Assembly: GCF_024298965.1 (NCBI RefSeq)
Contig: NZ_CP085193.1
Location: 10,230,001-10,294,000, forward strand
Direction of reading: 5' to 3'
Origin: Streptomyces rapamycinicus NRRL 5491
GTDB taxonomy: Bacteria; Actinomycetota; Actinomycetes; Streptomycetales; Streptomycetaceae
Length of the DNA stretch: 64,000 nt
The position numbers were made by a program, and so were the translations under genes. This document shows positions 1 through 64,000 of this stretch, one piece after another. Every line of letters begins with the position of its first letter. Position 1 is the stretch's first letter. The notes under the pieces are model-generated. The model did not search any database. It had not been told where the DNA came from and worked only from the letters and a program-made list of their open reading frames with translations.

Positions 1-255
1 GGAGGTGGCGTCCACCGCCACCCCCCGCACCCGCCCGCCGTCGATGCCGCTCAGGGCCTCGCGGCAGGCGGCACCGGTGGCGGACCACCACTGCTCGGGG
101 TCCTGTTCGTGGCGTACGCCGGCACGGTGGCCGGTCAGGGGGCGGGAGGCCGCGGCGAGCAGCTTCCCGGTGCCGTCCACGGCGACCGCGCGCACGCTCT
201 GCGTACCGAGGTCCAGGCCGAGATGGACGGCGTCGGGGGAGAGGGCGTCAGACAT
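1..255 (-). CDS. FGGY-family carbohydrate kinase, 5' part (cut by window edge)
   Basis: Reverse-strand reading from an ATG at 255 gives 85 codons open to the window edge. The N-terminus contains GLDLGTQSVRAVAVD, the first phosphate-binding motif of FGGY (xylulokinase/glycerol kinase-type) ATP:sugar kinases, followed by HEQDPEQWW, matching the conserved 'H.QDP..WW' segment. The start overlaps the stop of the upstream kinase by 8 nt, so the two kinases are probably translationally coupled in one operon. Two successive FGGY kinases in a glycosidase region suggest phosphorylation of two different released sugars (for example xylulose-, fuculose- or rhamnulose-type); the substrate cannot be read from this fragment. 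Confidence 0.85.
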   Translation of the reverse strand, partial: MSDALSPDAVHLGLDLGTQSVRAVAVDGTGKLLAAASRPLTGHRAGVRHEQDPEQWWSATGAACREALSGIDGGRVRGVAVDATS

Positions 256-1888
256 GCGAGGTTTCCGGACGGGGGTCGTGGGGGCGCTGCCCGGGGGTGC
301 CGGCGGGTGGCCGGGCCGGCGGCGCGTCCGGTCCCCGGGCCGGCGGCGCGTCCGGTCCCCGGGATGGCTGCGCGTCCGGTCCCCGGGATGGCTGCGCGTC
401 CGGTCCCCGGGATGGCGACCAGCCCAGGGACCGGGCCGCGTCCCGCCACGCCAGGTGTGCCGCGGACAGCTCGTCGTAGAGCGCGGCCCGGCCCGGGTCC
501 GGTGCCCAACTGGAGCCCATACGGACGTACTTGGCGGCGGCCTCCTCCATGCTGCGCTCGGCGCCGGTGAGCACCAGACCGGTGAGGAAGGCGCCCTTCG
601 CGCCCAGCTCGGTGTCGGTGCCACGCGCCGTCGGGACGCCGGTGGCATCGGCGATGAGCTGACACCAGCGGTCGCTGCCCGCGCCTCCGCCGCACAGCCG
701 CAGCTCGTGCACCTCGGTTCCGGAGGCTCGCAGACAGTCCCGTACGACGAGGGACAGCCCCTCGAAGACCGCACGGGCCAGGTCGGCGCGGGTGTGGTCC
801 AGCGAAAGGCCCCAGAACGTGCCGCGGGCCCGTCCGTCGAGGAACGGGGCGCGTTCCCCGGCGGGGGAGAGGTAGGGGAGGAAGCCCAGCCCGGCGGCGC
901 CGGGTGCGGACGCGGCGGCGAGGTCACCGAGCGCGGCGGGGCTCTCGACGGCCAGTGTCCGGCACGCCCAGTCCAGTACCTCGGTGCCCGACAGGGTGGG
1001 AAGGGCGCGCAGCAGACGGTCGTGGCGGCCGAAGGCGATGGTGATGCCGCACGGCTCGCCCGAGGTGTCCACGCTCCGGCGCACCACCTCGGTGCACAGG
1101 GTGGTGCCGAGGATGGCGCACGCCTGTCCGGGGTCGACGACCCCGGCGCCGCGGGCGGTGGCGGCGATGTCGTAGGGGGCCATCACGACGGGAAGGCCGG
1201 TGGGGAGGCCCAGTTCGGCCGCCGCGTGAGGGGTGAGCCCGGCGACGCACTCGTCGTGTCCGAGGACGCGCGGCAGCAGCCGGCGGGCCCACGCCAGGCC
1301 GAACAGGTCCACGATCGCCGGGTCGTACCCGCCCGTGGCGTGGTCGAGGAAGGGGGCCGACGCGTCGGAGGCGTCGATCGCCGTGACGCCGGTGAGCTTC
1401 AGGAACAGCCAGCCCGCCGCGGTCAGCGCGGTGTGCGAGCGCTCCAGGCGCGCCGGGTCGTGCTCGGCGAGCCAGGTGAGCACCGCGTTGGGCATGCCCG
1501 CGCAGCTGAGGGAGCCGTTGCGGCGGTACGCCTCGGCCAGGACGCCATCGGTCTGCCAGCGCGCGAGCAGATCACCGGCGCGCCCGTCGGACCAGAGGAT
1601 CGCCGGGCCGGTGGGGCTGCCGTCGCCGTCGACCAGCCAGCAGCCGTCCCCCTGGGCGGTGAACGCGATCAGCCGCACCGCGTCCTGCCCGGGTCCCAGC
1701 TGGGCCAGGGCGCCGCGCACGGTGGAGGCGACCCCGCGCCACACCGCGTCCATGTCCTGCTCGGCCCATCCGGGGTGGGGCCGCAGCACCTCCGTACCGG
1801 TGCGGGAGACCGCCACTTCCCTTCCCTCGGTGTCGAACACGACGGACTTGATGACCGACGTGCCGACGTCGACAGTGAGAACCGTCAT
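248..1888 (-). CDS. FGGY-family carbohydrate kinase with repeat-extended C-terminus
   Basis: 546 aa from an ATG at 1888. DVGTSVIKSVVFD (about 7-19) is the N-terminal phosphate loop, APYDIAATARGAG (about 238-250) carries the predicted catalytic Asp (D240), and CGGGAGSDRWCQ (about 399-410) is the ATP-binding C-terminal motif. The fold ends near residue 490. Beyond it is a roughly 55-residue low-complexity tail made of four 8-residue units of the PSRGPDAQ / PARGPDAP type, absent from ordinary ~490-500 aa family members. It probably phosphorylates a pentose, deoxyhexose or related sugar in the cytoplasm. It is divergent from the DeoR repressor at 2202 and coupled to the next kinase. The exact substrate is not resolved. 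Confidence 0.88.
   Translation of the reverse strand: MTVLTVDVGTSVIKSVVFDTEGREVAVSRTGTEVLRPHPGWAEQDMDAVWRGVASTVRGALAQLGPGQDAVRLIAFTAQGDGCWLVDGDGSPTGPAILWSDGRAGDLLARWQTDGVLAEAYRRNGSLSCAGMPNAVLTWLAEHDPARLERSHTALTAAGWLFLKLTGVTAIDASDASAPFLDHATGGYDPAIVDLFGLAWARRLLPRVLGHDECVAGLTPHAAAELGLPTGLPVVMAPYDIAATARGAGVVDPGQACAILGTTLCTEVVRRSVDTSGEPCGITIAFGRHDRLLRALPTLSGTEVLDWACRTLAVESPAALGDLAAASAPGAAGLGFLPYLSPAGERAPFLDGRARGTFWGLSLDHTRADLARAVFEGLSLVVRDCLRASGTEVHELRLCGGGAGSDRWCQLIADATGVPTARGTDTELGAKGAFLTGLVLTGAERSMEEAAAKYVRMGSSWAPDPGRAALYDELSAAHLAWRDAARSLGWSPSRGPDAQPSRGPDAQPSRGPDAPPARGPDAPPARPPAGTPGQRPHDPRPETSHV
313..408. repeat. Four 24-bp tandem repeats inside FGGY kinase 3' end
   Basis: Four head-to-tail 24-bp units starting at 313, 337, 361 and 385. 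The first two are identical to each other, as are the last two, and the two types differ at only a few positions. A fifth unit begins at 409 and then diverges. Because 24 is divisible by three, the array adds 8-residue blocks to the kinase tail without shifting frame. Confidence 0.95.
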
Positions 1889-2201
1889 GACCGAAATACC
1901 TGCCCCTTCACCACGGCTGGAGCGGCGGCGTACCAGTGGATCGCCACCGCTCGGGGAACCGACGCCGTCGGCGGAATTCCGCGCCGACAAACCCAGAGAA
2001 TCGGCGCCGGGAAGCCACGTCAATCGGGGCGCGGGATTATCCCGCGACCGGCCCACGGCACCGTGCGATGTCCTGGGCCACCGTCCCCGCACACGGGGCA
2101 GGCGACGGTCCGCGGGCATGTTACCTTCGCGTGAGTTTCACATCAGTTCGTCTCACGGCGGTCCGCCGGGGTGGTGCGGAAGGGATAAGGAGCCGCAGGC
2201 C
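1889..2201. promoter_or_regulatory. Divergent intergenic region, kinase / DeoR
   Basis: About 310 bp between the divergent kinase and DeoR starts, with no credible gene. The AT-richer part at about 2115-2160 has a possible -10 (TTACCT at about 2120) and the imperfect inverted pair GTGAG...CTCAC around 2131-2156, a plausible DeoR operator. The DeoR gene has a good ribosome site, AAGGAG at about 2188, upstream of ATG 2202. The rest shows only GC-rich short inverted repeats. Confidence 0.4.
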
Positions 2202-3005
2202 ATGACCCGTACGGATGGGCAGGAGGAACGGCGGCGCCGGTTGCGCGAACTGGTCACGGCCAAGGGCTTCGTCCGCACCTCGGACCTGTCGGCCGAGTTC
2301 GCCGTCAGTGTGATGACCATCCACCGCGACCTGGACGCCCTCCAGGCGCAGGGCTGGCTGCGCAAGGTGCGCGGCGGCGCGAGCTGTCTGCCGTCCACGC
2401 AGTTCCACGGCAGTGTCGGCGAGCGCATGACGACGATGACGCAGACCAAACAGCGGCTGGCGCGGGCGGCCGCCGAGGAGCTGGCTCCCGGCCAGATCGT
2501 GGTGCTCGACGACTCCACCACCTGCCTGGGCCTGATCCAGCATCTGACCCACCACACACCGATCACGGTGATCACCAACTCGCTGCCCGCCATCACGGCC
2601 CTGGCCAGGGAGCCCGGAGCGGCGCTGGTGGCGCTCGGCGGCGCCTACTTCCCGGCGTACGACGCGTTCATGGGACCGCACACCGCGCAGAGCATGTCCG
2701 CCTTCCGCGCCGATGTGCTGTTCATGTCCACCACCGCCGTCACCGCGGGCCGCTGCTATCACATGTCACCCGAGACGGTGCAGGTCAAGCAGGCGATGAT
2801 GGCCGCCGCGGCCCGCCGCGTACTCCTCGTCGACCATACGAAGTTCGCCAACCAGGGGCTGTACGCCCTGGCTCCGCTCACCGACTTCGACCTGGTCGTG
2901 GTGGACGACGCGGCACCGGCCGGGGAGGTGCGCGGGCTGCGTGAGCGCGGCGTCGATGTGCGCATCGTTCCCGGTGGGGACTTGCCGGATACATCCAAGC
3001 TCTGA
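2202..3005 (+). CDS. DeoR-family transcriptional regulator
   Basis: 267 aa. An N-terminal winged helix-turn-helix (about 9-60, with FAVSVMTIHRDLDALQAQGW, the DeoR recognition helix) is followed by a sugar-phosphate-sensing DeoRC domain (about 80-255) containing VLDDSTT, VITNS and ALGGAYF. Such proteins usually repress sugar-catabolic operons and are released by a phosphorylated sugar. It is divergent from the two FGGY kinases, its likely target. Its stop lies directly before a truncated sugar-permease remnant and a fucosidase, so it probably once headed a longer transport operon. Start ATG 2202 is chosen for the AAGGAG site and the family's length. Confidence 0.9.
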   Translation: MTRTDGQEERRRRLRELVTAKGFVRTSDLSAEFAVSVMTIHRDLDALQAQGWLRKVRGGASCLPSTQFHGSVGERMTTMTQTKQRLARAAAEELAPGQIVVLDDSTTCLGLIQHLTHHTPITVITNSLPAITALAREPGAALVALGGAYFPAYDAFMGPHTAQSMSAFRADVLFMSTTAVTAGRCYHMSPETVQVKQAMMAAAARRVLLVDHTKFANQGLYALAPLTDFDLVVVDDAAPAGEVRGLRERGVDVRIVPGGDLPDTSKL

Positions 3006-3006
3006 C

Positions 3007-3222
3007 GCCGACGTCCTGTGGCCCCTCGTGATCGTCAACGACGTCAACTCGCGCGCCACCATCCCGCTCGGCCTCCAGGCGTTCTTCGGGCAGCAGGGCA
3101 ATGAGTGGAGCCTCGTCATGGCGGCCTCGGTGATCTCTATGCTGCCGACCGTGATCATCCTCGTCCTCCTCCAGAAGCACCTCGTGCGCGGCATCGTCAC
3201 CAGCGGCCTGGGCGGCCGCTGA
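3007..3222 (+). pseudogene. 3' remnant of a MalG-type sugar ABC permease
   Basis: About 70 codons with no start encode DVLWPLVIVND, a membrane segment, and the ending LLQKHLVRGIVTSGLGGR before a TGA. This is the normal C-terminus of a carbohydrate ABC transporter second permease (the usual context is NDFLWPLVV...). The first ~200 residues, including the EAA loop, are missing. The remnant begins within a few bases of the DeoR stop and is in another frame, so a deletion must have removed the 5' part and probably the binding protein and first permease. It leads into the GH29 fucosidase, which would have been the next gene of that operon. Confidence 0.8.
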
Positions 3223-3264
3223 CCCCTGTGTGCCTCCTCTTCTCCGGGAAAGGAATCCCCCTCG

Positions 3265-4551
3265 ATGGCCATCCCCGCCTGGTTCACCGAAGAACGCTTC
3301 GGCATGTTCATCCACTGGGGCCTGTACGCCCTGCCCGCCCGCCACGAGTGGGTGAAGAACCGCGAACGCATCACGGACGAGGACTACGACCGCTACTTCC
3401 GCCACTTCGAACCGGACCTCTTCGACCCCCGTGAGTGGGCGCGGTCCGCAAAGCGCGCCGGAATGAAGTACATGGTGCTCACGACCAAGCACCACGACGG
3501 CTTCTGCCTGTGGGACTCCAAGCTCACCGACTACACCTCGATGAACACCCCGATCGGCAAGGACCTCGTCGCCGAGTTCGTCCAGGCCGTGCGCGCCGAG
3601 GGGCTGCGCGTCGGCTTCTACCACTCGCTCATCGACTGGCACCACCCGGACTTCGTCGTCGACGGCCTCCACCCGCGCCGTGACGACCCGCCGGAGGAGA
3701 TCAAGCGGCTCAACGAGGGCCGCGACATGGCCCGTTACCGCGCCTATCTGCACGGTCAGGTGGAAGAACTGCTGACCGGCTACGGCACCATCGACTACCT
3801 CTTCTACGACTTCTCGTACAAGGACGACGACCACCACGACGTGTGGAACGGCAAGGGCAGGGAGGAGTGGGGCTCGGAGGAACTCCTCGCGCTCACCCGC
3901 AGGCTGCAGCCCGAGATCATCGTCAACGACCGGCTCGCCATCCCCGGCGACCTCGTCACCCCCGAGCAGTACCAGCCCGACCGGCCCATGGAGATCGACG
4001 GGCGGCCGGTGGTGTGGGAGGCGTGCCAGACCCTCAACGGCAGCTGGGGCTACGACCGCGACAACCTCAATGTGAAACCGGTCGACCTGCTGGTCCGGAT
4101 GCTCGTCGACGGCGTCTCGAAGAACGGCAACATGCTGCTGAACGTCGGCCCGACCGGACGCGGCGACTTCGACGCCACCGCCCTCGCCACACTGGAGGGG
4201 ATCGGTGCGTGGATGTCCCGCCACCAGCGCTCCATCCACGGCGCCGGCCCCTCCCCGCACCGCGCCCCGGTCGACACCCGCTACACCCAGCGCGGCAACC
4301 GCCTCTATCTGCACCTCTTCACCTGGCCCTTCGGCCATGTCCACCTGCCGGACCTGGCGGGCAAGGTCGAGTACGCGCAGCTCCTGCACGATGCGTCCGA
4401 GATCAGGTACCGCGAGATCGACCCGTCGATCAAGGCGCAGAACACCGGCCTCGGCGGCCAGCCACCCGGCACCCTGACCCTGACCCTGCCGGTCGTCCGC
4501 CCCGATGTGGCGGTACCGGTCGTGGAGCTGTTCCTGCGCCAGGACACCTGA
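3265..4551 (+). CDS. Alpha-L-fucosidase, GH29
   Basis: 428 aa. RFGMFIHWGLYALPARHEW (about 11-29), TTKHHDGFCLWDS (about 73-85) and YLFYDFSY (about 178-185) are GH29 hallmarks; D182 of YDF is the predicted nucleophile. KNGNMLLNVGPTGRG near 290 ends the barrel and a short beta-domain follows. No signal peptide, so it probably acts inside the cell on imported fucosyl oligosaccharides, releasing L-fucose. AAAGGA at about 3248 precedes the ATG. It follows the permease remnant and converges on a second GH29 gene. The two fucosidases are clearly divergent (YDF versus WFDGEWE at the nucleophile), suggesting different linkages. Confidence 0.93.
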   Translation: MAIPAWFTEERFGMFIHWGLYALPARHEWVKNRERITDEDYDRYFRHFEPDLFDPREWARSAKRAGMKYMVLTTKHHDGFCLWDSKLTDYTSMNTPIGKDLVAEFVQAVRAEGLRVGFYHSLIDWHHPDFVVDGLHPRRDDPPEEIKRLNEGRDMARYRAYLHGQVEELLTGYGTIDYLFYDFSYKDDDHHDVWNGKGREEWGSEELLALTRRLQPEIIVNDRLAIPGDLVTPEQYQPDRPMEIDGRPVVWEACQTLNGSWGYDRDNLNVKPVDLLVRMLVDGVSKNGNMLLNVGPTGRGDFDATALATLEGIGAWMSRHQRSIHGAGPSPHRAPVDTRYTQRGNRLYLHLFTWPFGHVHLPDLAGKVEYAQLLHDASEIRYREIDPSIKAQNTGLGGQPPGTLTLTLPVVRPDVAVPVVELFLRQDT

Positions 4552-4560
4552 CACTCGACC

Positions 4561-4589
4561 GGGGCGCGCCCCCCCTCACCGTCGGTGAG
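4561..4589. terminator. Convergent hairpins between the two fucosidases
   Basis: Two adjacent perfect inverted repeats lie in the gap of the convergent pair: GGGGCGCGCCCC (4561-4572) and CTCACC-GTC-GGTGAG (4575-4589). There is no T-run, as is usual in Streptomyces. A bidirectional terminator is inferred from position and structure. Confidence 0.5.
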
Positions 4590-4590
4590 C

Positions 4591-5859
4591 TCAGAAGCGG
4601 CCCGCGCCCCGGTACAGGTCCAGCTCCCCGTCCAGCTCGACGGCGAGGACCGTCGCGTACTCGTCCAGGTCCTCGGTGGCGGGCCGGTCGAGCCACAGCA
4701 CACCGGGGACCTCGTGCAGACCGCCGATGACCTGGTGGCCCAGCTCGGTGCCGGTGCCGAGGACAGTGACCCGCCGCACCGGGGTGCGCAGGCCGCGCAC
4801 GCCGATGGGGCCGCGGGGGATGTCGAACACGGTGAGATAGAGCGTGCGGCGGTCGGCGGAGAGCGTGCTGGGGCCGTAGTGGTGACCTGCGGGCAGGCCG
4901 CGGACCGTGCCGTAGACGGCCTCGGCGTGCCGGGCGAGCCACGCGCCCACGCCCTCCAGGCGTTCGACCTGCTCGGCCGGGATGGTGCCGTCCTCCTTGG
5001 GGCCCACGGACAACAGCAGGTTTCCGCCGCCACCGATGGTCTCCGTGAAGTACCGGATGAGCTGACCGGTCGACTTGTAGTTGTGGTCGTGGTGGCGGTA
5101 GCCCCATGAGTCGTTGAGGGTCAGGCACAACTCCCAGGGCCCGGCGGGCGGTTCGATCGGCACACCCTGTTCGGGGGTGGCGTAGTCGCCCTCGCCGAGC
5201 ATGCGCGCGTTGAGCACACACCGCGGCACCTCGGAGCGGATCAGCCGGGCCAGATCCTTGATCCGCCACTGCTCCTCGGTGCGCTCCCACTCACCGTCGA
5301 ACCACAGCAGGTCGGGACGGAACCGGGTGGTCAGCTCCCGCACCTGGCCGTCGCGGTAGGCGAGGTAGCGGGCCCACGCCGCCAGATCCTCCTCGTCCTT
5401 CGGCACCTCGGCGTAGGGGTTGTTCTCCTGCTCGGGCGGGCGGCCCTCGTAACGGGTGGAGGCGTAGTCGGGGTGGTTCCAGTCGTTGTGGGCGTAGTAG
5501 AGGCCGACCTTGATGCCGCGTTCCCGCATCGCCGCCGCGTACGGGCCGACCAGATCGCGCCCGGCGGGGGTGTGCCGCACCACGTCGAGGTCGCCCTCCG
5601 CGGTGTCCCACAGGGAGACGCCGTCGTGGTGGCGCGAGGTGAGCACGGCGTACCGGGCACCGGCCCGGGCGAAGAGGTCCGCCCAGTCCTCCGGGGCGTA
5701 GTGGCGGGCGGTGAAGCCGTGTCGCTGCGCCATGTACTGGTCGTGGGGGACATCGCCCTCGAAGAACGACCAGGACTCCTGGACGCCGTCGACGGCGTAG
5801 ATGCCCCAGTGGATGAAGATGCCGAACTTGGCGTCGGGGAACCAGGGTTGCATGGCCAT
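4591..5859 (-). CDS. Alpha-L-fucosidase, GH29 (second paralogue)
   Basis: 422 aa. KFGIFIHWGIYAVDG (about 11-25), TSRHHDGVSLWDT (about 74-86) and LLWFDGEWE (about 184-192) identify GH29, with D188 the predicted nucleophile; GGGGNLLLSVGPKEDG closes the catalytic barrel. No signal peptide. It lies 21 nt downstream of the beta-galactosidase on the same strand, so it is likely the last gene of the operon PfkB - binding protein - two permeases - beta-galactosidase - fucosidase, pointing to uptake and hydrolysis of a fucosylated galactoside. An in-frame ATG at 5853 is an alternative start. Confidence 0.93.
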   Translation of the reverse strand: MAMQPWFPDAKFGIFIHWGIYAVDGVQESWSFFEGDVPHDQYMAQRHGFTARHYAPEDWADLFARAGARYAVLTSRHHDGVSLWDTAEGDLDVVRHTPAGRDLVGPYAAAMRERGIKVGLYYAHNDWNHPDYASTRYEGRPPEQENNPYAEVPKDEEDLAAWARYLAYRDGQVRELTTRFRPDLLWFDGEWERTEEQWRIKDLARLIRSEVPRCVLNARMLGEGDYATPEQGVPIEPPAGPWELCLTLNDSWGYRHHDHNYKSTGQLIRYFTETIGGGGNLLLSVGPKEDGTIPAEQVERLEGVGAWLARHAEAVYGTVRGLPAGHHYGPSTLSADRRTLYLTVFDIPRGPIGVRGLRTPVRRVTVLGTGTELGHQVIGGLHEVPGVLWLDRPATEDLDEYATVLAVELDGELDLYRGAGRF

Positions 5860-5880
5860 GGTGCGCTGAACTCCCGTTTC

Positions 5881-10750
<4,870 letters not shown>

Positions 10751-10753
10751 GGC

Positions 10754-12034
10754 TCAGCTCACCCCCAGGTGGTCCGCGATGCGTCGGCATGTGCTCATGG
10801 CGTCCCGCCAGGCTCGCTCGGGGTTCTTGCCGGAGATGTGCACGGAGGTCAGCTCGTCCATGATCGGCTGCTTGAGTGCCACGTCGTAGGGGCTGTTGTA
10901 GGCGACCTGGATCCGCTGAGCCGCCTTGGCGAAGATGTCGTTGGTGACCTGACCGCCGAAGAAGGGGTCGGGCTTGCGCATCGCGGCCATCTCGTAGGAC
11001 GCGGGAGTGGAGGGGAAGAGCGACGCCTCCACGAAGCCGCGGGTCTGGTTCTCGGGGCCGAGCAGCCAGGTGATGATCTCGAAGGCCACCTCGGGTCTGC
11101 GGCAGTACTTGGTGATCCCGAGGAACGAGCCGCCGTCGTTGGCCGGCCGCTCGGGCATCGCGGCCACCCGCCACTTGCCGGCGGACTTCGTCAGCTGCGA
11201 CTTGAAGTCCCCGGACACCCACGAGGCGCCGAGCTGACTGGGCAGCCTGCCGTCCTCCAGCGCCGCGGTCTGGTCGACCGTGCCGGACTTGAAGGGGGAG
11301 ACCAGACCGCGCCTCTTGCACTCCAGCGCCAGATCCCAGGCGCGGACGATGTGCTCCTGGTCGCCGATGAAGTGGCGGTCCTTGTCGACGAAGCGCTTCG
11401 CCGACTGGCCGATGCCCATGTTGAGCACCGCCAGCAGATCGTTGACCAGGTACGCGCCCTTGACCCGCTTGACCAGCCGCTCGCCCGCGGCGAAGTAGTC
11501 GTCCCAGGTGCTCATGGCCGCGGCCACCTCGGCGGGCTCGGTCGGCAGGCCCGCCTTCCGGAAGACGTCGGGGCGGTAGTAGTGCACACAGGGGCCGGTG
11601 TCGATGGGGAAGCCGATCTGACGGCCGTCGTCGGCGGTGCCCTGGGCCCATTTCCAGTCCAGGTACTGGCTCTTGAGCCGGTTCGCGCCGAGCGTGTTGA
11701 GGTCGATGAACTGGTCGGCGTTGGACAGCAGCGAGGCGATGTCCTCGCCCTTCAGACCGGTGATGTCGGGCGCGTAGGCGCGGGCGGTCAGTGTCGTCAG
11801 CAGCTTGGAGCGGAAGTATCCGCCGATCTGGGTGGCCTTGAGGTCGACCTGGGTGAAGTGCTTGGCGGCGTCCTCCACCAGCTTGTCGCTCAGTCCACCA
11901 CCCCAGTACCAGAGTGTCATGTTCCGGCCGGTCGATCCGGCCGGGACCGCACAGCCCGCGGCCGCGCCGCCCAGCACGGCGGCCGAGGTGGTTGCCAGGC
12001 CCGCGCGAAGCAGTCCTCTGCGTGAGGGGTGCAC
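10754..12034 (-). CDS. Sugar-binding lipoprotein of ABC transporter
   Basis: 426 aa from GTG 12034. The N-terminus SRRGLLRAGLATTSAAVLGG is a twin-arginine signal, followed by AAAGC, a lipobox-like cleavage site, so it is probably a Tat-exported lipoprotein. The mature part is a bacterial extracellular solute-binding protein family 1 (MalE-like) with MTLWYWGGGL at the start and a large two-lobed fold. It captures oligosaccharide outside the membrane for the two downstream permeases. A longer reading from 12157 would place the signal internally and was rejected; the GTG has an upstream AAAGGCGG ribosome site. Confidence 0.9.
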   Translation of the reverse strand: MHPSRRGLLRAGLATTSAAVLGGAAAGCAVPAGSTGRNMTLWYWGGGLSDKLVEDAAKHFTQVDLKATQIGGYFRSKLLTTLTARAYAPDITGLKGEDIASLLSNADQFIDLNTLGANRLKSQYLDWKWAQGTADDGRQIGFPIDTGPCVHYYRPDVFRKAGLPTEPAEVAAAMSTWDDYFAAGERLVKRVKGAYLVNDLLAVLNMGIGQSAKRFVDKDRHFIGDQEHIVRAWDLALECKRRGLVSPFKSGTVDQTAALEDGRLPSQLGASWVSGDFKSQLTKSAGKWRVAAMPERPANDGGSFLGITKYCRRPEVAFEIITWLLGPENQTRGFVEASLFPSTPASYEMAAMRKPDPFFGGQVTNDIFAKAAQRIQVAYNSPYDVALKQPIMDELTSVHISGKNPERAWRDAMSTCRRIADHLGVS

Positions 12035-12098
12035 TGCTTCACCGCCTTTCGGTGTCTCGTCGTTGAGGTGTCGGGGTGTTGCCGTGGGGGGGTGTCCT

Positions 12099-12130
12099 CG
12101 AGAAGGGGCTTCTGCGAGAAGGGGCTTCTG
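12099..12130. repeat. Two perfect 16-bp tandem repeats
   Basis: The unit cgagaaggggcttctg occurs at 12099-12114 and 12115-12130, followed by a partial third copy. It lies in the 204-bp gap between the PfkB kinase stop and the binding-protein start. Confidence 0.9.
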
Positions 12131-12150
12131 CGAAAGGGTGTGGCGCCGCG

Positions 12151-12256
12151 TCACCACGGGGTGGCCGTCACCACGGGGTGGCCGGTCACCACGGCGCGGC
12201 CGGTCACCACGGGGTGGCGGTCATGACGGCGCGGCCGGTCACAGCGGTGTGGCCGG
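12151..12256. repeat. Six degenerate 17-18-bp repeats running into the PfkB stop
   Basis: Units begin at 12151, 12168, 12186, 12204, 12221 and 12239. On the minus strand each resembles CCGGCCACCCCGTGGTGA. The unit at 12239-12256 is the real end of the PfkB gene (codons Pro-Ala-Thr-Pro-Leu-stop), so the other five look like tandem copies of the gene's own terminal codons and stop, placed downstream of it. Confidence 0.85.
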
Positions 12257-13288
12257 TGCTTCCGGCGGCGGCGGGCCGACGCCGGCGGGGATCCGGTCGG
12301 CGAGGAAGCCGTACGTCCGGCGGAGCTCCTCGGCGCCGGGGTCGGCCACGACCTCGCGCCACCACTCCGCGACACCGCCCCAGCCGGGCGCCGCCAGCGC
12401 TCCGCCGTGGCGGCGGGTGGACAGCCCGGAGGCGAGCACCGCGAAGCGCAGCCGTTCGGCGAGCGGCCAGCCGGCCAGGGTGGCGGCGACGAAGCTCGCG
12501 CCGAAGACGTCGCCGGCGCCCGTCGCGTCCAGGACATCGATGTCGAGCGCGTCGGCCTCGGCGTACTCCCCGGTGTCCTGGTCCACGGCGATCGCCCCGT
12601 CCCGGCCGCGGGTGACCACGGCGACCGGCACCAGACCGGTGAGCGCGCGCAGGGCCGCCCCCGGGGTGGCGGTGCGGGTGTACGCCATGGCCTCGGTCTC
12701 GTTGGGCAGGAAGGCGTGGCACCGGGAGAGCTGATCGAGCAGATCCGTGGACCACCGCTGGGAGGGGTCCCAGCCGACGTCGGCGAAGACCCGGGTGCCG
12801 GAGGCGGCGGCCTTGGCGATCCAGTCCTGTGGCTCGGGGCCGATGTGCACGAGCGCGGAGCGGGCGGCCGGGGGGTCGCCGATCAGCTCGTCCTGGCCGT
12901 ACGGGGGTTCCGCGCCGCCGGTGACCAGCGCCCGGTCCGCGCTCAGCGCCAGCGAGACGGTGACGGGCGTGTGCCAGCCGGCGGTTGCCGTACGGGACGG
13001 CGAGAGGTCGATGCCCTCCTGCCCGGCGAGCACCTCACGGCAGTAGCGGCCGTAGAGGTCGTCGCCGAACACGGTGGCGAGCGAAGTGCGCAGCCCGAAG
13101 CGGGCGGCGGCCACCGCGAGGTTCGCGATGCCGCCGGGGCCACTGCCCATGCCCCCGGCCCAGATCTCCTCGCCCGGCACGGGTCCCCGGCCGAGGCCGG
13201 TGAAGACCAGGTCGTAGAAGAGCAGTCCGGTGAGCAGGACGTCGGGAGCGGTATCGCCCGGTGACCCGTCGGGGAGCGGCTCGCTCAC
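12239..13288 (-). CDS. PfkB-family carbohydrate kinase
   Basis: 349 aa. GGIANLAVAAARFGLRTSL (about 53-71) matches the first PfkB signature region and DATGAGDVFGASFVA (about 265-279) is the second, containing the anion hole GAGD and the catalytic Asp. ATP-dependent phosphorylation of a sugar or sugar phosphate (ribokinase / tagatose- or fructose-phosphate kinase type) in the cytoplasm is expected. A Pro-rich tail follows the fold. It is the first gene of the transporter/beta-galactosidase operon and is divergent from the DeoR repressor at 13415. Together with the GH2 enzyme a galactose/tagatose route is possible, but the substrate is inference. Confidence 0.88.
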   Translation of the reverse strand: MSEPLPDGSPGDTAPDVLLTGLLFYDLVFTGLGRGPVPGEEIWAGGMGSGPGGIANLAVAAARFGLRTSLATVFGDDLYGRYCREVLAGQEGIDLSPSRTATAGWHTPVTVSLALSADRALVTGGAEPPYGQDELIGDPPAARSALVHIGPEPQDWIAKAAASGTRVFADVGWDPSQRWSTDLLDQLSRCHAFLPNETEAMAYTRTATPGAALRALTGLVPVAVVTRGRDGAIAVDQDTGEYAEADALDIDVLDATGAGDVFGASFVAATLAGWPLAERLRFAVLASGLSTRRHGGALAAPGWGGVAEWWREVVADPGAEELRRTYGFLADRIPAGVGPPPPEAPATPL

Positions 13289-13363
13289 GAGCGCGTCCTC
13301 TCGTCAAGGGTGTGCAAGTTCTGACGTGGATCGTGAGCCACCTGAGCAAACTTTTCAAGACCT

Positions 13364-13389
13364 AATCAAAAACAAGCATGGAGTTGATT
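13364..13389. promoter_or_regulatory. Candidate DeoR operator in divergent promoter
   Basis: The only AT-rich patch nearby holds the inverted repeat AATCAA (13364-13369) ... TTGATT (13384-13389), with 14 nt between, in the 126-bp gap between the PfkB operon and the DeoR gene. Position and symmetry suggest an operator for the adjacent repressor controlling both directions. Confidence 0.5.
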
Positions 13390-13414
13390 GAAATTGCAGG
13401 GTAGTGTGCGCCGC

Positions 13415-14164
13415 ATGCTGGCAGAGCGACGACACCAACTCATCCTGCGGGCATTGCGCTCCGGTGGCCCCGCGTCCGTGACCGACCTCTCCTCCGAGCT
13501 GGGAGTGAGCGCCGCCACCGTGCGCCGCGACCTGATCAGACTGGAGGAGGACGGCCTGCTCACCCGGGTGCACGGGGGTGCGGTGGCGGAGGACGGCGAT
13601 CAGCCCTTCGCCGAGGTCGCCGAGGTCCGGGTCACCGACAAGGACGCCGTGGCCGAGCGCGCCGCATCGATGGTCGAGGACGGCCAGACGGTGCTGCTCG
13701 ACATCGGCACCACCGCCTATCGCCTGGCCCGGCAGCTGCACGGCCGTCGCCTCACCGTGATCACCAGCAATCTGGTGGTGTACGAGGAACTGGCGGAGGA
13801 CACCGGGATAGAGCTGGTGCTGCCCGGGGGCGTGGTGCGCCGCGAGTACCGCTCGCTCGTGGGCTTCCTCACCGAGGACAGCCTGCGCCAGTTGCACGCC
13901 GACTGGCTGTTCCTGGGCACGAGTGGCATCCGGCCCGGCGGCCATGTGATGGACACGACCGTGGTCGAGGTCCCGGTGAAGCGGGCCATGATGGCCGCCT
14001 CGGAGAAGACGGTGCTGCTCGCCGACGCCGGGAAGTTCCCCGGCCGCGGGATCGCCAAGGTGTGCGGTCCGCAGGACATCGACATCGTGGTGACCAACGC
14101 GTCCGCGGATCAGGCCACATGTGCCGTCCTCGCCGAGGCCGGCGTCGAAGTGATCAAGGTCTGA
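13415..14164 (+). CDS. DeoR-family transcriptional regulator
   Basis: 249 aa from ATG 13415; GTG 13406 is an in-frame alternative close to AGGG. The N-terminal winged HTH (about 3-55, LGVSAATVRRDLIRLEEDG) and DeoRC sensor domain (VLLDIGTTAYRLARQL, VITSNLVVYEEL, VLPGGVVRREYRSLVG) are complete. It probably represses the divergent PfkB/transporter/beta-galactosidase operon and the downstream GH4 and GH38 glycosidases, with release by a phosphorylated sugar. It is clearly divergent in sequence from the DeoR protein at 2202, so the two likely read different sugars. Confidence 0.9.
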   Translation: MLAERRHQLILRALRSGGPASVTDLSSELGVSAATVRRDLIRLEEDGLLTRVHGGAVAEDGDQPFAEVAEVRVTDKDAVAERAASMVEDGQTVLLDIGTTAYRLARQLHGRRLTVITSNLVVYEELAEDTGIELVLPGGVVRREYRSLVGFLTEDSLRQLHADWLFLGTSGIRPGGHVMDTTVVEVPVKRAMMAASEKTVLLADAGKFPGRGIAKVCGPQDIDIVVTNASADQATCAVLAEAGVEVIKV

Positions 14165-14211
14165 CCGCTCCCGGAGCGGACAGCGAGTCGGGACATCTCG
14201 GAGGTTCTTCA

Positions 14212-15558
14212 GTGAGACTGACCATTCTCGGCGGCGGGGGATTCCGGGTGCCGCTGGTGTACGGGGCGCTGCTCGCCGATCGCGGGGAGGGCCGGGTCAC
14301 CGGCGTGACCCTGCACGACCTGGACGCCGGCCGGCTCTCCGCCATCGCCCGGGTGCTGGCCGAGCAGGCCGCGGACCATCCGGACGCGCCGACGGTGACC
14401 GTCACCACGGACTTGGACGAGGCCCTCAAGGGCGCCGACTTCGTGTTCTCCGCGATCCGCGTCGGCGGCCTGGAGGGGCGGGCGGCCGATGAGCGGGTGG
14501 CGCTGGCCGAGGGCGTGCTGGGACAGGAGACGGTCGGCGCCGGTGGCATCGCGTACGGGCTGCGCACACTGCCGGTGGTGGATCACATCGCCCGGCGGGT
14601 GGCCGCGCTGGCCCCGGACGCCTGGTTCATCAACTTCACCAACCCGGCCGGTCTCGTCACCGAGGCGATGTCCCGCCACCTGGGCGACCGGGCGATCGGC
14701 ATCTGCGACTCGCCCGTGGGCCTGGGCCGCCGGGTGGCCCGCGCGCTCGGCGCCGAGCGCCCGCGGGACGCGTGGATCGACTACGTAGGGCTCAACCATC
14801 TCGGCTGGCTGCGCGGGCTGCACTTCGACGGCCGCGACCAGCTGCCGCGGCTGCTCGCCGACCAGGAGCTGCTGGGCTCCTTCGAGGAGGGCAAGCTCTT
14901 CGGCCCGGAGTGGATCCAGTCGCTCGGCGCCGTCCCCAACGAGTATCTGCACTACTACTACTTCAACCGCGAGGCGGTGACGGCATACCGGGAGGCCCGG
15001 CAGACCCGCGGCGCGTTCCTGTGCGAGCAGCAGGCCCGGTTCTACGACGCCCTGCGCGACCCGGCCGCGCCCGCGCTGAGGACGTGGGACAACACCCGGG
15101 CCGAGCGCGAGGCCACGTACATGGCGGAGAACCGCGAGGCGGCGGGCGCGGGGGAGCGGGACGAGGACTCCCTGGCCGAGTCCGGCGGCTACGAGAAGGT
15201 GGCCCTGGCCCTGATGCGGGCCATCGCCCGCGACGAGCGCACGACGCTGATCCTCAACGTGCGCAACCGCACCACCCTGTCCGCCCTGGACGAGGACGCG
15301 GTCATCGAGGTCCCCTGCCTGGTCGACGGCAACGGCGCCCATCCCGTGGCCGTCTCCCCGCTCCCCGCGCACGCCACCGGCCTGGTCTGCTCCGTCAAGG
15401 CGGTGGAGCGCGAGGCCCTCGCGGCAGCCGCCTCCGGCTCCCGCGCCGCTGCCGTCAAGGCGTTCGCCCTGCACCCCCTCATCGATTCGGTCGAGGTGGC
15501 CCGCCGCCTGGTGGACGCCTACCGCCGGGCACATCCCGGGCTCGCCTACCTCACCTAG
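14212..15558 (+). CDS. GH4 family glycosidase (6-phospho-beta-glucosidase type)
   Basis: 448 aa from GTG 14212 with CGGAGG at about 14199. LTILGGGGFRVPLVYGAL is the N-terminal NAD-binding loop. INFTNPAG (about 141-148), ICDSP (about 165-169, Mn-binding Cys166) and GLNHLGW (about 194-200, His197) are GH4 signatures. GH4 enzymes use NAD, Mn2+ and an oxidation-elimination mechanism and often act on phosphorylated glycosides, though some act on unphosphorylated ones. Here no PTS is present, so an unphosphorylated substrate is possible. Located 47 nt after DeoR and before an alpha-mannosidase, likely one operon. Confidence 0.9.
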   Translation: MRLTILGGGGFRVPLVYGALLADRGEGRVTGVTLHDLDAGRLSAIARVLAEQAADHPDAPTVTVTTDLDEALKGADFVFSAIRVGGLEGRAADERVALAEGVLGQETVGAGGIAYGLRTLPVVDHIARRVAALAPDAWFINFTNPAGLVTEAMSRHLGDRAIGICDSPVGLGRRVARALGAERPRDAWIDYVGLNHLGWLRGLHFDGRDQLPRLLADQELLGSFEEGKLFGPEWIQSLGAVPNEYLHYYYFNREAVTAYREARQTRGAFLCEQQARFYDALRDPAAPALRTWDNTRAEREATYMAENREAAGAGERDEDSLAESGGYEKVALALMRAIARDERTTLILNVRNRTTLSALDEDAVIEVPCLVDGNGAHPVAVSPLPAHATGLVCSVKAVEREALAAAASGSRAAAVKAFALHPLIDSVEVARRLVDAYRRAHPGLAYLT

Positions 15559-15654
15559 CCCCGGCCCCGGGCGAGTGCCCGCGACCGGTGCCCCCCGAGC
15601 AACGCGCCCGCGGCCGACCCCACGCCGTCACCCCAACCCCGAAAAGAGTTCCCC

Positions 15655-18600
15655 GTGCACGACGAACGCCGCCGGATCGAGGAGCGCGTCGCGCGCGTCC
15701 ACGACCAGCGCATCAAGCCCGCCGTCTACTCCGCCACCACCCCGCTGGCCGTCGAAGCCTGGCAGGCCCCCGGCGAGCCGGTGCCCTTCGCCGAGGCCGA
15801 GCGGGCCCCGTACGAGCCGTTCGCGATGGACACGCCCTGGGGTCCGCCGTGGGGCACCACCTGGTTCCGCATGCGCGGACAGGTGCCCGCGGAGTGGGCG
15901 GGCGAGCGCGTCGAGACGGTGATCGACCTCGGCTTCGTCGGCGACTGGCCCGGCAACCAGGCCGAGGCCCTCGTCCAGCTGCCGGACGGCCGGCCGCTGA
16001 AGGCCGTCAACCCGCAGAACCAGTACGTGCCCGTGGCCCGTCCTGCCGTCGGCGGCGAGGAGATCCACTACCTGGTGGAGGCCGCCTCCAACCCGGACAT
16101 CCTGGCCAACGACTTCAGCGGCCCCAACCCGCTCGGCGACCGGCTCACCGCGGGCGACCAGCCGCTGTACACGTTCCGGCGCGCCGACCTCGCCGTCCTC
16201 GACGAGGAGGTCTGGCACCTCTCCCTGGATGTGCAGGTCCTGCGCGAGCTGATGCTGGAGCTGGACGCGCACGATCCGCGCCGGCACGAGATCATGACCT
16301 GTCTGGACCGGGCCCTGGACGCCCTGGACCTGGACGACGTCTCCGGCACCGCCGCCGACGCCCGCGCCGTGCTGAGGACGGCGCTGGACCGGCCCGCGCA
16401 CGCCAGCGCGCACATCATGTCGGCGGTCGGCCACGCGCATATCGACTCGGCGTGGCTGTGGCCGATCCGCGAGACCAAGCGCAAGACGTCCCGCACCTTC
16501 TCCAACGTCACCGCGCTCGCGGAGGAGTACGAGGAGTTCGTCTTCGCCTGCTCGCAGGCCCAGCAGTACGCATGGGTGCGCGACAACCACCCGCAGGTGT
16601 GGGCCCGTATCCAGCAGGCTGTCAAGGACGGTCAGTGGGCGCCGGTCGGTGGCATGTGGGTGGAGTCGGACGGCAACCTCCCCGGCGGTGAGGCGATAGC
16701 CCGGCAACTGGTGCACGGCAAGCGCTTCTTCATCGAGCACTTCGGCATCGAGACCAAGGGCGTGTGGCTGCCGGACTCCTTCGGCTACAACGCGGCCTAC
16801 CCGCAGCTGGCGAAGCTCGCCGGGAACGAGTGGTTCCTCACCCAGAAGCTCTCGTGGAACCAGACCAACAAGCTTCCCCACCACTCGTTCTGGTGGGAGG
16901 GCATCGACGGCACCCGCATCTTCACCCACTTCCCCCCGGTGGACACCTACAATGCCGAGTTCTCCGGCAAGGAGATGGCGCACGCGGTGCGCAACTACCA
17001 GGACAAGGGTGTGGGCACCCGCTCGCTCGCCCCGTTCGGGCACGGTGACGGCGGTGGCGGCCCCACCCGCGAGATGATGGAGCGCGCCCGCCGCCTCGCC
17101 GATCTGGAGGGCTCGGCGAGGGTGCGGGTCGAGCACCCGGACACCTTCTTCGCCGAGGCGAGCAAGGAGGTCCCCAAGGACCAGGTGTGGTCCGGGGAGC
17201 TGTATCTGGAGCTGCACCGCGCCACGTACACCTCGCAGGCCCGCACCAAGCAGGGCAACCGGCGCAGCGAACACCTGCTGCGCGAGGCGGAGTTGTGGGC
17301 GACGACGGCCGCGCTGCACGCGCCGGGCTACCGCTATCCGCTGCCGGAGCTGGACCGGCTGTGGAAGACGGTGCTGCTGCACCAGTTCCACGACATCCTG
17401 CCCGGCTCGTCGATCGCCTGGGTGCACCGGGAGGCCGAGGCCGAGTACGCGCGGGTGGCGGCCGAGGTGCGGGAGCTCACCGAGCGGGCGCTGGACGCCC
17501 TCGCCACGACCGGTGACGGGTCGCCCGCCGTGTTCAACACCAGCCCGCGCGACCGCGCCGAGGTCGTCACGGTGCCGTCGGATCTCGTGGCGGAGGGACA
17601 GCGGCTCGCGGACGGTTCGGTGGCCGTGTGGACGCGGGTCCCGGCGAACGGCAGCGCACCGCTCGTTCCCCAGGGGACGCCCCCGCGTCCGGTCGCCGTC
17701 GACGGCCGGGTGCTGGACAACGGCCTGGTGCGGGTGGAGCTCGCGGAGGACGGCACCATCGCGTCCGTACGCGACCTGGCGGCCGACCGCGAGGTGCTCG
17801 CGCCGGACGCGGCGGGCAACCTGCTCCGCCTCCACAGCGACCTGCCCAACTACTGGGACGCCTGGGACATCGACAAGCACTACCGGAACCGCTACACGGA
17901 CCTCACCGGCGCCGAGTCCATCACGGTGGCCGAGGACGGGCCGCTGCTGGGGGCGCTGCGCGTGGAGCGCCACTTCGGCAAGGGCTCGCGGATCGCGCAG
18001 ACCATCGTGGTGCGGGCGGGCAGCCGCCGTATCGACATCGAGACGGAGATCGACTGGCACGAGGCGGAGAAGATCCTCAAGGCCGCATTCCCGGTCGATG
18101 TGCGGGCCGACCACTCCCGCGCCGAGATCCAGTTCGGCCATGTGCAGCGCCCGACCCACACCAACACCAGCTGGGAGGCGGCCCGTTTCGAGGTGTACGG
18201 CCACCGCTGGGTGCACATCGGGGAGCCGGGCTACGGGGTCGCGGTGCTCAACGACGCCACGTACGGCCACGATGTCTCGCGCACCACACGGGAGCCGGAC
18301 GGTGGGACGACCACGACGGTCCGCCTCTCCCTGGTGCGCGCGCCGCGCGTGCCCGACCCCGAAGCCGACCAGGGGAAGCACCGCTTCACCTACGCGCTGC
18401 TGCCCGGCGCGACGGTCGAGGACGCCATCGCGGAGGGGTACGCGCTGAACCTGCCGCTGCGCGTCGGCGCCGCCGCCCCGGCGGCCCCCGTGATCACCAG
18501 CGACAACCCGGCGGTGACGGTCGAGGCGGTCAAGCTGGCCGACGACGGATCGGGCGATGTGGTGGTGCGGCTCTACGAGTCGCTGGGCGGCCGGGCGCGG

Positions 18601-18777
18601 GCGGTGCTGCGCACGGGATTCCCGCTCGGCGGGGCCCAGGTCACGGACCTGCTGGAGCGCCCGCCGGCCGAGCGGCCCACGGAGGTCTCGGCGGTCGGTG
18701 AGGACCAACTGGGCGTGGCGCTACGGCCGTTCCAGATCCTCACCGTGCGGCTGACCCCCGCGGTACGTGCGTCCTGA
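15655..18777 (+). CDS. Alpha-mannosidase, GH38
   Basis: 1040 aa from GTG 15655 (weak AAAAGAG site). After a ~240-residue N-terminal region comes the catalytic GH38 domain: VGHAHIDSAWLWP (about 258-270; H260, H262 and D264 are zinc/active-site ligands) and GVWLPDSFGYNA (about 369-380; D374 the nucleophile). C-terminal beta-domains follow (to about 1035). Length fits the cytosolic class II alpha-mannosidases; no signal peptide. It would trim alpha-linked mannose from imported N-glycan or mannan fragments, consistent with the fucosidases and beta-galactosidase nearby. Confidence 0.94.
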   Translation: MHDERRRIEERVARVHDQRIKPAVYSATTPLAVEAWQAPGEPVPFAEAERAPYEPFAMDTPWGPPWGTTWFRMRGQVPAEWAGERVETVIDLGFVGDWPGNQAEALVQLPDGRPLKAVNPQNQYVPVARPAVGGEEIHYLVEAASNPDILANDFSGPNPLGDRLTAGDQPLYTFRRADLAVLDEEVWHLSLDVQVLRELMLELDAHDPRRHEIMTCLDRALDALDLDDVSGTAADARAVLRTALDRPAHASAHIMSAVGHAHIDSAWLWPIRETKRKTSRTFSNVTALAEEYEEFVFACSQAQQYAWVRDNHPQVWARIQQAVKDGQWAPVGGMWVESDGNLPGGEAIARQLVHGKRFFIEHFGIETKGVWLPDSFGYNAAYPQLAKLAGNEWFLTQKLSWNQTNKLPHHSFWWEGIDGTRIFTHFPPVDTYNAEFSGKEMAHAVRNYQDKGVGTRSLAPFGHGDGGGGPTREMMERARRLADLEGSARVRVEHPDTFFAEASKEVPKDQVWSGELYLELHRATYTSQARTKQGNRRSEHLLREAELWATTAALHAPGYRYPLPELDRLWKTVLLHQFHDILPGSSIAWVHREAEAEYARVAAEVRELTERALDALATTGDGSPAVFNTSPRDRAEVVTVPSDLVAEGQRLADGSVAVWTRVPANGSAPLVPQGTPPRPVAVDGRVLDNGLVRVELAEDGTIASVRDLAADREVLAPDAAGNLLRLHSDLPNYWDAWDIDKHYRNRYTDLTGAESITVAEDGPLLGALRVERHFGKGSRIAQTIVVRAGSRRIDIETEIDWHEAEKILKAAFPVDVRADHSRAEIQFGHVQRPTHTNTSWEAARFEVYGHRWVHIGEPGYGVAVLNDATYGHDVSRTTREPDGGTTTTVRLSLVRAPRVPDPEADQGKHRFTYALLPGATVEDAIAEGYALNLPLRVGAAAPAAPVITSDNPAVTVEAVKLADDGSGDVVVRLYESLGGRARAVLRTGFPLGGAQVTDLLERPPAERPTEVSAVGEDQLGVALRPFQILTVRLTPAVRAS

Positions 18778-18797
18778 CGTGGTGTCCGGGCCACCGG

Positions 18798-19724
18798 TCA
18801 TGACGGCCGGGCCGGGAACGGGAGCGCCTCGGCAGCCGTCACCTCGTCCCCGGCCCGTACCCCGTGCAGGACGTGGGCCAGCACCTCGGCTCCGCGCACC
18901 ACACGCGGGCCGGGGCGGTTGAAGTAGGCCGGGCCGTCCAGCACCCAGACCCTCCCGGCCCGTACGGCGGGCAGGTCCGCCCAGCCCGGCAGGCGGGTGA
19001 GCGGGTCCGTCTCCCGCAGAGTGCGCTCGGGCGGGAAGCCGCACGGCAGGACCAGCACCACCTCCGGCCGGGCGGCGCGCACCGCCTCCCAGGTCATCGG
19101 GCTGGTGTGCGCCCCGGACGCGGCGAGCAGCGGTTCGCCTCCGGCGGTGGCGATCTGGTCGGGGACCCAGTGTCCGGCGGGCCACAGCGGGTCGAGCCAT
19201 TCGATCGCCACGACCCGGGGCCGGGCCCGGCCCGCCACCGCCCGACGGATCCGATCGAGGCGGTCGCGCAGGCCGGCCCGGCGCCGCTCGGCACGCTCGC
19301 GCACACCGAGCAGCTCGCCCACCGTCACCAGAGAGTCCAGTACGTCGTCGAGCGTATGCGGCTCCAGGCTGAGGACGCGGGTGCCGGCGTCCAGCAGCCG
19401 GACGGCCCGGCTGACCTTCCGGTACGACACGGCGCACACCTCGCACAGGTCCTGGGTGAGCACCACATCGGGGCGCAGGGCCGCCAGCGCCCCGGTGTCG
19501 AGGGTGTAGAGCGAGGACCCGGAGTGTGTCGCGCCGCCGACCGCGTCGGAGATCTCCCGGCTGGTGAGGGCGTCCTGGTCGAGGCCGGTGGCGGTCACCA
19601 CGGGGATGTCCGCCACCGCTTCCGGCGGCCAGTCGCATTCGTGGGTCCGTCCGGCCAGATGCTCGGCGAGCCCGAGTTCGGCGACGATGTCGGTCGCGGC
19701 GGGCAGCAGGGAGACGATGCGCAT
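18798..19724 (-). CDS. BtuF-like cobalamin-binding protein, no signal peptide
   Basis: 308 aa beginning [18 protein letters not shown], the typical first strand of class III substrate-binding proteins (BtuF/FepB fold). Other family-like segments are [21 protein letters not shown] and a C-terminal [17 protein letters not shown]. The two lobes are linked by a long helix (about 150-180, Arg-rich). No signal peptide or lipobox is visible, so it may be a cytoplasmic corrinoid-binding member, as is common in Streptomyces. It stands alone, convergent with the mannosidase; a B12 riboswitch lies 3 kb away. Confidence 0.8.
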
Positions 19725-19803
19725 ACCGCGACTGTAGGCGGGTTGTCCGGGACATCGGTGACAGGCGGCGCGCGGTCGGCGGCGCGCCGGTGGCGTGGCG
19801 CCG

Positions 19804-20739
19804 TCAGATGGCCGCGGCGCGTCGCGGGTCGGTGCGGTGACGTACCTCCTCGGAGCCGCCGGGGTCGTTCGGGCGGTCCAGGGAGCGCCACCACCGCGCC
19901 ACCTCGGAGCCGGTGGCGAACCACACATCCTGGCGCCGCCTCAGGTACGCCAGGAACTCCTCCAGCACCCCGATCCGGCCCGGTTTGCCGATGCAGGACG
20001 GCTCCAGGGTGATCACACAGCACAGCCCGTAGCCGTGGTACGCGTCGAACTCGGCGCACCAGTCGTCCAGGGTCTGCCCGTATCCGGCGATCCGCACCTG
20101 ACCGGCGGGGTAGGCCGGTCCGTAGTTGAACATGAAGCGGGGGAAGTCATTGAGCTCCCAGTGGGCCGGAACGTCCACCAGCGAGGTGGCGCCGGGGCCG
20201 GTGGCCGGGTGCAGCAGGGTCGGCCGGTCGTCGCCCCGCGCCAGGGAGGTCCAGGTGAAGCCCAGTTCGCCCAGCACCCCGGCGGTGTCGTCGCCGATCT
20301 CCGCGGAGGGCGGCCGGAAGCCGGTGGGCCGCCGTCCGGAGATGTCCTCCAGCACCCGCGCGGAACGCTCGATGGCGCGGCGCTGCCCTTCCGCGTCGAG
20401 GGTCGCGTAGTCCTCCAGCCCGTCGCCGCGGGAGGCGATCTCATGGCCGCGGGCGGCCACGTCCCGCACCGTCCCGGGGTAGCGCTCGGCCACCGTCGCC
20501 GGGATCATCCAGCTGGCACGCACATCGGCCGCCTCGAGGGCGTCGAGCAGCCGGGGAGCGCCGCGCTTCGGGCCGTACTCGCCCATGGACAGGGTCTTGG
20601 GCCGCTCGTGGCAGGACTCGTCCAGCCGCAGCCAGAACAGCTCCGCGTCGAGGTTCACCGTCACCACGACCGCGCACCGGGCGCCGCCCGGCCAGGGCGG
20701 GTTCTCCTCCAGCCGGGGCCACGCCTGCTCGCTCTTCAC
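19804..20739 (-). CDS. Polysaccharide deacetylase-like protein, metal motif degenerate
   Basis: 311 aa from GTG 20739, chosen because AAGGAG sits just upstream. It aligns along its length with the next gene (for example PGGARCAV near the start and DVWFATGS near the end), so the pair is a tandem duplication of the NodB/PuuE (carbohydrate esterase 4) fold. In the paralogue the metal motif reads HGYMH; here the equivalent [13 protein letters not shown] has lost both His. The first-motif Asp region is VTVNLDAE. It may have a different chemistry, such as an allantoinase-like or non-hydrolytic role, or be inactive. Located 11 nt downstream of the paralogue. Confidence 0.75.
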
Positions 20740-20750
20740 CGCGTTCTCCT

Positions 20751-21659
20751 TCACTTGTCGCCCCTGGCGTCCCCGTGGTGTGTCCGCCACCACTGGGCGA
20801 TCTGGCTTCCGGTGGCGAACCACACGTCGTCATGGGAGCGGATGTGCTCGATCAGCCGGCGCAGCAGCAGCACCCGGCTCGGCTTGCCCATGACTTCCGG
20901 GTGCATCATCACGACGTAGCACAGCCCGTAGCGGTAGTAGCCGTCGAACTCCCGCCGCCAGTTGTCGAGGGTGAGCTCGGTGCCGGCGATCCGGTCCTGA
21001 CTGCGGGGCTCCGCCGGGACGTCGTTGTAGGCGAACTGGGGGAAGTCGTCCAGCTCCCACTGCGCGGGGATCTCGATGAGATCGGTGTCGCGCCCGTCGA
21101 TCCGCCAGCGGTACGGGCGGTCGTCGCCGCGCATGGAGCTGGAGTAGGAGAAGCCGAGATCGCACAGCAGCTGGGGGCTGTCGGCGCGGAAGTCACCGGA
21201 GGGGGTGCGGAATCCCACGGCCGTGGTCCCGGCCACCCGCCGGAAGACCTCCTGGCTGCGCTCGATCAGCGCGCGCTGCTCGGCGATGGTCTTCGAGTAG
21301 TACAGCTCGTGCATATAGCCGTGGTGGCCCAGCTCATGGCCGCGGTCCGCGATGGTCTTCAGCAGGCCGGGCCAGCTCTCGCCGGTCCAGCCGGGGACGA
21401 AGAAGGTGGCGGGGATCCGGAAGTCCGCCAGCAGGTCCAGGATCCGGGGGGTGCCCCGGTGCGGGCCGTAGGCGCCGAGCGAGAACAGCCGTGGTGAGCG
21501 CCAGATGTCGGGGGCGTGGCCGAGGTTGGCCAGCAGCGCCGGGCCGTCCACGTCGAAGCTCAGCATCACGGCGCAGCGGGCGCCGCCCGGCCACCGGGGG
21601 CGGTCGACCGCCCCCGGTCGGGGCCGGGGGCCGGGCGTCGGGGTGGCGGAAGTGGTCAT
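20751..21659 (-). CDS. Polysaccharide deacetylase family protein (NodB/PuuE-like)
   Basis: 302 aa from ATG 21659. CAVMLSFDVDGPALL holds the motif-1 Asp residues; GHELGHHGYMHELYYS (about 118-133) gives the His-x3-His metal site; VGFRTPSGDF and [14 protein letters not shown] are also family-like. Expected to be a zinc-type deacetylase or amidohydrolase of an N-acetylated sugar or ureide. First gene of a two-gene operon, divergent from an RpiR-type regulator, with a small palindrome 10 nt upstream of its start. The natural substrate is not evident. Confidence 0.82.
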   Translation of the reverse strand: MTTSATPTPGPRPRPGAVDRPRWPGGARCAVMLSFDVDGPALLANLGHAPDIWRSPRLFSLGAYGPHRGTPRILDLLADFRIPATFFVPGWTGESWPGLLKTIADRGHELGHHGYMHELYYSKTIAEQRALIERSQEVFRRVAGTTAVGFRTPSGDFRADSPQLLCDLGFSYSSSMRGDDRPYRWRIDGRDTDLIEIPAQWELDDFPQFAYNDVPAEPRSQDRIAGTELTLDNWRREFDGYYRYGLCYVVMMHPEVMGKPSRVLLLRRLIEHIRSHDDVWFATGSQIAQWWRTHHGDARGDK

Positions 21660-21668
21660 GGATGGCTC

Positions 21669-21684
21669 CGTAGTATCTGCTACG
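21669..21684. promoter_or_regulatory. Candidate RpiR operator
   Basis: CGTAG-TATCTG-CTACG is a perfect 5-bp inverted repeat in the AT-richer divergent gap between the deacetylase operon and the RpiR gene. An operator is inferred. Confidence 0.4.
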
Positions 21685-21752
21685 AACTTGTCGTGAATGC
21701 GACGCGAGGAAAGTAGGATGCGCCGCGGACGCACGTCAAGAGAGGACAACCG

Positions 21753-22652
21753 ATGGAAATGGCGGAGATCCCGGAGGGCGCGCCGCTCCAGCAGCGGGTG
21801 GCGGCCGCCTGGCCGCGGCTCGCCCCCGCCGAGCAGAAGGTCGCGGCGTTCCTCAGGGAGCATCCGCAGGAGGTGGGCTTCTCCTCCGCCAGCGAACTCG
21901 GCGCGCTCACCGGCACCAGCGACGCCACGGTGGTGCGCACCGCCAAGGCCCTCGGCTACAGCGGCTTCACCGGTCTCAAGCACGCCGTGGCCCGGTCGCT
22001 CGCCACCCTGATGCGGCCCTCCGCGCGGCTGCGCAGCCGCGTCGAGCACATGGCCGGATCCACCGAGGAACTGCTGGACCGGGTCTTCGAGGACGCCGCC
22101 GAGGTGATCCACGAGACCCGGCGCAGCCTGCGCGCCGACGCCTTCGCCGCGGCCGTGGAGCTGCTGCTGCCCGCCAAGGAGGTCATGACCTTCGGCGCCG
22201 GCCCGTCCGGCATCATCGCCGAGTACCTCGCGTTGAGGCTCAACCGGCTGGGGCTCAGGGCCCGTCACACGGCGGACATGGGCTTCAGGCTGCCGGACGC
22301 GCTGGTGCCGCTCTCGGCGGACGATGTCGTGGTGATCTTCGGCCCGGCCCGGCTCTTCAAGGAGATCGAGGTCATCGTCGACCACGCCGAGGAGGTGGGC
22401 GCCCCGGTCGTCCTGATCACCGACGCCCTCGGCCCGGCGCTCGGCGACCGGGTGGCCGTCACCCTCCTCGCCACCCTCTCCGCCTCCGGGGCCACCCGCG
22501 AGGCACTCGGCTCACTGGCCGTGGTCGACGCCCTGGCCCTGGCCGTGGCCTCCCAGTTGGGCGAGCGCGCGCTGGAGACCTCCGAGCTGCTGACCCGCCT
22601 GCGCGGCCACTTCCTGCCGCCCGGCAGCCCCCATTACGGGCGTGACGAGTGA
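21753..22652 (+). CDS. RpiR/MurR-family transcriptional regulator
   Basis: 299 aa. The N-terminal HTH_6 domain (about 10-85: FSSASELGALTGTSDATVVRTAKALGYSGF) is followed by a SIS sugar-isomerase domain (about 130-270: VMTFGAGPSGIIAEYLALRL ... VVVIFGPARLFKE). Such regulators sense phosphosugars such as MurNAc-6-P. Divergent from the two deacetylase-like genes, which it probably controls, supporting an amino-sugar role for them. An ATG two codons later (21759) is an alternative start. Confidence 0.88.
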   Translation: MEMAEIPEGAPLQQRVAAAWPRLAPAEQKVAAFLREHPQEVGFSSASELGALTGTSDATVVRTAKALGYSGFTGLKHAVARSLATLMRPSARLRSRVEHMAGSTEELLDRVFEDAAEVIHETRRSLRADAFAAAVELLLPAKEVMTFGAGPSGIIAEYLALRLNRLGLRARHTADMGFRLPDALVPLSADDVVVIFGPARLFKEIEVIVDHAEEVGAPVVLITDALGPALGDRVAVTLLATLSASGATREALGSLAVVDALALAVASQLGERALETSELLTRLRGHFLPPGSPHYGRDE

Positions 22653-22730
22653 TGCGTGTGCGTCCTGCCGGGACCGGCCGCCCGGTATGAGAGAGGCGTC
22701 TCACCAGGTGGGCGGTCTTGGCCAGGCATC

Positions 22731-22866
22731 CGACACGCGGTACCTTCGGTGGGATATCGACGATGGTCTGACGGAAGCCGGTGGGAATCCGGCACGGTCG
22801 CGCCACTGTGAACGAGACGTATCCGAAAGGGACGTTCCGTGAGTCAGACCCGCAGCCATCGTCCTG
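22731..22866 (+). promoter_or_regulatory. Cobalamin (AdoCbl) riboswitch
   Basis: The 5' leader of cbtB contains the cobalamin-riboswitch core: GGAAGCCGGTGGGAATCCGG, then CGCGCCACTGTGA (22800-22810, the conserved B12 box GCCACTG) and GAGTCAGACC. Closing stem GACGATGG (about 22759) pairs with CCATCGTC (about 22855). Binding of adenosylcobalamin would shut off the cobalt-uptake genes. The AGGAGG ribosome site of cbtB (about 22900) is immediately preceded by CTCC, which could pair with it. Confidence 0.92.
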
Positions 22867-22912
22867 TGCACCACCGAGATGGGACGCGAACTCCCTTTAG
22901 GAGGCCACTGTC

Positions 22913-23134
22913 ATGGCGCAGCATGTCGCGCAGCCGACAGCCACCACTCCCGCCCTGCCCGCCACGCTGCCGCTGAAGGCGATAGCTCCCTGGGCCGTCT
23001 TCTTCGGCATCCTGATGCTGGTTCTGCTGTACTTCGTCGGCGCCGAGCAGGGCGCCACCGCGGTCGTCTCCGGCTCGGGTGTCCACGAGTGGGTGCATGA
23101 CGCCCGCCATCTGCTCGGCTTCCCCTGCCACTGA
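22913..23134 (+). CDS. cbtB: Cobalt transporter subunit CbtB
   Basis: 73 aa, one membrane helix (about 27-45, WAVFFGILMLVLLYFVGAEQ) and a C-terminal HEWVHDARHLLGFPCH whose His residues are the proposed metal ligands of CbtB. The small single-span protein, the B12 riboswitch in front and CbtA behind make the call firm. AGGAGG lies 7 nt before the ATG. It functions with CbtA in cobalt uptake for cobalamin synthesis. Confidence 0.94.
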   Translation: MAQHVAQPTATTPALPATLPLKAIAPWAVFFGILMLVLLYFVGAEQGATAVVSGSGVHEWVHDARHLLGFPCH

Positions 23135-23155
23135 CGCGAGGGACGCCGCACCCCC

Positions 23156-23917
23156 ATGAACTCCGCAACAGTGAGAAACCTGTTGGCGCGGGGCATGCTC
23201 GCCGGTCTTGGTGCCGGTGTGCTCGCCCTGATCGCCGCCTATTTCCTCGGTGAGCCGAACGTCGACCGCGCGATCGGCTTCGAGGAGGCCCACGCCCCCG
23301 CGCATGAGCACGAGGTCGAGATCGTCTCCCGTAGTCTGCAGTCCACCGCGGGCCTGGCCACCGGTGTGCTGATCTACGGGATCGCGTTCGGCGGCATCGC
23401 CGCCCTCGCCTACTGCGTCGCCCTCGGCCGCGTCGGCCGCTTCAGCCCGCGGGCCACCGCGCTGCTGCTGTCCGGCTGCGCGCTGCTCGCGGTCTATGTC
23501 GTGCCGTTCCTGAAGTACCCGGCCAACCCGCCCGCCGTCGGCAACGGCGACACCATCGGCAAGCGGACGACGCTGTACTTCCTGATGATGGTGCTCAGCG
23601 TGCTCCTCGCGATCGCCGCCACCATCCTCGGCAAGCGGCTCGCCCCGAAGCTGGGCACCTGGTACGCCACCGTCGCCGCGGTGGCCGCCTTCGCCGTCGT
23701 CATCGGGCTGGCGTTCGCCTTCCTGCCCGTCATCAACGAGGTCCCGGCGGACTTCCCGGCCACCGTCCTGTGGCGGTTCCGGCTGTCCGCCCTCGCCATG
23801 CAGCTGATCCTGTGGGGTGGCTTCGGCCTCCTCTTCGGCGAGCTCGCCGAGCGGTTGCTGAACCCCAGGCCCGCGAAGGCCGAGGACAGCCGGGCGATGG
23901 CGGCCGCCCCGAACTGA
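23156..23917 (+). CDS. cbtA: Cobalt transporter CbtA
   Basis: 253 aa with about 5-6 membrane segments (about 12-30, 60-85, 98-118, 143-165, 175-197, 215-235). The His/Glu-rich loop FEEAHAPAHEHEVEI (about 42-56) after the first helix and the sequence FLKYPANPPAVGNGDTIGKR (about 121-140) are typical of CbtA. It is 21 nt behind cbtB under the B12 riboswitch. Imports Co2+ when cobalamin is scarce. A strong hairpin follows. Confidence 0.94.
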   Translation: MNSATVRNLLARGMLAGLGAGVLALIAAYFLGEPNVDRAIGFEEAHAPAHEHEVEIVSRSLQSTAGLATGVLIYGIAFGGIAALAYCVALGRVGRFSPRATALLLSGCALLAVYVVPFLKYPANPPAVGNGDTIGKRTTLYFLMMVLSVLLAIAATILGKRLAPKLGTWYATVAAVAAFAVVIGLAFAFLPVINEVPADFPATVLWRFRLSALAMQLILWGGFGLLFGELAERLLNPRPAKAEDSRAMAAAPN

Positions 23918-23937
23918 CCGACCACGCCGAGACGCAC

Positions 23938-23970
23938 GAGGGCCCGCGGAACCATTTCCGGGGCCCTCTC
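23938..23970 (+). terminator. Terminator after cbtBA
   Basis: GAGGGCCCGCGGAA and TTTCCGGGGCCCTCTC form a nearly perfect 13-bp stem around a short loop, 20 nt past the cbtA stop and before the convergent TetR gene. No T-run; probably bidirectional. Confidence 0.75.
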
Positions 23971-23987
23971 GCGTTGAGCGCCTTGCG

Positions 23988-24638
23988 TTACTTCCGCGGG
24001 GGCGGGCGCCGCAGCCCGTTCTCCAGCAGCGCGAACGCGTGCTCCGCGTCGGCCACCGCACCCGCGTAGCGCTCGTCGGCCGGTTCCCCGTACGTCACGC
24101 GTGCGGTGTTGTCCTGTGCGAGTGACCACTGGACGGCGACGATTTGGACGGCGGCCAGCCGCGCGGTGAGTTCCGGGGTGTCCGCCGACTCCCGCAGCGC
24201 CTGCGCGAGCGCGCGCTCGGCCCCTGCCTTGAACCGCTCCATCCGGGCCACCAGCGAGGGCGTGTCGAGGATCATCCGGGTGAGCTTGAGGATCTGGGGA
24301 TGGTCGTTGAGCCCGGTGATCGGGTCCCGTTCGCGCAGGCCCTTGAGGAAGTGCTCGCGCAGTGCGGTCAGCGGGGCGGTGCGGGGCGGGCGGGCCCGTA
24401 CGACGCGGGCGCTTTCGGTCTCGTGGTCGGCGAGGCGGTGCACCACGAGGTCTTCCTTCGCCGGGAAGTAGGCGAAGAGCGTGCGCTTGGACACCTCGGC
24501 CGCCTCGGCCACCTGGGCCACCGACACCTGGTTGAAGCCGCGTTCGAGGAAGAGCGTGATCGCCGCCTCGGAGATCGCCGCGTGGGTCCGCTGCTTCTTC
24601 CGCTCCCGTAGCCCTGGCTTGCCGTCCACGACGACCAC
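23988..24638 (-). CDS. TetR-family transcriptional regulator
   Basis: About 216 aa; GTG 24638 (or 24629) gives the usual length with the TetR HTH at the N-terminus (about 15-60: ITLFLERGFNQVSVAQVAEA then VSKRTLFAYFPAKEDL). The C-terminal ligand domain is not identifiable. Divergent from the FAD monooxygenase at 24720, its presumed target and the likely source of its inducer's detoxification. No convincing ribosome site is seen for either start. Confidence 0.85.
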   Translation of the reverse strand: MVVVDGKPGLRERKKQRTHAAISEAAITLFLERGFNQVSVAQVAEAAEVSKRTLFAYFPAKEDLVVHRLADHETESARVVRARPPRTAPLTALREHFLKGLRERDPITGLNDHPQILKLTRMILDTPSLVARMERFKAGAERALAQALRESADTPELTARLAAVQIVAVQWSLAQDNTARVTYGEPADERYAGAVADAEHAFALLENGLRRPPPRK

Positions 24639-24675
24639 CGTAGCAGAGCGATTGCCCTCAGGAGATTTCTGCACC

Positions 24676-24693
24676 TGGTATACATATAGTCCG
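24676..24693. promoter_or_regulatory. Promoter/operator between TetR gene and FAD monooxygenase
   Basis: The AT-rich stretch CTGGTATACATATAGTCC includes CATATAGT, a plausible -10 for the monooxygenase, and partial dyad symmetry (TATACATATA). A TetR site overlapping both promoters is inferred from position. Confidence 0.4.
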
Positions 24694-24719
24694 AGGAGAG
24701 AAATCGAGAGGGAGTGACC

Positions 24720-26225
24720 GTGTCGACGGAGAAGACGGAGAGCGCGACCGAGGTCGTCATCGCGGGCGCCGGCCCGACCGGGCTGATGCTGGCGTACGAG
24801 CTGGCGCTGGCCGGGGCCGAGACCCTGGTGCTGGAGAAGCTGGACCAGCGCATCGAGCAGGTGAAGGGCGGCGCGATCCAGCCACGTACGGCCGAACTGC
24901 TGGAGTCGCGCGGGTTGTTGGAGCCGATGCTGCGGCGGGCCACCCCGCGTGACCCGGTGGGCGGGCACTTCGCGATGCTGCCCGTGCCCTTGGACTGCAC
25001 CCCCTGGCGGACCAGGCACAACAGTCCGATCGGCATCCCTCAGTGGAAGATCGAGGAGGTGCTCGAAGAGCGGGCGACCGCCGCGGGCGCGCGGGTTCTG
25101 CGTTCCACCGCCGTCTCGAAGGTCGAGCCGGACGAGGACGGTGTGGTCGTGACGGCGGACGGCCTACGGGTGCGGGCGCGCTATCTGGTCGCGTGCGACG
25201 GCGGCCACAGCACGGTGCGCAAACTGCTGGAGCTGCCGTTTCCGGGGCGGGCCGGGACCCATCAGGCGGTGCTGACCGACATCCGGCTGACCGCGGTGTC
25301 CTCGCTGGTGCCCAAGCAGATGGGGCACATCAGCACCATGACCCGTCGCGTGGGCGGCTACTGGGCCATGCTGGTCCCGGTCGGCGGTGACCTCTACCGC
25401 TTCACCTTCGGGCACGAGGGCCAGGCGGACACCGCCCGCGACGTCCCCGTCACCCATGAGGAGATCGCCACCGCGCTGCGGGAGGTGTACGGCGAGGAGA
25501 CCACCCTGGGGGCCGTGGAAAACTCCTCGCGCTTCGGCGATGCCACGCGGCAACTGGAGCAGTACCGCGTGGGCCGCGTGCTGTTCGCGGGCGACGCCGC
25601 CCATATCCATTCGCCGATGGGCGGCCAGGGGCTCAACCTCGGTATGCAGGACGCGATCAACCTCGGCTGGAAACTGGCCGCGGTCATCCAGGACCGGGCG
25701 CCGAGCGGCCTCCTGGACAGCTACCACGCCGAACGGCACCCGGCCGCGGCCCGGGTCCTGCATCACACTTCGGCCCAGCGCGTCCTGGCGGACACGAACC
25801 CGAGCGAGGACGTGGCCGCCCTGCGTGACATCTTCGTCGACCTGCTGCGCCTGCCCGACGCCAACCGCCATCTCGCGGGACTGATGTCCGGCCTCTCGCT
25901 GCGCTACGAACTGCCCGGCGACCATCCCCTCACCGGACGGCGGGTACCGGACGCCGACCTGGTCACCGAGGGCGGCGCCACCCGGCTGTCGGCGCTGTTC
26001 GGCTCGGGCCACGCCGTTCTGCTCGATCTGGCCGGAGCCGTTCCGGACGGCCTCCGGCTCCCGCCCCGTGTCGACCTCGTCCGGGCCACCTGCGCCGACG
26101 ACCTGGGCGCCGCCGCCCTGCTCATCCGTCCCGACGGCTATGTGTGCTGGGCGGCGGACACCTCGGCCGCCTGCGACGAGAGCCTGCTCGCCACGATCGA
26201 AGGCGGGCTGACGAAGGTGCACTGA
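24720..26225 (+). CDS. FAD-dependent aromatic monooxygenase (PheA/RdmE-like)
   Basis: 501 aa from GTG 24720 behind GAGAGGGAG; GTG 24714 is possible. VVIAGAGPTGLMLAYELALA (about 12-31) is the FAD GxGxxG motif. YLVACDGGHSTVRKLL (about 155-170) is the DG motif, and GRVLFAGDAAHIHSPMGGQG (about 285-304) the GD motif, all typical of single-component flavin hydroxylases. A thioredoxin-like C-terminal domain without obvious active cysteines follows (about 390-500). It would hydroxylate an aromatic or polyketide substrate, or inactivate an antibiotic such as a rifamycin/tetracycline type, using NAD(P)H and O2. Controlled by the divergent TetR. Confidence 0.9.
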   Translation: MSTEKTESATEVVIAGAGPTGLMLAYELALAGAETLVLEKLDQRIEQVKGGAIQPRTAELLESRGLLEPMLRRATPRDPVGGHFAMLPVPLDCTPWRTRHNSPIGIPQWKIEEVLEERATAAGARVLRSTAVSKVEPDEDGVVVTADGLRVRARYLVACDGGHSTVRKLLELPFPGRAGTHQAVLTDIRLTAVSSLVPKQMGHISTMTRRVGGYWAMLVPVGGDLYRFTFGHEGQADTARDVPVTHEEIATALREVYGEETTLGAVENSSRFGDATRQLEQYRVGRVLFAGDAAHIHSPMGGQGLNLGMQDAINLGWKLAAVIQDRAPSGLLDSYHAERHPAAARVLHHTSAQRVLADTNPSEDVAALRDIFVDLLRLPDANRHLAGLMSGLSLRYELPGDHPLTGRRVPDADLVTEGGATRLSALFGSGHAVLLDLAGAVPDGLRLPPRVDLVRATCADDLGAAALLIRPDGYVCWAADTSAACDESLLATIEGGLTKVH

Positions 26226-26235
26226 GCCGGGCGCT

Positions 26236-27462
26236 TCAGGCCCGGCGGCGGTGTCCGGTGGTCAGTGCGACGAGTGCCGCAAGCGCGAGCAGACCGGCCG
26301 GGCCCGCGTAAAGCGCTACGGCGGCTCGGAGGCCGTACCACGTTGTCAGGAGTCCGGCGATGACGGCCGGGACGCTCATCGCCAGATAGCTCAGGACGTA
26401 GTAGGCGGCGAGGGTTCCGGAGCGCTCCTCCGGGGCGGCGGGGGCCAGCAGCAGCCGCAGCGCGCTCTGGGTCACCGCGCCGAATCCCGCGCCTGCCAGC
26501 AGGGTTCCGCCGAACAGCGCGGGCAGACTGTGCAGGTACGGGCTGACCAGGGTCAGCAGCGCCCCGGCCATCAGGGCGACGGCACCCCCGGCGCTCACCG
26601 CGCGGGCGGGCCGGGTCCGGGTGGCGCAGACGGCCAGGGCGGCACTGGCGGTGAGGGCGAAGAACACCAGCCCGCCGGTGGCGTGCGGGGCGTGCGGGGC
26701 GATCAGACGGGCGAGTTGCGGGCCGAGCGAGGAGTAGAAACCGCCGAGGGCCCAGGCGGCGATGACACCGGGCGCGATGAGCGGCAGCACCGCCCGGGAG
26801 GCCTGGGCGACAGTGGCGCCGGGCTGGAGCGAGCGCCACACACCGGGGTGCGGGTGTGCGGTCTCGGCCGTACGGACGACGAGGACGGCCTGCGCGGCGA
26901 ACAGCAGGAGCAGCAGGACGTAGACGGTGTGGGTGGGGGCGGGGGCGTACTGGACGAGGGCGGTCGAGACGAGCACACCGGCCGCCATGCCGGAGACGGG
27001 GGTGACGCTGTTGGCCAGCGCCGCCCGCCCCGTGTGACGCGGATCCTCGAAGTCGAGCAGGGCGGCGCCCGCGGCGCCGGTGGCCACGCCGGTGGCCAGC
27101 CCCTGGACGACCCGGGCGATGATCAGCTCCGTCACCCCGTGTGCGGTGGCGAAGACGGCCATGGAGGCGGCCTCGGCGAGCAGCGCCCCGGCCAGTACGG
27201 GGCGCCGCCCCAGGTGGTCCGAGAGCGTTCCGGCGACCAGGAGTGCCACCAGCAGCGCGAGCGCGTAGGCGCTGAAGACGACGGTGACCATCAGGGCGGA
27301 GAAGTGCCAGCGCGCCTGGTACTCGGCGTAGAGCGGGGTCGGCGCGCTGGACGCGGCCAGCAGGCCGATGAGCACGGAAGCGTGCAGTGCGAAGGCGCCG
27401 CCGCGGCCGAGAGGAGGAGGGAGGTGGTGGGGACGGGACAGTGGGGCCGTGGCAGTGGGCAT
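26236..27462 (-). CDS. MFS transporter
   Basis: 408 aa from ATG 27462, about 12 membrane helices. The cytoplasmic loop 2-3 motif appears as GTLSDHLGRRPVL (about 80-95), and the start of the second half is GFYSSLGPQL. Probably a drug/metabolite:H+ antiporter of the inner membrane. It ends 10 nt from the convergent FAD monooxygenase. It has its own promoter region carrying a perfect 11-bp-arm palindrome. Substrate unknown. Confidence 0.87.
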   Translation of the reverse strand: MPTATAPLSRPHHLPPPLGRGGAFALHASVLIGLLAASSAPTPLYAEYQARWHFSALMVTVVFSAYALALLVALLVAGTLSDHLGRRPVLAGALLAEAASMAVFATAHGVTELIIARVVQGLATGVATGAAGAALLDFEDPRHTGRAALANSVTPVSGMAAGVLVSTALVQYAPAPTHTVYVLLLLLFAAQAVLVVRTAETAHPHPGVWRSLQPGATVAQASRAVLPLIAPGVIAAWALGGFYSSLGPQLARLIAPHAPHATGGLVFFALTASAALAVCATRTRPARAVSAGGAVALMAGALLTLVSPYLHSLPALFGGTLLAGAGFGAVTQSALRLLLAPAAPEERSGTLAAYYVLSYLAMSVPAVIAGLLTTWYGLRAAVALYAGPAGLLALAALVALTTGHRRRA

Positions 27463-27478
27463 GAGACCTTCCGAGCAC

Positions 27479-27505
27479 ACTTAAGGCAATTTCTTTGCCT
27501 TAAGT
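27479..27505. promoter_or_regulatory. Perfect 11-bp-arm palindrome upstream of MFS gene
   Basis: ACTTAAGGCAA (27479-27489), spacer TTTCT, TTGCCTTAAGT (27495-27505): an AT-rich perfect inverted repeat starting 17 nt upstream of the MFS start. Such symmetry indicates a dimeric repressor site. No regulator gene is adjacent, so the protein is encoded elsewhere. Confidence 0.75.
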
Positions 27506-27568
27506 GACGGTAGCGCCGCCTCCGCATCTAATGCAAATCCTTAGCTTTTGGGTGCTCGGAGGAGGTGC

Positions 27569-29086
27569 TCAGTGGTCCAGGGGGAGCAGGACGCGGAATG
27601 TGGCGCCCGCGCCCGGGGCCGTACGCACCTCCACCCGGCCGCGGTGGGCCGTCACCAGGGAGCGGACGATCGCGAGGCCGAGCCCCGCGCCGCCGCTCCC
27701 GGTGCGGCCGCGGGCGTCATCCGCGCGGTAGAAGCGGTCGAAGGCGCGGGCGGCCTGCTCCTCGGACATCCCCGGGCCCTCGTCGTGCAGCTCCAGCACC
27801 GCCAGACCGTCCTCGGTGCCGACGCCGATCCGGACCGGAGTGCCGGGCGGGGTGTGCGCCACCGCGTTGCCGACGAGGTTGGAGGTCACCTGGCGCAGTC
27901 TCGCCTCGTCGCCGAGCACCGGCGCGCCGCCCGGCGGCCCGCCACCGGGGCCGGTGAGGGTGACGGGGCGCCGTGGATCGAGCGCGCGCAGGTCGTGCAG
28001 GGCGTCGGCGGCCAGGGTGCGCAGATCCATCGGGGTGGGATGGAACGGGAGGTCCGCGGCGGCGGCGTACTCGTCGAGGCGGGCCAGCAGCAGCAGATCC
28101 TCGACCAGCCGGACCAGCCGTGCCGCTTCCCGCTCGATACGGCCCATCGCGGCGTCGACATCGGCGCGCTCGGGCATGCCGCCCATCCGGTACAGCTCGG
28201 TGAACCCCTTGATGCCGAAGAGCGGGGTGCGCAACTCGTGGCTGGCGTCCGCGATGAAGCGGCGCATCCGCTCGGCGGCGGCCGCCCGCGCGGCGTCGCT
28301 CTCCTCGACCCGGTCCAGCATGCCGTTGAGCGCCATGGCCAGACGGCCGAGTTCGGTACGGGCGGCGGCCAGCTCCGGGACGCGGCTGGACAGGTCGCCG
28401 TCCGCGATGGCCGCCGCGGTGGTCTCGACCCGGCGCAGCGGGCGCAGCCCGGCGCGTACGGCGAACCACCCGGCCCCGCCCAGCAGCGCCAGCACCAGGG
28501 AGTCGATGAGCAGCATCCGGGTGCCGAGCTGTCTGATCGTCGCGTTGACCTGGGTGAGGGAGGCCGCGATGACGACGCCGTGGGTGCCCTCGGCCCGCTT
28601 GTGCCGTTCTCCCGGCGCGTTGAGCGGTACGGCGATCACCCGCCATGCCTCACCGCCGTCGGCGGCCGGGGCCTCGAAGGGCCGACGGCCGCGCTCGCCG
28701 ACCGCCGCCGCGCCGAGCGGGGGCAGGGCGGGAGCGCTGTGTGCCGAAGGCCGGATGACCTGCCGGACCCGGCCGTTCGGGCCGAGGGAGGCCAGATAGA
28801 CATCGCCGGTCAGCTGCTGCTCCACGGTGTCGCGCACCCGCGATGTCCGATCGCCCGCCATGTCGGACGGGTCGGTGAGGCGCGCGGTGTCCGTGGCGGC
28901 GGTACGGAGCCGGTTGTCCAGCTGATGCACCAGGTCGCGCTGGAGCAGGACGACGGCCAGGGCGTTGCTGCCGAGCAGGGCGACCACGAGCAGCATCAGG
29001 GCGATCGCCAGCAGCCGGCCGCGCAGCGAGAGCCGGCCGCGCAGCGAGAGCCGGCGGCGCTGCCCGCGCGCTGGGCTCTCGCTCAC
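27569..29086 (-). CDS. Two-component sensor histidine kinase
   Basis: 505 aa; GTG start overlaps the response-regulator stop by 4 nt. Two membrane helices (about 25-47 and 191-212) flank a ~140-residue extracytoplasmic sensor. Then come HAMP (about 212-265), HisKA with FIADASHELRTPLFG (H283 phospho-acceptor) and the HATPase domain (NAVAHTPPG, DEGPGMS, GSGGAGLGLAIV). The N-terminus has a duplicated block RLSLRG-RLSLRG from an 18-bp tandem repeat (29014-29049). Partner of the OmpR-type regulator; the operon includes an ABC exporter and an MFS protein. Confidence 0.93.
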   Translation of the reverse strand: MSESPARGQRRRLSLRGRLSLRGRLLAIALMLLVVALLGSNALAVVLLQRDLVHQLDNRLRTAATDTARLTDPSDMAGDRTSRVRDTVEQQLTGDVYLASLGPNGRVRQVIRPSAHSAPALPPLGAAAVGERGRRPFEAPAADGGEAWRVIAVPLNAPGERHKRAEGTHGVVIAASLTQVNATIRQLGTRMLLIDSLVLALLGGAGWFAVRAGLRPLRRVETTAAAIADGDLSSRVPELAAARTELGRLAMALNGMLDRVEESDAARAAAAERMRRFIADASHELRTPLFGIKGFTELYRMGGMPERADVDAAMGRIEREAARLVRLVEDLLLLARLDEYAAAADLPFHPTPMDLRTLAADALHDLRALDPRRPVTLTGPGGGPPGGAPVLGDEARLRQVTSNLVGNAVAHTPPGTPVRIGVGTEDGLAVLELHDEGPGMSEEQAARAFDRFYRADDARGRTGSGGAGLGLAIVRSLVTAHRGRVEVRTAPGAGATFRVLLPLDH

Positions 29087-29787
29087 CGCGGCGGCCTGCG
29101 CAGCACATACCCGGTGCCGCGCACCGTATGGATCAGCTTCGGTTCGCCCAGGTCCACCTTGCGCCGCAGATAGCTGATGTAGGAGGCGACGATGCTGTCG
29201 TCGCCCCCGAAGTCGTACTGCCAGACCAGCTCCAGGAGCTGGGACTTCGACAGCACCTGCCCGGCGTTCTCCATCAGCACGCGCAGCAGGCCGAACTCGG
29301 TCGGGGACAGCCGCACCGGCTGCCCGCCCAGGATCACCTGATGGCTGTCGGGGTCCAGCTCCAGTTCGCCGACGACCAGCCGGCCGTCCGACTGGCGGCC
29401 GCTGACGCGGCGCAGAATGGCCCGGATGCGCAGGACCAGCTCCTCCAGGTTGAACGGCTTGGTGACGTAGTCGTCACCGCCCGCCCTGAGCCCGCTGATC
29501 CGGTCCTCGGGCGCATCGCGGGCGGTGAGGAACAGCACCGGGGGATGGCCCGCCGCGGCGAGCGGATGCTGCCCGCGCAGCCGGTGGACGACCTCGAAGC
29601 CATCGATGTCGGGCAGCATCACATCCAGCACGATCAGGTCGGGACGCCGCTCCCGCACCGCGGCCAGCGCCTCTTCACCGGTCGCGACCGCGACCACGGC
29701 GAAGCCCGCCAGCCGCAGACTCGCGGAGAGCAACTCGCGCAGCGTCGGCTCGTCCTCCACCACCAGCAGCCGTTCCGGTGCCGTCAT
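29083..29787 (-). CDS. OmpR/PhoB-family response regulator
   Basis: 234 aa. Receiver domain about 5-120 with acidic pair VVEDE, phosphorylation site LIVLDVMLPD (D55) and KPFNLEELV; winged helix DNA-binding domain about 138-232 ending TVRGTGYVLRRP. Cognate to the overlapping kinase. Located 46 nt after the ABC permease in the same transcript, so it probably autoregulates the exporter operon. Confidence 0.94.
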   Translation of the reverse strand: MTAPERLLVVEDEPTLRELLSASLRLAGFAVVAVATGEEALAAVRERRPDLIVLDVMLPDIDGFEVVHRLRGQHPLAAAGHPPVLFLTARDAPEDRISGLRAGGDDYVTKPFNLEELVLRIRAILRRVSGRQSDGRLVVGELELDPDSHQVILGGQPVRLSPTEFGLLRVLMENAGQVLSKSQLLELVWQYDFGGDDSIVASYISYLRRKVDLGEPKLIHTVRGTGYVLRRPPR

Positions 29788-29833
29788 CCGTCCCGTCCCC
29801 ACCCGATCGTCCGCCCTTCCGCTTCCCGGCCCG

Positions 29834-30709
29834 TTACGCGTCGCGCCGGCGGAAGACGATGAACGCCGCGGTCAGCAGGGCCGCGACACACCCTGCCATG
29901 ACGGCGAGCCCGGACCAGGGGGCCAGGAGCGCCGGGTCGCGGTAGCCGGTGATGATCTGCCCGCCCGCGATCGGCGGCCAGTACTTCGACACCCCGTCGC
30001 CGACCGCCCCGGGCAACGCGGGCGCGAACGCCTGCACGATCAGCATCGCGCCGAACAGGGTCGTCGCCGTCGCCGTCGTACTGCGGATCACCGTGCCGAT
30101 CGCAAGGCCGAACAGCGCGGCGAGCGTCAGATAGAGCCCGCCGCCCAGAACGCCGCGCAGCGCCTGGGGATCGGACAGGCCGAGGTGCGGGGCGTCCGCA
30201 CCCGCCAGCGCGGCCTGCCCCACGAGAAAGCCGCTGAGGGACACCAGCAGCCCGGCCGGCAGCGCCACCGCGATCAGGGCCGCGGCTTTGGCGGCCAGCA
30301 CTCGGGCCCGGTGCGGTACGGCGGTCAGCGTGCTGACGATCGTGCGGGCGCCGTACTCGGAGGTGATGATCAGGCCGCCCAGCAGGCCGAGGGCGATCTG
30401 CGCCAGCAGATAGCCGCGCAGACTGGTGGCGAGCGGGTCGAAGGTGGCCCGGTCGGCAGCCGTCATGGTCGCGTAGTCGCCTCCGGCGGATGTGCCGTTG
30501 AGCGAGGCCAGACCCATGCAGAACGCCAGGGTGCCGAGGATGACGTAGCCGGTGGACCGCATGGTGCGGATCTTGATCCACTCGGCGCGCAGGGCGTGGC
30601 GGAACGTGGCCCGGCCCGCCGGTGCCGGGGGCGTCCGGTGCGTTCGCGGCCGGTCGGGTGCCGGCTCGTGGCCCATCGCCGTCCGGGTGTCCGCGGTGCT
30701 CCCGCTCAT
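29834..30709 (-). CDS. ABC-2 type transporter permease
   Basis: 291 aa; cytoplasmic N-tail of about 40 residues, then RAEWIKIRTMRSTGY, the typical entry of ABC-2 permeases, followed by about six membrane helices. It starts with a 4-nt overlap (ATGA) on the ATPase stop. Forms an exporter with the ATPase; substrates in this family are often antibiotics or peptides. Stop is TAA. Confidence 0.9.
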   Translation of the reverse strand: MSGSTADTRTAMGHEPAPDRPRTHRTPPAPAGRATFRHALRAEWIKIRTMRSTGYVILGTLAFCMGLASLNGTSAGGDYATMTAADRATFDPLATSLRGYLLAQIALGLLGGLIITSEYGARTIVSTLTAVPHRARVLAAKAAALIAVALPAGLLVSLSGFLVGQAALAGADAPHLGLSDPQALRGVLGGGLYLTLAALFGLAIGTVIRSTTATATTLFGAMLIVQAFAPALPGAVGDGVSKYWPPIAGGQIITGYRDPALLAPWSGLAVMAGCVAALLTAAFIVFRRRDA

Positions 30710-31623
30710 GAGCCCGTCTCCTTCTCCGTGTGGTATTCGCGGGCATCCCGGGTCAGGTCCATGAAGGCCCGCTCCAGCGACGGCTGCCGGGGCGTCAGCT
30801 CGTGCAGCTCCACTCCGCCGGCCGCGGCCAGTGCGCCGATCCCGGCCGCGTCCAGCCCGGTCACCACCAGGCCGTCCGCGCCGTCCGCGCGCACCTCGGC
30901 CGCCGGTGCCAGCATCCGGCGCAGCGATTCCGGCCGCGGGCCGCGCACCAGGACCTCACGGGTGGAGTGCGCGTCGATGAACGCCGCCATGGCGGTGTCC
31001 GCGATCAGCCGTCCGCGGCCGATGACGATGAGGTGGTCGGCGGTGAGTTCCATCTCGCTCATCAGATGGCTGGACATCAGCACCGCGCGCCCCTCGGCGG
31101 CCATCCGCCGCATCAGCCCGCGGATCCAGACGATCCCCTCCGGGTCGAGCCCGTTGAGCGGCTCGTCGAAAACGAGTACCGGGGGATCGCCCAGCAGCGC
31201 CGCCGCGATGCCGAGCCGCTGCCGCATGCCGAGCGAGAACGTCCCGGCCCTGCGGCGGGCCACGCTCTCGAGACCCACCTCAGCCAGGACCTCCGCCACT
31301 CGGCCACCGGGGATGCCGTTGCAGGCCGCGAGAGCCAGCAGATGGTGGCGGGCCGTCCGGCCGGGCAGCACCGCGCCCGCGTCCAGCAGCGCGCCGACGG
31401 CTCTCAGCGGTGCCGGTTGCGCGGAGTACGGGCGCCCGCCCACGGTGGCGGTCCCCGAACTGGCGGCGTCCAGGCCCAGGATCATCCGGAGCGTGGTCGA
31501 CTTGCCCGCGCCGTTGGGACCGAGGAAGCCGGTCACTTCCCCCGGGCGGACGGCGAACGACAGGTCGTCGACGGCCACCACCCTGCCGTAGCGCTTGGTC
31601 AGTCCGCGTACTTCGATCATCAT
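30706..31623 (-). CDS. ABC transporter ATP-binding protein (drug-exporter type)
   Basis: 305 aa. Walker A GFLGPNGAGKST (about 34-45), signature FSLGMRQRLGIA (about 133-144), Walker B PPVLVFDEPLNGLDPEG (about 150-166) and the switch His in MSSHLMSEME. A C-terminal domain of about 90 residues follows, as in DrrA/CcmA-like exporters. Start ATG 31623 overlaps the MFS stop by 4 nt. Energises the downstream permease. Confidence 0.93.
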   Translation of the reverse strand: MMIEVRGLTKRYGRVVAVDDLSFAVRPGEVTGFLGPNGAGKSTTLRMILGLDAASSGTATVGGRPYSAQPAPLRAVGALLDAGAVLPGRTARHHLLALAACNGIPGGRVAEVLAEVGLESVARRRAGTFSLGMRQRLGIAAALLGDPPVLVFDEPLNGLDPEGIVWIRGLMRRMAAEGRAVLMSSHLMSEMELTADHLIVIGRGRLIADTAMAAFIDAHSTREVLVRGPRPESLRRMLAPAAEVRADGADGLVVTGLDAAGIGALAAAGGVELHELTPRQPSLERAFMDLTRDAREYHTEKETGS

Positions 31624-33131
31624 GACTCCAGAGCCGAGGTGCGTGCCCGGTGCCGTCGCGTGCGCAGGAGGAGGACGGCGACCACGGCGGCGGCGAGGAA
31701 GGCGCTGGTGGCCATGGCGATGTAACTGTGCACGCCCAGCGCCGAGTTCACCGTCTCCCCGTCCACGACCGTGTTGGTGGACTTGAGTACGGCCGAACCC
31801 ACGAACTTCAGGATCACCGCCCCGGTCGCCACCATCACCATGACCATGCTGGACACCACGCCCTGCCGTTCCGGGGGTGCGAGCGTCGCCGCCATGTTGA
31901 AGCCGGATGTCACGAGCGTTCCCGCGGTGAGGCTCAGCAGGAAGGAGCAGACGACCGCGAGCGGGAGCACGGAGTCCCCGAGGAACATCCCGACGGTTCC
32001 CACCGTTCCGATCGCCACTCCACCCGCCAGCGCCACGGCCGGTCCGACGCGGGTGCTGAGCACCCCCGCCAGGGTGCCGCCGAACACGATGCCGATCGCC
32101 GGTACGCCGTACAGCAGGCCCAGCGCTCCCGGGGCGGCGAGTCCGTACCCGAGGTCCTGATCCGCCGAGACCTTGGCGATCAGGCCGAAGAGCGTGAGCA
32201 TGCTCTGGTACGCGCCGGTTCCGAAGACGACCACGAGCAGCGTGAGCACCAGTGGCCTGCCGAGGTTTCTGATGTCGATCACGGGCTCGGGAATCCGGCT
32301 CGCCACCAGGAACCACCGGGCCAGTGCCGCGGCGCCACCGACGAGCAGGGCCAGCGGGCCCACGGTGAACCAGCCGAACTCCGACCCGAGGCTCACATAG
32401 CTGAGCACCGCCGCCAGCCCGCCACCGAGGAGGACGGCCCCGGCGATGTCGACCTTGCCCGGCGTCCTGACCGTGGACTGGGGAACGAGGCGGTGCACCA
32501 GGACCGCCGCGATGGCCGCGAAGATCGCCGACGCCACGAACACACTCCGCCAGCCGAACTCCGCGGCCGTGAACTCGAAGAGGGCGGGCATGACGATGCT
32601 GAGGAGCGCGGAGCCGGAGGTCACGACGCCCGTGACGACCATCGCCATGTCCGGTGCGCACATGTCACGGATGAGGGCGACCGTGAGGAACACGGCTCCC
32701 ACGGCCGCTCCCTGGAGCAGGCGGCCGAAGATGAACACCCAGAGATTGGGGGCGACGAGACACACCAGGGCGCCCGCCAGGGCGGTGATCAACGTCGCCA
32801 CCAGCACCCTGCGCTTGCCGTGGATATCGGCGCTCTTCCCGAGCAGCGGCGCCCACATCGCTCCCGCCAGCAGCGAACTGGCGTCGATCCACGCCGACTG
32901 ATCGGTACCGAAGTGGTCGAGCATCTCGGGAAGGACGAGGAGCGGTGCGGTGACGACGGTGTCCACCATGGTGTTCACCAGAATCAGGATGGCCACCTGG
33001 CCGATGAGCCGCCTGTTCCACCTCGTGTGCTGTTCGCCGCCGAGCGGTCCCGCGCCGGTATCGGTGCCGGTGCCCGCGCTCGTGCTGGTGGCGGCGCTCG
33101 TGGGGGCGCTGCCAATGCTGCCGTTGGGCAT
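31620..33131 (-). CDS. MFS transporter, DHA2-like
   Basis: 503 aa from ATG 33131 behind GGAAG. A Ser/Thr/Gly-rich cytoplasmic N-tail (about 1-45) is followed by about 13-14 membrane helices. LLGKSADIHGKRRVLVA is the loop 2-3 motif and the helix-5 region holds TLVTSGF-like glycines. Likely drug:H+ antiporter. First gene of an operon of five overlapping or closely spaced genes: MFS, ABC ATPase, ABC permease, response regulator, histidine kinase. That order suggests a sensed, two-pump resistance module. Confidence 0.88.
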   Translation of the reverse strand: MPNGSIGSAPTSAATSTSAGTGTDTGAGPLGGEQHTRWNRRLIGQVAILILVNTMVDTVVTAPLLVLPEMLDHFGTDQSAWIDASSLLAGAMWAPLLGKSADIHGKRRVLVATLITALAGALVCLVAPNLWVFIFGRLLQGAAVGAVFLTVALIRDMCAPDMAMVVTGVVTSGSALLSIVMPALFEFTAAEFGWRSVFVASAIFAAIAAVLVHRLVPQSTVRTPGKVDIAGAVLLGGGLAAVLSYVSLGSEFGWFTVGPLALLVGGAAALARWFLVASRIPEPVIDIRNLGRPLVLTLLVVVFGTGAYQSMLTLFGLIAKVSADQDLGYGLAAPGALGLLYGVPAIGIVFGGTLAGVLSTRVGPAVALAGGVAIGTVGTVGMFLGDSVLPLAVVCSFLLSLTAGTLVTSGFNMAATLAPPERQGVVSSMVMVMVATGAVILKFVGSAVLKSTNTVVDGETVNSALGVHSYIAMATSAFLAAAVVAVLLLRTRRHRARTSALES

Positions 33132-33340
33132 GAAGCGCTCTTCCTTCCGTCCCTCTGGACCTGGTTGCGGTCGCCCGACGTCGTCGTGGCGCGTCGCATC
33201 ACAGTGATCCGCCGTTCTGGGACAGCTCTGCACGAGTCTGGGCGTGTGATGTGAACCGGAAGCCGGGCCAGGAGGAAACCGGCAGGTCGCGGCAGCCGAC
33301 CGGCCGGTGATTCACAGAAACTCACAGAATCGGTCGACGG

Positions 33341-34864
33341 TCAGCCCTGGCCCGGTTCGGGCAGGCCCGGACCGGCGCAGTGCACATCGGCCGCCGGAAC
33401 GGTCCCGTCGACCAGGTACGCGGCGGCGGCACCGTCCACGCAGGGGTTGCCCCGGCTGGCGAACACCCCGTGGGAGTAGTCCTGGTGGAGCGTCACCAGC
33501 CGCGAACCGGGCAGCCGGTGCCGGAGCCGGCGCGCGCCCTCGATGGGGGTGACGGGGTCGTGGTCGGAGGCGATCAGCAGGACGGGCGGGGCGCCGGGGC
33601 TGCCGAGCCGGGTGCGGTGGGCGGGCCGGTGGTGCCAGTAGGCGCAGGCGGACGCCTCGATACCGGTGAGGACCGGCCGCGGATCCAGCCGCCGTGTCCG
33701 GCGGATGTCGGCGGCCACCCGGCGGGGCGTGGGGGCGTGGCCGTCGGCGCACTTCACGATCCGGTTGGCGGCCTCGTAGTTGCGTGACTCCGGGCCGTCG
33801 AAGGGCTCGTCGGGGCGGAGGGCGCGGGTGTCGCCGTCGCGCAGGGAGGCGCGGAGGCCGTCGGCGAGGCCCGTCCAGCGTTCGGTGCGGCCGAGCGCGC
33901 GGTAGACGGCGCGGTCGAACCCGGCCGCGCCGAACCCGTCCACGGGATGGGCGGCTAGCCCCGCCCGCACCCGCAGATACGCCTCGCGCACCGCCTCGGG
34001 GCCGCCGCCGAGCCCGAACCGTCCCGCGTGCCGCGCCACCCAGCGGAAGAACACCTGGCGCTGGCGCAGCAGGGCCCGGGTCTGCCGCAGGTCGAAGTCG
34101 TACCACTCCCACGGGCCGACGACGCTGTCGAGCACCATGCGGGACACCCGGCGGGGGAAGTGGGCGGCGTAGGCGGCGCCGAGGTAACTGCCGTAGGAGA
34201 CACCGAGGAAGCCGGTGCGCCGCTCGCCGAGGGCCGCCCGAATGGCGTCCATGTCGTGGGCGGTCTGCTCCGTCGACAGATACGGCAGGGCGTCGGCCGC
34301 CCCCGCCGCGCAGTCGTCCGCCATGTGCCGCAGGGAGTCGAGGTGTGCGCGCTCCGCCCCGGGGCCGACCGGTACGGGATCGGCGCCCGGGGTGTCGAAG
34401 AGGCCGCCCATGCGGCCGCAGTCGGCGGGTGCGCTGTGGCCGACACCGCGCGGGTCGAAGCCGATGATGTCGTACGAACGCCGGACGCCCTCGGGGAGTT
34501 TGGCGCGCTTGGTGACGCCGTACGGCAGCCCCGATCCGCCGGGCCCGCCCGGGTTCACCAGGAGGATGCCGCGCCGCTCGGCGGGGGCCCCGGAGGCCCG
34601 TACCCGGGAGACGGCGATCCGGATGCGCTTGCCGTCCGGGTGGCTCCAGTCCAGCGGGACGGCGAGCGTGGCGCACTCGACGTGTTCCGGCGCGGGCGGG
34701 TCCGGTACGGAGTCCGGGCAGGCGCCGAAGCGAAGGGCCGGGGCCGGGGTCGGGCTCGGGTTCGGGGGAGCGGCGTGGGCGGGGGCGGGCGCGCCGGTGA
34801 GGAGGGTGGCGGCGCACGCCGTCAGGGCGCATGCCACCGAGGCGCGCCGTTGGGGGGAGGTCAT
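33341..34864 (-). CDS. Secreted alpha/beta hydrolase, tripeptidyl aminopeptidase (TAP) type
   Basis: 507 aa from ATG 34864. A Sec signal peptide (about 1-34: basic start, ACALTACAATLLTG, ending AHAAP) precedes the catalytic domain. Oxyanion motif LLVNPGGPGGSG (about 93-104), nucleophile elbow GVSYGSYLG, Asp region IASDHDPVTP and the catalytic His near HQDYSHGVFASRGNPC. These match the SlpD/SlpE and S. lividans Tap proteins, mycelium-associated exported peptidases. A Zur-like box lies 34 nt upstream, so the gene may share metal control with the divergent ATP-grasp cluster. Confidence 0.88.
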   Translation of the reverse strand: MTSPQRRASVACALTACAATLLTGAPAPAHAAPPNPSPTPAPALRFGACPDSVPDPPAPEHVECATLAVPLDWSHPDGKRIRIAVSRVRASGAPAERRGILLVNPGGPGGSGLPYGVTKRAKLPEGVRRSYDIIGFDPRGVGHSAPADCGRMGGLFDTPGADPVPVGPGAERAHLDSLRHMADDCAAGAADALPYLSTEQTAHDMDAIRAALGERRTGFLGVSYGSYLGAAYAAHFPRRVSRMVLDSVVGPWEWYDFDLRQTRALLRQRQVFFRWVARHAGRFGLGGGPEAVREAYLRVRAGLAAHPVDGFGAAGFDRAVYRALGRTERWTGLADGLRASLRDGDTRALRPDEPFDGPESRNYEAANRIVKCADGHAPTPRRVAADIRRTRRLDPRPVLTGIEASACAYWHHRPAHRTRLGSPGAPPVLLIASDHDPVTPIEGARRLRHRLPGSRLVTLHQDYSHGVFASRGNPCVDGAAAAYLVDGTVPAADVHCAGPGLPEPGQG

Positions 34865-34897
34865 GTGTCTCGCTCTCCTCGGACCATCAGATGACAA

Positions 34898-34912
34898 TGA
34901 AAACGATTATCG
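34898..34912. promoter_or_regulatory. Zur-like metal regulator box
   Basis: TGAAAACGATTATCG matches 12 of 15 positions of the Streptomyces Zur consensus TGAAAATGATTTTCA as I recall it, inside the AT-rich stretch 34891-34917. It lies in the divergent promoter between the exported peptidase and the ATP-grasp gene. A Fur-type site is the alternative reading. Confidence 0.5.
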
Positions 34913-35033
34913 ATTAGTGCGCGGTGGGCGGTCAAGGCGGGGACACCCGGCGGCGCCCTGTGCCCCGGCCTGCCCTGACCGCCAGCCCGACGACGAGGGT
35001 TTACCCCCAACCTGCCTACGATGAAGGAGAGTT

Positions 35034-36290
35034 GTGGCCCACCTGCTGATGGTCGAAAGCTGGGTCGGATCGATGAGCAGGCTGCTGCCACGGGCGATCC
35101 GCGAGGGTGGGCACGAGTTCACCTTCCTCACCCGCGACCTGCATCACTATCTGCGTTCGGCGCCCGAGGGCACCGCGCATCCGCTGCTCGCGGCCCGTCA
35201 TGTGCTGACCGCCGACACCAACGACGCCGACTCCCTGCTGCCGGTGGTGGAAGGGCTCCACGGCACACTGCGCTTCGACGGCGTCATCACCTCCTGCGAC
35301 TACTACCTGCCGACGGCCGCGCGTGTCGCCGGCCGGCTGGGGCTGCCCGGACCCTCCGCCGAAGCCGTGGAGAACGCCTGCCGCAAGGACGCCACCCGGC
35401 GCGCGCTCGAAGCCGCCGGGGTGGCCGGGCCGCGCTACGCGGTCTGCGCCGACTGGGCGCACACCGCCGGGGCGGCCCGCGACATCGGCTATCCGCTGGT
35501 GGTCAAGCCCGTGGACCTGTGCGCGGGGATGTACGTACGGCGGGTCGAGGACGAACGCGAACTGCTGGACGCCTACCGGGCGCTCGCCGACTTCCCCGTC
35601 AACGCCCGTGGCCAGCTCCGTTCCCCCACCGTGCTGCTCGAAGAGCTCCTCGACGGGCCGGAGGTCAGCGTCGAGACGGTGTCCTTCGGCGGTGCGGCCG
35701 AGGTGGTCGGGGTGACGGACAAGAGCGTCGGCGGGGCGCCCGCGTTCATCGAGACCGGGCACATGTTCCCGGCCGCGCTCGCCCCGGAGGACACCGAGGC
35801 GGCGTGCCGGACCGCGCTGCTCGCGCTGAAGGGGCTCGGCCTGGACGGTGTCGTGGCCCATACCGAGATCAAGCTGACCACCGCCGGGCCACGGGTGGTG
35901 GAGGTCAACCCCCGCCCCGCGGGCAACCGCATCACCGAACTGGTCCGCCATGTCACCGGGATCGACCTCGCGGCCGCCTGCGTGGACGTGGCGCTCGGGC
36001 AGCGGCCCGATCTGCGGCGGCGGGACACCGGGCTGCGCAGCGCCGCCATCGGCTTCCTGATACCGGACACCGCCGGAACACTGGTGTCGATCGAGGGCGG
36101 CGACGCGATGTGGGAGCAGCCGGACGTCCTCGAGGTGCGGTTCGCCGAGCCCGGCGAGCAGGTCACGGCGGCCGGCAGCAACAACGAATACCTCGGCCAT
36201 GTCATGGCGGCCGACGCGGCCGGGGCCGGGGCCCGCGCCCGCGTCGAGACCCTGCTGGCCGGGGTGCGCCCGCGGGTGGTGGCCGCATGA
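35034..36290 (+). CDS. ATP-grasp ligase
   Basis: 418 aa from GTG 35034 with GAAGGAGAG just before it. ATP-grasp fold: VVKPVDLCAGMYV (about 160-172), LLEELLDGPEVSVETV (about 203-218), and the metal-binding end VEVNPRPAGNRI (about 290-301). The family forms amide or related bonds by acyl-phosphate activation (amino-acid ligases, BacD-like). The stop overlaps the next start by 4 nt. First gene of a run with a DUF364-like protein, a PLP synthase and a peptide/nickel-type ABC transporter, which suggests it joins amino acids in making a small metallophore-like molecule (inference). Confidence 0.85.
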   Translation: MAHLLMVESWVGSMSRLLPRAIREGGHEFTFLTRDLHHYLRSAPEGTAHPLLAARHVLTADTNDADSLLPVVEGLHGTLRFDGVITSCDYYLPTAARVAGRLGLPGPSAEAVENACRKDATRRALEAAGVAGPRYAVCADWAHTAGAARDIGYPLVVKPVDLCAGMYVRRVEDERELLDAYRALADFPVNARGQLRSPTVLLEELLDGPEVSVETVSFGGAAEVVGVTDKSVGGAPAFIETGHMFPAALAPEDTEAACRTALLALKGLGLDGVVAHTEIKLTTAGPRVVEVNPRPAGNRITELVRHVTGIDLAAACVDVALGQRPDLRRRDTGLRSAAIGFLIPDTAGTLVSIEGGDAMWEQPDVLEVRFAEPGEQVTAAGSNNEYLGHVMAADAAGAGARARVETLLAGVRPRVVAA

Positions 36291-37111
36291 CGACGCGCAC
36301 CGGACGAGCCACCTCCTTCGAGGAGTTGCGCGGCCGGGTGCTGGCCGGGGCCCTCGGGCCCGATCCGCGCACCCTGCGGATCGCCGCGGCCTTCACCACC
36401 CGCCAGGCCGTACGCCACGCCGGGCGCGGCGGCGGCTACCGCAACGAGGTGCTCAGCCTGCGGCTGGCCGAGGCCGTCGGCTCGTGCGCCGTCGAGCCCG
36501 GCGCGCTGCCCGACGGCGCGATCGACGACTGCGTCGGCGCGGACGTGGCGGGGTTGCTGCGCCATGACCTGACGCCGGTCCGGGTCGCCGCCCTCGACGC
36601 GTATCTGACGCATGCGATGCCACACACCTCCCACCACGGGGCACGGCCGGTGGCCCTCGCGGCGGGCGACTCCCTCCAGAAGTCCCGTGCGCGCGCCGCG
36701 TCCGTCGCCGGGCTGCTGGACCTGGCGCCGGGCCGGACCGTCCTCGTCGTGGGAGTGGTCAACTCCCTTCTGGAAGCGCTGCGTTCGCGCGGACTGCGCT
36801 ATGTGCCGTGCGACCTCAAGGGCGGCGCCACGGAGTGGGACGAGCCGATCGCCACCGACGCGCTCGCGCGGCTGGCGGACTGCGACGCCGTGCTCGCCTC
36901 CGGTATGACGCTCGGCAACGGCACCTTCGAGCCGCTGCGCGAGCACGCCCTGCGCCACGGCAGGCAACTGGTGATGTTCGCCCAGACCGGGAGCGCGATC
37001 CTGCCGCGGCTGATCGGCGCCGGGGTCACCGCGGTGTGCGCCGAGCCCTACCCGTTCTTCTGGCTCGACGGCGGCCCCGGGACCATCCACTGTTACGGGG
37101 GCGCCCCATGA
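36287..37111 (+). CDS. DUF364 (putative heavy-metal chelation) Rossmann-like protein
   Basis: 274 aa. The second half carries VLVVGVVNSLLEAL (Rossmann-type strand-loop), CDAVLASGMTLGNGTFEPLL-like text and FAQTGSAILPRLIGAGVTAV, matching the DUF364 layout ('ATGSTLVNGT ... GPS.P..P.LF..G'). The N-terminal half resembles the companion DUF4213. The biochemical role is not established; the Pfam name 'putative heavy-metal chelation' reflects structural inference. Start overlaps the ATP-grasp stop (ATGA) and its stop overlaps the PLP gene start (ATGA), so the three are translated together. Confidence 0.72.
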   Translation: MTTRTGRATSFEELRGRVLAGALGPDPRTLRIAAAFTTRQAVRHAGRGGGYRNEVLSLRLAEAVGSCAVEPGALPDGAIDDCVGADVAGLLRHDLTPVRVAALDAYLTHAMPHTSHHGARPVALAAGDSLQKSRARAASVAGLLDLAPGRTVLVVGVVNSLLEALRSRGLRYVPCDLKGGATEWDEPIATDALARLADCDAVLASGMTLGNGTFEPLREHALRHGRQLVMFAQTGSAILPRLIGAGVTAVCAEPYPFFWLDGGPGTIHCYGGAP

Positions 37112-38457
37112 CCCCGGCCCTCCACCGCGCCCCCGCGGGCGGCGACCTCCTCGCCCTGCTCGGCCGTACCCCGCTCGCCCGGATCACCACCGACCTGCCC
37201 TGCCCCCACCCCGGCTTCTGGGCCAAACTCGAAGGGCTCGGCGCCGGCGGGATGAAGGCCCGCGCCGCCGTGTCCATGGTGCTCGGCGCCCGGGAACGCG
37301 GCGAACTGCGCCCCGGCGCCCCGGTGGTGGAATCCACCTCCGGCACCCTCGGCATCGGCCTCGCCTTCGCGGGCCAGGCGCTGGGCCACCCCATCGTGCT
37401 GGTCTGCGACACCGAGCTGGAACCGTCGATGCGGCGGTTGCTGCGCACCTACGGCGTCCGCCTGGAGCTCGTGGACCGCCCGGCGGCCGAGGGCGGTTGG
37501 CAGGCGGCCCGCCTGGCGCGGCTGCGCGAGATGCTGGCACTGCTGCCGGACGCCTACTGGCCCGATCAGTACAACAACCCCGACAACACCACCGGTTACG
37601 CCTCACTCGCCGCCGAACTGACCACCCAGCTCGACCATCTCGACATCCTGGTGTGCAGCGTCGGCACCGGTGGCCACAGCGCCGGCCTCATCCGGCCGCT
37701 GCGCGAGCACTGGCCAGGGCTGCGGCTCATCGGGGTCGACGCCACCGGGTCCACCATCTTCGGCCAGCCCGCGCGGCCCCGGCACGCGTATCTGGTGGCG
37801 CTGCCGATCGGGCTCACCGCCGCGCTCACCCACCGGGGCTGGCTGGAGGAACTGCTCATCCGCCCCCTGGACATCCTGCTCGCCGTGCCGTCGCTGCTGC
37901 TGATCCTGCTGGTCGCCACCGTCTTCACCCCGGGCACGGCGGGTCTGGCGCTGCTGGTGGCGCTCGCCAACATCCCGGACGCCGCCCGGCTGGTGCGCGC
38001 CGCGGCCGCCGAGGCCGCCTCGCGCCCGGCGGTCGAGGCGATGCGGCTGCAGGGCGAGACCTGGTGGCGGATGGGGGTCGGCTACGTCGGACGGTCCATG
38101 CTGCGCACCCTGGCCGCCGACGCCGGAATCCGGCTCACCGGTGTGCTCTACCTGGTGGCCACCGCGGCCTTTCTGGGCGTCGGCGTGGCGCCGGACGCCG
38201 CGGACTGGGCGGTGATGGTGGACCGCAACCGCACCGGGCTGTTCGTCCAGCCCTGGGCGGTCGTCGTGCCCGCGCTGCTGATCGTCGCGCTGACCACGGG
38301 CAGCAATCTGCTGTTCGACGCGGCGCTGGAGGACGGCGGGCGCACGGAGAAGAAGAACGGGCGCACCGAGAGGAAGAACGGGCGCACCGAGAGGAAGAAC
38401 GGGCGCACCGAGAGGAAGAACGGGCGTACCGAGAGGGAGAAGGGGAAGCGGACGTGA
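37108..38457 (+). CDS. Chimera: SbnA/cysteine-synthase-like PLP enzyme fused to end of DppC/NikC-type permease
   Basis: 449 aa. Residues 1 to about 224 are a fold-type II PLP enzyme: GGMKARAAVSM with predicted PLP-Lys50, STSGTLGIGLAFAG substrate loop, GTGGHSAG phosphate loop (about 187-194), IGVDATGSTIFGQP. From about 227 on, it is the membrane C-terminal two-thirds of an oligopeptide/nickel ABC permease: LLIRPLDILLAVPSLLLILL, the EAA-like AAAEAASRPAVEAMRLQG, then three helices. The PLP C-terminal ~90 residues and the permease N-terminus are missing. An in-frame deletion at about 37770-37795 is the best explanation; probably neither half works normally. The tail is five 7-residue repeats (GRTERKN). 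Confidence 0.82.
   Translation: MTPALHRAPAGGDLLALLGRTPLARITTDLPCPHPGFWAKLEGLGAGGMKARAAVSMVLGARERGELRPGAPVVESTSGTLGIGLAFAGQALGHPIVLVCDTELEPSMRRLLRTYGVRLELVDRPAAEGGWQAARLARLREMLALLPDAYWPDQYNNPDNTTGYASLAAELTTQLDHLDILVCSVGTGGHSAGLIRPLREHWPGLRLIGVDATGSTIFGQPARPRHAYLVALPIGLTAALTHRGWLEELLIRPLDILLAVPSLLLILLVATVFTPGTAGLALLVALANIPDAARLVRAAAAEAASRPAVEAMRLQGETWWRMGVGYVGRSMLRTLAADAGIRLTGVLYLVATAAFLGVGVAPDAADWAVMVDRNRTGLFVQPWAVVVPALLIVALTTGSNLLFDAALEDGGRTEKKNGRTERKNGRTERKNGRTERKNGRTEREKGKRT
38338..38442. repeat. Five 21-bp tandem repeats at the 3' end of the chimera
   Basis: Units start at 38338, 38359, 38380, 38401 and 38422. The middle three are identical (gggcgcaccgagaggaagaa + c) and the outer two have a few changes. 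They encode GRTERKN repeats, a charged, hydrophilic tail after the last membrane helix, just before the overlapping ABC ATPase start. Confidence 0.95.
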
Positions 38458-40010
38458 ACGCGGTCGCCGAGATCAAGGACCTGCGCGTGGAGATCGACGG
38501 CCGGGCCGTGGTCGACGACGTGAGCCTCAGCGTGGAGCCCGGACAGATCACCGCGCTGGTGGGCCCGTCCGGCAGCGGCAAGACGACCACCGGGCTGGCG
38601 CTGCTCGGCGAGTACCCGCCGGGGGCCCGGGTGACGGGTCACGTACGCGTGGCCGAGGGGCTGGTCGGCTATGTCCCGCAGCATCCGGCCGCGGTCCTCA
38701 ACCCGGCGCGCCGGATCGGCGCGCTCCTCCACGACATAGCCCGCCGACAGGTGCGCCATCCGCGGCGCTCCGAGCGCCGCGCCGAGGCCCGCGAACGGGT
38801 TCTCGCCGCCCTGGCACAGGCCCAACTGCCTGATCCGGCAGCCCTGTTGCGCCGCTATCCGCATCAGCTGTCCGGCGGTCAGCAGCAGCGCGTCGTCCTC
38901 GCGCAGGCGCTGCTGCTGGGCGCGCGGGTCGTGGTCGCGGACGAACCGACCACGGGGCAGGACGCGCTCACCAAACGCCGTGTCGTGGAGCGGCTGTCCG
39001 CGGTCGCCGAACGCGGTATCGCCGTCGTACTCCTCAGCCATGACCTGGACGTGGTGCGGGCGCTCGCCGACGAGGTCGTGGTGGTGCGCGCGGGCCGGGT
39101 GGTGGAGTCGGCCCCCACCGGGCGGCTGTGGACGGCGCCGGCACACCCCTGGACCCGTACGCTCCTCGCCGCACAGCCAACCACACCGGCCGGTACCCCG
39201 CCGGGCGATGTACCACGCGACGAGCGGCAGGCCGGGGAGGCGACACCCGGACCGGGGGCGCGCGGGCTGCGGGTGCGCGGGCTGGCCGCACGCCACGGCG
39301 CCACCACCGTGCTGCGCACCGCCGAACTCACCGTCCGTTCCGGCACCTGCCTGGCCGTCGTCGGCCGGTCGGCCAGTGGCAAGACCACGCTCGCCCGGTG
39401 CCTGGCCGGACTCCACCGCGACCACGACGGAGAGGTGCTGCTCGACGGCGCCCCGCTGCCCCGCAGCCTGCGCTCCCGCACCCGGGGGCAACTCGCCGCC
39501 GTGCAGTACGTCTTCCAGGACGCGCGGGCCGCCTTCGACGAACACCGGCCGGTCCTGGACCAGGTGGCGCGCACGGCGTCACGGCTGCGAGGAGCCGCCC
39601 CGGCGACGGCGCGGACCGAGGCGGAGGCGACCCTGAACGGTCTCGGACTCGCGCCCGACCTCGTACGGCGCCTCCCGGGGCGGCTGTCGGGCGGCGAGCT
39701 GCAGCGTGCCGCCCTCGCCCGCGCCCTGCTCGCCCGGCCCCGGGTGCTCGTGTGCGACGAGGTCACCTCCGGCCTGGACCCGATCACCCGCCGGGACATC
39801 CTCGACCGCCTCGTCGCCCTGCCCCGCGACCACACCGACCTGGCCCTGATCCTCATCACCCACGACCTGGACGCGGCGGCCCTGGCCACCCGCATCGCCG
39901 TCCTGGAGGCGGGCGAACTGATCGAGCAGGGCCCGGCCCACCAGGTGCTGACCGCGCCGAGCCACCCGTTCACGGCCGAGCTGACGCGCGCCTGGCCGGC
40001 CCTCGCATGA
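38454..40010 (+). CDS. Double ABC ATPase, DppD-DppF/NikDE fusion type
   Basis: 518 aa from GTG 38454, overlapping the chimera stop by 4 nt. Two complete ATPase domains. The first has Walker A GPSGSGKTT (about 37-45), signature LSGGQQQR (about 140) and Walker B VVVADEPTTGQD. The second has Walker A GRSASGKTT (about 306-314), signature LSGGELQR (about 408) and Walker B VLVCDEVTSGLD. The peptide/nickel subfamily is recognised by the preserved spacing and the HPWTRTLLAAQP and HPFTAELTRAWP ends. It would drive the (now broken) two-permease importer. Confidence 0.92.
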   Translation: MNAVAEIKDLRVEIDGRAVVDDVSLSVEPGQITALVGPSGSGKTTTGLALLGEYPPGARVTGHVRVAEGLVGYVPQHPAAVLNPARRIGALLHDIARRQVRHPRRSERRAEARERVLAALAQAQLPDPAALLRRYPHQLSGGQQQRVVLAQALLLGARVVVADEPTTGQDALTKRRVVERLSAVAERGIAVVLLSHDLDVVRALADEVVVVRAGRVVESAPTGRLWTAPAHPWTRTLLAAQPTTPAGTPPGDVPRDERQAGEATPGPGARGLRVRGLAARHGATTVLRTAELTVRSGTCLAVVGRSASGKTTLARCLAGLHRDHDGEVLLDGAPLPRSLRSRTRGQLAAVQYVFQDARAAFDEHRPVLDQVARTASRLRGAAPATARTEAEATLNGLGLAPDLVRRLPGRLSGGELQRAALARALLARPRVLVCDEVTSGLDPITRRDILDRLVALPRDHTDLALILITHDLDAAALATRIAVLEAGELIEQGPAHQVLTAPSHPFTAELTRAWPALA

Positions 40011-40023
40011 TTACGCTGCATCC

Positions 40024-40422
40024 ATGAGTGAGCTGATCAGGATCCCCGCCCCGGACGGGGTCGCGCCCGCCGCCCAGTACTCCCATGTCGTCCAGGGCAC
40101 CGGGCACTTCGTGGCAGTCTCCGGCCAGATCGCCCTGGACGAGGCGGGCGACATCGTCGGCGAGGGCGACCCGGCGGCCCAGGCCCGTCAGGTCTTCGAG
40201 AATCTGCGGCGCTGCCTCGCCGCCGCCGGTGCCACCTTCGACGATGTGATCAAACTGACGTACTTCGTCACGGACATGGCCCATATGCCGGCCATCCGCG
40301 AAGCCCGCGCCGCCCGCATACCCGACGACCGGCTGCCCGCCGCCTCGGCGGTGCAGGTCGTCTCGCTGGCGCGGCCGGAGTTCCTGATGGAGATCGAGGC
40401 ATTCGCGGTGGTGGCCGGGTAA
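40024..40422 (+). CDS. ridA: RidA/YjgF-family enamine/imine deaminase
   Basis: 132 aa, full length for the family. VSGQIALDEAGDIVGEGDPAAQARQVFENL (shown in parts: VSGQIALD, GDPAAQARQVFENL), KLTYFVTDMAH and a C-terminal MEIEAFAVV are typical. RidA hydrolyses reactive 2-aminoacrylate-type enamines released by PLP enzymes. It starts 13 nt after the double ATPase, so it is likely co-transcribed with the PLP enzyme cluster. Whether it serves that enzyme specifically is inference. The family-conserved Arg near the C-terminus aligns with ARPEFLMEIE. Confidence 0.9.
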   Translation: MSELIRIPAPDGVAPAAQYSHVVQGTGHFVAVSGQIALDEAGDIVGEGDPAAQARQVFENLRRCLAAAGATFDDVIKLTYFVTDMAHMPAIREARAARIPDDRLPAASAVQVVSLARPEFLMEIEAFAVVAG

Positions 40423-40447
40423 CCCCCGAGGACGACACGCGGATCGC

Positions 40448-41332
40448 TTACGGGGCGTCGTCGGCGATCCGGTGTCGCAGCTGGTCGTGGGCCCAGGCGG
40501 CGAGGGTGGTCGGGGTGGTGGTCCGGAGGGTGCGGGGCTGTTCGGGCACGAAGTCCTCGCGCAGTCCGGTCGACATGCCGAGCACGGCCTCGACCAGGCT
40601 CTCGGCCATCCCCGCCCGGCGGAGTCGCGCCCGCATGGCGTCGTCGGTGATCCGCTCGACGCCGATCCGCCGGCCGGTGGCGGCGGTGAGGATGTCGCCG
40701 ACCTGTCGCCAGGTGAGGTCGGCGGGCCCGTGAACGGCCTGTACGCACCGGCCGGACCAGGCGGGCGCCAGCAGACGGGTGGCGGCGACCTCGGCGATGT
40801 CGCGGGGCGCCACCCACGCCATGGGCTGGTCGAGCGGCAGGATCACCTGGAGGGCGCCGGCGCGCAGGGCCTCGACCTCGAATTCGAGATTGGTGAAGAA
40901 GTAGCCGCAGCGCAGATGGGTGACGTCGACGCCCGTGCCGTTCAGAGCGATCTCGGTCTGGGCCAGGCCGTCGATCTCACCGGCGCCGTGGCGCTTCTCC
41001 GCGCCCACGCTGCTTTGGAACACCACGCGGCCGATCCGGTTCTCGGTGACGGCGCGCACCACGCTTTCGGCGGCGCGGGCGTATTCGGCGAGGGGATCCC
41101 CGTGGCCGCTGGTCGGGTTCACCCAGAACAGGGCGTCCACATCGCGGGTGGCGGCCACCACCGCGTCGGCGTCGTACTGGTCGGCCGGCACCGCGTCCAC
41201 CTCGTCCCGGACCCCGGGCGCCAGCCGCCCGGGGTCGCGCAGCAGGACACGTGGCCGGACCCCGGCGCGGACGAGTGTGGCCACGACGTGGCGGCCGACG
41301 TTTCCGGTCGGGGTGGTGACGGCGATCCGCAT
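40448..41332 (-). CDS. NmrA-like NAD(P)-binding protein
   Basis: 294 aa from ATG 41332 behind GAGGAAG. MRIAVTTPTGNVGRHVVATL is the Rossmann TGxxGxxG-type motif of atypical SDRs. The middle (VVFQSSVGAEKRHGAGEID) and C-terminal part resemble NmrA/QOR2-like NAD(P)H-binding proteins, without a clear YxxxK pair. Role may be a redox sensor or quinone-type reductase. Divergent from a WYL-domain regulator, probably its controller. The divergent gap has a 9-bp gatggcctc tandem repeat (about 41350-41375). Stop codon TAA; convergent with ridA. Confidence 0.83.
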   Translation of the reverse strand: MRIAVTTPTGNVGRHVVATLVRAGVRPRVLLRDPGRLAPGVRDEVDAVPADQYDADAVVAATRDVDALFWVNPTSGHGDPLAEYARAAESVVRAVTENRIGRVVFQSSVGAEKRHGAGEIDGLAQTEIALNGTGVDVTHLRCGYFFTNLEFEVEALRAGALQVILPLDQPMAWVAPRDIAEVAATRLLAPAWSGRCVQAVHGPADLTWRQVGDILTAATGRRIGVERITDDAMRARLRRAGMAESLVEAVLGMSTGLREDFVPEQPRTLRTTTPTTLAAWAHDQLRHRIADDAP

Positions 41333-41436
41333 GGCTTCTTCCTCTCGTCGATGGCCTCGATGGCCTCGATGGCTCGACCGCACCCTAGGAACCAAGGCGG
41401 CCTGAAGCTGTCCTCCTCTCCTGGAAGGCTGAGGGC

Positions 41437-42153
41437 ATGGAGCTCGATCCCACGATCAGGACCTTGACCATGCTGACGCTGCTGCAGTCAGGGGGCGAGT
41501 GGACGGCCACCGAGCTGGCCGAACGGCTCGGCACGAGCGTCCGCACCGTGCGGCGCGACGCCCAGCGGCTGCGCCGTCTCGGCTACACCGTCGAGGCCCG
41601 CCCGGGACCGGGCAGTGCCTATCGGCTGAGCCCCGGGACCAGGATTCCGCCGCTGCTGTTCACCGCCGACGAGATCACCGCGCTGGTGGCCGGGCTGCAT
41701 CTGATCCGCGCGTTCCTCCCCGAGGAGGCGGTCGCGTCGAGCGCGCTGCTCAAGCTGGACCAAGTGCTGCCCCGCCCGCTGCGGCGCCGCGCGGCCGCCA
41801 CCGACCTGGCCACCGAGGTGCTGCAGCAGCCCGGCGCCGTGGTCTCGGCGGCGACCGTCGGTGTGATCGCCGACGCGGTGGCCGAGGACGGCAGACTCCG
41901 CTTCCGCTACACCGACCAGCACGGCCGTCCCTCCACCCGGCTGGTCGAGCCGTACCGCCACTTCCTGCGCGCCGGACACTGGTACCTCGTGGCGTTCGAC
42001 GTCGACCGGGACGACTGGCGCACCTTCCGCCTCGACCGGATCACCGGCATCTCACGGGTGGCGGGCACCTACCGGCCGCACACGTTCCCCGATCGGTCCA
42101 TCGAGCACTGGCTGACCACCGACTTCGGCCGCGCCACTCACGGCGTGGCGTGA
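41437..42153 (+). CDS. HTH-WYL domain transcriptional regulator
   Basis: 238 aa. N-terminal HTH_11/DeoR-like winged helix (about 5-62: TATELAERLGTSVRTVRRDAQRL shown as TATELAERLGTS then VRTVRRDAQRL), then a WYL domain (about 125-230) with LVEPYRHFLRAGHWYLVAFD and DWRTFRLDRI; the W-Y-L signature appears as HWYLVAF. WYL regulators bind nucleic acid or nucleotide-type ligands or respond to stress. Divergent from the NmrA-like gene. Its last 16 bp overlap the convergent GlxA-type gene. Confidence 0.9.
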   Translation: MELDPTIRTLTMLTLLQSGGEWTATELAERLGTSVRTVRRDAQRLRRLGYTVEARPGPGSAYRLSPGTRIPPLLFTADEITALVAGLHLIRAFLPEEAVASSALLKLDQVLPRPLRRRAAATDLATEVLQQPGAVVSAATVGVIADAVAEDGRLRFRYTDQHGRPSTRLVEPYRHFLRAGHWYLVAFDVDRDDWRTFRLDRITGISRVAGTYRPHTFPDRSIEHWLTTDFGRATHGVA

Positions 42154-43109
42154 GGCTTCGGGACATCCGGGCCCCGCTGGAAGGTCCGCCGGTAGGCGGA
42201 GGGCGTGGTGCCGAGGGCGTCGCGGAAGCGGGCCCGGAGGTTGGTGCTGGTGCCGAGGCCGCTCTGGGCGGCGATCCGCTCGATGCCGAGGTCGGTGACT
42301 TCGAGGAGTTCACGGGCGTGGCTGACGCGCGCGGTGAGCAGCCACTGGTGCGGGGTGATGCCGGTTTCCTGGCGCCACATGCGGACCAGGGTGCGGGTGG
42401 AGACGCGGGCGTGGCGGGCGAGGGCCTCCAGCGTGAGGGGTTCGTCGAGGTGGTTCAGCGCCCAGTCGCGGGTGTCGGCCAGGGTGCGCGCGGTGGGTTC
42501 GGGCAGGGCCTGGGCGATGTACTGGGCCTGGCCGCCGTCGCGGTGCGGCGCGGCCACCAGTTCCCGGGCGATGTCATTGGCGACGGCGGCGCCGAGGTCC
42601 TTGCGGACGATGTGGAGACACAGGTCGATGCCCGCGGTCACACCCGCGGAGGTCAGCAGCGGATCGTCGTCGAGGTAGAGGACACCGCGGTCCACCCGGA
42701 CCCGGGGGTAGAGCTCTTCGAGCTCGTCGGCGCTGGCCCAGTGCGTGGTCACCGTACGGCCGTCCAGCAGCCCCGCCGCGGCGAGTGCGAAGGCGCCGGT
42801 GCAGATGGAGGTGATTCGGGCGCCCCGGCTGAAGGCGGCCTTCAGGGCCGCCGCCACCTCGGGCGCCGGTGGCCGCTGATACTCCCAGTAGCCGGGCACG
42901 ATGATCGTGTCCGCCTGGGCCAGGGCGGGCAGCCCGGCGGTGTCCCCGACCGTGAACCCGGTGCTGGTCATGACGCTGCCCCGGGCTCCGCCGCACACCG
43001 TGAGTTCGTACGGCGTGTTGGGCCGGGCGTTGAAGATCTGCGTCGGGATGCCGAGGTCGATGGGGAGGACCCGGGGCAGCGCCAGGACCGCGACACGATG
43101 AGGGGCCAT
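42138..43109 (-). CDS. GlxA-like regulator: DJ-1/PfpI domain plus AraC HTH
   Basis: 323 aa. Residues about 5-175 form a DJ-1/PfpI (class I amidotransferase-like) domain with ITSICTGAFALAAAGLLDG, containing the nucleophile-elbow Cys. Residues about 220-315 are an AraC HTH pair (LTLEALARHARVSTRTLVRMW and IERIAAQSGLGTSTNLRARF). Such proteins regulate in response to small metabolites. TAACAT 7 nt before the ATG could serve as -10, suggesting a leaderless mRNA, and overlaps a near-palindrome GTTACGGCCATAAC (43119-43132). Divergent from an alpha/beta hydrolase, its likely target. Confidence 0.9.
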   Translation of the reverse strand: MAPHRVAVLALPRVLPIDLGIPTQIFNARPNTPYELTVCGGARGSVMTSTGFTVGDTAGLPALAQADTIIVPGYWEYQRPPAPEVAAALKAAFSRGARITSICTGAFALAAAGLLDGRTVTTHWASADELEELYPRVRVDRGVLYLDDDPLLTSAGVTAGIDLCLHIVRKDLGAAVANDIARELVAAPHRDGGQAQYIAQALPEPTARTLADTRDWALNHLDEPLTLEALARHARVSTRTLVRMWRQETGITPHQWLLTARVSHARELLEVTDLGIERIAAQSGLGTSTNLRARFRDALGTTPSAYRRTFQRGPDVPKPHATP

Positions 43110-43118
43110 GGCTCCAAT

Positions 43119-43132
43119 GTTACGGCCATAAC
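43119..43132. promoter_or_regulatory. Near-palindrome at GlxA-type promoter
   Basis: GTTACGGCCATAAC is a 14-bp inverted repeat with one mismatched pair, overlapping the putative -10 (TAACAT on the minus strand) of the regulator. Autoregulation is a reasonable inference. Confidence 0.35.
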
Positions 43133-43258
43133 TTTCCCGCCAGGCCGGACAGCCGGGCGGAGATCCGCGGACGGTCACCGGCGACCGTGTCCCGAAAGTT
43201 GCGAAGGGTGGCATCGGAGCATGTGGTTGATCGAGAAGCGCTGGCCGACGATCGAGCC

Positions 43259-44092
43259 ATGAACAGCGTGACCACCACCAAAACCCCCATCGGCCGGTAC
43301 TTCGGCGTGACGGGCGGCCGGGTCTACGGCAACGTCCGCGAGGGCGACGGCCCGGCCCTGGTCTTCCTCCACTACTGGGGCGGCTCCCACCGCACCTGGC
43401 GGCCGGTCATCGAGCGCCTCGGCCCAGCGCAGGCCTTCGTCTCGTACGACCACCGCGGCTGGGGCGAGTCCACCGAGGTACCCGGCCCCTACGGCATCGA
43501 GCAGCTCGCCGACGACACCGAGCGCGTCATCGAGGAACTGGGCTACGGCGCATACGTCGTGGTGGGCCACTCGATGGGCGGAAAGGTGGCCCAGGTGCTG
43601 GCCGCCCGCCGCCCCGCCGGGCTGAAGGGCGTGGTGCTCGTCGCACCCGCTCCGCCGGCACCGGTCGGTGTGACGCGGGAGTTCCAGGAGGCGCTGGCGC
43701 ATGCCTACGACAGCGACGAGACCATCGACGGCAGCATCGATCTCGTCCTGACCAGCGGCGAACTGTCCGCCGAGGCGCGCCGCCAGGTGCACGAGGACAG
43801 CTCCCGGGCGGGCGAGGCGGCCCGTATGGCGTGGCCGCGCGAGGCGCTGGTCGAGGACTTCGCGGACCGGGTCGGCGCGATCGACGTTCCGGTACTGGTG
43901 CTGGCCGGCAGCGACGACAAGGTGGACCCGCCGCATGTCCTGCGCGACCACCTGCTTCCGCTGATCCCCACGGCCACCCTCACCGAGCTCGGCGGCACCG
44001 GCCACCTGTCGCCACTGGAGGTGCCCGACCAGATCGCCTCCCACATCGGCGCGTTCGTCGCCCGGCTCCGGGGCTTGGTGGCGGGTCGGTAA
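43259..44092 (+). CDS. Alpha/beta hydrolase
   Basis: 277 aa. Oxyanion HYWGGSHRTW (about 33-42), SYDHRGWGES (about 62-71), nucleophile elbow VVGHSMGGKVAQ (Ser about 103), Asp in LVLAGSDDKVDPP (about 219-231) and His in GGTGHLSPLE (about 250). A typical cytoplasmic esterase/haloperoxidase-like fold; substrate not evident. Divergent from the GlxA-like regulator across 149 bp. Confidence 0.9.
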   Translation: MNSVTTTKTPIGRYFGVTGGRVYGNVREGDGPALVFLHYWGGSHRTWRPVIERLGPAQAFVSYDHRGWGESTEVPGPYGIEQLADDTERVIEELGYGAYVVVGHSMGGKVAQVLAARRPAGLKGVVLVAPAPPAPVGVTREFQEALAHAYDSDETIDGSIDLVLTSGELSAEARRQVHEDSSRAGEAARMAWPREALVEDFADRVGAIDVPVLVLAGSDDKVDPPHVLRDHLLPLIPTATLTELGGTGHLSPLEVPDQIASHIGAFVARLRGLVAGR

Positions 44093-44120
44093 CCGGGCGC
44101 GGGCGGGATCGCCCATGGGC

Positions 44121-44134
44121 TACATTCGCGCCTG
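44121..44134 (+). promoter_or_regulatory. -10 element of a leaderless transcript
   Basis: TACATT (44121-44126) lies 7 nt before the GTG start at 44134, and there is no Shine-Dalgarno, so transcription and translation probably begin at the same base. Confidence 0.4.
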
Positions 44135-45147
44135 TGCCCGAATCACATGTCCACGCCGCCGCCGACGGCGCCGTCCCCGGCTTCGGCATCGACGCCATCC
44201 ACGAGGCCGCGCGGCGCCTGACCGGTCAGGTGGTCAGGACGCCGCTGCTCAACTCCCCGATGCTGGACGACCTCGTCGGCGCCCGGGTCCTGGTCAAGGC
44301 CGAATGTCTGCAGCTGACCGGCTCGTTCAAGGTGCGCGGGGCGCTCAACGCCCTGCTCACCCTGGACGAGGACGCCCGCCGCGCCGGGATCGTGGCCTAC
44401 TCGGCCGGTAACCACGGGCAGGGCGTGGCCGCCGCGGCGCGGCTCGCCGGGTGCCCCGCGGTCATCGTCATGCCGAGCACCGCACCCCGTATCAAGGTCG
44501 ACAACTGCCGCTGGTGGGGCGCCGAGACGGTCCTGTACGACCCGCGGACCGAGGACCGGGAAGAGGTCGCCCGGAAGATCATCGAGGAGCGCGGGATGAC
44601 GCTGATCCCGCCCTTCGACGACCCTCGCGTCATGGCCGGGCAGGGCACCGTCGGCCTGGAGCTCGCCGACCAGGCGCGCGAGCTGGGCCTGACCCCGGAC
44701 ACGGTCCTGGTGAACTGCAGCGGCGGTGGGCTGGCCGCCGGTGTGATCACCGCGCTCGGCCACGCGCTCCCCGGCCTCGCGAACCACATCGTCGAACCGG
44801 CGGGCTTCGACAAGATGGCCCGGTCCCTCGCCACCGGCCGCGTATGCGCCAACCCCCGCCCGCCGGGCGGCCTCATGGACGCCGTCTCCGGCCCGGTGGC
44901 CGGTGCCCGCCCCCTGGCCGTCCTCCGCCACTACGACGTCACCGGCCTGACCGCCACCGACGAGGAGGCCCTGGCCGCCATGGCCACGGCCCACCGCCTC
45001 CTCAAGATCGTGCTGGAGCCGGGCGCCGCCGCGTCCCTGGCGGCCCTGCTGTCCGGGAAGGTGGACGTCCGGGACAAGGTAGTGGCGCTCGTGGCATCGG
45101 GCGGCAACGTCGATCCGGCGGTCTTCCGCAGGGCCCTGGCGGACTGA
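44134..45147 (+). CDS. Threonine/serine dehydratase-like PLP enzyme
   Basis: 337 aa from GTG 44134. ECLQLTGSFKVRGALNAL contains the PLP-binding Lys (about K65, motif SFKxRG). AYSAGNHGQGVAAAARLAG is the substrate/phosphate loop SAGNHGQ, and VNCSGGGLAAGV the glycine-rich phosphate cradle. Family members deaminate Thr/Ser to 2-oxo acids or racemise Ser; with no regulatory ACT domain it is the catabolic or racemase type (length about 330). Substrate unproven. Followed after 215 bp by an Lrp-type regulator. Confidence 0.9.
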   Translation: MPESHVHAAADGAVPGFGIDAIHEAARRLTGQVVRTPLLNSPMLDDLVGARVLVKAECLQLTGSFKVRGALNALLTLDEDARRAGIVAYSAGNHGQGVAAAARLAGCPAVIVMPSTAPRIKVDNCRWWGAETVLYDPRTEDREEVARKIIEERGMTLIPPFDDPRVMAGQGTVGLELADQARELGLTPDTVLVNCSGGGLAAGVITALGHALPGLANHIVEPAGFDKMARSLATGRVCANPRPPGGLMDAVSGPVAGARPLAVLRHYDVTGLTATDEEALAAMATAHRLLKIVLEPGAAASLAALLSGKVDVRDKVVALVASGGNVDPAVFRRALAD

Positions 45148-45362
45148 AACCGTTCCACCGAGGAGCACTACGTCGACGTCGCCCCGGCGGAGAAGACCGG
45201 TGGGCGATGTGACGCCCAGCAGAACGCGGTCGGCATCCGGATCGAGCCGCCGCCGTCTCCGCCCTGCGCCACGGGCACCATGCCCGCGGCGACCGAGGCC
45301 GACGCGCCACCTGATGAACCACCCGGGGTGACATCCGTACGCCACGGGTTCCGCGTCACCCC

Positions 45363-45950
45363 GTGGACCCGGCTCTCGCTCACCGAGAGCGGGCCGAACT
45401 CCGGTGCGCGCGGATCGACGCGGCCCTGCCCCCGCCGGCGCAGCCGGAGAACGACGCCGCCGAGGGCTGGGACGCCCTGGACGCGCGGCTCCTCGAACTG
45501 CTCAGCGCCGACGGTCGAATGTCGATGCGCAAGCTCGCGGCGGCCACCGACGTGGGCCTCACCACGGTGCGCCGCAGACTGCGGTCGCTGTTCCCGTCCC
45601 CGCTGAGCCTGCGCTGCGACCTCGCCCGCTCGCCGTTCGGATGGCCGCAGTCCGCGGTCTACTTCGCGTCCGTACCGGCCCAGCACCTGGAGGAGACGAG
45701 CCGTGTGCTGTCCGGCTTCCGCGAGGTCCGCGCGTGCGCGATCATGGCGGGCCCGCACGATCTGGTGGTCGACGTCTGGCTGCGCGGCCTGAGCGATGTG
45801 CACGCCTTCGAGGCGCACCTCTCCCGGCGGCTGCCCCGCCTGACCATCGACGACCGTTCGCTGGTCCTGCGCACGGTCAAACACATGGGCCGGCCGCTGG
45901 ACGAGGACGGCCGCTCGGTGGGCGTCGTCCCGCTGCTGCAGCCCTGTTGA
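45363..45950 (+). CDS. Lrp/AsnC-family regulator, probably N-terminally truncated
   Basis: 195 aa reading from GTG 45363. HTH_AsnC at about 35-80 (DALDARLLELLSADGRMSMR, DVGLTTVRRRLRSLF) and an Lrp ligand-binding (RAM) domain about 90-180 (VRACAIMAGPHDLVVDVWL). The first 30 residues (LAHRERAELRCARIDAALPP) look like the linker between the two halves of tandem Lrp proteins (~330 aa) seen in actinobacteria, but no first half is readable upstream (45148-45362). The usual first half may have been lost. It could regulate the dehydratase upstream. Confidence 0.6.
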   Translation: MDPALAHRERAELRCARIDAALPPPAQPENDAAEGWDALDARLLELLSADGRMSMRKLAAATDVGLTTVRRRLRSLFPSPLSLRCDLARSPFGWPQSAVYFASVPAQHLEETSRVLSGFREVRACAIMAGPHDLVVDVWLRGLSDVHAFEAHLSRRLPRLTIDDRSLVLRTVKHMGRPLDEDGRSVGVVPLLQPC

Positions 45951-45964
45951 CGGGCGTGGAGCGG

Positions 45965-45998
45965 GCCCCGGACACCGATGGCCGTCGGTGTCCGGGGC
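45965..45998. terminator. Strong bidirectional terminator hairpin
   Basis: GCCCCGGACACCGA and TCGGTGTCCGGGGC form a perfect 14-bp stem with a 6-nt loop, between the convergent Lrp gene and the DUF5133 gene. Confidence 0.85.
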
Positions 45999-46016
45999 GC
46001 GCGGGGATGCCCTGTC

Positions 46017-46247
46017 TCAGGCGCTGGGGACGAGGGAGTCGTCCTCGGGGTGGGCGCCGGGGAGCTGGTGCCGGGCGGCGATCAGGGCGGCGTCGATGTC
46101 CCGGGTGCCGGTGACGACGCACAGCGTGTACGAGACGTCGGCGAGCCGCTGCCGCGCCTCGGGGCTGCCGTCCTCGGCGTGCAGCGTGCGGAGGGTCTCG
46201 TACTGCTGGATGAGGTCGGTCAGCACGGCGGGGTGGGCCATGAGCAT
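46017..46247 (-). CDS. DUF5133 small protein
   Basis: 76 aa, MLMAHPAVLTDLIQQYETLR at the start, a middle RQRLADVSYTLCVVTGTR and an acidic end. This matches my memory of DUF5133 proteins in Streptomyces, often next to SigB/F-type sigma factors, as here (46 nt downstream). No membrane segment or enzyme motif; function unknown, possibly in stress or sigma-factor regulation. Confidence 0.8.
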   Translation of the reverse strand: MLMAHPAVLTDLIQQYETLRTLHAEDGSPEARQRLADVSYTLCVVTGTRDIDAALIAARHQLPGAHPEDDSLVPSA

Positions 46248-46292
46248 GGCAGGCTCCTTCTTCTCCTGGGACGGGGGCGGGGCGGGGCGTCG

Positions 46293-47114
46293 TTACGCGT
46301 GGACCGGGATCCGGTCGGGCCGCGCCTCGGTCTCGACCTGGTTGCGGATCCTGGCGCAGCTGCGGGAGATGAGGCGGGAGACGTGCATCTGGGAGATGCC
46401 CAGCTCCTCGGCGATGCCGGCCTGGGTCATATCGCGAAAGAACCGCAGATACAGGATGTGCTGCTCCCGCTCCGGGAGCCGGTTCAGGCACGGCTTGACC
46501 GATTCCCGGGCGATGACGGTGTCGTAGCGGGTCTCGGACCGGCCGAGGGTGTCGGCCAGGGAATAGCCGTCGTCCGCCCCGGCGAGTTCGGCGTCCAGGG
46601 ACAGGGACCGGAAGCTGTCGATGGCTTCCATCCCGGTGAGGACGTCCTCTTCGCTCATGTCGGCTGCCTGGGCGACCTGGGCCACGGTGGGGGAGCGGTC
46701 GTTGCCTTCGGCCGCGGTGAGGTCCTGGATGGTGGCGCGGACCCTGTTGCGCAGCTCCTGCACCCGCCGGGGGACATGGAGGTCCCAGGCGCAGTCGCGG
46801 AAGTACCGCTTGAGTTCCCCGACGATCGTGGGGATGGCGTAGGGCTGGAAGGCGCCCCCGCGTTGCGGGTCGTAACGGTCGACGGCCTTGACCAGGCCCA
46901 GGGCGGCGACCTGCTCCAGATCCTCCAGGTTCTCCCCGCGGTTGCGGTAGCGGCGGGCGAGTCGGTGGGCCATCGGCAGCCATGCCTCGACCAGCTTCTC
47001 GGCCAGGGCCTCCCGCTCGGGCCCCTTGGGCATGGCGGCCAGCCGTTCGAAGTCGGCCGCGGTGTCAGGAGTGTCGTCGTGGTGGCGGCGGGCGCCGGTA
47101 CCCATGGCGCTCAT
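46293..47114 (-). CDS. SigB/SigF/SigG-type RNA polymerase sigma factor
   Basis: 273 aa from ATG 47114; ATG 47105 is possible. Region 2 (about 60-130: LPMAHRLARRYRNRGENLED, LEQVAALGLVKAVDRYDP, FQPYAIPTIVGELKRYFRD), region 3 (about 135-190, LHVPRRVQELRNRV) and region 4 (about 225-270: LPEREQHILYLRF, MTQAGIAEELGISQMHVSRL). The closest family is the group 3 stress/sporulation sigma factors (SigB/F/G) of Streptomyces. No anti-sigma gene is adjacent. Followed by DUF5133 in the same direction. Confidence 0.94.
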   Translation of the reverse strand: MSAMGTGARRHHDDTPDTAADFERLAAMPKGPEREALAEKLVEAWLPMAHRLARRYRNRGENLEDLEQVAALGLVKAVDRYDPQRGGAFQPYAIPTIVGELKRYFRDCAWDLHVPRRVQELRNRVRATIQDLTAAEGNDRSPTVAQVAQAADMSEEDVLTGMEAIDSFRSLSLDAELAGADDGYSLADTLGRSETRYDTVIARESVKPCLNRLPEREQHILYLRFFRDMTQAGIAEELGISQMHVSRLISRSCARIRNQVETEARPDRIPVHA

Positions 47115-47283
47115 CAAGGTCCTCTTCTCTCCCTGCTCGGTTCGCTGTTCAGCGGAGCGGGAGGCCGGCACGGCACGTCTGGGGCTCACAGCGCGCGACG
47201 CGCGCCTCCCGCCAGGTGTGCCTGCCTTCCGAAGCACCTTGGTCACTCACTCTTCTAGCCAAGGCCACGGACCTCAAACCAAT

Positions 47284-47297
47284 GAATTCATGAATTC
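47284..47297. promoter_or_regulatory. 14-bp perfect palindrome upstream of sigma factor gene
   Basis: GAATTCATGAATTC, self-complementary and AT-rich, 170 bp upstream of the sigma factor start, within the 270-bp gap 47115-47384. Operator function is inferred only from symmetry and composition. Confidence 0.4.
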
Positions 47298-47384
47298 TGG
47301 TTCGTGTTCGGTTCTCGCGGAGCCGCCGCCGGTCACGGCGGCGGGGTGCGGAGTGACGTGGGCCACGCGGGGTTTGTGGTCGCG

Positions 47385-47981
47385 TCAGTCCCTCATGACG
47401 CGACGCCAGATCGCGACGGTGGTCGCGGTCGCGGCGGAGAAGTCCTTCTCGGGGGAGCAGGCGGCGCGGTAGAAGGTCCGCTCCGTCAGCCAGCACAGTG
47501 CGTGGGCCAGCGCCGCGGCTCCGTCGGGGGCGCTCTCGTCGGGGATCCCCGCCCGCGTCAGCACCGGGGTCATGATGCGGGCGAAGGCTTCGACCGTGTC
47601 GTTCCAGGCGGCTCCGATCACCGGATGCAGCGCGGAGTGGTCCACGGCCGCCCGCATGACGGTGCCGTGCTCGCGCCAGACCCGCTCCACGCCCTTGACG
47701 GCCCGTTCCATCACCTCGACGGGTGGGGACGCCGCGTCCCGCGCCGTGCTGTCGGCCTCGGCCCGGATGGTGCGCAGGGTGCGCTCGACGAGGGCGGCGA
47801 GGACCTCGTGCTTGTTGCCGAAGTAGAAGTAGAGGGAGCCGCGGGAGATCCCGGCGCCTTTGGCGATCGCCTCGACCGTGAGCTCCTCGAGGCCGGTGTG
47901 CTCGAGCAGCGTCTCGGCGGCGTCCAGGAGGGCCTGCTCGCGCAGGTCTCCCTTTCTCGGGGCGGCACTGCGCCTTCCCAC
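47385..47981 (-). CDS. TetR-family transcriptional regulator
   Basis: 198 aa. HTH about 18-62 (LLDAAETLLEHTGLEELTVE, then GISRGSLYFYFGNKHEVL). The C-terminal effector domain is helical. It lies between the sigma factor gene and the SDR gene, all on the minus strand, 77 nt downstream of the SDR stop. The SDR promoter carries a TetR-like inverted repeat, so it may regulate that gene. Confidence 0.9.
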   Translation of the reverse strand: MGRRSAAPRKGDLREQALLDAAETLLEHTGLEELTVEAIAKGAGISRGSLYFYFGNKHEVLAALVERTLRTIRAEADSTARDAASPPVEVMERAVKGVERVWREHGTVMRAAVDHSALHPVIGAAWNDTVEAFARIMTPVLTRAGIPDESAPDGAAALAHALCWLTERTFYRAACSPEKDFSAATATTVAIWRRVMRD

Positions 47982-48058
47982 GGTGATCTCCCCTGATCGG
48001 CTCTTCCGAGCACTGTACTTCCGCCGGACAAGGACTCAGGACGTGCCCGGCGGCCGGC

Positions 48059-48910
48059 TCACGCGCTGGTGATCCGCGCTCCGTCGGGGAAGTCCGTCGT
48101 CCGCGACAGCTCCTCCCAGCCGCGGATATCGTCGTCCACCGCCCGCCGGGCCGCCCCGACCAGGCGCAGCGCGTCCGAGCCCAGCACCAGATGGCCGGGG
48201 GGCTCGGGGACGTCGAGGATGTGCAGGAGTGCCTCGGCGGCCTTCCGCGGGTCGCCGAGCTGATTGCCGCTGGCCGCCATCCGCGCCTCGCGGATCGGTG
48301 TGAACAGCGCGTCGTAGTCGGCGATGGTCCGCTCCGCGCGGGTCATCGACCGGCCCGCCCAGTCCGTACGGAACGAGCCGGGCTCGATGGCCGTGACATG
48401 GATGCCGAACGCGGCGACCTCCTTACGGATGCTCTCGAGCATGCCCTCCAGTGCGAACTTGCTGCCGCAGTAGGCCGACATCCCGGGCACCGCCATCAGA
48501 CCGCCCATGGAGGTCACCGCCATCAGGTGGCCCGCGCGGCGCTCGCGCATATGGGGGAGGACGGCCTGAAGTGTCGCCGCGGCCCCGAACACATTGGTCT
48601 CGAACTGTGCCCGGACCGCCGACAGCGGTGTCTCCTCGAAGATCCCCTCCAGGCCGTACCCGGCGTTGGCGATGGCCACATCGAGCGGGCCGACGGCCGC
48701 CTCCACCTCGTCGACCACGGCACGTACGGCCACGTCATCGGTGACGTCCAGCCGGCGGGCGTGGGCCCGTCCCGGCGCCAGGGCCTCGAACGCCGCCCGG
48801 TCGGTCTCCCGGCGCACGGTGCCGACCACCGTGTGCCCCGCATCGAGCGCCCCCTCGGCGAACGCCCGGCCGAGCCCACTGCTCACACCGGTGATCAGAA
48901 AGGTCTTCAT
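48059..48910 (-). CDS. Short-chain dehydrogenase/reductase
   Basis: 283 aa. TGVSSGLGRAF (about 7-17, cofactor loop), LDVTDD (about 54-59), NAGYGLEG (about 81-88), and catalytic Ser (VTSMGG) with YCGSK (Tyr/Lys about 148-152). Arg following the cofactor loop region suggests NADP(H). A stand-alone oxidoreductase, typical of the YusZ-like/retinol-dehydrogenase-like subgroup. Substrate unknown. Probably co-transcribed with the TetR gene downstream. Confidence 0.9.
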   Translation of the reverse strand: MKTFLITGVSSGLGRAFAEGALDAGHTVVGTVRRETDRAAFEALAPGRAHARRLDVTDDVAVRAVVDEVEAAVGPLDVAIANAGYGLEGIFEETPLSAVRAQFETNVFGAAATLQAVLPHMRERRAGHLMAVTSMGGLMAVPGMSAYCGSKFALEGMLESIRKEVAAFGIHVTAIEPGSFRTDWAGRSMTRAERTIADYDALFTPIREARMAASGNQLGDPRKAAEALLHILDVPEPPGHLVLGSDALRLVGAARRAVDDDIRGWEELSRTTDFPDGARITSA

Positions 48911-48979
48911 CTCCGCTCACATCCCTTGGTCGCGGCGGCCGCGCCGCGCATGGCTCCGGCCTCTCTCCTAAAATCTACA

Positions 48980-49008
48980 CTACGTCGATTTTTTTCGTCG
49001 TGACGTAG
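48980..49008. promoter_or_regulatory. Inverted repeat upstream of SDR (TetR-like operator)
   Basis: CTACGTC (48980-48986) and GACGTAG (49002-49008) are perfect 7-bp arms around a T-rich spacer, 70 nt upstream of the SDR start. The spacing suits a TetR-type dimer. Confidence 0.5.
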
Positions 49009-49188
49009 GCCGGGGTTGGCGGACCCCGACGAGAGCGGTCGCGCCGTGGTGGTCCCGAGGTCTGACCGCCACCCGCGCGCATGCGCCCCAAGACGGACGC
49101 CGTCGTATGCCCCGGGCGGATGTGGCCGGGTGCGCGTGGGTGACAGCCTCCGGGTGTCGGAGCAACCCCGCACACAGGAGCCGCCGCC

Positions 49189-49722
49189 ATGTCCACCAGC
49201 GCAGCGCCACTCGCTCCCTCCTCCCCCGCGACCTCCGCGCCCGTCCCACCATGGGCGAGACGCGCGGCGGCCGCGGCCTTATGGGCATCGGCGCCGTCCG
49301 CGCTCTGGCGGTTCGCCGTGGTGCTCGGCGTCCCGCTGGGGCTCGCCGAGTCCGAGTACGACGCGATGCTCATCCCCGGCTGGGGGTATCTGGTCGTGCC
49401 GTTGCTGTCCGCGGTGCAGGAGGCCCTGGCCTTCCTGACGCTGGGGCTGGTGCGGCCATGGGGGGAGGTGTGGCCGCACTGGATCCCGGTCCTGCGGGGC
49501 CGCCGCGTCCCCGTACCCGCCGCGGTCGTACCGGCCGCGCTGGGCGCGCTCGGCTGCACGGTCTACGGTGTGCTCTTCACCTGGACGACGCTGCACTCCG
49601 ACATGGAGATCACGCGGTGGGGGGAGTGGCTGATGAACGCCTGCTACGTGCCGCTGGTGGCGTGGGGGCCGCTGCTGGCCGCCGTCACCGCGCACTACTA
49701 CCGGCGCCGCGCACACGGCTGA
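49189..49722 (+). CDS. Hypothetical membrane protein
   Basis: 177 aa. A Ser/Ala/Pro-rich N-tail (1-30) precedes four predicted membrane helices (about 30-50, 66-87, 110-131, 148-170), separated by short Trp-rich loops (RPWGEVWPHWIP). Ends in YYRRRAHG, consistent with a cytoplasmic basic C-terminus. No known enzyme motif; resembles conserved uncharacterised actinobacterial membrane proteins. Convergent with the flavin reductase; no operon partner. Confidence 0.75.
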   Translation: MSTSAAPLAPSSPATSAPVPPWARRAAAAALWASAPSALWRFAVVLGVPLGLAESEYDAMLIPGWGYLVVPLLSAVQEALAFLTLGLVRPWGEVWPHWIPVLRGRRVPVPAAVVPAALGALGCTVYGVLFTWTTLHSDMEITRWGEWLMNACYVPLVAWGPLLAAVTAHYYRRRAHG

Positions 49723-49754
49723 CCGGCAGCCGGACGGTCACCGCTCCCGGCGTC

Positions 49755-50303
49755 TCAGGCGGCGACCGTGTCCCGGTAGCTGCCGAGCCTGCCCTTGTGG
49801 AAGACCAGGGGTTCCCCGGGGCCGGTGGACATGCGCCGTACGCGGGCGATGACGATGAGGTGGTCGCCGCCGTCGAGCTCCTGCTCCGGTTCGCAGTCGA
49901 TCCAGGCGACGGCGCCGTTGACGCGCGGGGCGCCGTCGGGGGAGGGGTGCCAGGGCACATCGGCGAACTTGTCGCCGCTCTTGCGGGACAGCGACCGGCA
50001 CACCGCGTCCTGGCCCTCGGCGAGGACGCTGGCGCTGAACCGGCCACCGCGGCGGACCCCGGGCCAGCTGCTGGAGGTGCGGGCGATGCTGAAGGCGACC
50101 AGCGGAGGTTCCAGGGAGAGCGATGCGAAGGTGCCGACGATCAGTCCGACGGGCCGCGCTGAGGCGGGGTCCACGCCGGTCACCGCCACCACACCGGTGG
50201 GCAGGTGCGACATGACGTGCCGGAAGTCCATCTGGTCCGCGTGGTCCATGGGGTCCATCTGGCCGCTCCGCGGGCCGGAGGCGGTGGTCGGGGCGGTGGT
50301 CAT
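49755..50303 (-). CDS. Flavin reductase (FMN reductase component)
   Basis: 182 aa from ATG 50303. FRHVMSHLPTGVVAVTG (about 30-46), GTFASLSLEPPLVAFSIAR (about 61-79), and a final GRLGSYR mark the flavin_reduct/HpaC-like domain. Supplies reduced FMN using NAD(P)H. Located 79 nt downstream of the class C flavin monooxygenase, on the same strand, so they form a two-component system of the NtaA/NtaB or SnaA/SnaB type. Confidence 0.9.
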   Translation of the reverse strand: MTTAPTTASGPRSGQMDPMDHADQMDFRHVMSHLPTGVVAVTGVDPASARPVGLIVGTFASLSLEPPLVAFSIARTSSSWPGVRRGGRFSASVLAEGQDAVCRSLSRKSGDKFADVPWHPSPDGAPRVNGAVAWIDCEPEQELDGGDHLIVIARVRRMSTGPGEPLVFHKGRLGSYRDTVAA

Positions 50304-50382
50304 GGTGATGCTCCCTTCGATGTGGTGGAACGGTTGAGATCGTGCGCCGGTGCGCCGGCGGTCGGGCCAACGCACCGACGGG

Positions 50383-51804
50383 TCAGGCCAGTGCGCCCAC
50401 GGCGCCCGGCAGTTGGTCGCCCGCGCGCCGCGCGGCGCGGATCCTGGAGGCCGGGTGGTCGGGCAGGGTGCGGCGCCGGCCCGCGCCGTAGAAGCTCTCG
50501 CGGAGGGTGGTGGCCCGCTCGTCGTAGGCGTCGCGGGCCAGGCCCTGCCGCCGCAGCTCCGGGAGCGCCAGCTCGATGAAGTCCTCCCAGCCGCCGGGCT
50601 TGGTCGCGTAGCTGAGGTTGAATCCGTCGAGGTCCGCCGTGTCCCGCCAGCTGCGCAGCTCGGCGGCGACGGTGCGCGGGGAGCCGACGATGACCGCGCC
50701 GGTGCCGCCGATGCCGATGAACTCGGCGATCTGCCGGGAGGTCCAGGTCCGGGTGGGGTCCGCCTTGGAGAACATCTCCACGATCGAGCGCGAGCCGTCC
50801 ACGTCCGCGTACTGGAGCGGCATGTCCGGGTCCAGTGTGCTCAGGTCGATCCCGGTCCAGCCCGCGTACCGGGCCAGCGCGCCCTCGTAGCTCACATTGG
50901 CCAGGTGGCGCTCGTACTTCTGCCACGCCTGTGCGTCGGTGGGCGCGACGATCACGGTGATCAGGGCGAGGATCCGCACGCTCCTGGGGTCGCGGCCCGC
51001 CTGGGCGACCGCGGTCCGGATCCGGTCGACGCCGTGCCGGGTGAGCTCGGGCGTCATCGTGTTCACGAAGACCGCTTCGGCGTTCCGCGCGGCGAAGAGC
51101 AGGCCACGCGAGGAGGCGCCGGCCTGGAAGAGCGTGGGGGTCCGCTGCGGGGACGGCTGGCACAGGTGGACGCCGGGGACCTCGAAGTAGGTGCCCTTGT
51201 GGTCGATGGGGTGGATGCGCCGCGGATCGAGATATTCACCGGCCTCCGCGTCGCGGATGACCGCGTCGTCCTGCCAGGAGCTCTCCCACAGCTTGTAGCA
51301 GACCTCCAGGTACTCGTCCGCCATGTCGTAGCGCTTGTCGTGCGGGATCTGCGTACCGAGCCCGAGGTTGCGCGCGGCCGATTCGCTGTAGGAGGTGACG
51401 ATGTTCCAGCCGACCCGGCCGGCCGTCAGATGGTCCAGCGTGCTGAACTTGCGGGCCAGCGCGTAGGGCTGCTCGTACGTCAGGGACGCGGTGACGCCGA
51501 AGCCCAGGTGGCGGGTGACCGAAGCCATCGCCGGGACGATCAGGGCCGGGTCGTTGATCGGGAACTGGGCGGCGTCGCGCATCGCGGCGTCGGGGGACCC
51601 GCCGTGGACATCGTGATATCCGACGGTGTCGGCGAAGAAGATGCCGTCGAAGCAGGCGTCCTCCAGCATCCGGGCCGTGTCGGTCCAGTAGTCCACGTCG
51701 GTGTAGCGCCGGCCCTCGTCCTCCGGGTCACGCCAGGAACCCGCGGTCAGATGGGCGGGAGCGGCGACGTCGAAGGCGAAGAACTTCAGCGGCTGACTGC
51801 TCAT
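50383..51804 (-). CDS. FMN-dependent monooxygenase, NtaA/SnaA/DszA/SoxA family
   Basis: 473 aa. FFAFDVAAPAHLTAGSWRDP (about 8-27), FGVTASLTYEQPYALARKFS (about 103-122), VGWNIVTSYSESAARNLG (about 133-150) and PQRTPTLFQAGASSRGLLFA (about 231-250) are hallmarks of this luciferase-like subfamily. It oxidises a sulfur- or nitrogen-containing heterocycle or chelate (e.g. nitrilotriacetate, dibenzothiophene sulfone, pristinamycin precursor) with FMNH2 from the adjacent reductase. The actual substrate is unknown. The promoter region carries 10-bp direct repeats. Confidence 0.93.
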   Translation of the reverse strand: MSSQPLKFFAFDVAAPAHLTAGSWRDPEDEGRRYTDVDYWTDTARMLEDACFDGIFFADTVGYHDVHGGSPDAAMRDAAQFPINDPALIVPAMASVTRHLGFGVTASLTYEQPYALARKFSTLDHLTAGRVGWNIVTSYSESAARNLGLGTQIPHDKRYDMADEYLEVCYKLWESSWQDDAVIRDAEAGEYLDPRRIHPIDHKGTYFEVPGVHLCQPSPQRTPTLFQAGASSRGLLFAARNAEAVFVNTMTPELTRHGVDRIRTAVAQAGRDPRSVRILALITVIVAPTDAQAWQKYERHLANVSYEGALARYAGWTGIDLSTLDPDMPLQYADVDGSRSIVEMFSKADPTRTWTSRQIAEFIGIGGTGAVIVGSPRTVAAELRSWRDTADLDGFNLSYATKPGGWEDFIELALPELRRQGLARDAYDERATTLRESFYGAGRRRTLPDHPASRIRAARRAGDQLPGAVGALA

Positions 51805-52181
51805 GCTGCGCTCCAGGGCGAGAGGCGGGGCCTTCCTGCGGTGAGAGTTCCGCAGAGCACCTGAGATGGGGAGAGTAGGACCGCTCCGACGTTCAGTATG
51901 CGAACGCGGCGTCCATATTCAGCATGCTGGAGTCTCGCGAGGGCCGGTGTCAACAGGTGGGCCCGACGCGCCATGTGCCCACGGCGGGGCGGAGTCGATA
52001 AATCGCCTACGGGAGCCCAGGAGGGCAAGCTGGGCTCGCCGCAGGCCCCGGGGCGGGACGCCCGGATGTGCCCCGAAGGGGCGCGGGGCCGTATCGATAT
52101 GCGGCTCCGCCGCGGGGCGCGACCGGCCACGATGGCGCCGCAGTCGGCCGACGACGCATCGCGGCACTTCCAGCGGAGCGC
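51805..52181. promoter_or_regulatory. Promoter region of monooxygenase with direct repeats
   Basis: A 377-bp stretch without a credible gene between the monooxygenase start and the IclR stop. TTCAGTATGC (51892-51901) and TTCAGCATGC (51918-51927) are direct repeats 26 bp apart, in an AT-richer part about 90-120 nt upstream of the monooxygenase; a regulator site is inferred. The remainder (to 52181) is GC-rich with no feature I can support. Confidence 0.4.
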
Positions 52182-52976
52182 TCAGGCGGACGGCGAGTCC
52201 TGCCAGAACGCCTCGGTCAGGCGGTCGACGATGGACCGCATCTCCTCGAGTGCCTCGGGGATCCGGTCCCGGCCGAACCGGTACCGGGGCCCGTCGAGGG
52301 CCAGGATCGCCACCAGGGTCCCGGACGAGTCGCGGATCGGGCGCGCCAGGGACAGCAGCTCTTCCTCGAGTTCGTTGTCGATGACGCCGAAGCCCTGCTC
52401 GCGTACCTGCTCCAGATCCTTGAGCAGGAGCGCGCGATCGGTGATGGTGCGCGAGGCGTAGGGCTCCAGCCGCTCCGGCAGGAGCGCGAGCACCTGCTCC
52501 ACGGGCAGGTCCGCGAGCAGGACCTTGCCGGTGGAGCTGGCGTGCAGGGGGTAGTGCTCGCCGACCATGTTCCGCGGCACGATGCTGACCACGTGGGAGC
52601 CCGCGGCCTCGGCGATCAGCTCGACCCCGCCCCTGAGGTCCGGCACCGACAGGGTCACCGACTCGTTGAACCTGTCCGCCAGCTCCTGCAGCAGCGGCTG
52701 GGCGCGGGCGGCGAGGCCCGCGTGGGGGTCCGCGTAGCGGCCGAGCCGGGCCAGCTCCCAGCCCAGGATGTAGTTGTTGTCGACGCGGTCGACGAGCCCG
52801 CTCTGCTCCAGGCTGTACAGCAGGCGGAAGGCGGTGGGCCGGGAGATCCCCGCCGCCTTGGCGAGGGTGGTGACGGTGGCTCCGGACCGGGGCTGGGCCG
52901 CCAGCTCGCGGAGCAGCCGGACGCCTTTGGTCACGGACTTGTTGGTCATGTCCGCCGGTCCGGACGCGTCGCTCAT
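52182..52976 (-). CDS. IclR-family transcriptional regulator
   Basis: 264 aa from ATG 52976. N-terminal winged HTH (about 12-70: VTTLAKAAGISRPTAFRLLY), then the IclR effector domain (about 80-258) with HASSTGKVLLADLP and GFGVIDNELEEELLSLARPI. Divergent from the amine oxidase-like gene at 53219, whose promoter carries a 15-bp palindrome; that is its likely target. It may also influence the monooxygenase downstream on its own strand. Confidence 0.92.
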   Translation of the reverse strand: MSDASGPADMTNKSVTKGVRLLRELAAQPRSGATVTTLAKAAGISRPTAFRLLYSLEQSGLVDRVDNNYILGWELARLGRYADPHAGLAARAQPLLQELADRFNESVTLSVPDLRGGVELIAEAAGSHVVSIVPRNMVGEHYPLHASSTGKVLLADLPVEQVLALLPERLEPYASRTITDRALLLKDLEQVREQGFGVIDNELEEELLSLARPIRDSSGTLVAILALDGPRYRFGRDRIPEALEEMRSIVDRLTEAFWQDSPSA

Positions 52977-53156
52977 GGGGCCCTTTCGTCGTGCCGATCG
53001 CCGTGCGGAGCCGCTCCGCGCGCGACCATTCCCTCCACCGTACCGTCGGCCTGTTCGGGGAGTGAACGCCGTCACCGCGACGAGCCGGGGGCGGCGGCCG
53101 CGCGAGGTCTTGACAGCGGGGCGGCGCATGCGGCCCACTATCCATACGCGTTGATA

Positions 53157-53171
53157 TGAACGTCGCGTTCA
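53157..53171. promoter_or_regulatory. Palindromic IclR-type operator
   Basis: TGAACG-TCG-CGTTCA is a perfect inverted repeat 48 nt upstream of the amine oxidase-like start, in the divergent gap with the IclR gene (52977-53218). Size and symmetry fit IclR operators. Confidence 0.55.
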
Positions 53172-53218
53172 CTAAGTGGACGCGCCTCGGAGTCGGGGCT
53201 CTGCGAAGGAGGACTCAC

Positions 53219-54526
53219 TTGCCCGGGCAGCCAGACGTCGTCGTCATCGGAGCCGGAGTCGCCGGCCTGATCACCGCTCGCGAACTCGGCCGGAAGGGAG
53301 CCAAGGTCGTCGTCCTCGAGGCACGCGACCGGATCGGCGGCCGGACCTGGACCGATCACCGGCTGGGGCGGGACCTGGAGCTGGGCGGCACCTGGGTGCA
53401 CTGGGTCCAGCCGCACGTCTGGGCGGAGATCACCCGCTACGGCCTGGAGATCACCCGCGGCCCCCGCTCGGAGGAGACCTACTGGCTCGCCGGGGACCAG
53501 GTGCGCCGCGGGACCCTGGACGACTTCATGCGGCTCATCGACCCGGGCATGACCCGGCTGCTGGAAGACACCATGAAGTGGATCCCCCGCCCGAACGCGC
53601 CGCTGACCGTCCCACGGCTGGCCGACGTCGACCAGTTCAACCTCCAGGAGATGCTCGACGACCTCGAACTGTCCGTCGACGAGAGGAACGCCAACGAGGC
53701 CGCGTGGGTCGGCCACTTCAACGCCCCGCTCGACCGGTGCGCCTACGCCAGCGCCCTGCGCTGGACCGCCGCCACCGCCGGGTCCTGGCACCTCATGCAC
53801 GAGGCATCCGCGATCTTCCGGCTCGCCGGCGGCACCCGGAGCCTGGTGGAGGCCATCGCCGCCGACGCGGAAGCCGACATCCGGCTGTCCGCGCCGGTCC
53901 GTTCCCTCACCCACGACGCCCACGGCGCCGAGATCACCTACGGCGACGGGCACACCATCACCGCCCGGCGCGTGGTGGTCACCGTGCCGCAGAACGTCCT
54001 GCACCAGCTCGACATCGCCCCCGCGCTGCCGGACGGCAAGCTCCGCCCCAGCCTGGAGAAGACCGCCTCCCGTGGCGCCAAGGCGTGGATCCGGGTCCGC
54101 GGCCGCATCAAGCCCTTCTTCGCCTACTCCTCTCAAGCCCACCCCCTCTCCGTCGTGCGCACCGAGTTCATCGGGGAGGACGACGCCGTGCTGGTCGCCT
54201 TCGGCCCGGACTCGACCCGGATCGATGTCAACGACCCGAAGGCCGTCGACGCGGCACTGAAGGTCTGGCGCGACGACCTCGAGGTGCTCGAGGCCGGGGG
54301 CCACGACTGGATGGCCGACCCCTACTCCCAGGAGACCTGGCTGATCCAGCAACCCCACCACCTCACCCGCTACCACCGCGCCCAGCAGGAGAGCACCGGA
54401 GTCCTGCACTTCGCCAGCAGCGACTACGCGAACATCTGGGCCGGTTTCATCGACGGCGCCGTCGAAAGCGGCACCCGAGTGGCGCGCCAGGTCCACCGGG
54501 ACCTCCAGCGGCCCTCCGCCGGCTGA
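53219..54526 (+). CDS. Flavin amine oxidase-like FAD oxidoreductase
   Basis: 435 aa from TTG 53219, chosen because AAGGAGG (53206-53212) lies 6 nt before it; an upstream in-frame start would lack one. VVVIGAGVAGLITARELG (about 6-23) is the FAD motif, followed by VVVLEARDRIGGRTWTDH (about 29-46), the 'EAxxRxGGR' signature of monoamine oxidases, and the C-terminal FASSDYANIWAGFIDGAVES (about 402-421) carries the second FAD contact. Oxidises a primary or secondary amine, or an amino acid, with H2O2 release. Likely controlled by the divergent IclR regulator. Confidence 0.9.
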   Translation: MPGQPDVVVIGAGVAGLITARELGRKGAKVVVLEARDRIGGRTWTDHRLGRDLELGGTWVHWVQPHVWAEITRYGLEITRGPRSEETYWLAGDQVRRGTLDDFMRLIDPGMTRLLEDTMKWIPRPNAPLTVPRLADVDQFNLQEMLDDLELSVDERNANEAAWVGHFNAPLDRCAYASALRWTAATAGSWHLMHEASAIFRLAGGTRSLVEAIAADAEADIRLSAPVRSLTHDAHGAEITYGDGHTITARRVVVTVPQNVLHQLDIAPALPDGKLRPSLEKTASRGAKAWIRVRGRIKPFFAYSSQAHPLSVVRTEFIGEDDAVLVAFGPDSTRIDVNDPKAVDAALKVWRDDLEVLEAGGHDWMADPYSQETWLIQQPHHLTRYHRAQQESTGVLHFASSDYANIWAGFIDGAVESGTRVARQVHRDLQRPSAG

Positions 54527-54559
54527 CCGGCACGCCGTGGTCCGCCCCTGGGGGTCGCC

Positions 54560-55120
54560 TCAGGCGGTGACCTCCCGGTGCATGGTCCGGAGCTGGTGTG
54601 TCGCGGCCGGGAGGTCGAACTCCTCGGAGTAGGTGAGGGCATCCTCCCAGTGGACATATACCTGGTTCGACCGAGTCCACGCCAGGAGGTCGACGATCCG
54701 CGTGAAGGCCGACGGGGCGAACGGCGGCACCGGATCCTCGTCCTCGCCCTCGAGGTACCTCGTCGTACGCAGTTTCCGCCCCGCCAGCAGGCGCAGCCAG
54801 GCCGCCGCCGCGTAGGCTGACTGCGACACGACATGCCGCTCCGGGTCCTGGTCCTCGGAGTAGCACAACCCCACCTCGGTCAGTTGCTCATGGACGGCGT
54901 CGAGGTCGATCGGCTCGCCGGCGGCGGCTTTGCGGATTCCCCGCACCGCATCCGGGGTCGAGAGCACGGGCTCGTCGCTCAATTCCTCGTCCTCTCGCTC
55001 AACGCGGTCGAGCAGGGGAGCGATCAGGCCGTAAAGGCGGCGCATCCGCTCATGCGGGTCCAGCTTCGCGGCGAACTCATCGATGATCTCCAGCAGTTCG
55101 GAGTATGTCGTGTCCGTCAT
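54560..55120 (-). CDS. Hypothetical protein
   Basis: 186 aa from ATG 55120, largely helical and acidic. N-terminus MTDTTYSELLEIIDEFAAKL, middle YAAAAWLRLLAGRKLRTTRY, C-terminus RTMHREVTA. No signal peptide, membrane helix or enzyme motif. Not recognised. Convergent with the amine oxidase; upstream it is divergent from the leader peptide and luciferase-like genes. Codon pattern agrees with a real gene. Confidence 0.6.
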   Translation of the reverse strand: MTDTTYSELLEIIDEFAAKLDPHERMRRLYGLIAPLLDRVEREDEELSDEPVLSTPDAVRGIRKAAAGEPIDLDAVHEQLTEVGLCYSEDQDPERHVVSQSAYAAAAWLRLLAGRKLRTTRYLEGEDEDPVPPFAPSAFTRIVDLLAWTRSNQVYVHWEDALTYSEEFDLPAATHQLRTMHREVTA

Positions 55121-55177
55121 ACCCGCCTGGATAGCACGAGGCACGGACACGCAGGTCGTCGAGGTTCCGCAGCATGA

Positions 55178-55193
55178 GACACCAAAAGGTGTC
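55178..55193. promoter_or_regulatory. Perfect inverted repeat next to -35 of leader-peptide transcript
   Basis: GACACC-AAAA-GGTGTC lies just before TTGACA (55196-55201), a canonical -35. The -10 is less clear (CATATG at about 55222). An operator is inferred. Confidence 0.45.
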
Positions 55194-55231
55194 CATTGAC
55201 AGCGGCTCCTGTGGTCACGACCATATGGGAT

Positions 55232-55306
55232 ATGCATTCGACGCATTCGGGCGTGCTCTGCCGCTACGTGGACTACCTGCGCACCTCCAGCGCGCTCTGT
55301 CGCTGA
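55232..55306 (+). CDS. Cys-containing leader peptide upstream of luciferase-like monooxygenases
   Basis: A 24-residue reading, ATG 55232 to TGA 55306: MHSTHSGVLCRYVDYLRT then SSALCR. It matches, as I recall it, the actinobacterial putative leader-peptide family with an 'R.(H/Y)VD..R..SALCR' pattern, found before sulfur-assimilation genes and thought to sense cysteine by attenuation. No strong ribosome site; the weak -10 nearby would make it leaderless, as is common for this type. A perfect hairpin begins 2 nt after its stop. Too short to appear as an ordinary gene, but pattern, position and hairpin support it. Confidence 0.75.
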   Translation: MHSTHSGVLCRYVDYLRTSSALCR

Positions 55307-55308
55307 CC

Positions 55309-55325
55309 GGGCGGTCGCACCGCCC
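55309..55325 (+). terminator. Candidate attenuator hairpin
   Basis: GGGCGGT-CGC-ACCGCCC, a perfect 7-bp stem starting 2 nt past the leader-peptide stop. Ribosome stalling at the terminal Cys codon (TGT) would affect it. No T-run, so either an attenuator or a translational structure. Confidence 0.45.
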
Positions 55326-55519
55326 CCGGAGGCCCGGCACCCGTAGCTGACCACCTCCTGCCACCGGCCCGGCCCGGCCCGGAAATCCTCCCTCCCCCGG
55401 CACCGTGCGCTCCGTACGCGGGTGTGCGCCGCCCGGGTATCCCGTTGCGCTCGTCACGGTCCGGCGTCCGCCCGCCCCTGCCGCGTACCAACTCGCCCGC
55501 CCCGAAAGGCAATTGACCC
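55326..55519 (+). promoter_or_regulatory. Long 5' leader of luciferase-like operon
   Basis: About 190 nt of GC-rich untranslated leader after the hairpin, with further short inverted repeats but no gene. The ribosome site GAAAGG (about 55504) precedes the monooxygenase ATG. A long leader fits attenuation control. Confidence 0.35.
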
Positions 55520-56683
55520 ATGTCGGCTTCCGCCCCAGCACCCGCGTCGTCGGTCGAGTTCATCGGCATGATCGAGACCCAGGAGGTCTCCGAGACCCGG
55601 CCCGCCACCGGTCCGGCGATCGACCCGGAGTACACCACCCGCTTCGCCCGCGCCCATGAGGACGCGGGCTTCGACCGGATCCTGATCGGCTACAGCTCCC
55701 GTCGGCCCGACGGAACCCAGGTGGCCGCGCACGTGGCGGCCCGCACCGAGCGGATCGGCCTGCTCATCGCCCACCGCCCCGGCTTCGTCGCCCCCACCCT
55801 CGCCGCGCGGGGCTTCGCCACCCTCGACCAGTTCACCGGCGGGCGCGTGGCCGTGCACACCATCACCGGTGGCAACGACGCGGAGCAGCGCAAGGACGGC
55901 GACTACCTGGGCAAGGACGAGCGCTACGAGCGCACCGACGAGTACCTGGGCATCCTGCGGCGCGCCTGGTCCTCCGCCGAGCCGTTCAGCCACGAGGGCC
56001 GCCACTACCAGTTGGAGGACTACTCCTCCCAGGTCCTGCCGCACCGGGCCACCGGCATCCCGCTGTACTTCGGCGGCTCCTCCGAGGCCGCCTACCGGGT
56101 GGGCGGCAAGCACGCCGACACCTTCGCGCTGTGGGGCGAACCGCTCGCGGAGACCGCCGAGCAGATCGCCTCCGTACGCGCCGCCGCGGCAGCCTCGGGA
56201 CGTGCCGGGGCGCCCGGGATCAGCGTGTCCTTCCGCCCGATCCTGGCGGCCACCGAGGAACTGGCCTGGGAACGGGCCCACCGCGTCCTGGACACCATCA
56301 GGACCGGGACCGGACGCCCGTTCTTCCACCAGCAGAACGGCGAGCACGCACCCCAGAACGCCGGATCACGGCGGCTCCTCGCGGCCGCCGCCAAGGCCGA
56401 CCGCCACGACCGGGCGCTGTGGACCCCCACCGCCACCGCGACCGGCGCGGGCGGCAACACCACCGCCCTCGTCGGCACCCCCGAGACGGTCGCCCAGGCG
56501 CTGCTGGACTACGTGGACATCGGCGCCACCACCCTGCTCATCCGCGGTTACGACCCGCTCGACGACGCCATCGACTACGGCCGCCATCTGATCCCCCTCG
56601 TACGCCAGGAACTCGCCCACCGCGCCGCCACCGCACTGTCCGCCTCGTCCGCTCCGGCCGCTCCGGCCGCCCCGTCAAGGTGA
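55520..56683 (+). CDS. Luciferase-like FMN monooxygenase, alkanesulfonate monooxygenase (SsuD)-like
   Basis: 387 aa. After FIGMIETQEVSETRP, FARAHEDAGFDRILIGYSS (about 35-53), the core HRPGFVAPTLAARGFATLDQ (about 87-106), GRVAVHTITGGNDAEQ (about 110-125) and YFGGSSEAAYRVGGKHADTF (about 178-197) match the SsuD/alkanesulfonate monooxygenase group. It would release sulfite from an organosulfonate using FMNH2, giving sulfur under starvation. The upstream Cys leader peptide supports sulfur control. Pro/Ala-rich C-tail. No flavin reductase is adjacent. Confidence 0.88.
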   Translation: MSASAPAPASSVEFIGMIETQEVSETRPATGPAIDPEYTTRFARAHEDAGFDRILIGYSSRRPDGTQVAAHVAARTERIGLLIAHRPGFVAPTLAARGFATLDQFTGGRVAVHTITGGNDAEQRKDGDYLGKDERYERTDEYLGILRRAWSSAEPFSHEGRHYQLEDYSSQVLPHRATGIPLYFGGSSEAAYRVGGKHADTFALWGEPLAETAEQIASVRAAAAASGRAGAPGISVSFRPILAATEELAWERAHRVLDTIRTGTGRPFFHQQNGEHAPQNAGSRRLLAAAAKADRHDRALWTPTATATGAGGNTTALVGTPETVAQALLDYVDIGATTLLIRGYDPLDDAIDYGRHLIPLVRQELAHRAATALSASSAPAAPAAPSR

Positions 56684-56750
56684 GTCGCTCCGCGACAATG
56701 GAACGGCAATGGTGTGCGGCGGAGTACGCCGCGGACGCTGGAGGAATCCT

Positions 56751-57770
56751 GTGGCGCTGACCTCGAAACCCCTGCGCAAGCTGGGCTTCTTGACCATTGG
56801 GCTGTTCGACGGGGCCGACCCCCGCCCTGGCCATGAGTCGACACTCGAGATCATCGAACTGGGCGAGCGGCTGGGTTTCGACAGCGCCTGGGTGCGCCAC
56901 CGCCATCTGCAATACGGCATCTCCTCTCCCACGGCCGTTCTGGCGGCGGTCTCCCAGCGCACCAGCCGCATCGAACTGGGCACGGCCGTCATCCCCACGG
57001 GATGGGAGAATCCGCTGCGGCTGGCCGAGGACCTGGCGACGGTCGACATCCTGTCCGGGGGCCGCCTCAACCCGGGGGTCAGCGCCGGTCCGCCGCACCA
57101 CTACGACCAGGTCAAGGGCGCGCTCCACCCCGACACCGCCGACGCCGAGGACTTCGGCCACGAGCGGGTGCGACGGCTGCTGGACTGCGTACGCGGCGAA
57201 CCGGTCACCGACTTCAGCGGTGTCGAGGGCTTCGAGGTGTTCTCCGACCGCGTCCAGCCGCACGCCCCGGGGCTCGGCCGCCGCATGTGGTACGGCGGCG
57301 GCAGCCTGCGGTCGGCCCAGTGGGCCGGTGAGCACGGAATGAACCTGCTCACCAGCAGTGTGGTGAAGGCGGAGAAGTCCGAGGACTTCGCCGAGATCCA
57401 GCTTTCGCACATCCGGACCTTCCGCGCCCACCACCCCGACGGCGACCGAGCCCGTGTCTCGCAGGGGCTCGTCGTGATCCCCACCGACACCGCCTCACCG
57501 GAACAGCGCGCGAAGTACGAGCGATTCGCCCAGCAGCGGCTGCCGCGTACCGCCACGCCCCAGGGGCCCGCGCGCATGATGTTCGCGCCCGACCTCGTCG
57601 GCACCTCCGATGACATCGCCGAACGGCTCACCTCGCACGCCGCGTTCCGGGAGGTCGAGGAGGTGGCGTTCGCGCTGCCCTTCACCTTCGGCCACGAGGA
57701 CTACGTACAGATCCTCAGCGACATCGCCGGCAAGCTGGCCCCGGCACTGGGCTGGCAACCGGCCCGGTAG
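56751..57770 (+). CDS. Luciferase-like FMN monooxygenase
   Basis: 339 aa from GTG 56751 with GGAGGAA 6 nt before it. FLTIGLFDGADPRPGHES (about 11-28), ELGERLGFDSAWVRHRHLQY (about 35-54), IELGTAVIPTGWENPLRLAE (about 72-91) and GGRLNPGVSAGPPHHY are typical of the LLM family's (beta/alpha)8 barrel. 67 nt behind the SsuD-like gene, hence likely co-transcribed and involved in organosulfur or related oxidation. The exact substrate is not assigned. Ends 4 nt from the convergent FmdB-type gene. Confidence 0.88.
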   Translation: MALTSKPLRKLGFLTIGLFDGADPRPGHESTLEIIELGERLGFDSAWVRHRHLQYGISSPTAVLAAVSQRTSRIELGTAVIPTGWENPLRLAEDLATVDILSGGRLNPGVSAGPPHHYDQVKGALHPDTADAEDFGHERVRRLLDCVRGEPVTDFSGVEGFEVFSDRVQPHAPGLGRRMWYGGGSLRSAQWAGEHGMNLLTSSVVKAEKSEDFAEIQLSHIRTFRAHHPDGDRARVSQGLVVIPTDTASPEQRAKYERFAQQRLPRTATPQGPARMMFAPDLVGTSDDIAERLTSHAAFREVEEVAFALPFTFGHEDYVQILSDIAGKLAPALGWQPAR

Positions 57771-57774
57771 CGCT

Positions 57775-58263
57775 TCACGAAGGCTCCGACGGCTTCGCCG
57801 GCTTCGGCTCGTGCCCCTGCCCGTGCGTGTGAGAGTGCCCGTGCTGGTGTGAGTGCCCGTGCCCGTGTCCGTGCGTGTGTCCGTGGCCATGTCCGGCTCC
57901 CCCGGACGGCGCGGGCAACGGGTCCCCGGCGCGGAGCGGGGCCGCCTCGTATCTGCCCTCGTGGGCGACGATCGGCCGCCGGTCGCCCGCGAGTTCGGGG
58001 TACCTCTCCTCCAGCTTCTGCCGGGACTCGGCGGTGCGCCGCATGGCGGTGACGTAGTCGCGGTCGCCGCGGTAGGTCCCTTTCCAGGTCTGCGGCATCC
58101 GCTCCGGCGGCGGTGGCACCGCGGCGGTGCCACCGAGGGCGAAGCTGCTGGGGATCTTGCGGGTCGCGGTCCCGCAGTCCGGGCAGTTCGGCAGCGGGGC
58201 CGTGAACGACTGGATCACCTCGAAGCGGTGCCCGGTCTCGCAGACGAGTTCATAGATGGCCAT
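57775..58263 (-). CDS. FmdB-type zinc-ribbon protein with His-rich tail
   Basis: 162 aa. N-terminal FmdB regulatory-type zinc ribbon (1-40): MAIYELVCETGHRFEV ... LPNCPDCGTATRKI; the first pair is Cys/His (CETGH) rather than CxxC. The C-terminal ~40 residues are a His/Gly repeat of the form HGHGHTHGHGHGHSHQHGHS followed by a Pro/Lys end, likely able to bind Ni or Zn. Such proteins accompany amidase and hydrolase operons. Starts 9 nt after the Fe-ADH stop; last gene of the lactonase operon. A metal chaperone role for the Fe-ADH or lactonase is inference. Confidence 0.85.
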   Translation of the reverse strand: MAIYELVCETGHRFEVIQSFTAPLPNCPDCGTATRKIPSSFALGGTAAVPPPPERMPQTWKGTYRGDRDYVTAMRRTAESRQKLEERYPELAGDRRPIVAHEGRYEAAPLRAGDPLPAPSGGAGHGHGHTHGHGHGHSHQHGHSHTHGQGHEPKPAKPSEPS

Positions 58264-58272
58264 CGGTCCTCC

Positions 58273-59562
58273 TCACCAGAGTGACAGCGAGCGGTCGAAG
58301 ATCCCGGCGAGGTCGTCCTCGGTGACCTCGCGCGGGGCGGTGGCCAGCAGCCGCTGCTGCTTCATGGCGCCGTCCACCAGTGCGGGGATGTCGCCCTTGC
58401 CGTAGCCGACACCGCCGATGCCGTCGGGCATGCCGATGTCGCGCATCAACCGCTGGATCGCGGTGGGCAGATACTCGGCCGCGTCGGCGGGGCGTTCCAT
58501 CTCCGGGGCGAGGAGTTCCGCGGCCCGCAGATGCCGCTCGGGCTGCGCGCTGAAGGTGAAGCGGAACGCCTCCGGCGCGGTGAGCGAGACGGCCATCCCG
58601 TGCGGCACCATCGGCTCGTGTGCGGGGTAGCCGGCCGGGTGGAAGTCCTTCACCCGCCCGGCGATCGGGTAGGCGTTGGCGTGCGGGATGTGCACACCCG
58701 CGTTGCCGAAGCCGAGACCGGCGAAGGTGGCCGCCAGGGCCATCTCGGAGCGCGCCCCGGGGTCGTCCCCGTCGCGGACCGCGGTACGGAAGGACCGCGC
58801 GAGCAGGTGCAGAGCCCGCTCCGACCACGCGTCGGAGATCGGATTGGCACCGCAGTACGGCACCCGCTGCTCGGGGTGTTTGCGCGGATAGGTGTCGTAC
58901 GGGCGGGCCGTGTAGCTCTCCAGCGCGTGGCAGAGGATGTCCATGCCGCTGGCGGCGGTCACCCCGGCGGGCAGGGTGAAGGTCAGGTCCGGGTCGATGA
59001 CCGCGAGGGTGGGCCGCAGCCGGGCGTGGCTGATGCCGGTCTTCACCTTCAGCTCCAGCACGTCGAGCACGCAGATGGTGGTGGACTCCGAGCCGGTTCC
59101 GGTGGTGGTGGGGACCGCGACCAGCGGTTTGAGCGGGTTCTCGGGCGCCAGCGCCCTGCCCACGGGCGCGTTGATGTAGTCCATCAGCGTGCCGGGGTTG
59201 GTGCTCAGCAGGTTGACGGCCTTGGCGGTGTCGATGCTGGAGCCGCCGCCCACCGCGACGAAGGCGTCCCACGGGCCCGACGCCCGCGCATGGTCGACCG
59301 CCTCCCGCAGGCTGACGTCGGTGGGTTCCACATGCACACCGTCGAAGACATGGGCCTCGATGCCGAACGCGGTCATCCGTTCGGCGATGCGATGTGGCGC
59401 GCCGGTGGCGGCCACCCCGGCGTCGGTGATCACGAGGACCCGGCGGACCCCGTGCTGGGAGAGGTCGAAGCCGATCTCGTCGGATGCTCCCGGCCCGAAC
59501 TTCAGCGCCGGGGCGCCGTAGGTGAACACGGACTCGGGTCGGGCCGGAACGGTGCTGCTCAT
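58273..59562 (-). CDS. Iron-type alcohol dehydrogenase, hydroxyacid-oxoacid transhydrogenase (HOT)-like
   Basis: 429 aa. GGGSSIDTAKAVNLL (about 106-120) is the cofactor loop. GTLMDYINAPVGRAL, YCGANPISDAWSERALHLL and GLGFGNAGVHIPHANAYPIA correspond closely to human ADHFE1 (HOT), which oxidises 4-hydroxybutyrate to succinic semialdehyde with 2-oxoglutarate as acceptor. Metal ligands are expected in the HA-rich segments (HALESYTA, IPHANAYP). With the lactonase upstream (78 nt) it fits gamma-butyrolactone/4-hydroxybutyrate breakdown. Confidence 0.88.
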   Translation of the reverse strand: MSSTVPARPESVFTYGAPALKFGPGASDEIGFDLSQHGVRRVLVITDAGVAATGAPHRIAERMTAFGIEAHVFDGVHVEPTDVSLREAVDHARASGPWDAFVAVGGGSSIDTAKAVNLLSTNPGTLMDYINAPVGRALAPENPLKPLVAVPTTTGTGSESTTICVLDVLELKVKTGISHARLRPTLAVIDPDLTFTLPAGVTAASGMDILCHALESYTARPYDTYPRKHPEQRVPYCGANPISDAWSERALHLLARSFRTAVRDGDDPGARSEMALAATFAGLGFGNAGVHIPHANAYPIAGRVKDFHPAGYPAHEPMVPHGMAVSLTAPEAFRFTFSAQPERHLRAAELLAPEMERPADAAEYLPTAIQRLMRDIGMPDGIGGVGYGKGDIPALVDGAMKQQRLLATAPREVTEDDLAGIFDRSLSLW

Positions 59563-59640
59563 ACGCGTCCCTCCAGGGGATCGGAGTAGGTCCCGGCGGC
59601 GCGGCGAGCCGGGCTCGGAGCGCCGGCCGGGTCCGGACGA

Positions 59641-60459
59641 TCAAGCGTAGAAGCCATCGGGGGCGAGCCGCATCGAGCGCAACTGCTCGGCGTCGTGGCC
59701 GAAGACGACGGTGGCGTCCGACCGCTCGGCGATGCCGCGGATCTTCTCCACCGAGGCGTACCAGGCGGTCAGGTCGTTGACGATGGCGGCGGGGGTGGCC
59801 GGCGGGCCGTAGGAGTCACCCATGTAGACGGCGTCCGAGGTGAACAGCATCGTCCCGGTCTCCGGCAGGTCCACCTTCATCGACATCGTGCCGGGGGTGT
59901 GCCCCGGGGCCTCGATGAGGGTGACACCGGGCAGGATCTCGGTGTCGCCGCTGACGGTGTCGAAGTCACACGCCGCGTAGTCCGTCTTGAGGTGCGCACC
60001 GTTGAAGGCGCCCTCGAAGCCGAAGGCGAACTCCTTCTCCTTCTCGTGGCACACCAGCCGCGCGCCGGTGCCGGTGAACATGCCGATGTTCCCGGCGTGG
60101 TCGAAGTGCAGATGGGACAGGACCAGATAGTCGATGTCCTGCGGCTGGACACCGAGCTGGCCGAGCCGCGCGTCGAGGTACTCCTCGTCGCCCACCTGGT
60201 CGTAGGGGAAGTACTCCTGCAAACCGGTCGGGGCCCAGCGGGTCTCCCAGTCGCGGGGGCAGCTGGTGTCCCACAGCAGCGTCCCCTCGGGGGTCTCCAC
60301 CAGTACGCAGTGGGTGGTGCAGGAGTACCACTCCGGGGGCCGCTGGTGCTCGGTGCGCGTCCGCATCGTTCGGCCCGCCTTGAGCAGCAGCCACGTCAGA
60401 TCGCAGCTCATCGCTCCGCAGCTCAGTACGTGGACCTTGTTCGCGGTCTTCGCGGTCAT
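59641..60459 (-). CDS. Metallo-beta-lactamase-fold lactonase (AHL/gamma-lactone type)
   Basis: 272 aa. LSHLHFDHAGNIG (H116, H118, D120, H121) is the two-zinc HxHxDH motif of AHL and gamma-butyrolactone lactonases. Further ligands are in APGHTPGTM (about 184-192), FTSDAVYMGD and FGHDAEQ. Length fits AttM/BlcC-like enzymes (about 260). It would open a gamma-lactone ring to the hydroxy acid; the neighbouring HOT-like enzyme could oxidise the product. Its ATG overlaps the upstream MFS stop by 4 nt. Whether it also acts on the Streptomyces signalling gamma-butyrolactones is open. Confidence 0.88.
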   Translation of the reverse strand: MTAKTANKVHVLSCGAMSCDLTWLLLKAGRTMRTRTEHQRPPEWYSCTTHCVLVETPEGTLLWDTSCPRDWETRWAPTGLQEYFPYDQVGDEEYLDARLGQLGVQPQDIDYLVLSHLHFDHAGNIGMFTGTGARLVCHEKEKEFAFGFEGAFNGAHLKTDYAACDFDTVSGDTEILPGVTLIEAPGHTPGTMSMKVDLPETGTMLFTSDAVYMGDSYGPPATPAAIVNDLTAWYASVEKIRGIAERSDATVVFGHDAEQLRSMRLAPDGFYA

Positions 60460-61889
60460 GGAGCTTCACCTCCGGTCGGGACGCCGCCGCCCGAGGGCCG
60501 GGCGGCGGTCATGGAAGAAGGGGTCTGGTGGGACTTGGTGTGATCGGGGGTGTGTTCGGGCTGGAGGTCGCGTCCCCGGGATTCGCGGACGATCAGCGCG
60601 CACACCAGCCCGACGAGCGCCGCGCCCGCCCAGATGGAGGCGATCGGCCAGGAGGCGCCGTCGGCCGCGCTGACCAGGGCGCCCGCCACGAGCGGTACGA
60701 ACCCCGCCACGACACCGCCGAGTTGATAGCCGATCGAGGTACCGGTGTAGCGGACGTCCGCGGGGAACAGCTCCGCGTACATCGCCGCCGTGGGCGCGTA
60801 CATCCCCGCGTGTGCCACGGCGAGGGCGAGCAGCATGGCCAGCCAGGTGAGCCCGGTCTGCCCGGTGGCCAGCAGCCAGAAGAACGGGAAGGCGAGCACG
60901 GCCGCGAATCCGGCCGCGCCCAGGAACACGGGGCGCCGGCCCCAGCGGTCCGACAGCGCGCCGAAGCAGGGCACCGCCAGCCCCTCGGCCACCGCCGCGA
61001 TGAGCATCCCGGTCAGCAGCACACCCCGCGACAGATCGAGATGGGAGGAGCCGTAGGACAGCACGAAGACCGAGACGATGTAGAAGGGGACACCGGCCGA
61101 GATGTACATGCCGACGGTGAGGGCGATCGCCTTCCAATGGTGGCGGAACGCCTCCATGGCCGGCATCTTGCGCGCCTGCCCCGACGCCTTCACCTGGGCG
61201 AACGTCCGGGTCTCGGTGATGCGCGAGCGGAGGAAGAGACCGACCCCGATCAGCACGACGCTGAGCAGGAACGGGATGCGCCAGCCCCAGGCGAGGAGGT
61301 CGTCGTCGGGCAGCGTGGAGACCGCCGCGAACACGGTCGATGACAGCACCAGCCCCAGCGGCACCCCCATCTGCGGCAGGCTCCCGTAGAACCCGCGCCG
61401 GTCGCGTGGCGAGGACTCCACGACCATCGTCACCGCGCCGCCCCACTCGCCACCGACGGCGAACCCCTGGAGGAAGCGCAGCGTGACCAGCAGGACGGGC
61501 GCCCAGAGGCCGATGGTCCGGTAGCCCGGCAGCAGGCCGACGACGACGGTCGCCGCGCCCATCAGGAACAGCGTGAGCATGAGCGCGTGTCGGCGCCCCA
61601 CGCGGTCCCCGAAGTGACCGAAGATCACTCCGCCGAGCGGGCGGGCGATGAAGCCGACCGCGAAGGTGCCGAACGCGGCCAGGGTGCCGGCCGTGGGTGA
61701 GAAGTCGGGGAAGAACTCCGTGCCGAAGACCAGCGCCGCGGCGAGGCCGTAGATGTAGAAGTCGTACCACTCGATCGTGGTGCCGATCATTCCGGCCAGC
61801 GCCGTTCTGCGGATGGCCGCCTGGGATGGCTGGAGATGTCCTTCGGCTCTGGCGTCGGGTGCCGCGTCGGTGACGGGGATGTGGCTCAT
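60456..61889 (-). CDS. MFS transporter, metabolite:H+ symporter (MHS) type
   Basis: 477 aa, about 12 membrane helices. MIGTTIEWYDFYIYGLAAAL near the start and the loops GRRHALMLT and FAVGGEWGGAVTMVVESSP are the hallmarks of the MHS/ShiA-KgtP family, which import small organic acids. In this operon it probably imports a lactone-derived hydroxy acid or other short carboxylate. 50 nt behind the SDR and overlapping the lactonase start (ATGA). Confidence 0.92.
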   Translation of the reverse strand: MSHIPVTDAAPDARAEGHLQPSQAAIRRTALAGMIGTTIEWYDFYIYGLAAALVFGTEFFPDFSPTAGTLAAFGTFAVGFIARPLGGVIFGHFGDRVGRRHALMLTLFLMGAATVVVGLLPGYRTIGLWAPVLLVTLRFLQGFAVGGEWGGAVTMVVESSPRDRRGFYGSLPQMGVPLGLVLSSTVFAAVSTLPDDDLLAWGWRIPFLLSVVLIGVGLFLRSRITETRTFAQVKASGQARKMPAMEAFRHHWKAIALTVGMYISAGVPFYIVSVFVLSYGSSHLDLSRGVLLTGMLIAAVAEGLAVPCFGALSDRWGRRPVFLGAAGFAAVLAFPFFWLLATGQTGLTWLAMLLALAVAHAGMYAPTAAMYAELFPADVRYTGTSIGYQLGGVVAGFVPLVAGALVSAADGASWPIASIWAGAALVGLVCALIVRESRGRDLQPEHTPDHTKSHQTPSSMTAARPSGGGVPTGGEAP

Positions 61890-61939
61890 GCGGGTGCGCT
61901 GCTCTCGTCTTGGGGAGTCGGGTGAACCCTCTGGCGGGG

Positions 61940-62713
61940 TCAGAGGGTTGGCACCATGCCGCCGTCACACCGGAGGGCGGTGCCCGTGATGTACGCGGCC
62001 TGGGTGCTGCACAGAAACGCGGCGGCGGCGCCGAACTCATCGGGTTCGCCGTAGCGCCCGGCCGGGATCGTGGCCTTGGACGCGGCCTCGATCTGGTCCA
62101 GCGGTCGGCCGGTGCGCTGGGCGGCGGCCTCGTCGATCTGCCGGGCCCGCGGGGTGGCGATGCGCCCGGGCAGCAGGGAGTTCACCGTCACGCCCTGCGC
62201 GGCCACCTCGGCGGCGAGCGTTTTGAGGTACCCGGCGAGCGCCGCCCGTCCGAGGTTGGACAGCGAGAGGTTCGGCAGGGGTGCCTGCACACTCGTCGAG
62301 CTGATGCTCAGGATGCGGCCCCAGCCCTTGTCGACCATGGCCGGGAGGGTGCCCCGCACCAGGATCTCCTGGGGGGTGACCAGCGTGGCGATGGCCTGTG
62401 CGACCCCGGCGGTGTCGGTGGCGCGGGCCGGTCCCGGCGCCGGGCCCGGCCCGTTCAGCACGAGGATGTCGAGGTCGCCGACGGCCTCGCGGGCGGCCGT
62501 GAGGAGCCGCTCGGCGCCGCCGTCCGCGACCAGGTCACAGCCCACGCCGACGGCGCCCGGCAGCTCGCCCGCCACCTCCTTGGCACGCTCGGCCGAGCGG
62601 CCTGTGACCACGACGTTGACCCCTTCTTCCGCCAGGGCCCGGGCGGTCGCCCGGCCGAGGCCGGACGTGGATGCGCAGATGAGAGCGGTTTTGCCAGTCA
62701 GACCGAGTTGCAT
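61940..62713 (-). CDS. Atypical SDR family oxidoreductase lacking YxxxK
   Basis: 257 aa, first gene of the lactonase operon. CASTSGLGRATARALAEEG (about 13-31, cofactor loop), NGPGPAPGP in place of NNAG, SISSTS (catalytic Ser) and the ending TGTALRCDGGMVPTL are typical. The active-site segment reads LSLSNLGRAAL, so the usual Tyr and Lys are Ser and Arg. This resembles a recognised atypical 'NxGGP..LSN..R' SDR subgroup as I recall it. Its reaction is unclear. A palindromic operator begins 34 nt upstream. Confidence 0.88.
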   Translation of the reverse strand: MQLGLTGKTALICASTSGLGRATARALAEEGVNVVVTGRSAERAKEVAGELPGAVGVGCDLVADGGAERLLTAAREAVGDLDILVLNGPGPAPGPARATDTAGVAQAIATLVTPQEILVRGTLPAMVDKGWGRILSISSTSVQAPLPNLSLSNLGRAALAGYLKTLAAEVAAQGVTVNSLLPGRIATPRARQIDEAAAQRTGRPLDQIEAASKATIPAGRYGEPDEFGAAAAFLCSTQAAYITGTALRCDGGMVPTL

Positions 62714-62738
62714 GGCGCCTTTCCTTTTCGGTTCGCAC

Positions 62739-62767
62739 CGTCTTAAATATAAGACGCTGTCTTATAT
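62739..62767. promoter_or_regulatory. Overlapping palindromic operators at SDR/lactonase operon
   Basis: Two overlapping perfect inverted repeats: CGTCTTA-AATA-TAAGACG (62739-62756) and ATATAAGAC-GCT-GTCTTATAT (62747-62767), three half-sites in all. They lie 26-54 nt upstream of the SDR start in an AT-rich pocket. A TetR/GntR-type dimer is expected; the regulator gene is not in the window. Confidence 0.75.
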
Positions 62768-62848
62768 GCAAACCAGATGGTGCCCACGGGGGAGTGATGC
62801 GTCAAGGCTTGACGCACGTCGAAGTCGAGAGTCAGACTCCGATTTCTC

Positions 62849-62864
62849 GGACAGCGTCCTATAT
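62849..62864. promoter_or_regulatory. Second copy of the operator, facing the hydroxyacid oxidase gene
   Basis: On the minus strand this reads ATATAGGACGCTGTCC and differs from the first site (ATATAAGACGCTGTCT) at two of 16 positions. It lies 52 nt upstream of the GTG at 62916. Confidence 0.65.
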
Positions 62865-62915
62865 CTCGTCATTGGTCGAACGGCCATTGACACCCGCACA
62901 TCGAGAGGCAAGACC

Positions 62916-64000
62916 GTGACCGTCTCCCAGTCCCCAGTGCCGTCCGCAGCCCCGAAGCGGCTTCGCGTGGCGCGGCAGCGACCCCGGTGGTCCGAGCTCC
63001 GCGAGGTTCTGCAAGTACGCCGGCCGACCCTCAACCCGGTCGAGCGGCGGCTCGGGGCCGCGCTGAGCATCCGCGACCTCCGCAAGGTGGCGGTGCGTAC
63101 GACTCCGCGCGCGGTATTCGACTACGTGGACGGCGCGGCCGACGCGGAGCTGACCGCGCGACGGAACAGGTCCGCCTTCGCGGCGGTCGAACTCGTGCCG
63201 GAGTACCTGTCGCCGGTCGACCATCCGGACCTGTCCACGCGGGTGTTCGACCGGGAGATCGCGATGCCGCTGATCTTCGCGCCGACCGGATACACCCGGA
63301 TGATGCACCACGAGGGCGAGGCGGCGGTCGCGCGCGTGGCCGCCCGCCACGGCCTGCCGTACACGCTGTCCACCGTGGGCACCTCGACCGTCGAGGACGT
63401 CGCCGCGGCGGCCCCCGGCGGCGAACACTGGTTCCAGCTCTATCTGACCCGCGACGAGCGCCTCAACGCGGAACTCCTCGACCGCGCGCTCGCGGCCGGA
63501 TTCACCACCGTGGTCCTCACCGTGGACACCCCCGTGGCGGGCCGCCACCCCAAGGACATGCGCAACGGCCTCACGATCCCGCCGTCGCTCACCCTGCGCA
63601 CGCTGTTCGGCATGGCCCGCTACCCGTCCTGGGTGCTCAACAAGCTGACCACGGCCCCGATCGCGTTCGCGTCGCTGCGCAGCATGGCCGGCGAGACGGA
63701 CGTGATCGACGCCGTACGGGTGGCCGACGTGGTCTTCGAACCGACCCTGAACTACGACCATCTGGCGTGGCTGCGCGCCAACTGGCCGCACCGGCTGCTG
63801 GTCAAGGGCGTCCTCAGCCCGCGCGACGCGCGCCGCGCCGTCGAGACGGGCGCGGACGGTGTGGTCGTGTCCAACCACGGGGGACGGCAGCTCGACCGCA
63901 CCCCGGCCACCCTCACGGTGCTGCCCGGGATACGCGAGGAGCTCGGCCCCGACGCCACGGTGATCCTCGACAGCGGCGTCACCCATGGCCAGGACATCCT
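62916..64000 (+). CDS. FMN-dependent alpha-hydroxy-acid oxidase/dehydrogenase, 3' cut by window edge
   Basis: 361 codons from GTG 62916 (GAGAGG upstream), open at the edge. LSIRDLRKVAVRTTPRAVFD (about 49-68), FDYVDGAADAELT, FAPTGYTRMMHHEGE (about 127-141), WFQLYLTRD and VLTVDTPVAGRHPKDMRNG are features of the glycolate oxidase/L-lactate dehydrogenase (LldD)/mandelate dehydrogenase family. VVSNHGGRQLD (about 317-327) holds the catalytic His and substrate Arg. Oxidises an L-2-hydroxy acid to a 2-oxo acid. Divergent from the lactonase operon and sharing its operator, so it probably belongs to the same catabolic unit. Confidence 0.9.
   Translation, partial: MTVSQSPVPSAAPKRLRVARQRPRWSELREVLQVRRPTLNPVERRLGAALSIRDLRKVAVRTTPRAVFDYVDGAADAELTARRNRSAFAAVELVPEYLSPVDHPDLSTRVFDREIAMPLIFAPTGYTRMMHHEGEAAVARVAARHGLPYTLSTVGTSTVEDVAAAAPGGEHWFQLYLTRDERLNAELLDRALAAGFTTVVLTVDTPVAGRHPKDMRNGLTIPPSLTLRTLFGMARYPSWVLNKLTTAPIAFASLRSMAGETDVIDAVRVADVVFEPTLNYDHLAWLRANWPHRLLVKGVLSPRDARRAVETGADGVVVSNHGGRQLDRTPATLTVLPGIREELGPDATVILDSGVTHGQDI

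Follow-up and report, generated by a model that had tools for sequence, protein, structure and literature searches.

Several metallophore systems offer points of comparison for the locus described here. The genes for [S,S]-EDDS in Amycolatopsis japonicum were found by their Zur sites and are zinc-repressed through Zur, according to two reports (PMC13379591, PMC9252823). This system (aes, placed by antiSMASH 7 under "aminopolycarboxylic acid metallophores") is likewise non-NRPS, actinobacterial and linked to Zur sites. Opine-like zincophore clusters (staphylopine, pseudopaline, bacillopaline) combine an MFS exporter and Opp or FecCD importers with small amino-acid-derived chelators, as outlined in PMC7438024, and exporter and importer kinds here match theirs. 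Coelibactin of Streptomyces coelicolor, a Zur-linked zincophore cluster (PMC12161575), is NRPS-made, whereas the present cluster contains no NRPS gene. SbnA of staphyloferrin B is the closest relative of the cluster PLP enzyme among both solved structures and NCBIfam families, but the ten cluster genes include neither an SbnB partner nor a citrate-type siderophore synthetase. No paper describing this cluster was found in a literature search.

The window, a 64,000-nucleotide stretch of Streptomyces rapamycinicus NRRL 5491 DNA, contains the following features.

33344–34864, minus strand: secreted-type alpha/beta hydrolase (TAP-like), an optional divergent neighbour, from its translation
34895–34915, plus strand: Zur-like box CAATGAAAACGATTATCGATT in the divergent promoter, from motif score and conservation; resembles the genome's own znuA site
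35034–36290, plus strand: ATP-grasp ligase, L-amino acid ligase-like (Pfam ATP-grasp_4, LAL_C2)
36287–37111, plus strand: DUF364 protein (PF04016)
37108–37782, plus strand: N-terminal 225 residues of an SbnA-like PLP enzyme, which has 363 residues in S. iranensis
37782–37783, plus strand: deletion junction with two shared bases, from comparison with the S. iranensis locus
37783–38457, plus strand: C-terminal half of a NikC/OppC-type permease, joined in frame to the PLP piece (BPD_transp_1, residues 231–404 of the fused frame)
38337–38445, plus strand: tandem repeat in the permease tail, 21-bp unit, 5.2 copies
38454–40010, plus strand: double ABC ATPase, NikD/NikE-like
40024–40422, plus strand: RidA-family protein (PF01042), a neighbour and not a cluster member

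We consider it likely that these genes are what a deletion has left of a Zur-repressed zincophore operon that uses neither NRPS nor opine chemistry and is dead in strain NRRL 5491. The gene content given in the preliminary description (ATP-grasp, DUF364, SbnA-like PLP, a NikC/OppC-type permease end and a double NikD/NikE-like ATPase) was confirmed by Pfam, NCBIfam and coordinates, as were its gene overlaps, which span four bases at 36287, 37108 and 38454. Its RidA gene is present; however, RidA belongs to the cluster at none of the 31 loci where the sequence extends 700 bp or more beyond the ATPase gene, and among relatives it adjoins the cluster in S. iranensis only. A role for RidA as a pathway enzyme clearing 2-aminoacrylate was rejected on that count. 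The divergent hydrolase, whose orthologue at the intact locus L002 matches Abhydrolase_1 and the TAP-like Abhydrolase_4, is found at 41 of the 74 loci whose upstream flank is sufficiently long.

The search for an intact gene order in other Streptomyces, suggested in the preliminary description, was successful. A total of 84 loci of the family, designated type A, were collected (80, plus four on plasmids). The order is ATP-grasp ligase, DUF364, SbnA-like enzyme, dipeptide epimerase, MFS protein, methyltransferase, SBP, permease B, permease C and double ATPase, and all ten genes follow it at 73 of the 75 loci with enough flank. The epimerase, exporter, methyltransferase, SBP and permeases missing from the window were thereby identified; dipeptide epimerases are among the best PDB relatives of the epimerase. 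Among the 73 loci, some of L022, L026 and L030 may be broken or frameshifted, because at least one gene in each has a best match covering less than 60% in a check of the genes other than the ATPase. The cluster is complete in S. iranensis and S. angustmyceticus, the same arrangement occurs in Rhodococcus and at two loci from other families, and its distribution is patchy (69 of 295 Streptomyces genomes).

The Zur-box consensus is TGAAAATGATTTTCA. The core of the window box, TGAAAACGATTATCG (34898–34912), matches it at 12 of 15 positions, the value first noted from the sequence, and is the only site with three or fewer mismatches on either strand of the 64 kb (0.01 expected). Positions 34895–34915 also score 12 of 15 informative positions on the 21-bp actinobacterial Zur motif quoted in PMC5472717. 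Since the same motif reaches 11 at window position 27529, a score of 11/15 alone is weak. The box is fair rather than perfect because it departs at two positions from the S. coelicolor Zur ChIP motif given in that paper, tGaNNatSatNNtCa. A Zur-like box scoring at least 11/15 was found upstream of all 82 operons tested (81 loci and the window; three of the 84 type A loci had no usable start), while 0.3% of 1,640 shuffles scored that high. Column conservation, from the 79 upstreams with flanks, was 1.60 bits inside the box versus 0.23 and 0.38 in the flanks.

The same genome encodes its own Zur (locus L183, ~263 bits against S. coelicolor Zur, 3mwm and 7vo0) beside znu-like genes, and its znuA promoter carries TGGAAACGATTGTCA, identical to the window box at 12 of 15 positions. 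Taken with the box retained in orthologous promoters, this suggests that the intact operon is Zur-repressed, with Zur presumably binding the box. Across the 12.47-Mb genome, a search with TGANAACSRTTNTCR returned the window box and one site close to where another frame (L008) begins, and TGANAANNNTTNTCR gave two additional sites beside unrelated frames. The consensus with two mismatches returned no genome sites. The ChIP motif with one mismatch was discarded as too loose for a genome search (148 sites versus 29 for the reversed control).

Known families resemble the cluster proteins to different degrees. The closest PDB structure to the ATP-grasp orthologue is the L-amino acid ligase BL00235 (3vot). 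The DUF364 protein passes the Pfam gathering score for PF04016 and has the two-domain fold, at only ~15% identity to the DUF364 structures 3l5o and 3npg. We know of no reaction for DUF364, these two structures included, although the fold was solved in 2010. The SbnA relationship proposed earlier stands as one of closest family: SbnA (5d84–5d87) is the best PDB relative of the PLP enzyme, and SbnA (TIGR03945) its best NCBIfam family. The name does not carry over, because the intact L002 enzyme scores 240.4 bits, under the cut-off of 349.95; in the GTGG/STTG loop the cluster enzyme has G where SbnA has S. Among the cluster proteins searched with Pfam and NCBIfam (for NCBIfam, those other than the MFS protein, permease B and the intact form of permease C), none matched a CntL-type nicotianamine synthase or a CntM-type opine dehydrogenase, a difference from the opine-like clusters.

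The intact ten-gene cluster probably directs the synthesis, export and re-uptake of a small metal-binding molecule under low zinc. On zinc starvation, Zur would leave the operon promoter. The SbnA-like enzyme would then use a serine derivative, probably O-phosphoserine, to add an aminocarboxyethyl or diaminopropionate unit to an amino acid, and the ATP-grasp ligase would join this product to a second amino acid through an amide bond. The enolase-superfamily epimerase could invert one centre, and the methyltransferase and DUF364 protein would finish the chelator. Export is assigned to the MFS pump, and the SBP, two permeases and double ATPase would bring the metal complex back. Against a zincophore, no decarboxylase, NRPS or opine dehydrogenase that would explain the chelating groups was found among the cluster genes.

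The metallophore of the intact operon might serve nickel, cobalt or copper rather than zinc, or more than one metal, under Zur or other FUR-family control; this we regard as unlikely. The Nik-type importer of the preliminary description is recognizable in the NikD/NikE-like ATPase and the permease kinds, the best NCBIfam match of the SBP is Opp5A_nikA, and the genome encodes four FUR-family proteins (Zur and three more). However, every Nik match lies below its cut-off: the ATPase scores 281 of 319 bits for NikD and 257 of 333 for NikE (CntD, 273 of 380; CntF, 278 of 385), and the SBP 143 of 600. Because no transport protein reaches a nickel or staphylopine cut-off, the importer does not fix the metal, while the box fits both the zinc-uptake motif and the genome's own znuA box.

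It is somewhat less probable still that the operon responds to zinc starvation with a dipeptide-like antimetabolite or signal, recovered by a peptide importer, in place of a chelator. An enzyme resembling L-amino acid ligases, another resembling dipeptide epimerases, and the Opp-type importer would suit such a product, but a second DUF364/SbnA-like family, designated type B, pairs the same core with siderophore-type FecBCD importers at 9 of 13 loci. Type B carries a methyltransferase, often a GHMP-kinase, and mostly FecBCD or otherwise Opp import. Zur-like sites were found at all 13 type B loci (11 chosen loci and two of three type B plasmid matches) and at none of 12 control loci that carry SbnA-like genes of other kinds. 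Type A or type B occurs in 122 of the 295 sampled Streptomyces genomes (about two in five), and both in only two.

These findings favour the zincophore reading for the intact cluster. The non-NRPS zincophore or nickelophore pathway with uptake first proposed is supported there by the box at 82 of 82 operons, by the epimerase, exporter, methyltransferase, SBP and permease genes, and by the sister family with importers under Zur-like sites. It does not hold for strain NRRL 5491 itself. Relative to the S. iranensis locus, the window lacks 6,473 bp at the fused PLP/permease frame. This deletion took five whole genes and parts of two more, which became fused; therefore neither synthesis nor uptake can work in this strain. 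An assembly error at 37782–37783 may be the alternative to a genuine deletion. None of the best 120 of 3,015 protein-database matches covered the fused frame (best cover 46–52%), an absence that is weak evidence because records very near this genome may be left out.

The PLP and permease pieces form one open frame of 449 codons (37108–38457), which the preliminary description did not plainly state. The permease-tail repeat has fewer units in S. iranensis.

That the fused frame encodes a functional protein with a new role is very improbable. It stays open throughout, and its PLP and permease parts are each 98% identical to those of S. iranensis, but such conservation is equally expected after a recent deletion. 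The PLP part keeps the PLP lysine (residue 50) and has lost 138 of 363 residues at the C-terminus, the GGWSTGA segment among them, so that the catalytic domain is not full length. Neither permease B nor the SBP survives, and the closest relative of the SBP elsewhere in the genome shares 36% identity. Ka/Ks between the window and S. iranensis was 0.51 for the ATP-grasp gene and 0.36 for DUF364, versus 0.32 and 0.21 between S. iranensis and S. samsunensis. This rise is uninformative because the divergent hydrolase rises equally (0.51 versus 0.33), and relaxed selection in the leftover genes was rejected as an inference.

Ordinary cysteine or peptide metabolism beside a chance box, for which the cysteine synthase labels of the PLP genes in public records could be cited, is hardly credible given the conserved footprint (82/82; 1.60 bits per column) and the patchy presence (69/295).

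More broadly, and with a little less than even confidence, we propose undescribed actinobacterial zincophores built on a DUF364/SbnA-like core, comprising type A (ligase-epimerase, Opp) and type B (methyltransferase and often GHMP-kinase, mostly FecBCD); strain NRRL 5491 would have been a producer until a single deletion abolished both synthesis and uptake. This reading is directly testable because the box is clear, the ten-gene order is fixed and complete relatives (S. iranensis and S. angustmyceticus) are available. If it is correct, a large proportion of Streptomyces would acquire zinc by means of a never-isolated chelator made without NRPS or opine chemistry, and DUF364 would gain a pathway context in which its function may be found.

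Translation together with Pfam and NCBIfam searches confirmed the genes and overlaps reported in the preliminary description; its Zur-like box was confirmed as well. The frames in the window are:

35034–36290, ATP-grasp ligase
36287–37111, DUF364 protein
37108–38457, fused frame, SbnA-like to residue 225 and NikC/OppC-like from ~residue 228
38454–40010, double ATPase
40024–40422, RidA

Successive frames from the ligase through the ATPase overlap by four bases and are apparently arranged as in one operon. The permease C-terminus contains a 21-bp tandem repeat of 5.2 copies (38337–38445); the tail at this site is shorter in S. iranensis and different in S. samsunensis.

Alignment of the window by BLASTN with the intact S. 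iranensis copy (L009) gave two blocks of 95.8% and 94.5% identity, joined at 37782–37783 in the window and separated by 6,473 bp in L009, with two bases common to both at the join. Compared to S. iranensis, the PLP enzyme has lost 138 of 363 residues, including the GGWSTGA segment. The genes for the epimerase, MFS exporter, methyltransferase, substrate-binding protein (SBP) and permease B are absent from the window cluster, and permease C lacks its first part; the closest SBP elsewhere in the genome is 36% identical. The junction may be an assembly error. When a 601-bp junction piece was searched against 60 relatives, none of the matches listed from other genomes reached more than 16 bases across the junction; the two halves lay 6–8 kb apart in several of these relatives. 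Judged from the sequence, the cluster in the window strain is broken.

The intact form (type A) was defined by scanning named genomes for DUF364 relatives, which yielded 292 stretches, of which the best 80 were used with four added plasmid loci. All ten genes (ATP-grasp, DUF364, SbnA-like PLP enzyme, epimerase, MFS, methyltransferase, SBP, permeases B and C, double ATPase) occur in a single order on a single strand in 73 of the 75 type A loci with sufficient flank; three of the 73 have short gene matches and are possibly damaged. The two remaining loci are an Embleya plasmid that has a cut ATP-grasp gene and neither methyltransferase nor SBP, and one Streptomyces in which six genes are missing. 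A Rhodococcus plasmid carries the same ten genes at 43–60% identity, and two loci from other families (L178, L179) agree with this arrangement. Besides the copy in the window, two copies of the cluster (L003, L051) are decayed, with different genes missing. A divergent alpha/beta hydrolase gene is present at 41/74 loci. RidA, previously counted as part of the cluster, was removed from it: the gene followed the cluster in none of the 31 loci with room for one and was seen in S. iranensis only.

SbnA was the best match of the intact PLP enzyme in both PDB and NCBIfam, yet the enzyme scored under the SbnA cut-off. The ligase matched L-amino acid ligase BL00235 in PDB. For the epimerase, the first PDB hit was named muconate cycloisomerase and the second dipeptide epimerase, while the best NCBIfam match was N-acetyl-D-Glu racemase DgcA. 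The predicted DUF364 model (pLDDT 92.5) adopts the known DUF364 fold, for which condensation or hydrolysis in flavin, pterin or siderophore making has been proposed (PMC2954201).

The box (34895–34915, in the divergent promoter) was scored against an actinobacterial znuA motif of 21 bp given in PMC5472717. Scores of at least 11 of 15 informative positions were obtained for 82/82 operon upstreams tested, and at least 12 for 80/82; at least 11 was reached in 0.3% of 1,640 shuffles. In the type A loci (1.59 Mb in all), a score of at least 12 occurred at 84 positions; of the 81 promoters tested in these loci, 79 had such a score. Since the upstream sequences are related, the conserved footprint (1.60 bits/column inside the box, 0.23 and 0.38 outside; 79 sequences) is stronger evidence than the 82/82 score. 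The conserved block begins with TGA, six bases left of the box core, and two overlapping dimers are possible. A weak 11/15 match also lies outside the cluster at 27529–27549.

The genome contains one ZnuA gene, adjoined by znu-like genes and a FUR-family gene whose product scores ~263 bits against Zur of S. coelicolor (3mwm, 7vo0). The znuA promoter carries TGGAAACGATTGTCA, 12/15 identical to the window box. Zur is only the presumed regulator of the window box, because the genome encodes three further FUR-family proteins and two positions of the box disagree with the S. coelicolor ChIP motif.

A sister family (type B; 13 loci: L005, L006, L170–L177, L180–L182) links DUF364 to a distantly related SbnA-like enzyme and to an MFS gene at all 13 loci, with a methyltransferase at 10, FecBCD genes at nine and a GHMP kinase at eight; two more have a look-alike kinase gene, judged by eye. 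The kinase could be a source of O-phosphoserine. No importer lies in the stretch seen at 3/13 loci. L170, the sole type B locus with an Opp-type importer (46–53% identical to that of type A), resembles a hybrid of type B biosynthetic genes and a type A-like importer, which suggests that importers have been swapped between the forms. Zur-like sites scoring at least 11 were found at 13/13 type B loci, several nearly palindromic, and at 0/12 control loci carrying different SbnA-like genes (nine with MFS, two with kinase and ATP-grasp, one other); the site therefore tracks DUF364 and not SbnA-like genes per se. Nine loci in other Streptomyces (L104, L105, L107–L112, L114) pair an SbnA-like gene (51–59%) with an adjacent MFS gene and lack a Zur-like site. 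Near one chromosome end of the window strain, L103 (C1, ~23.8–26.9 kb) holds a second SbnA-like gene (40%) beside ATP-grasp (38%) and GHMP-kinase-like (34%) genes, with no site scoring at least 11 within 15 kb.

DUF364 matches were present in 123 of 295 genomes of the genus, with type A in 69 (E ≤ 1e-117), type B in 55 (40–46% identical) and one further hit weak. Both types occurred together in two genomes, compared to 12.9 expected under independence (P = 2e-5, kinship ignored). In the class, 39/394 genomes had a match, nine merely near threshold.

No published description of the cluster was found in the literature searched, which left preprints and most subscription journals outside its scope; novelty is not proven. 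A Nocardia aminopolycarboxylic acid cluster is described under the iron regulator DmdR1 (PMC10920908), and such clusters therefore need not respond to zinc. The earlier proposal of a Zur-controlled metallophore cluster fails for the window strain, in which the cluster is broken and 6.5 kb shorter than in L009, and is, from sequence comparison, the likely reading of the ancestral cluster.
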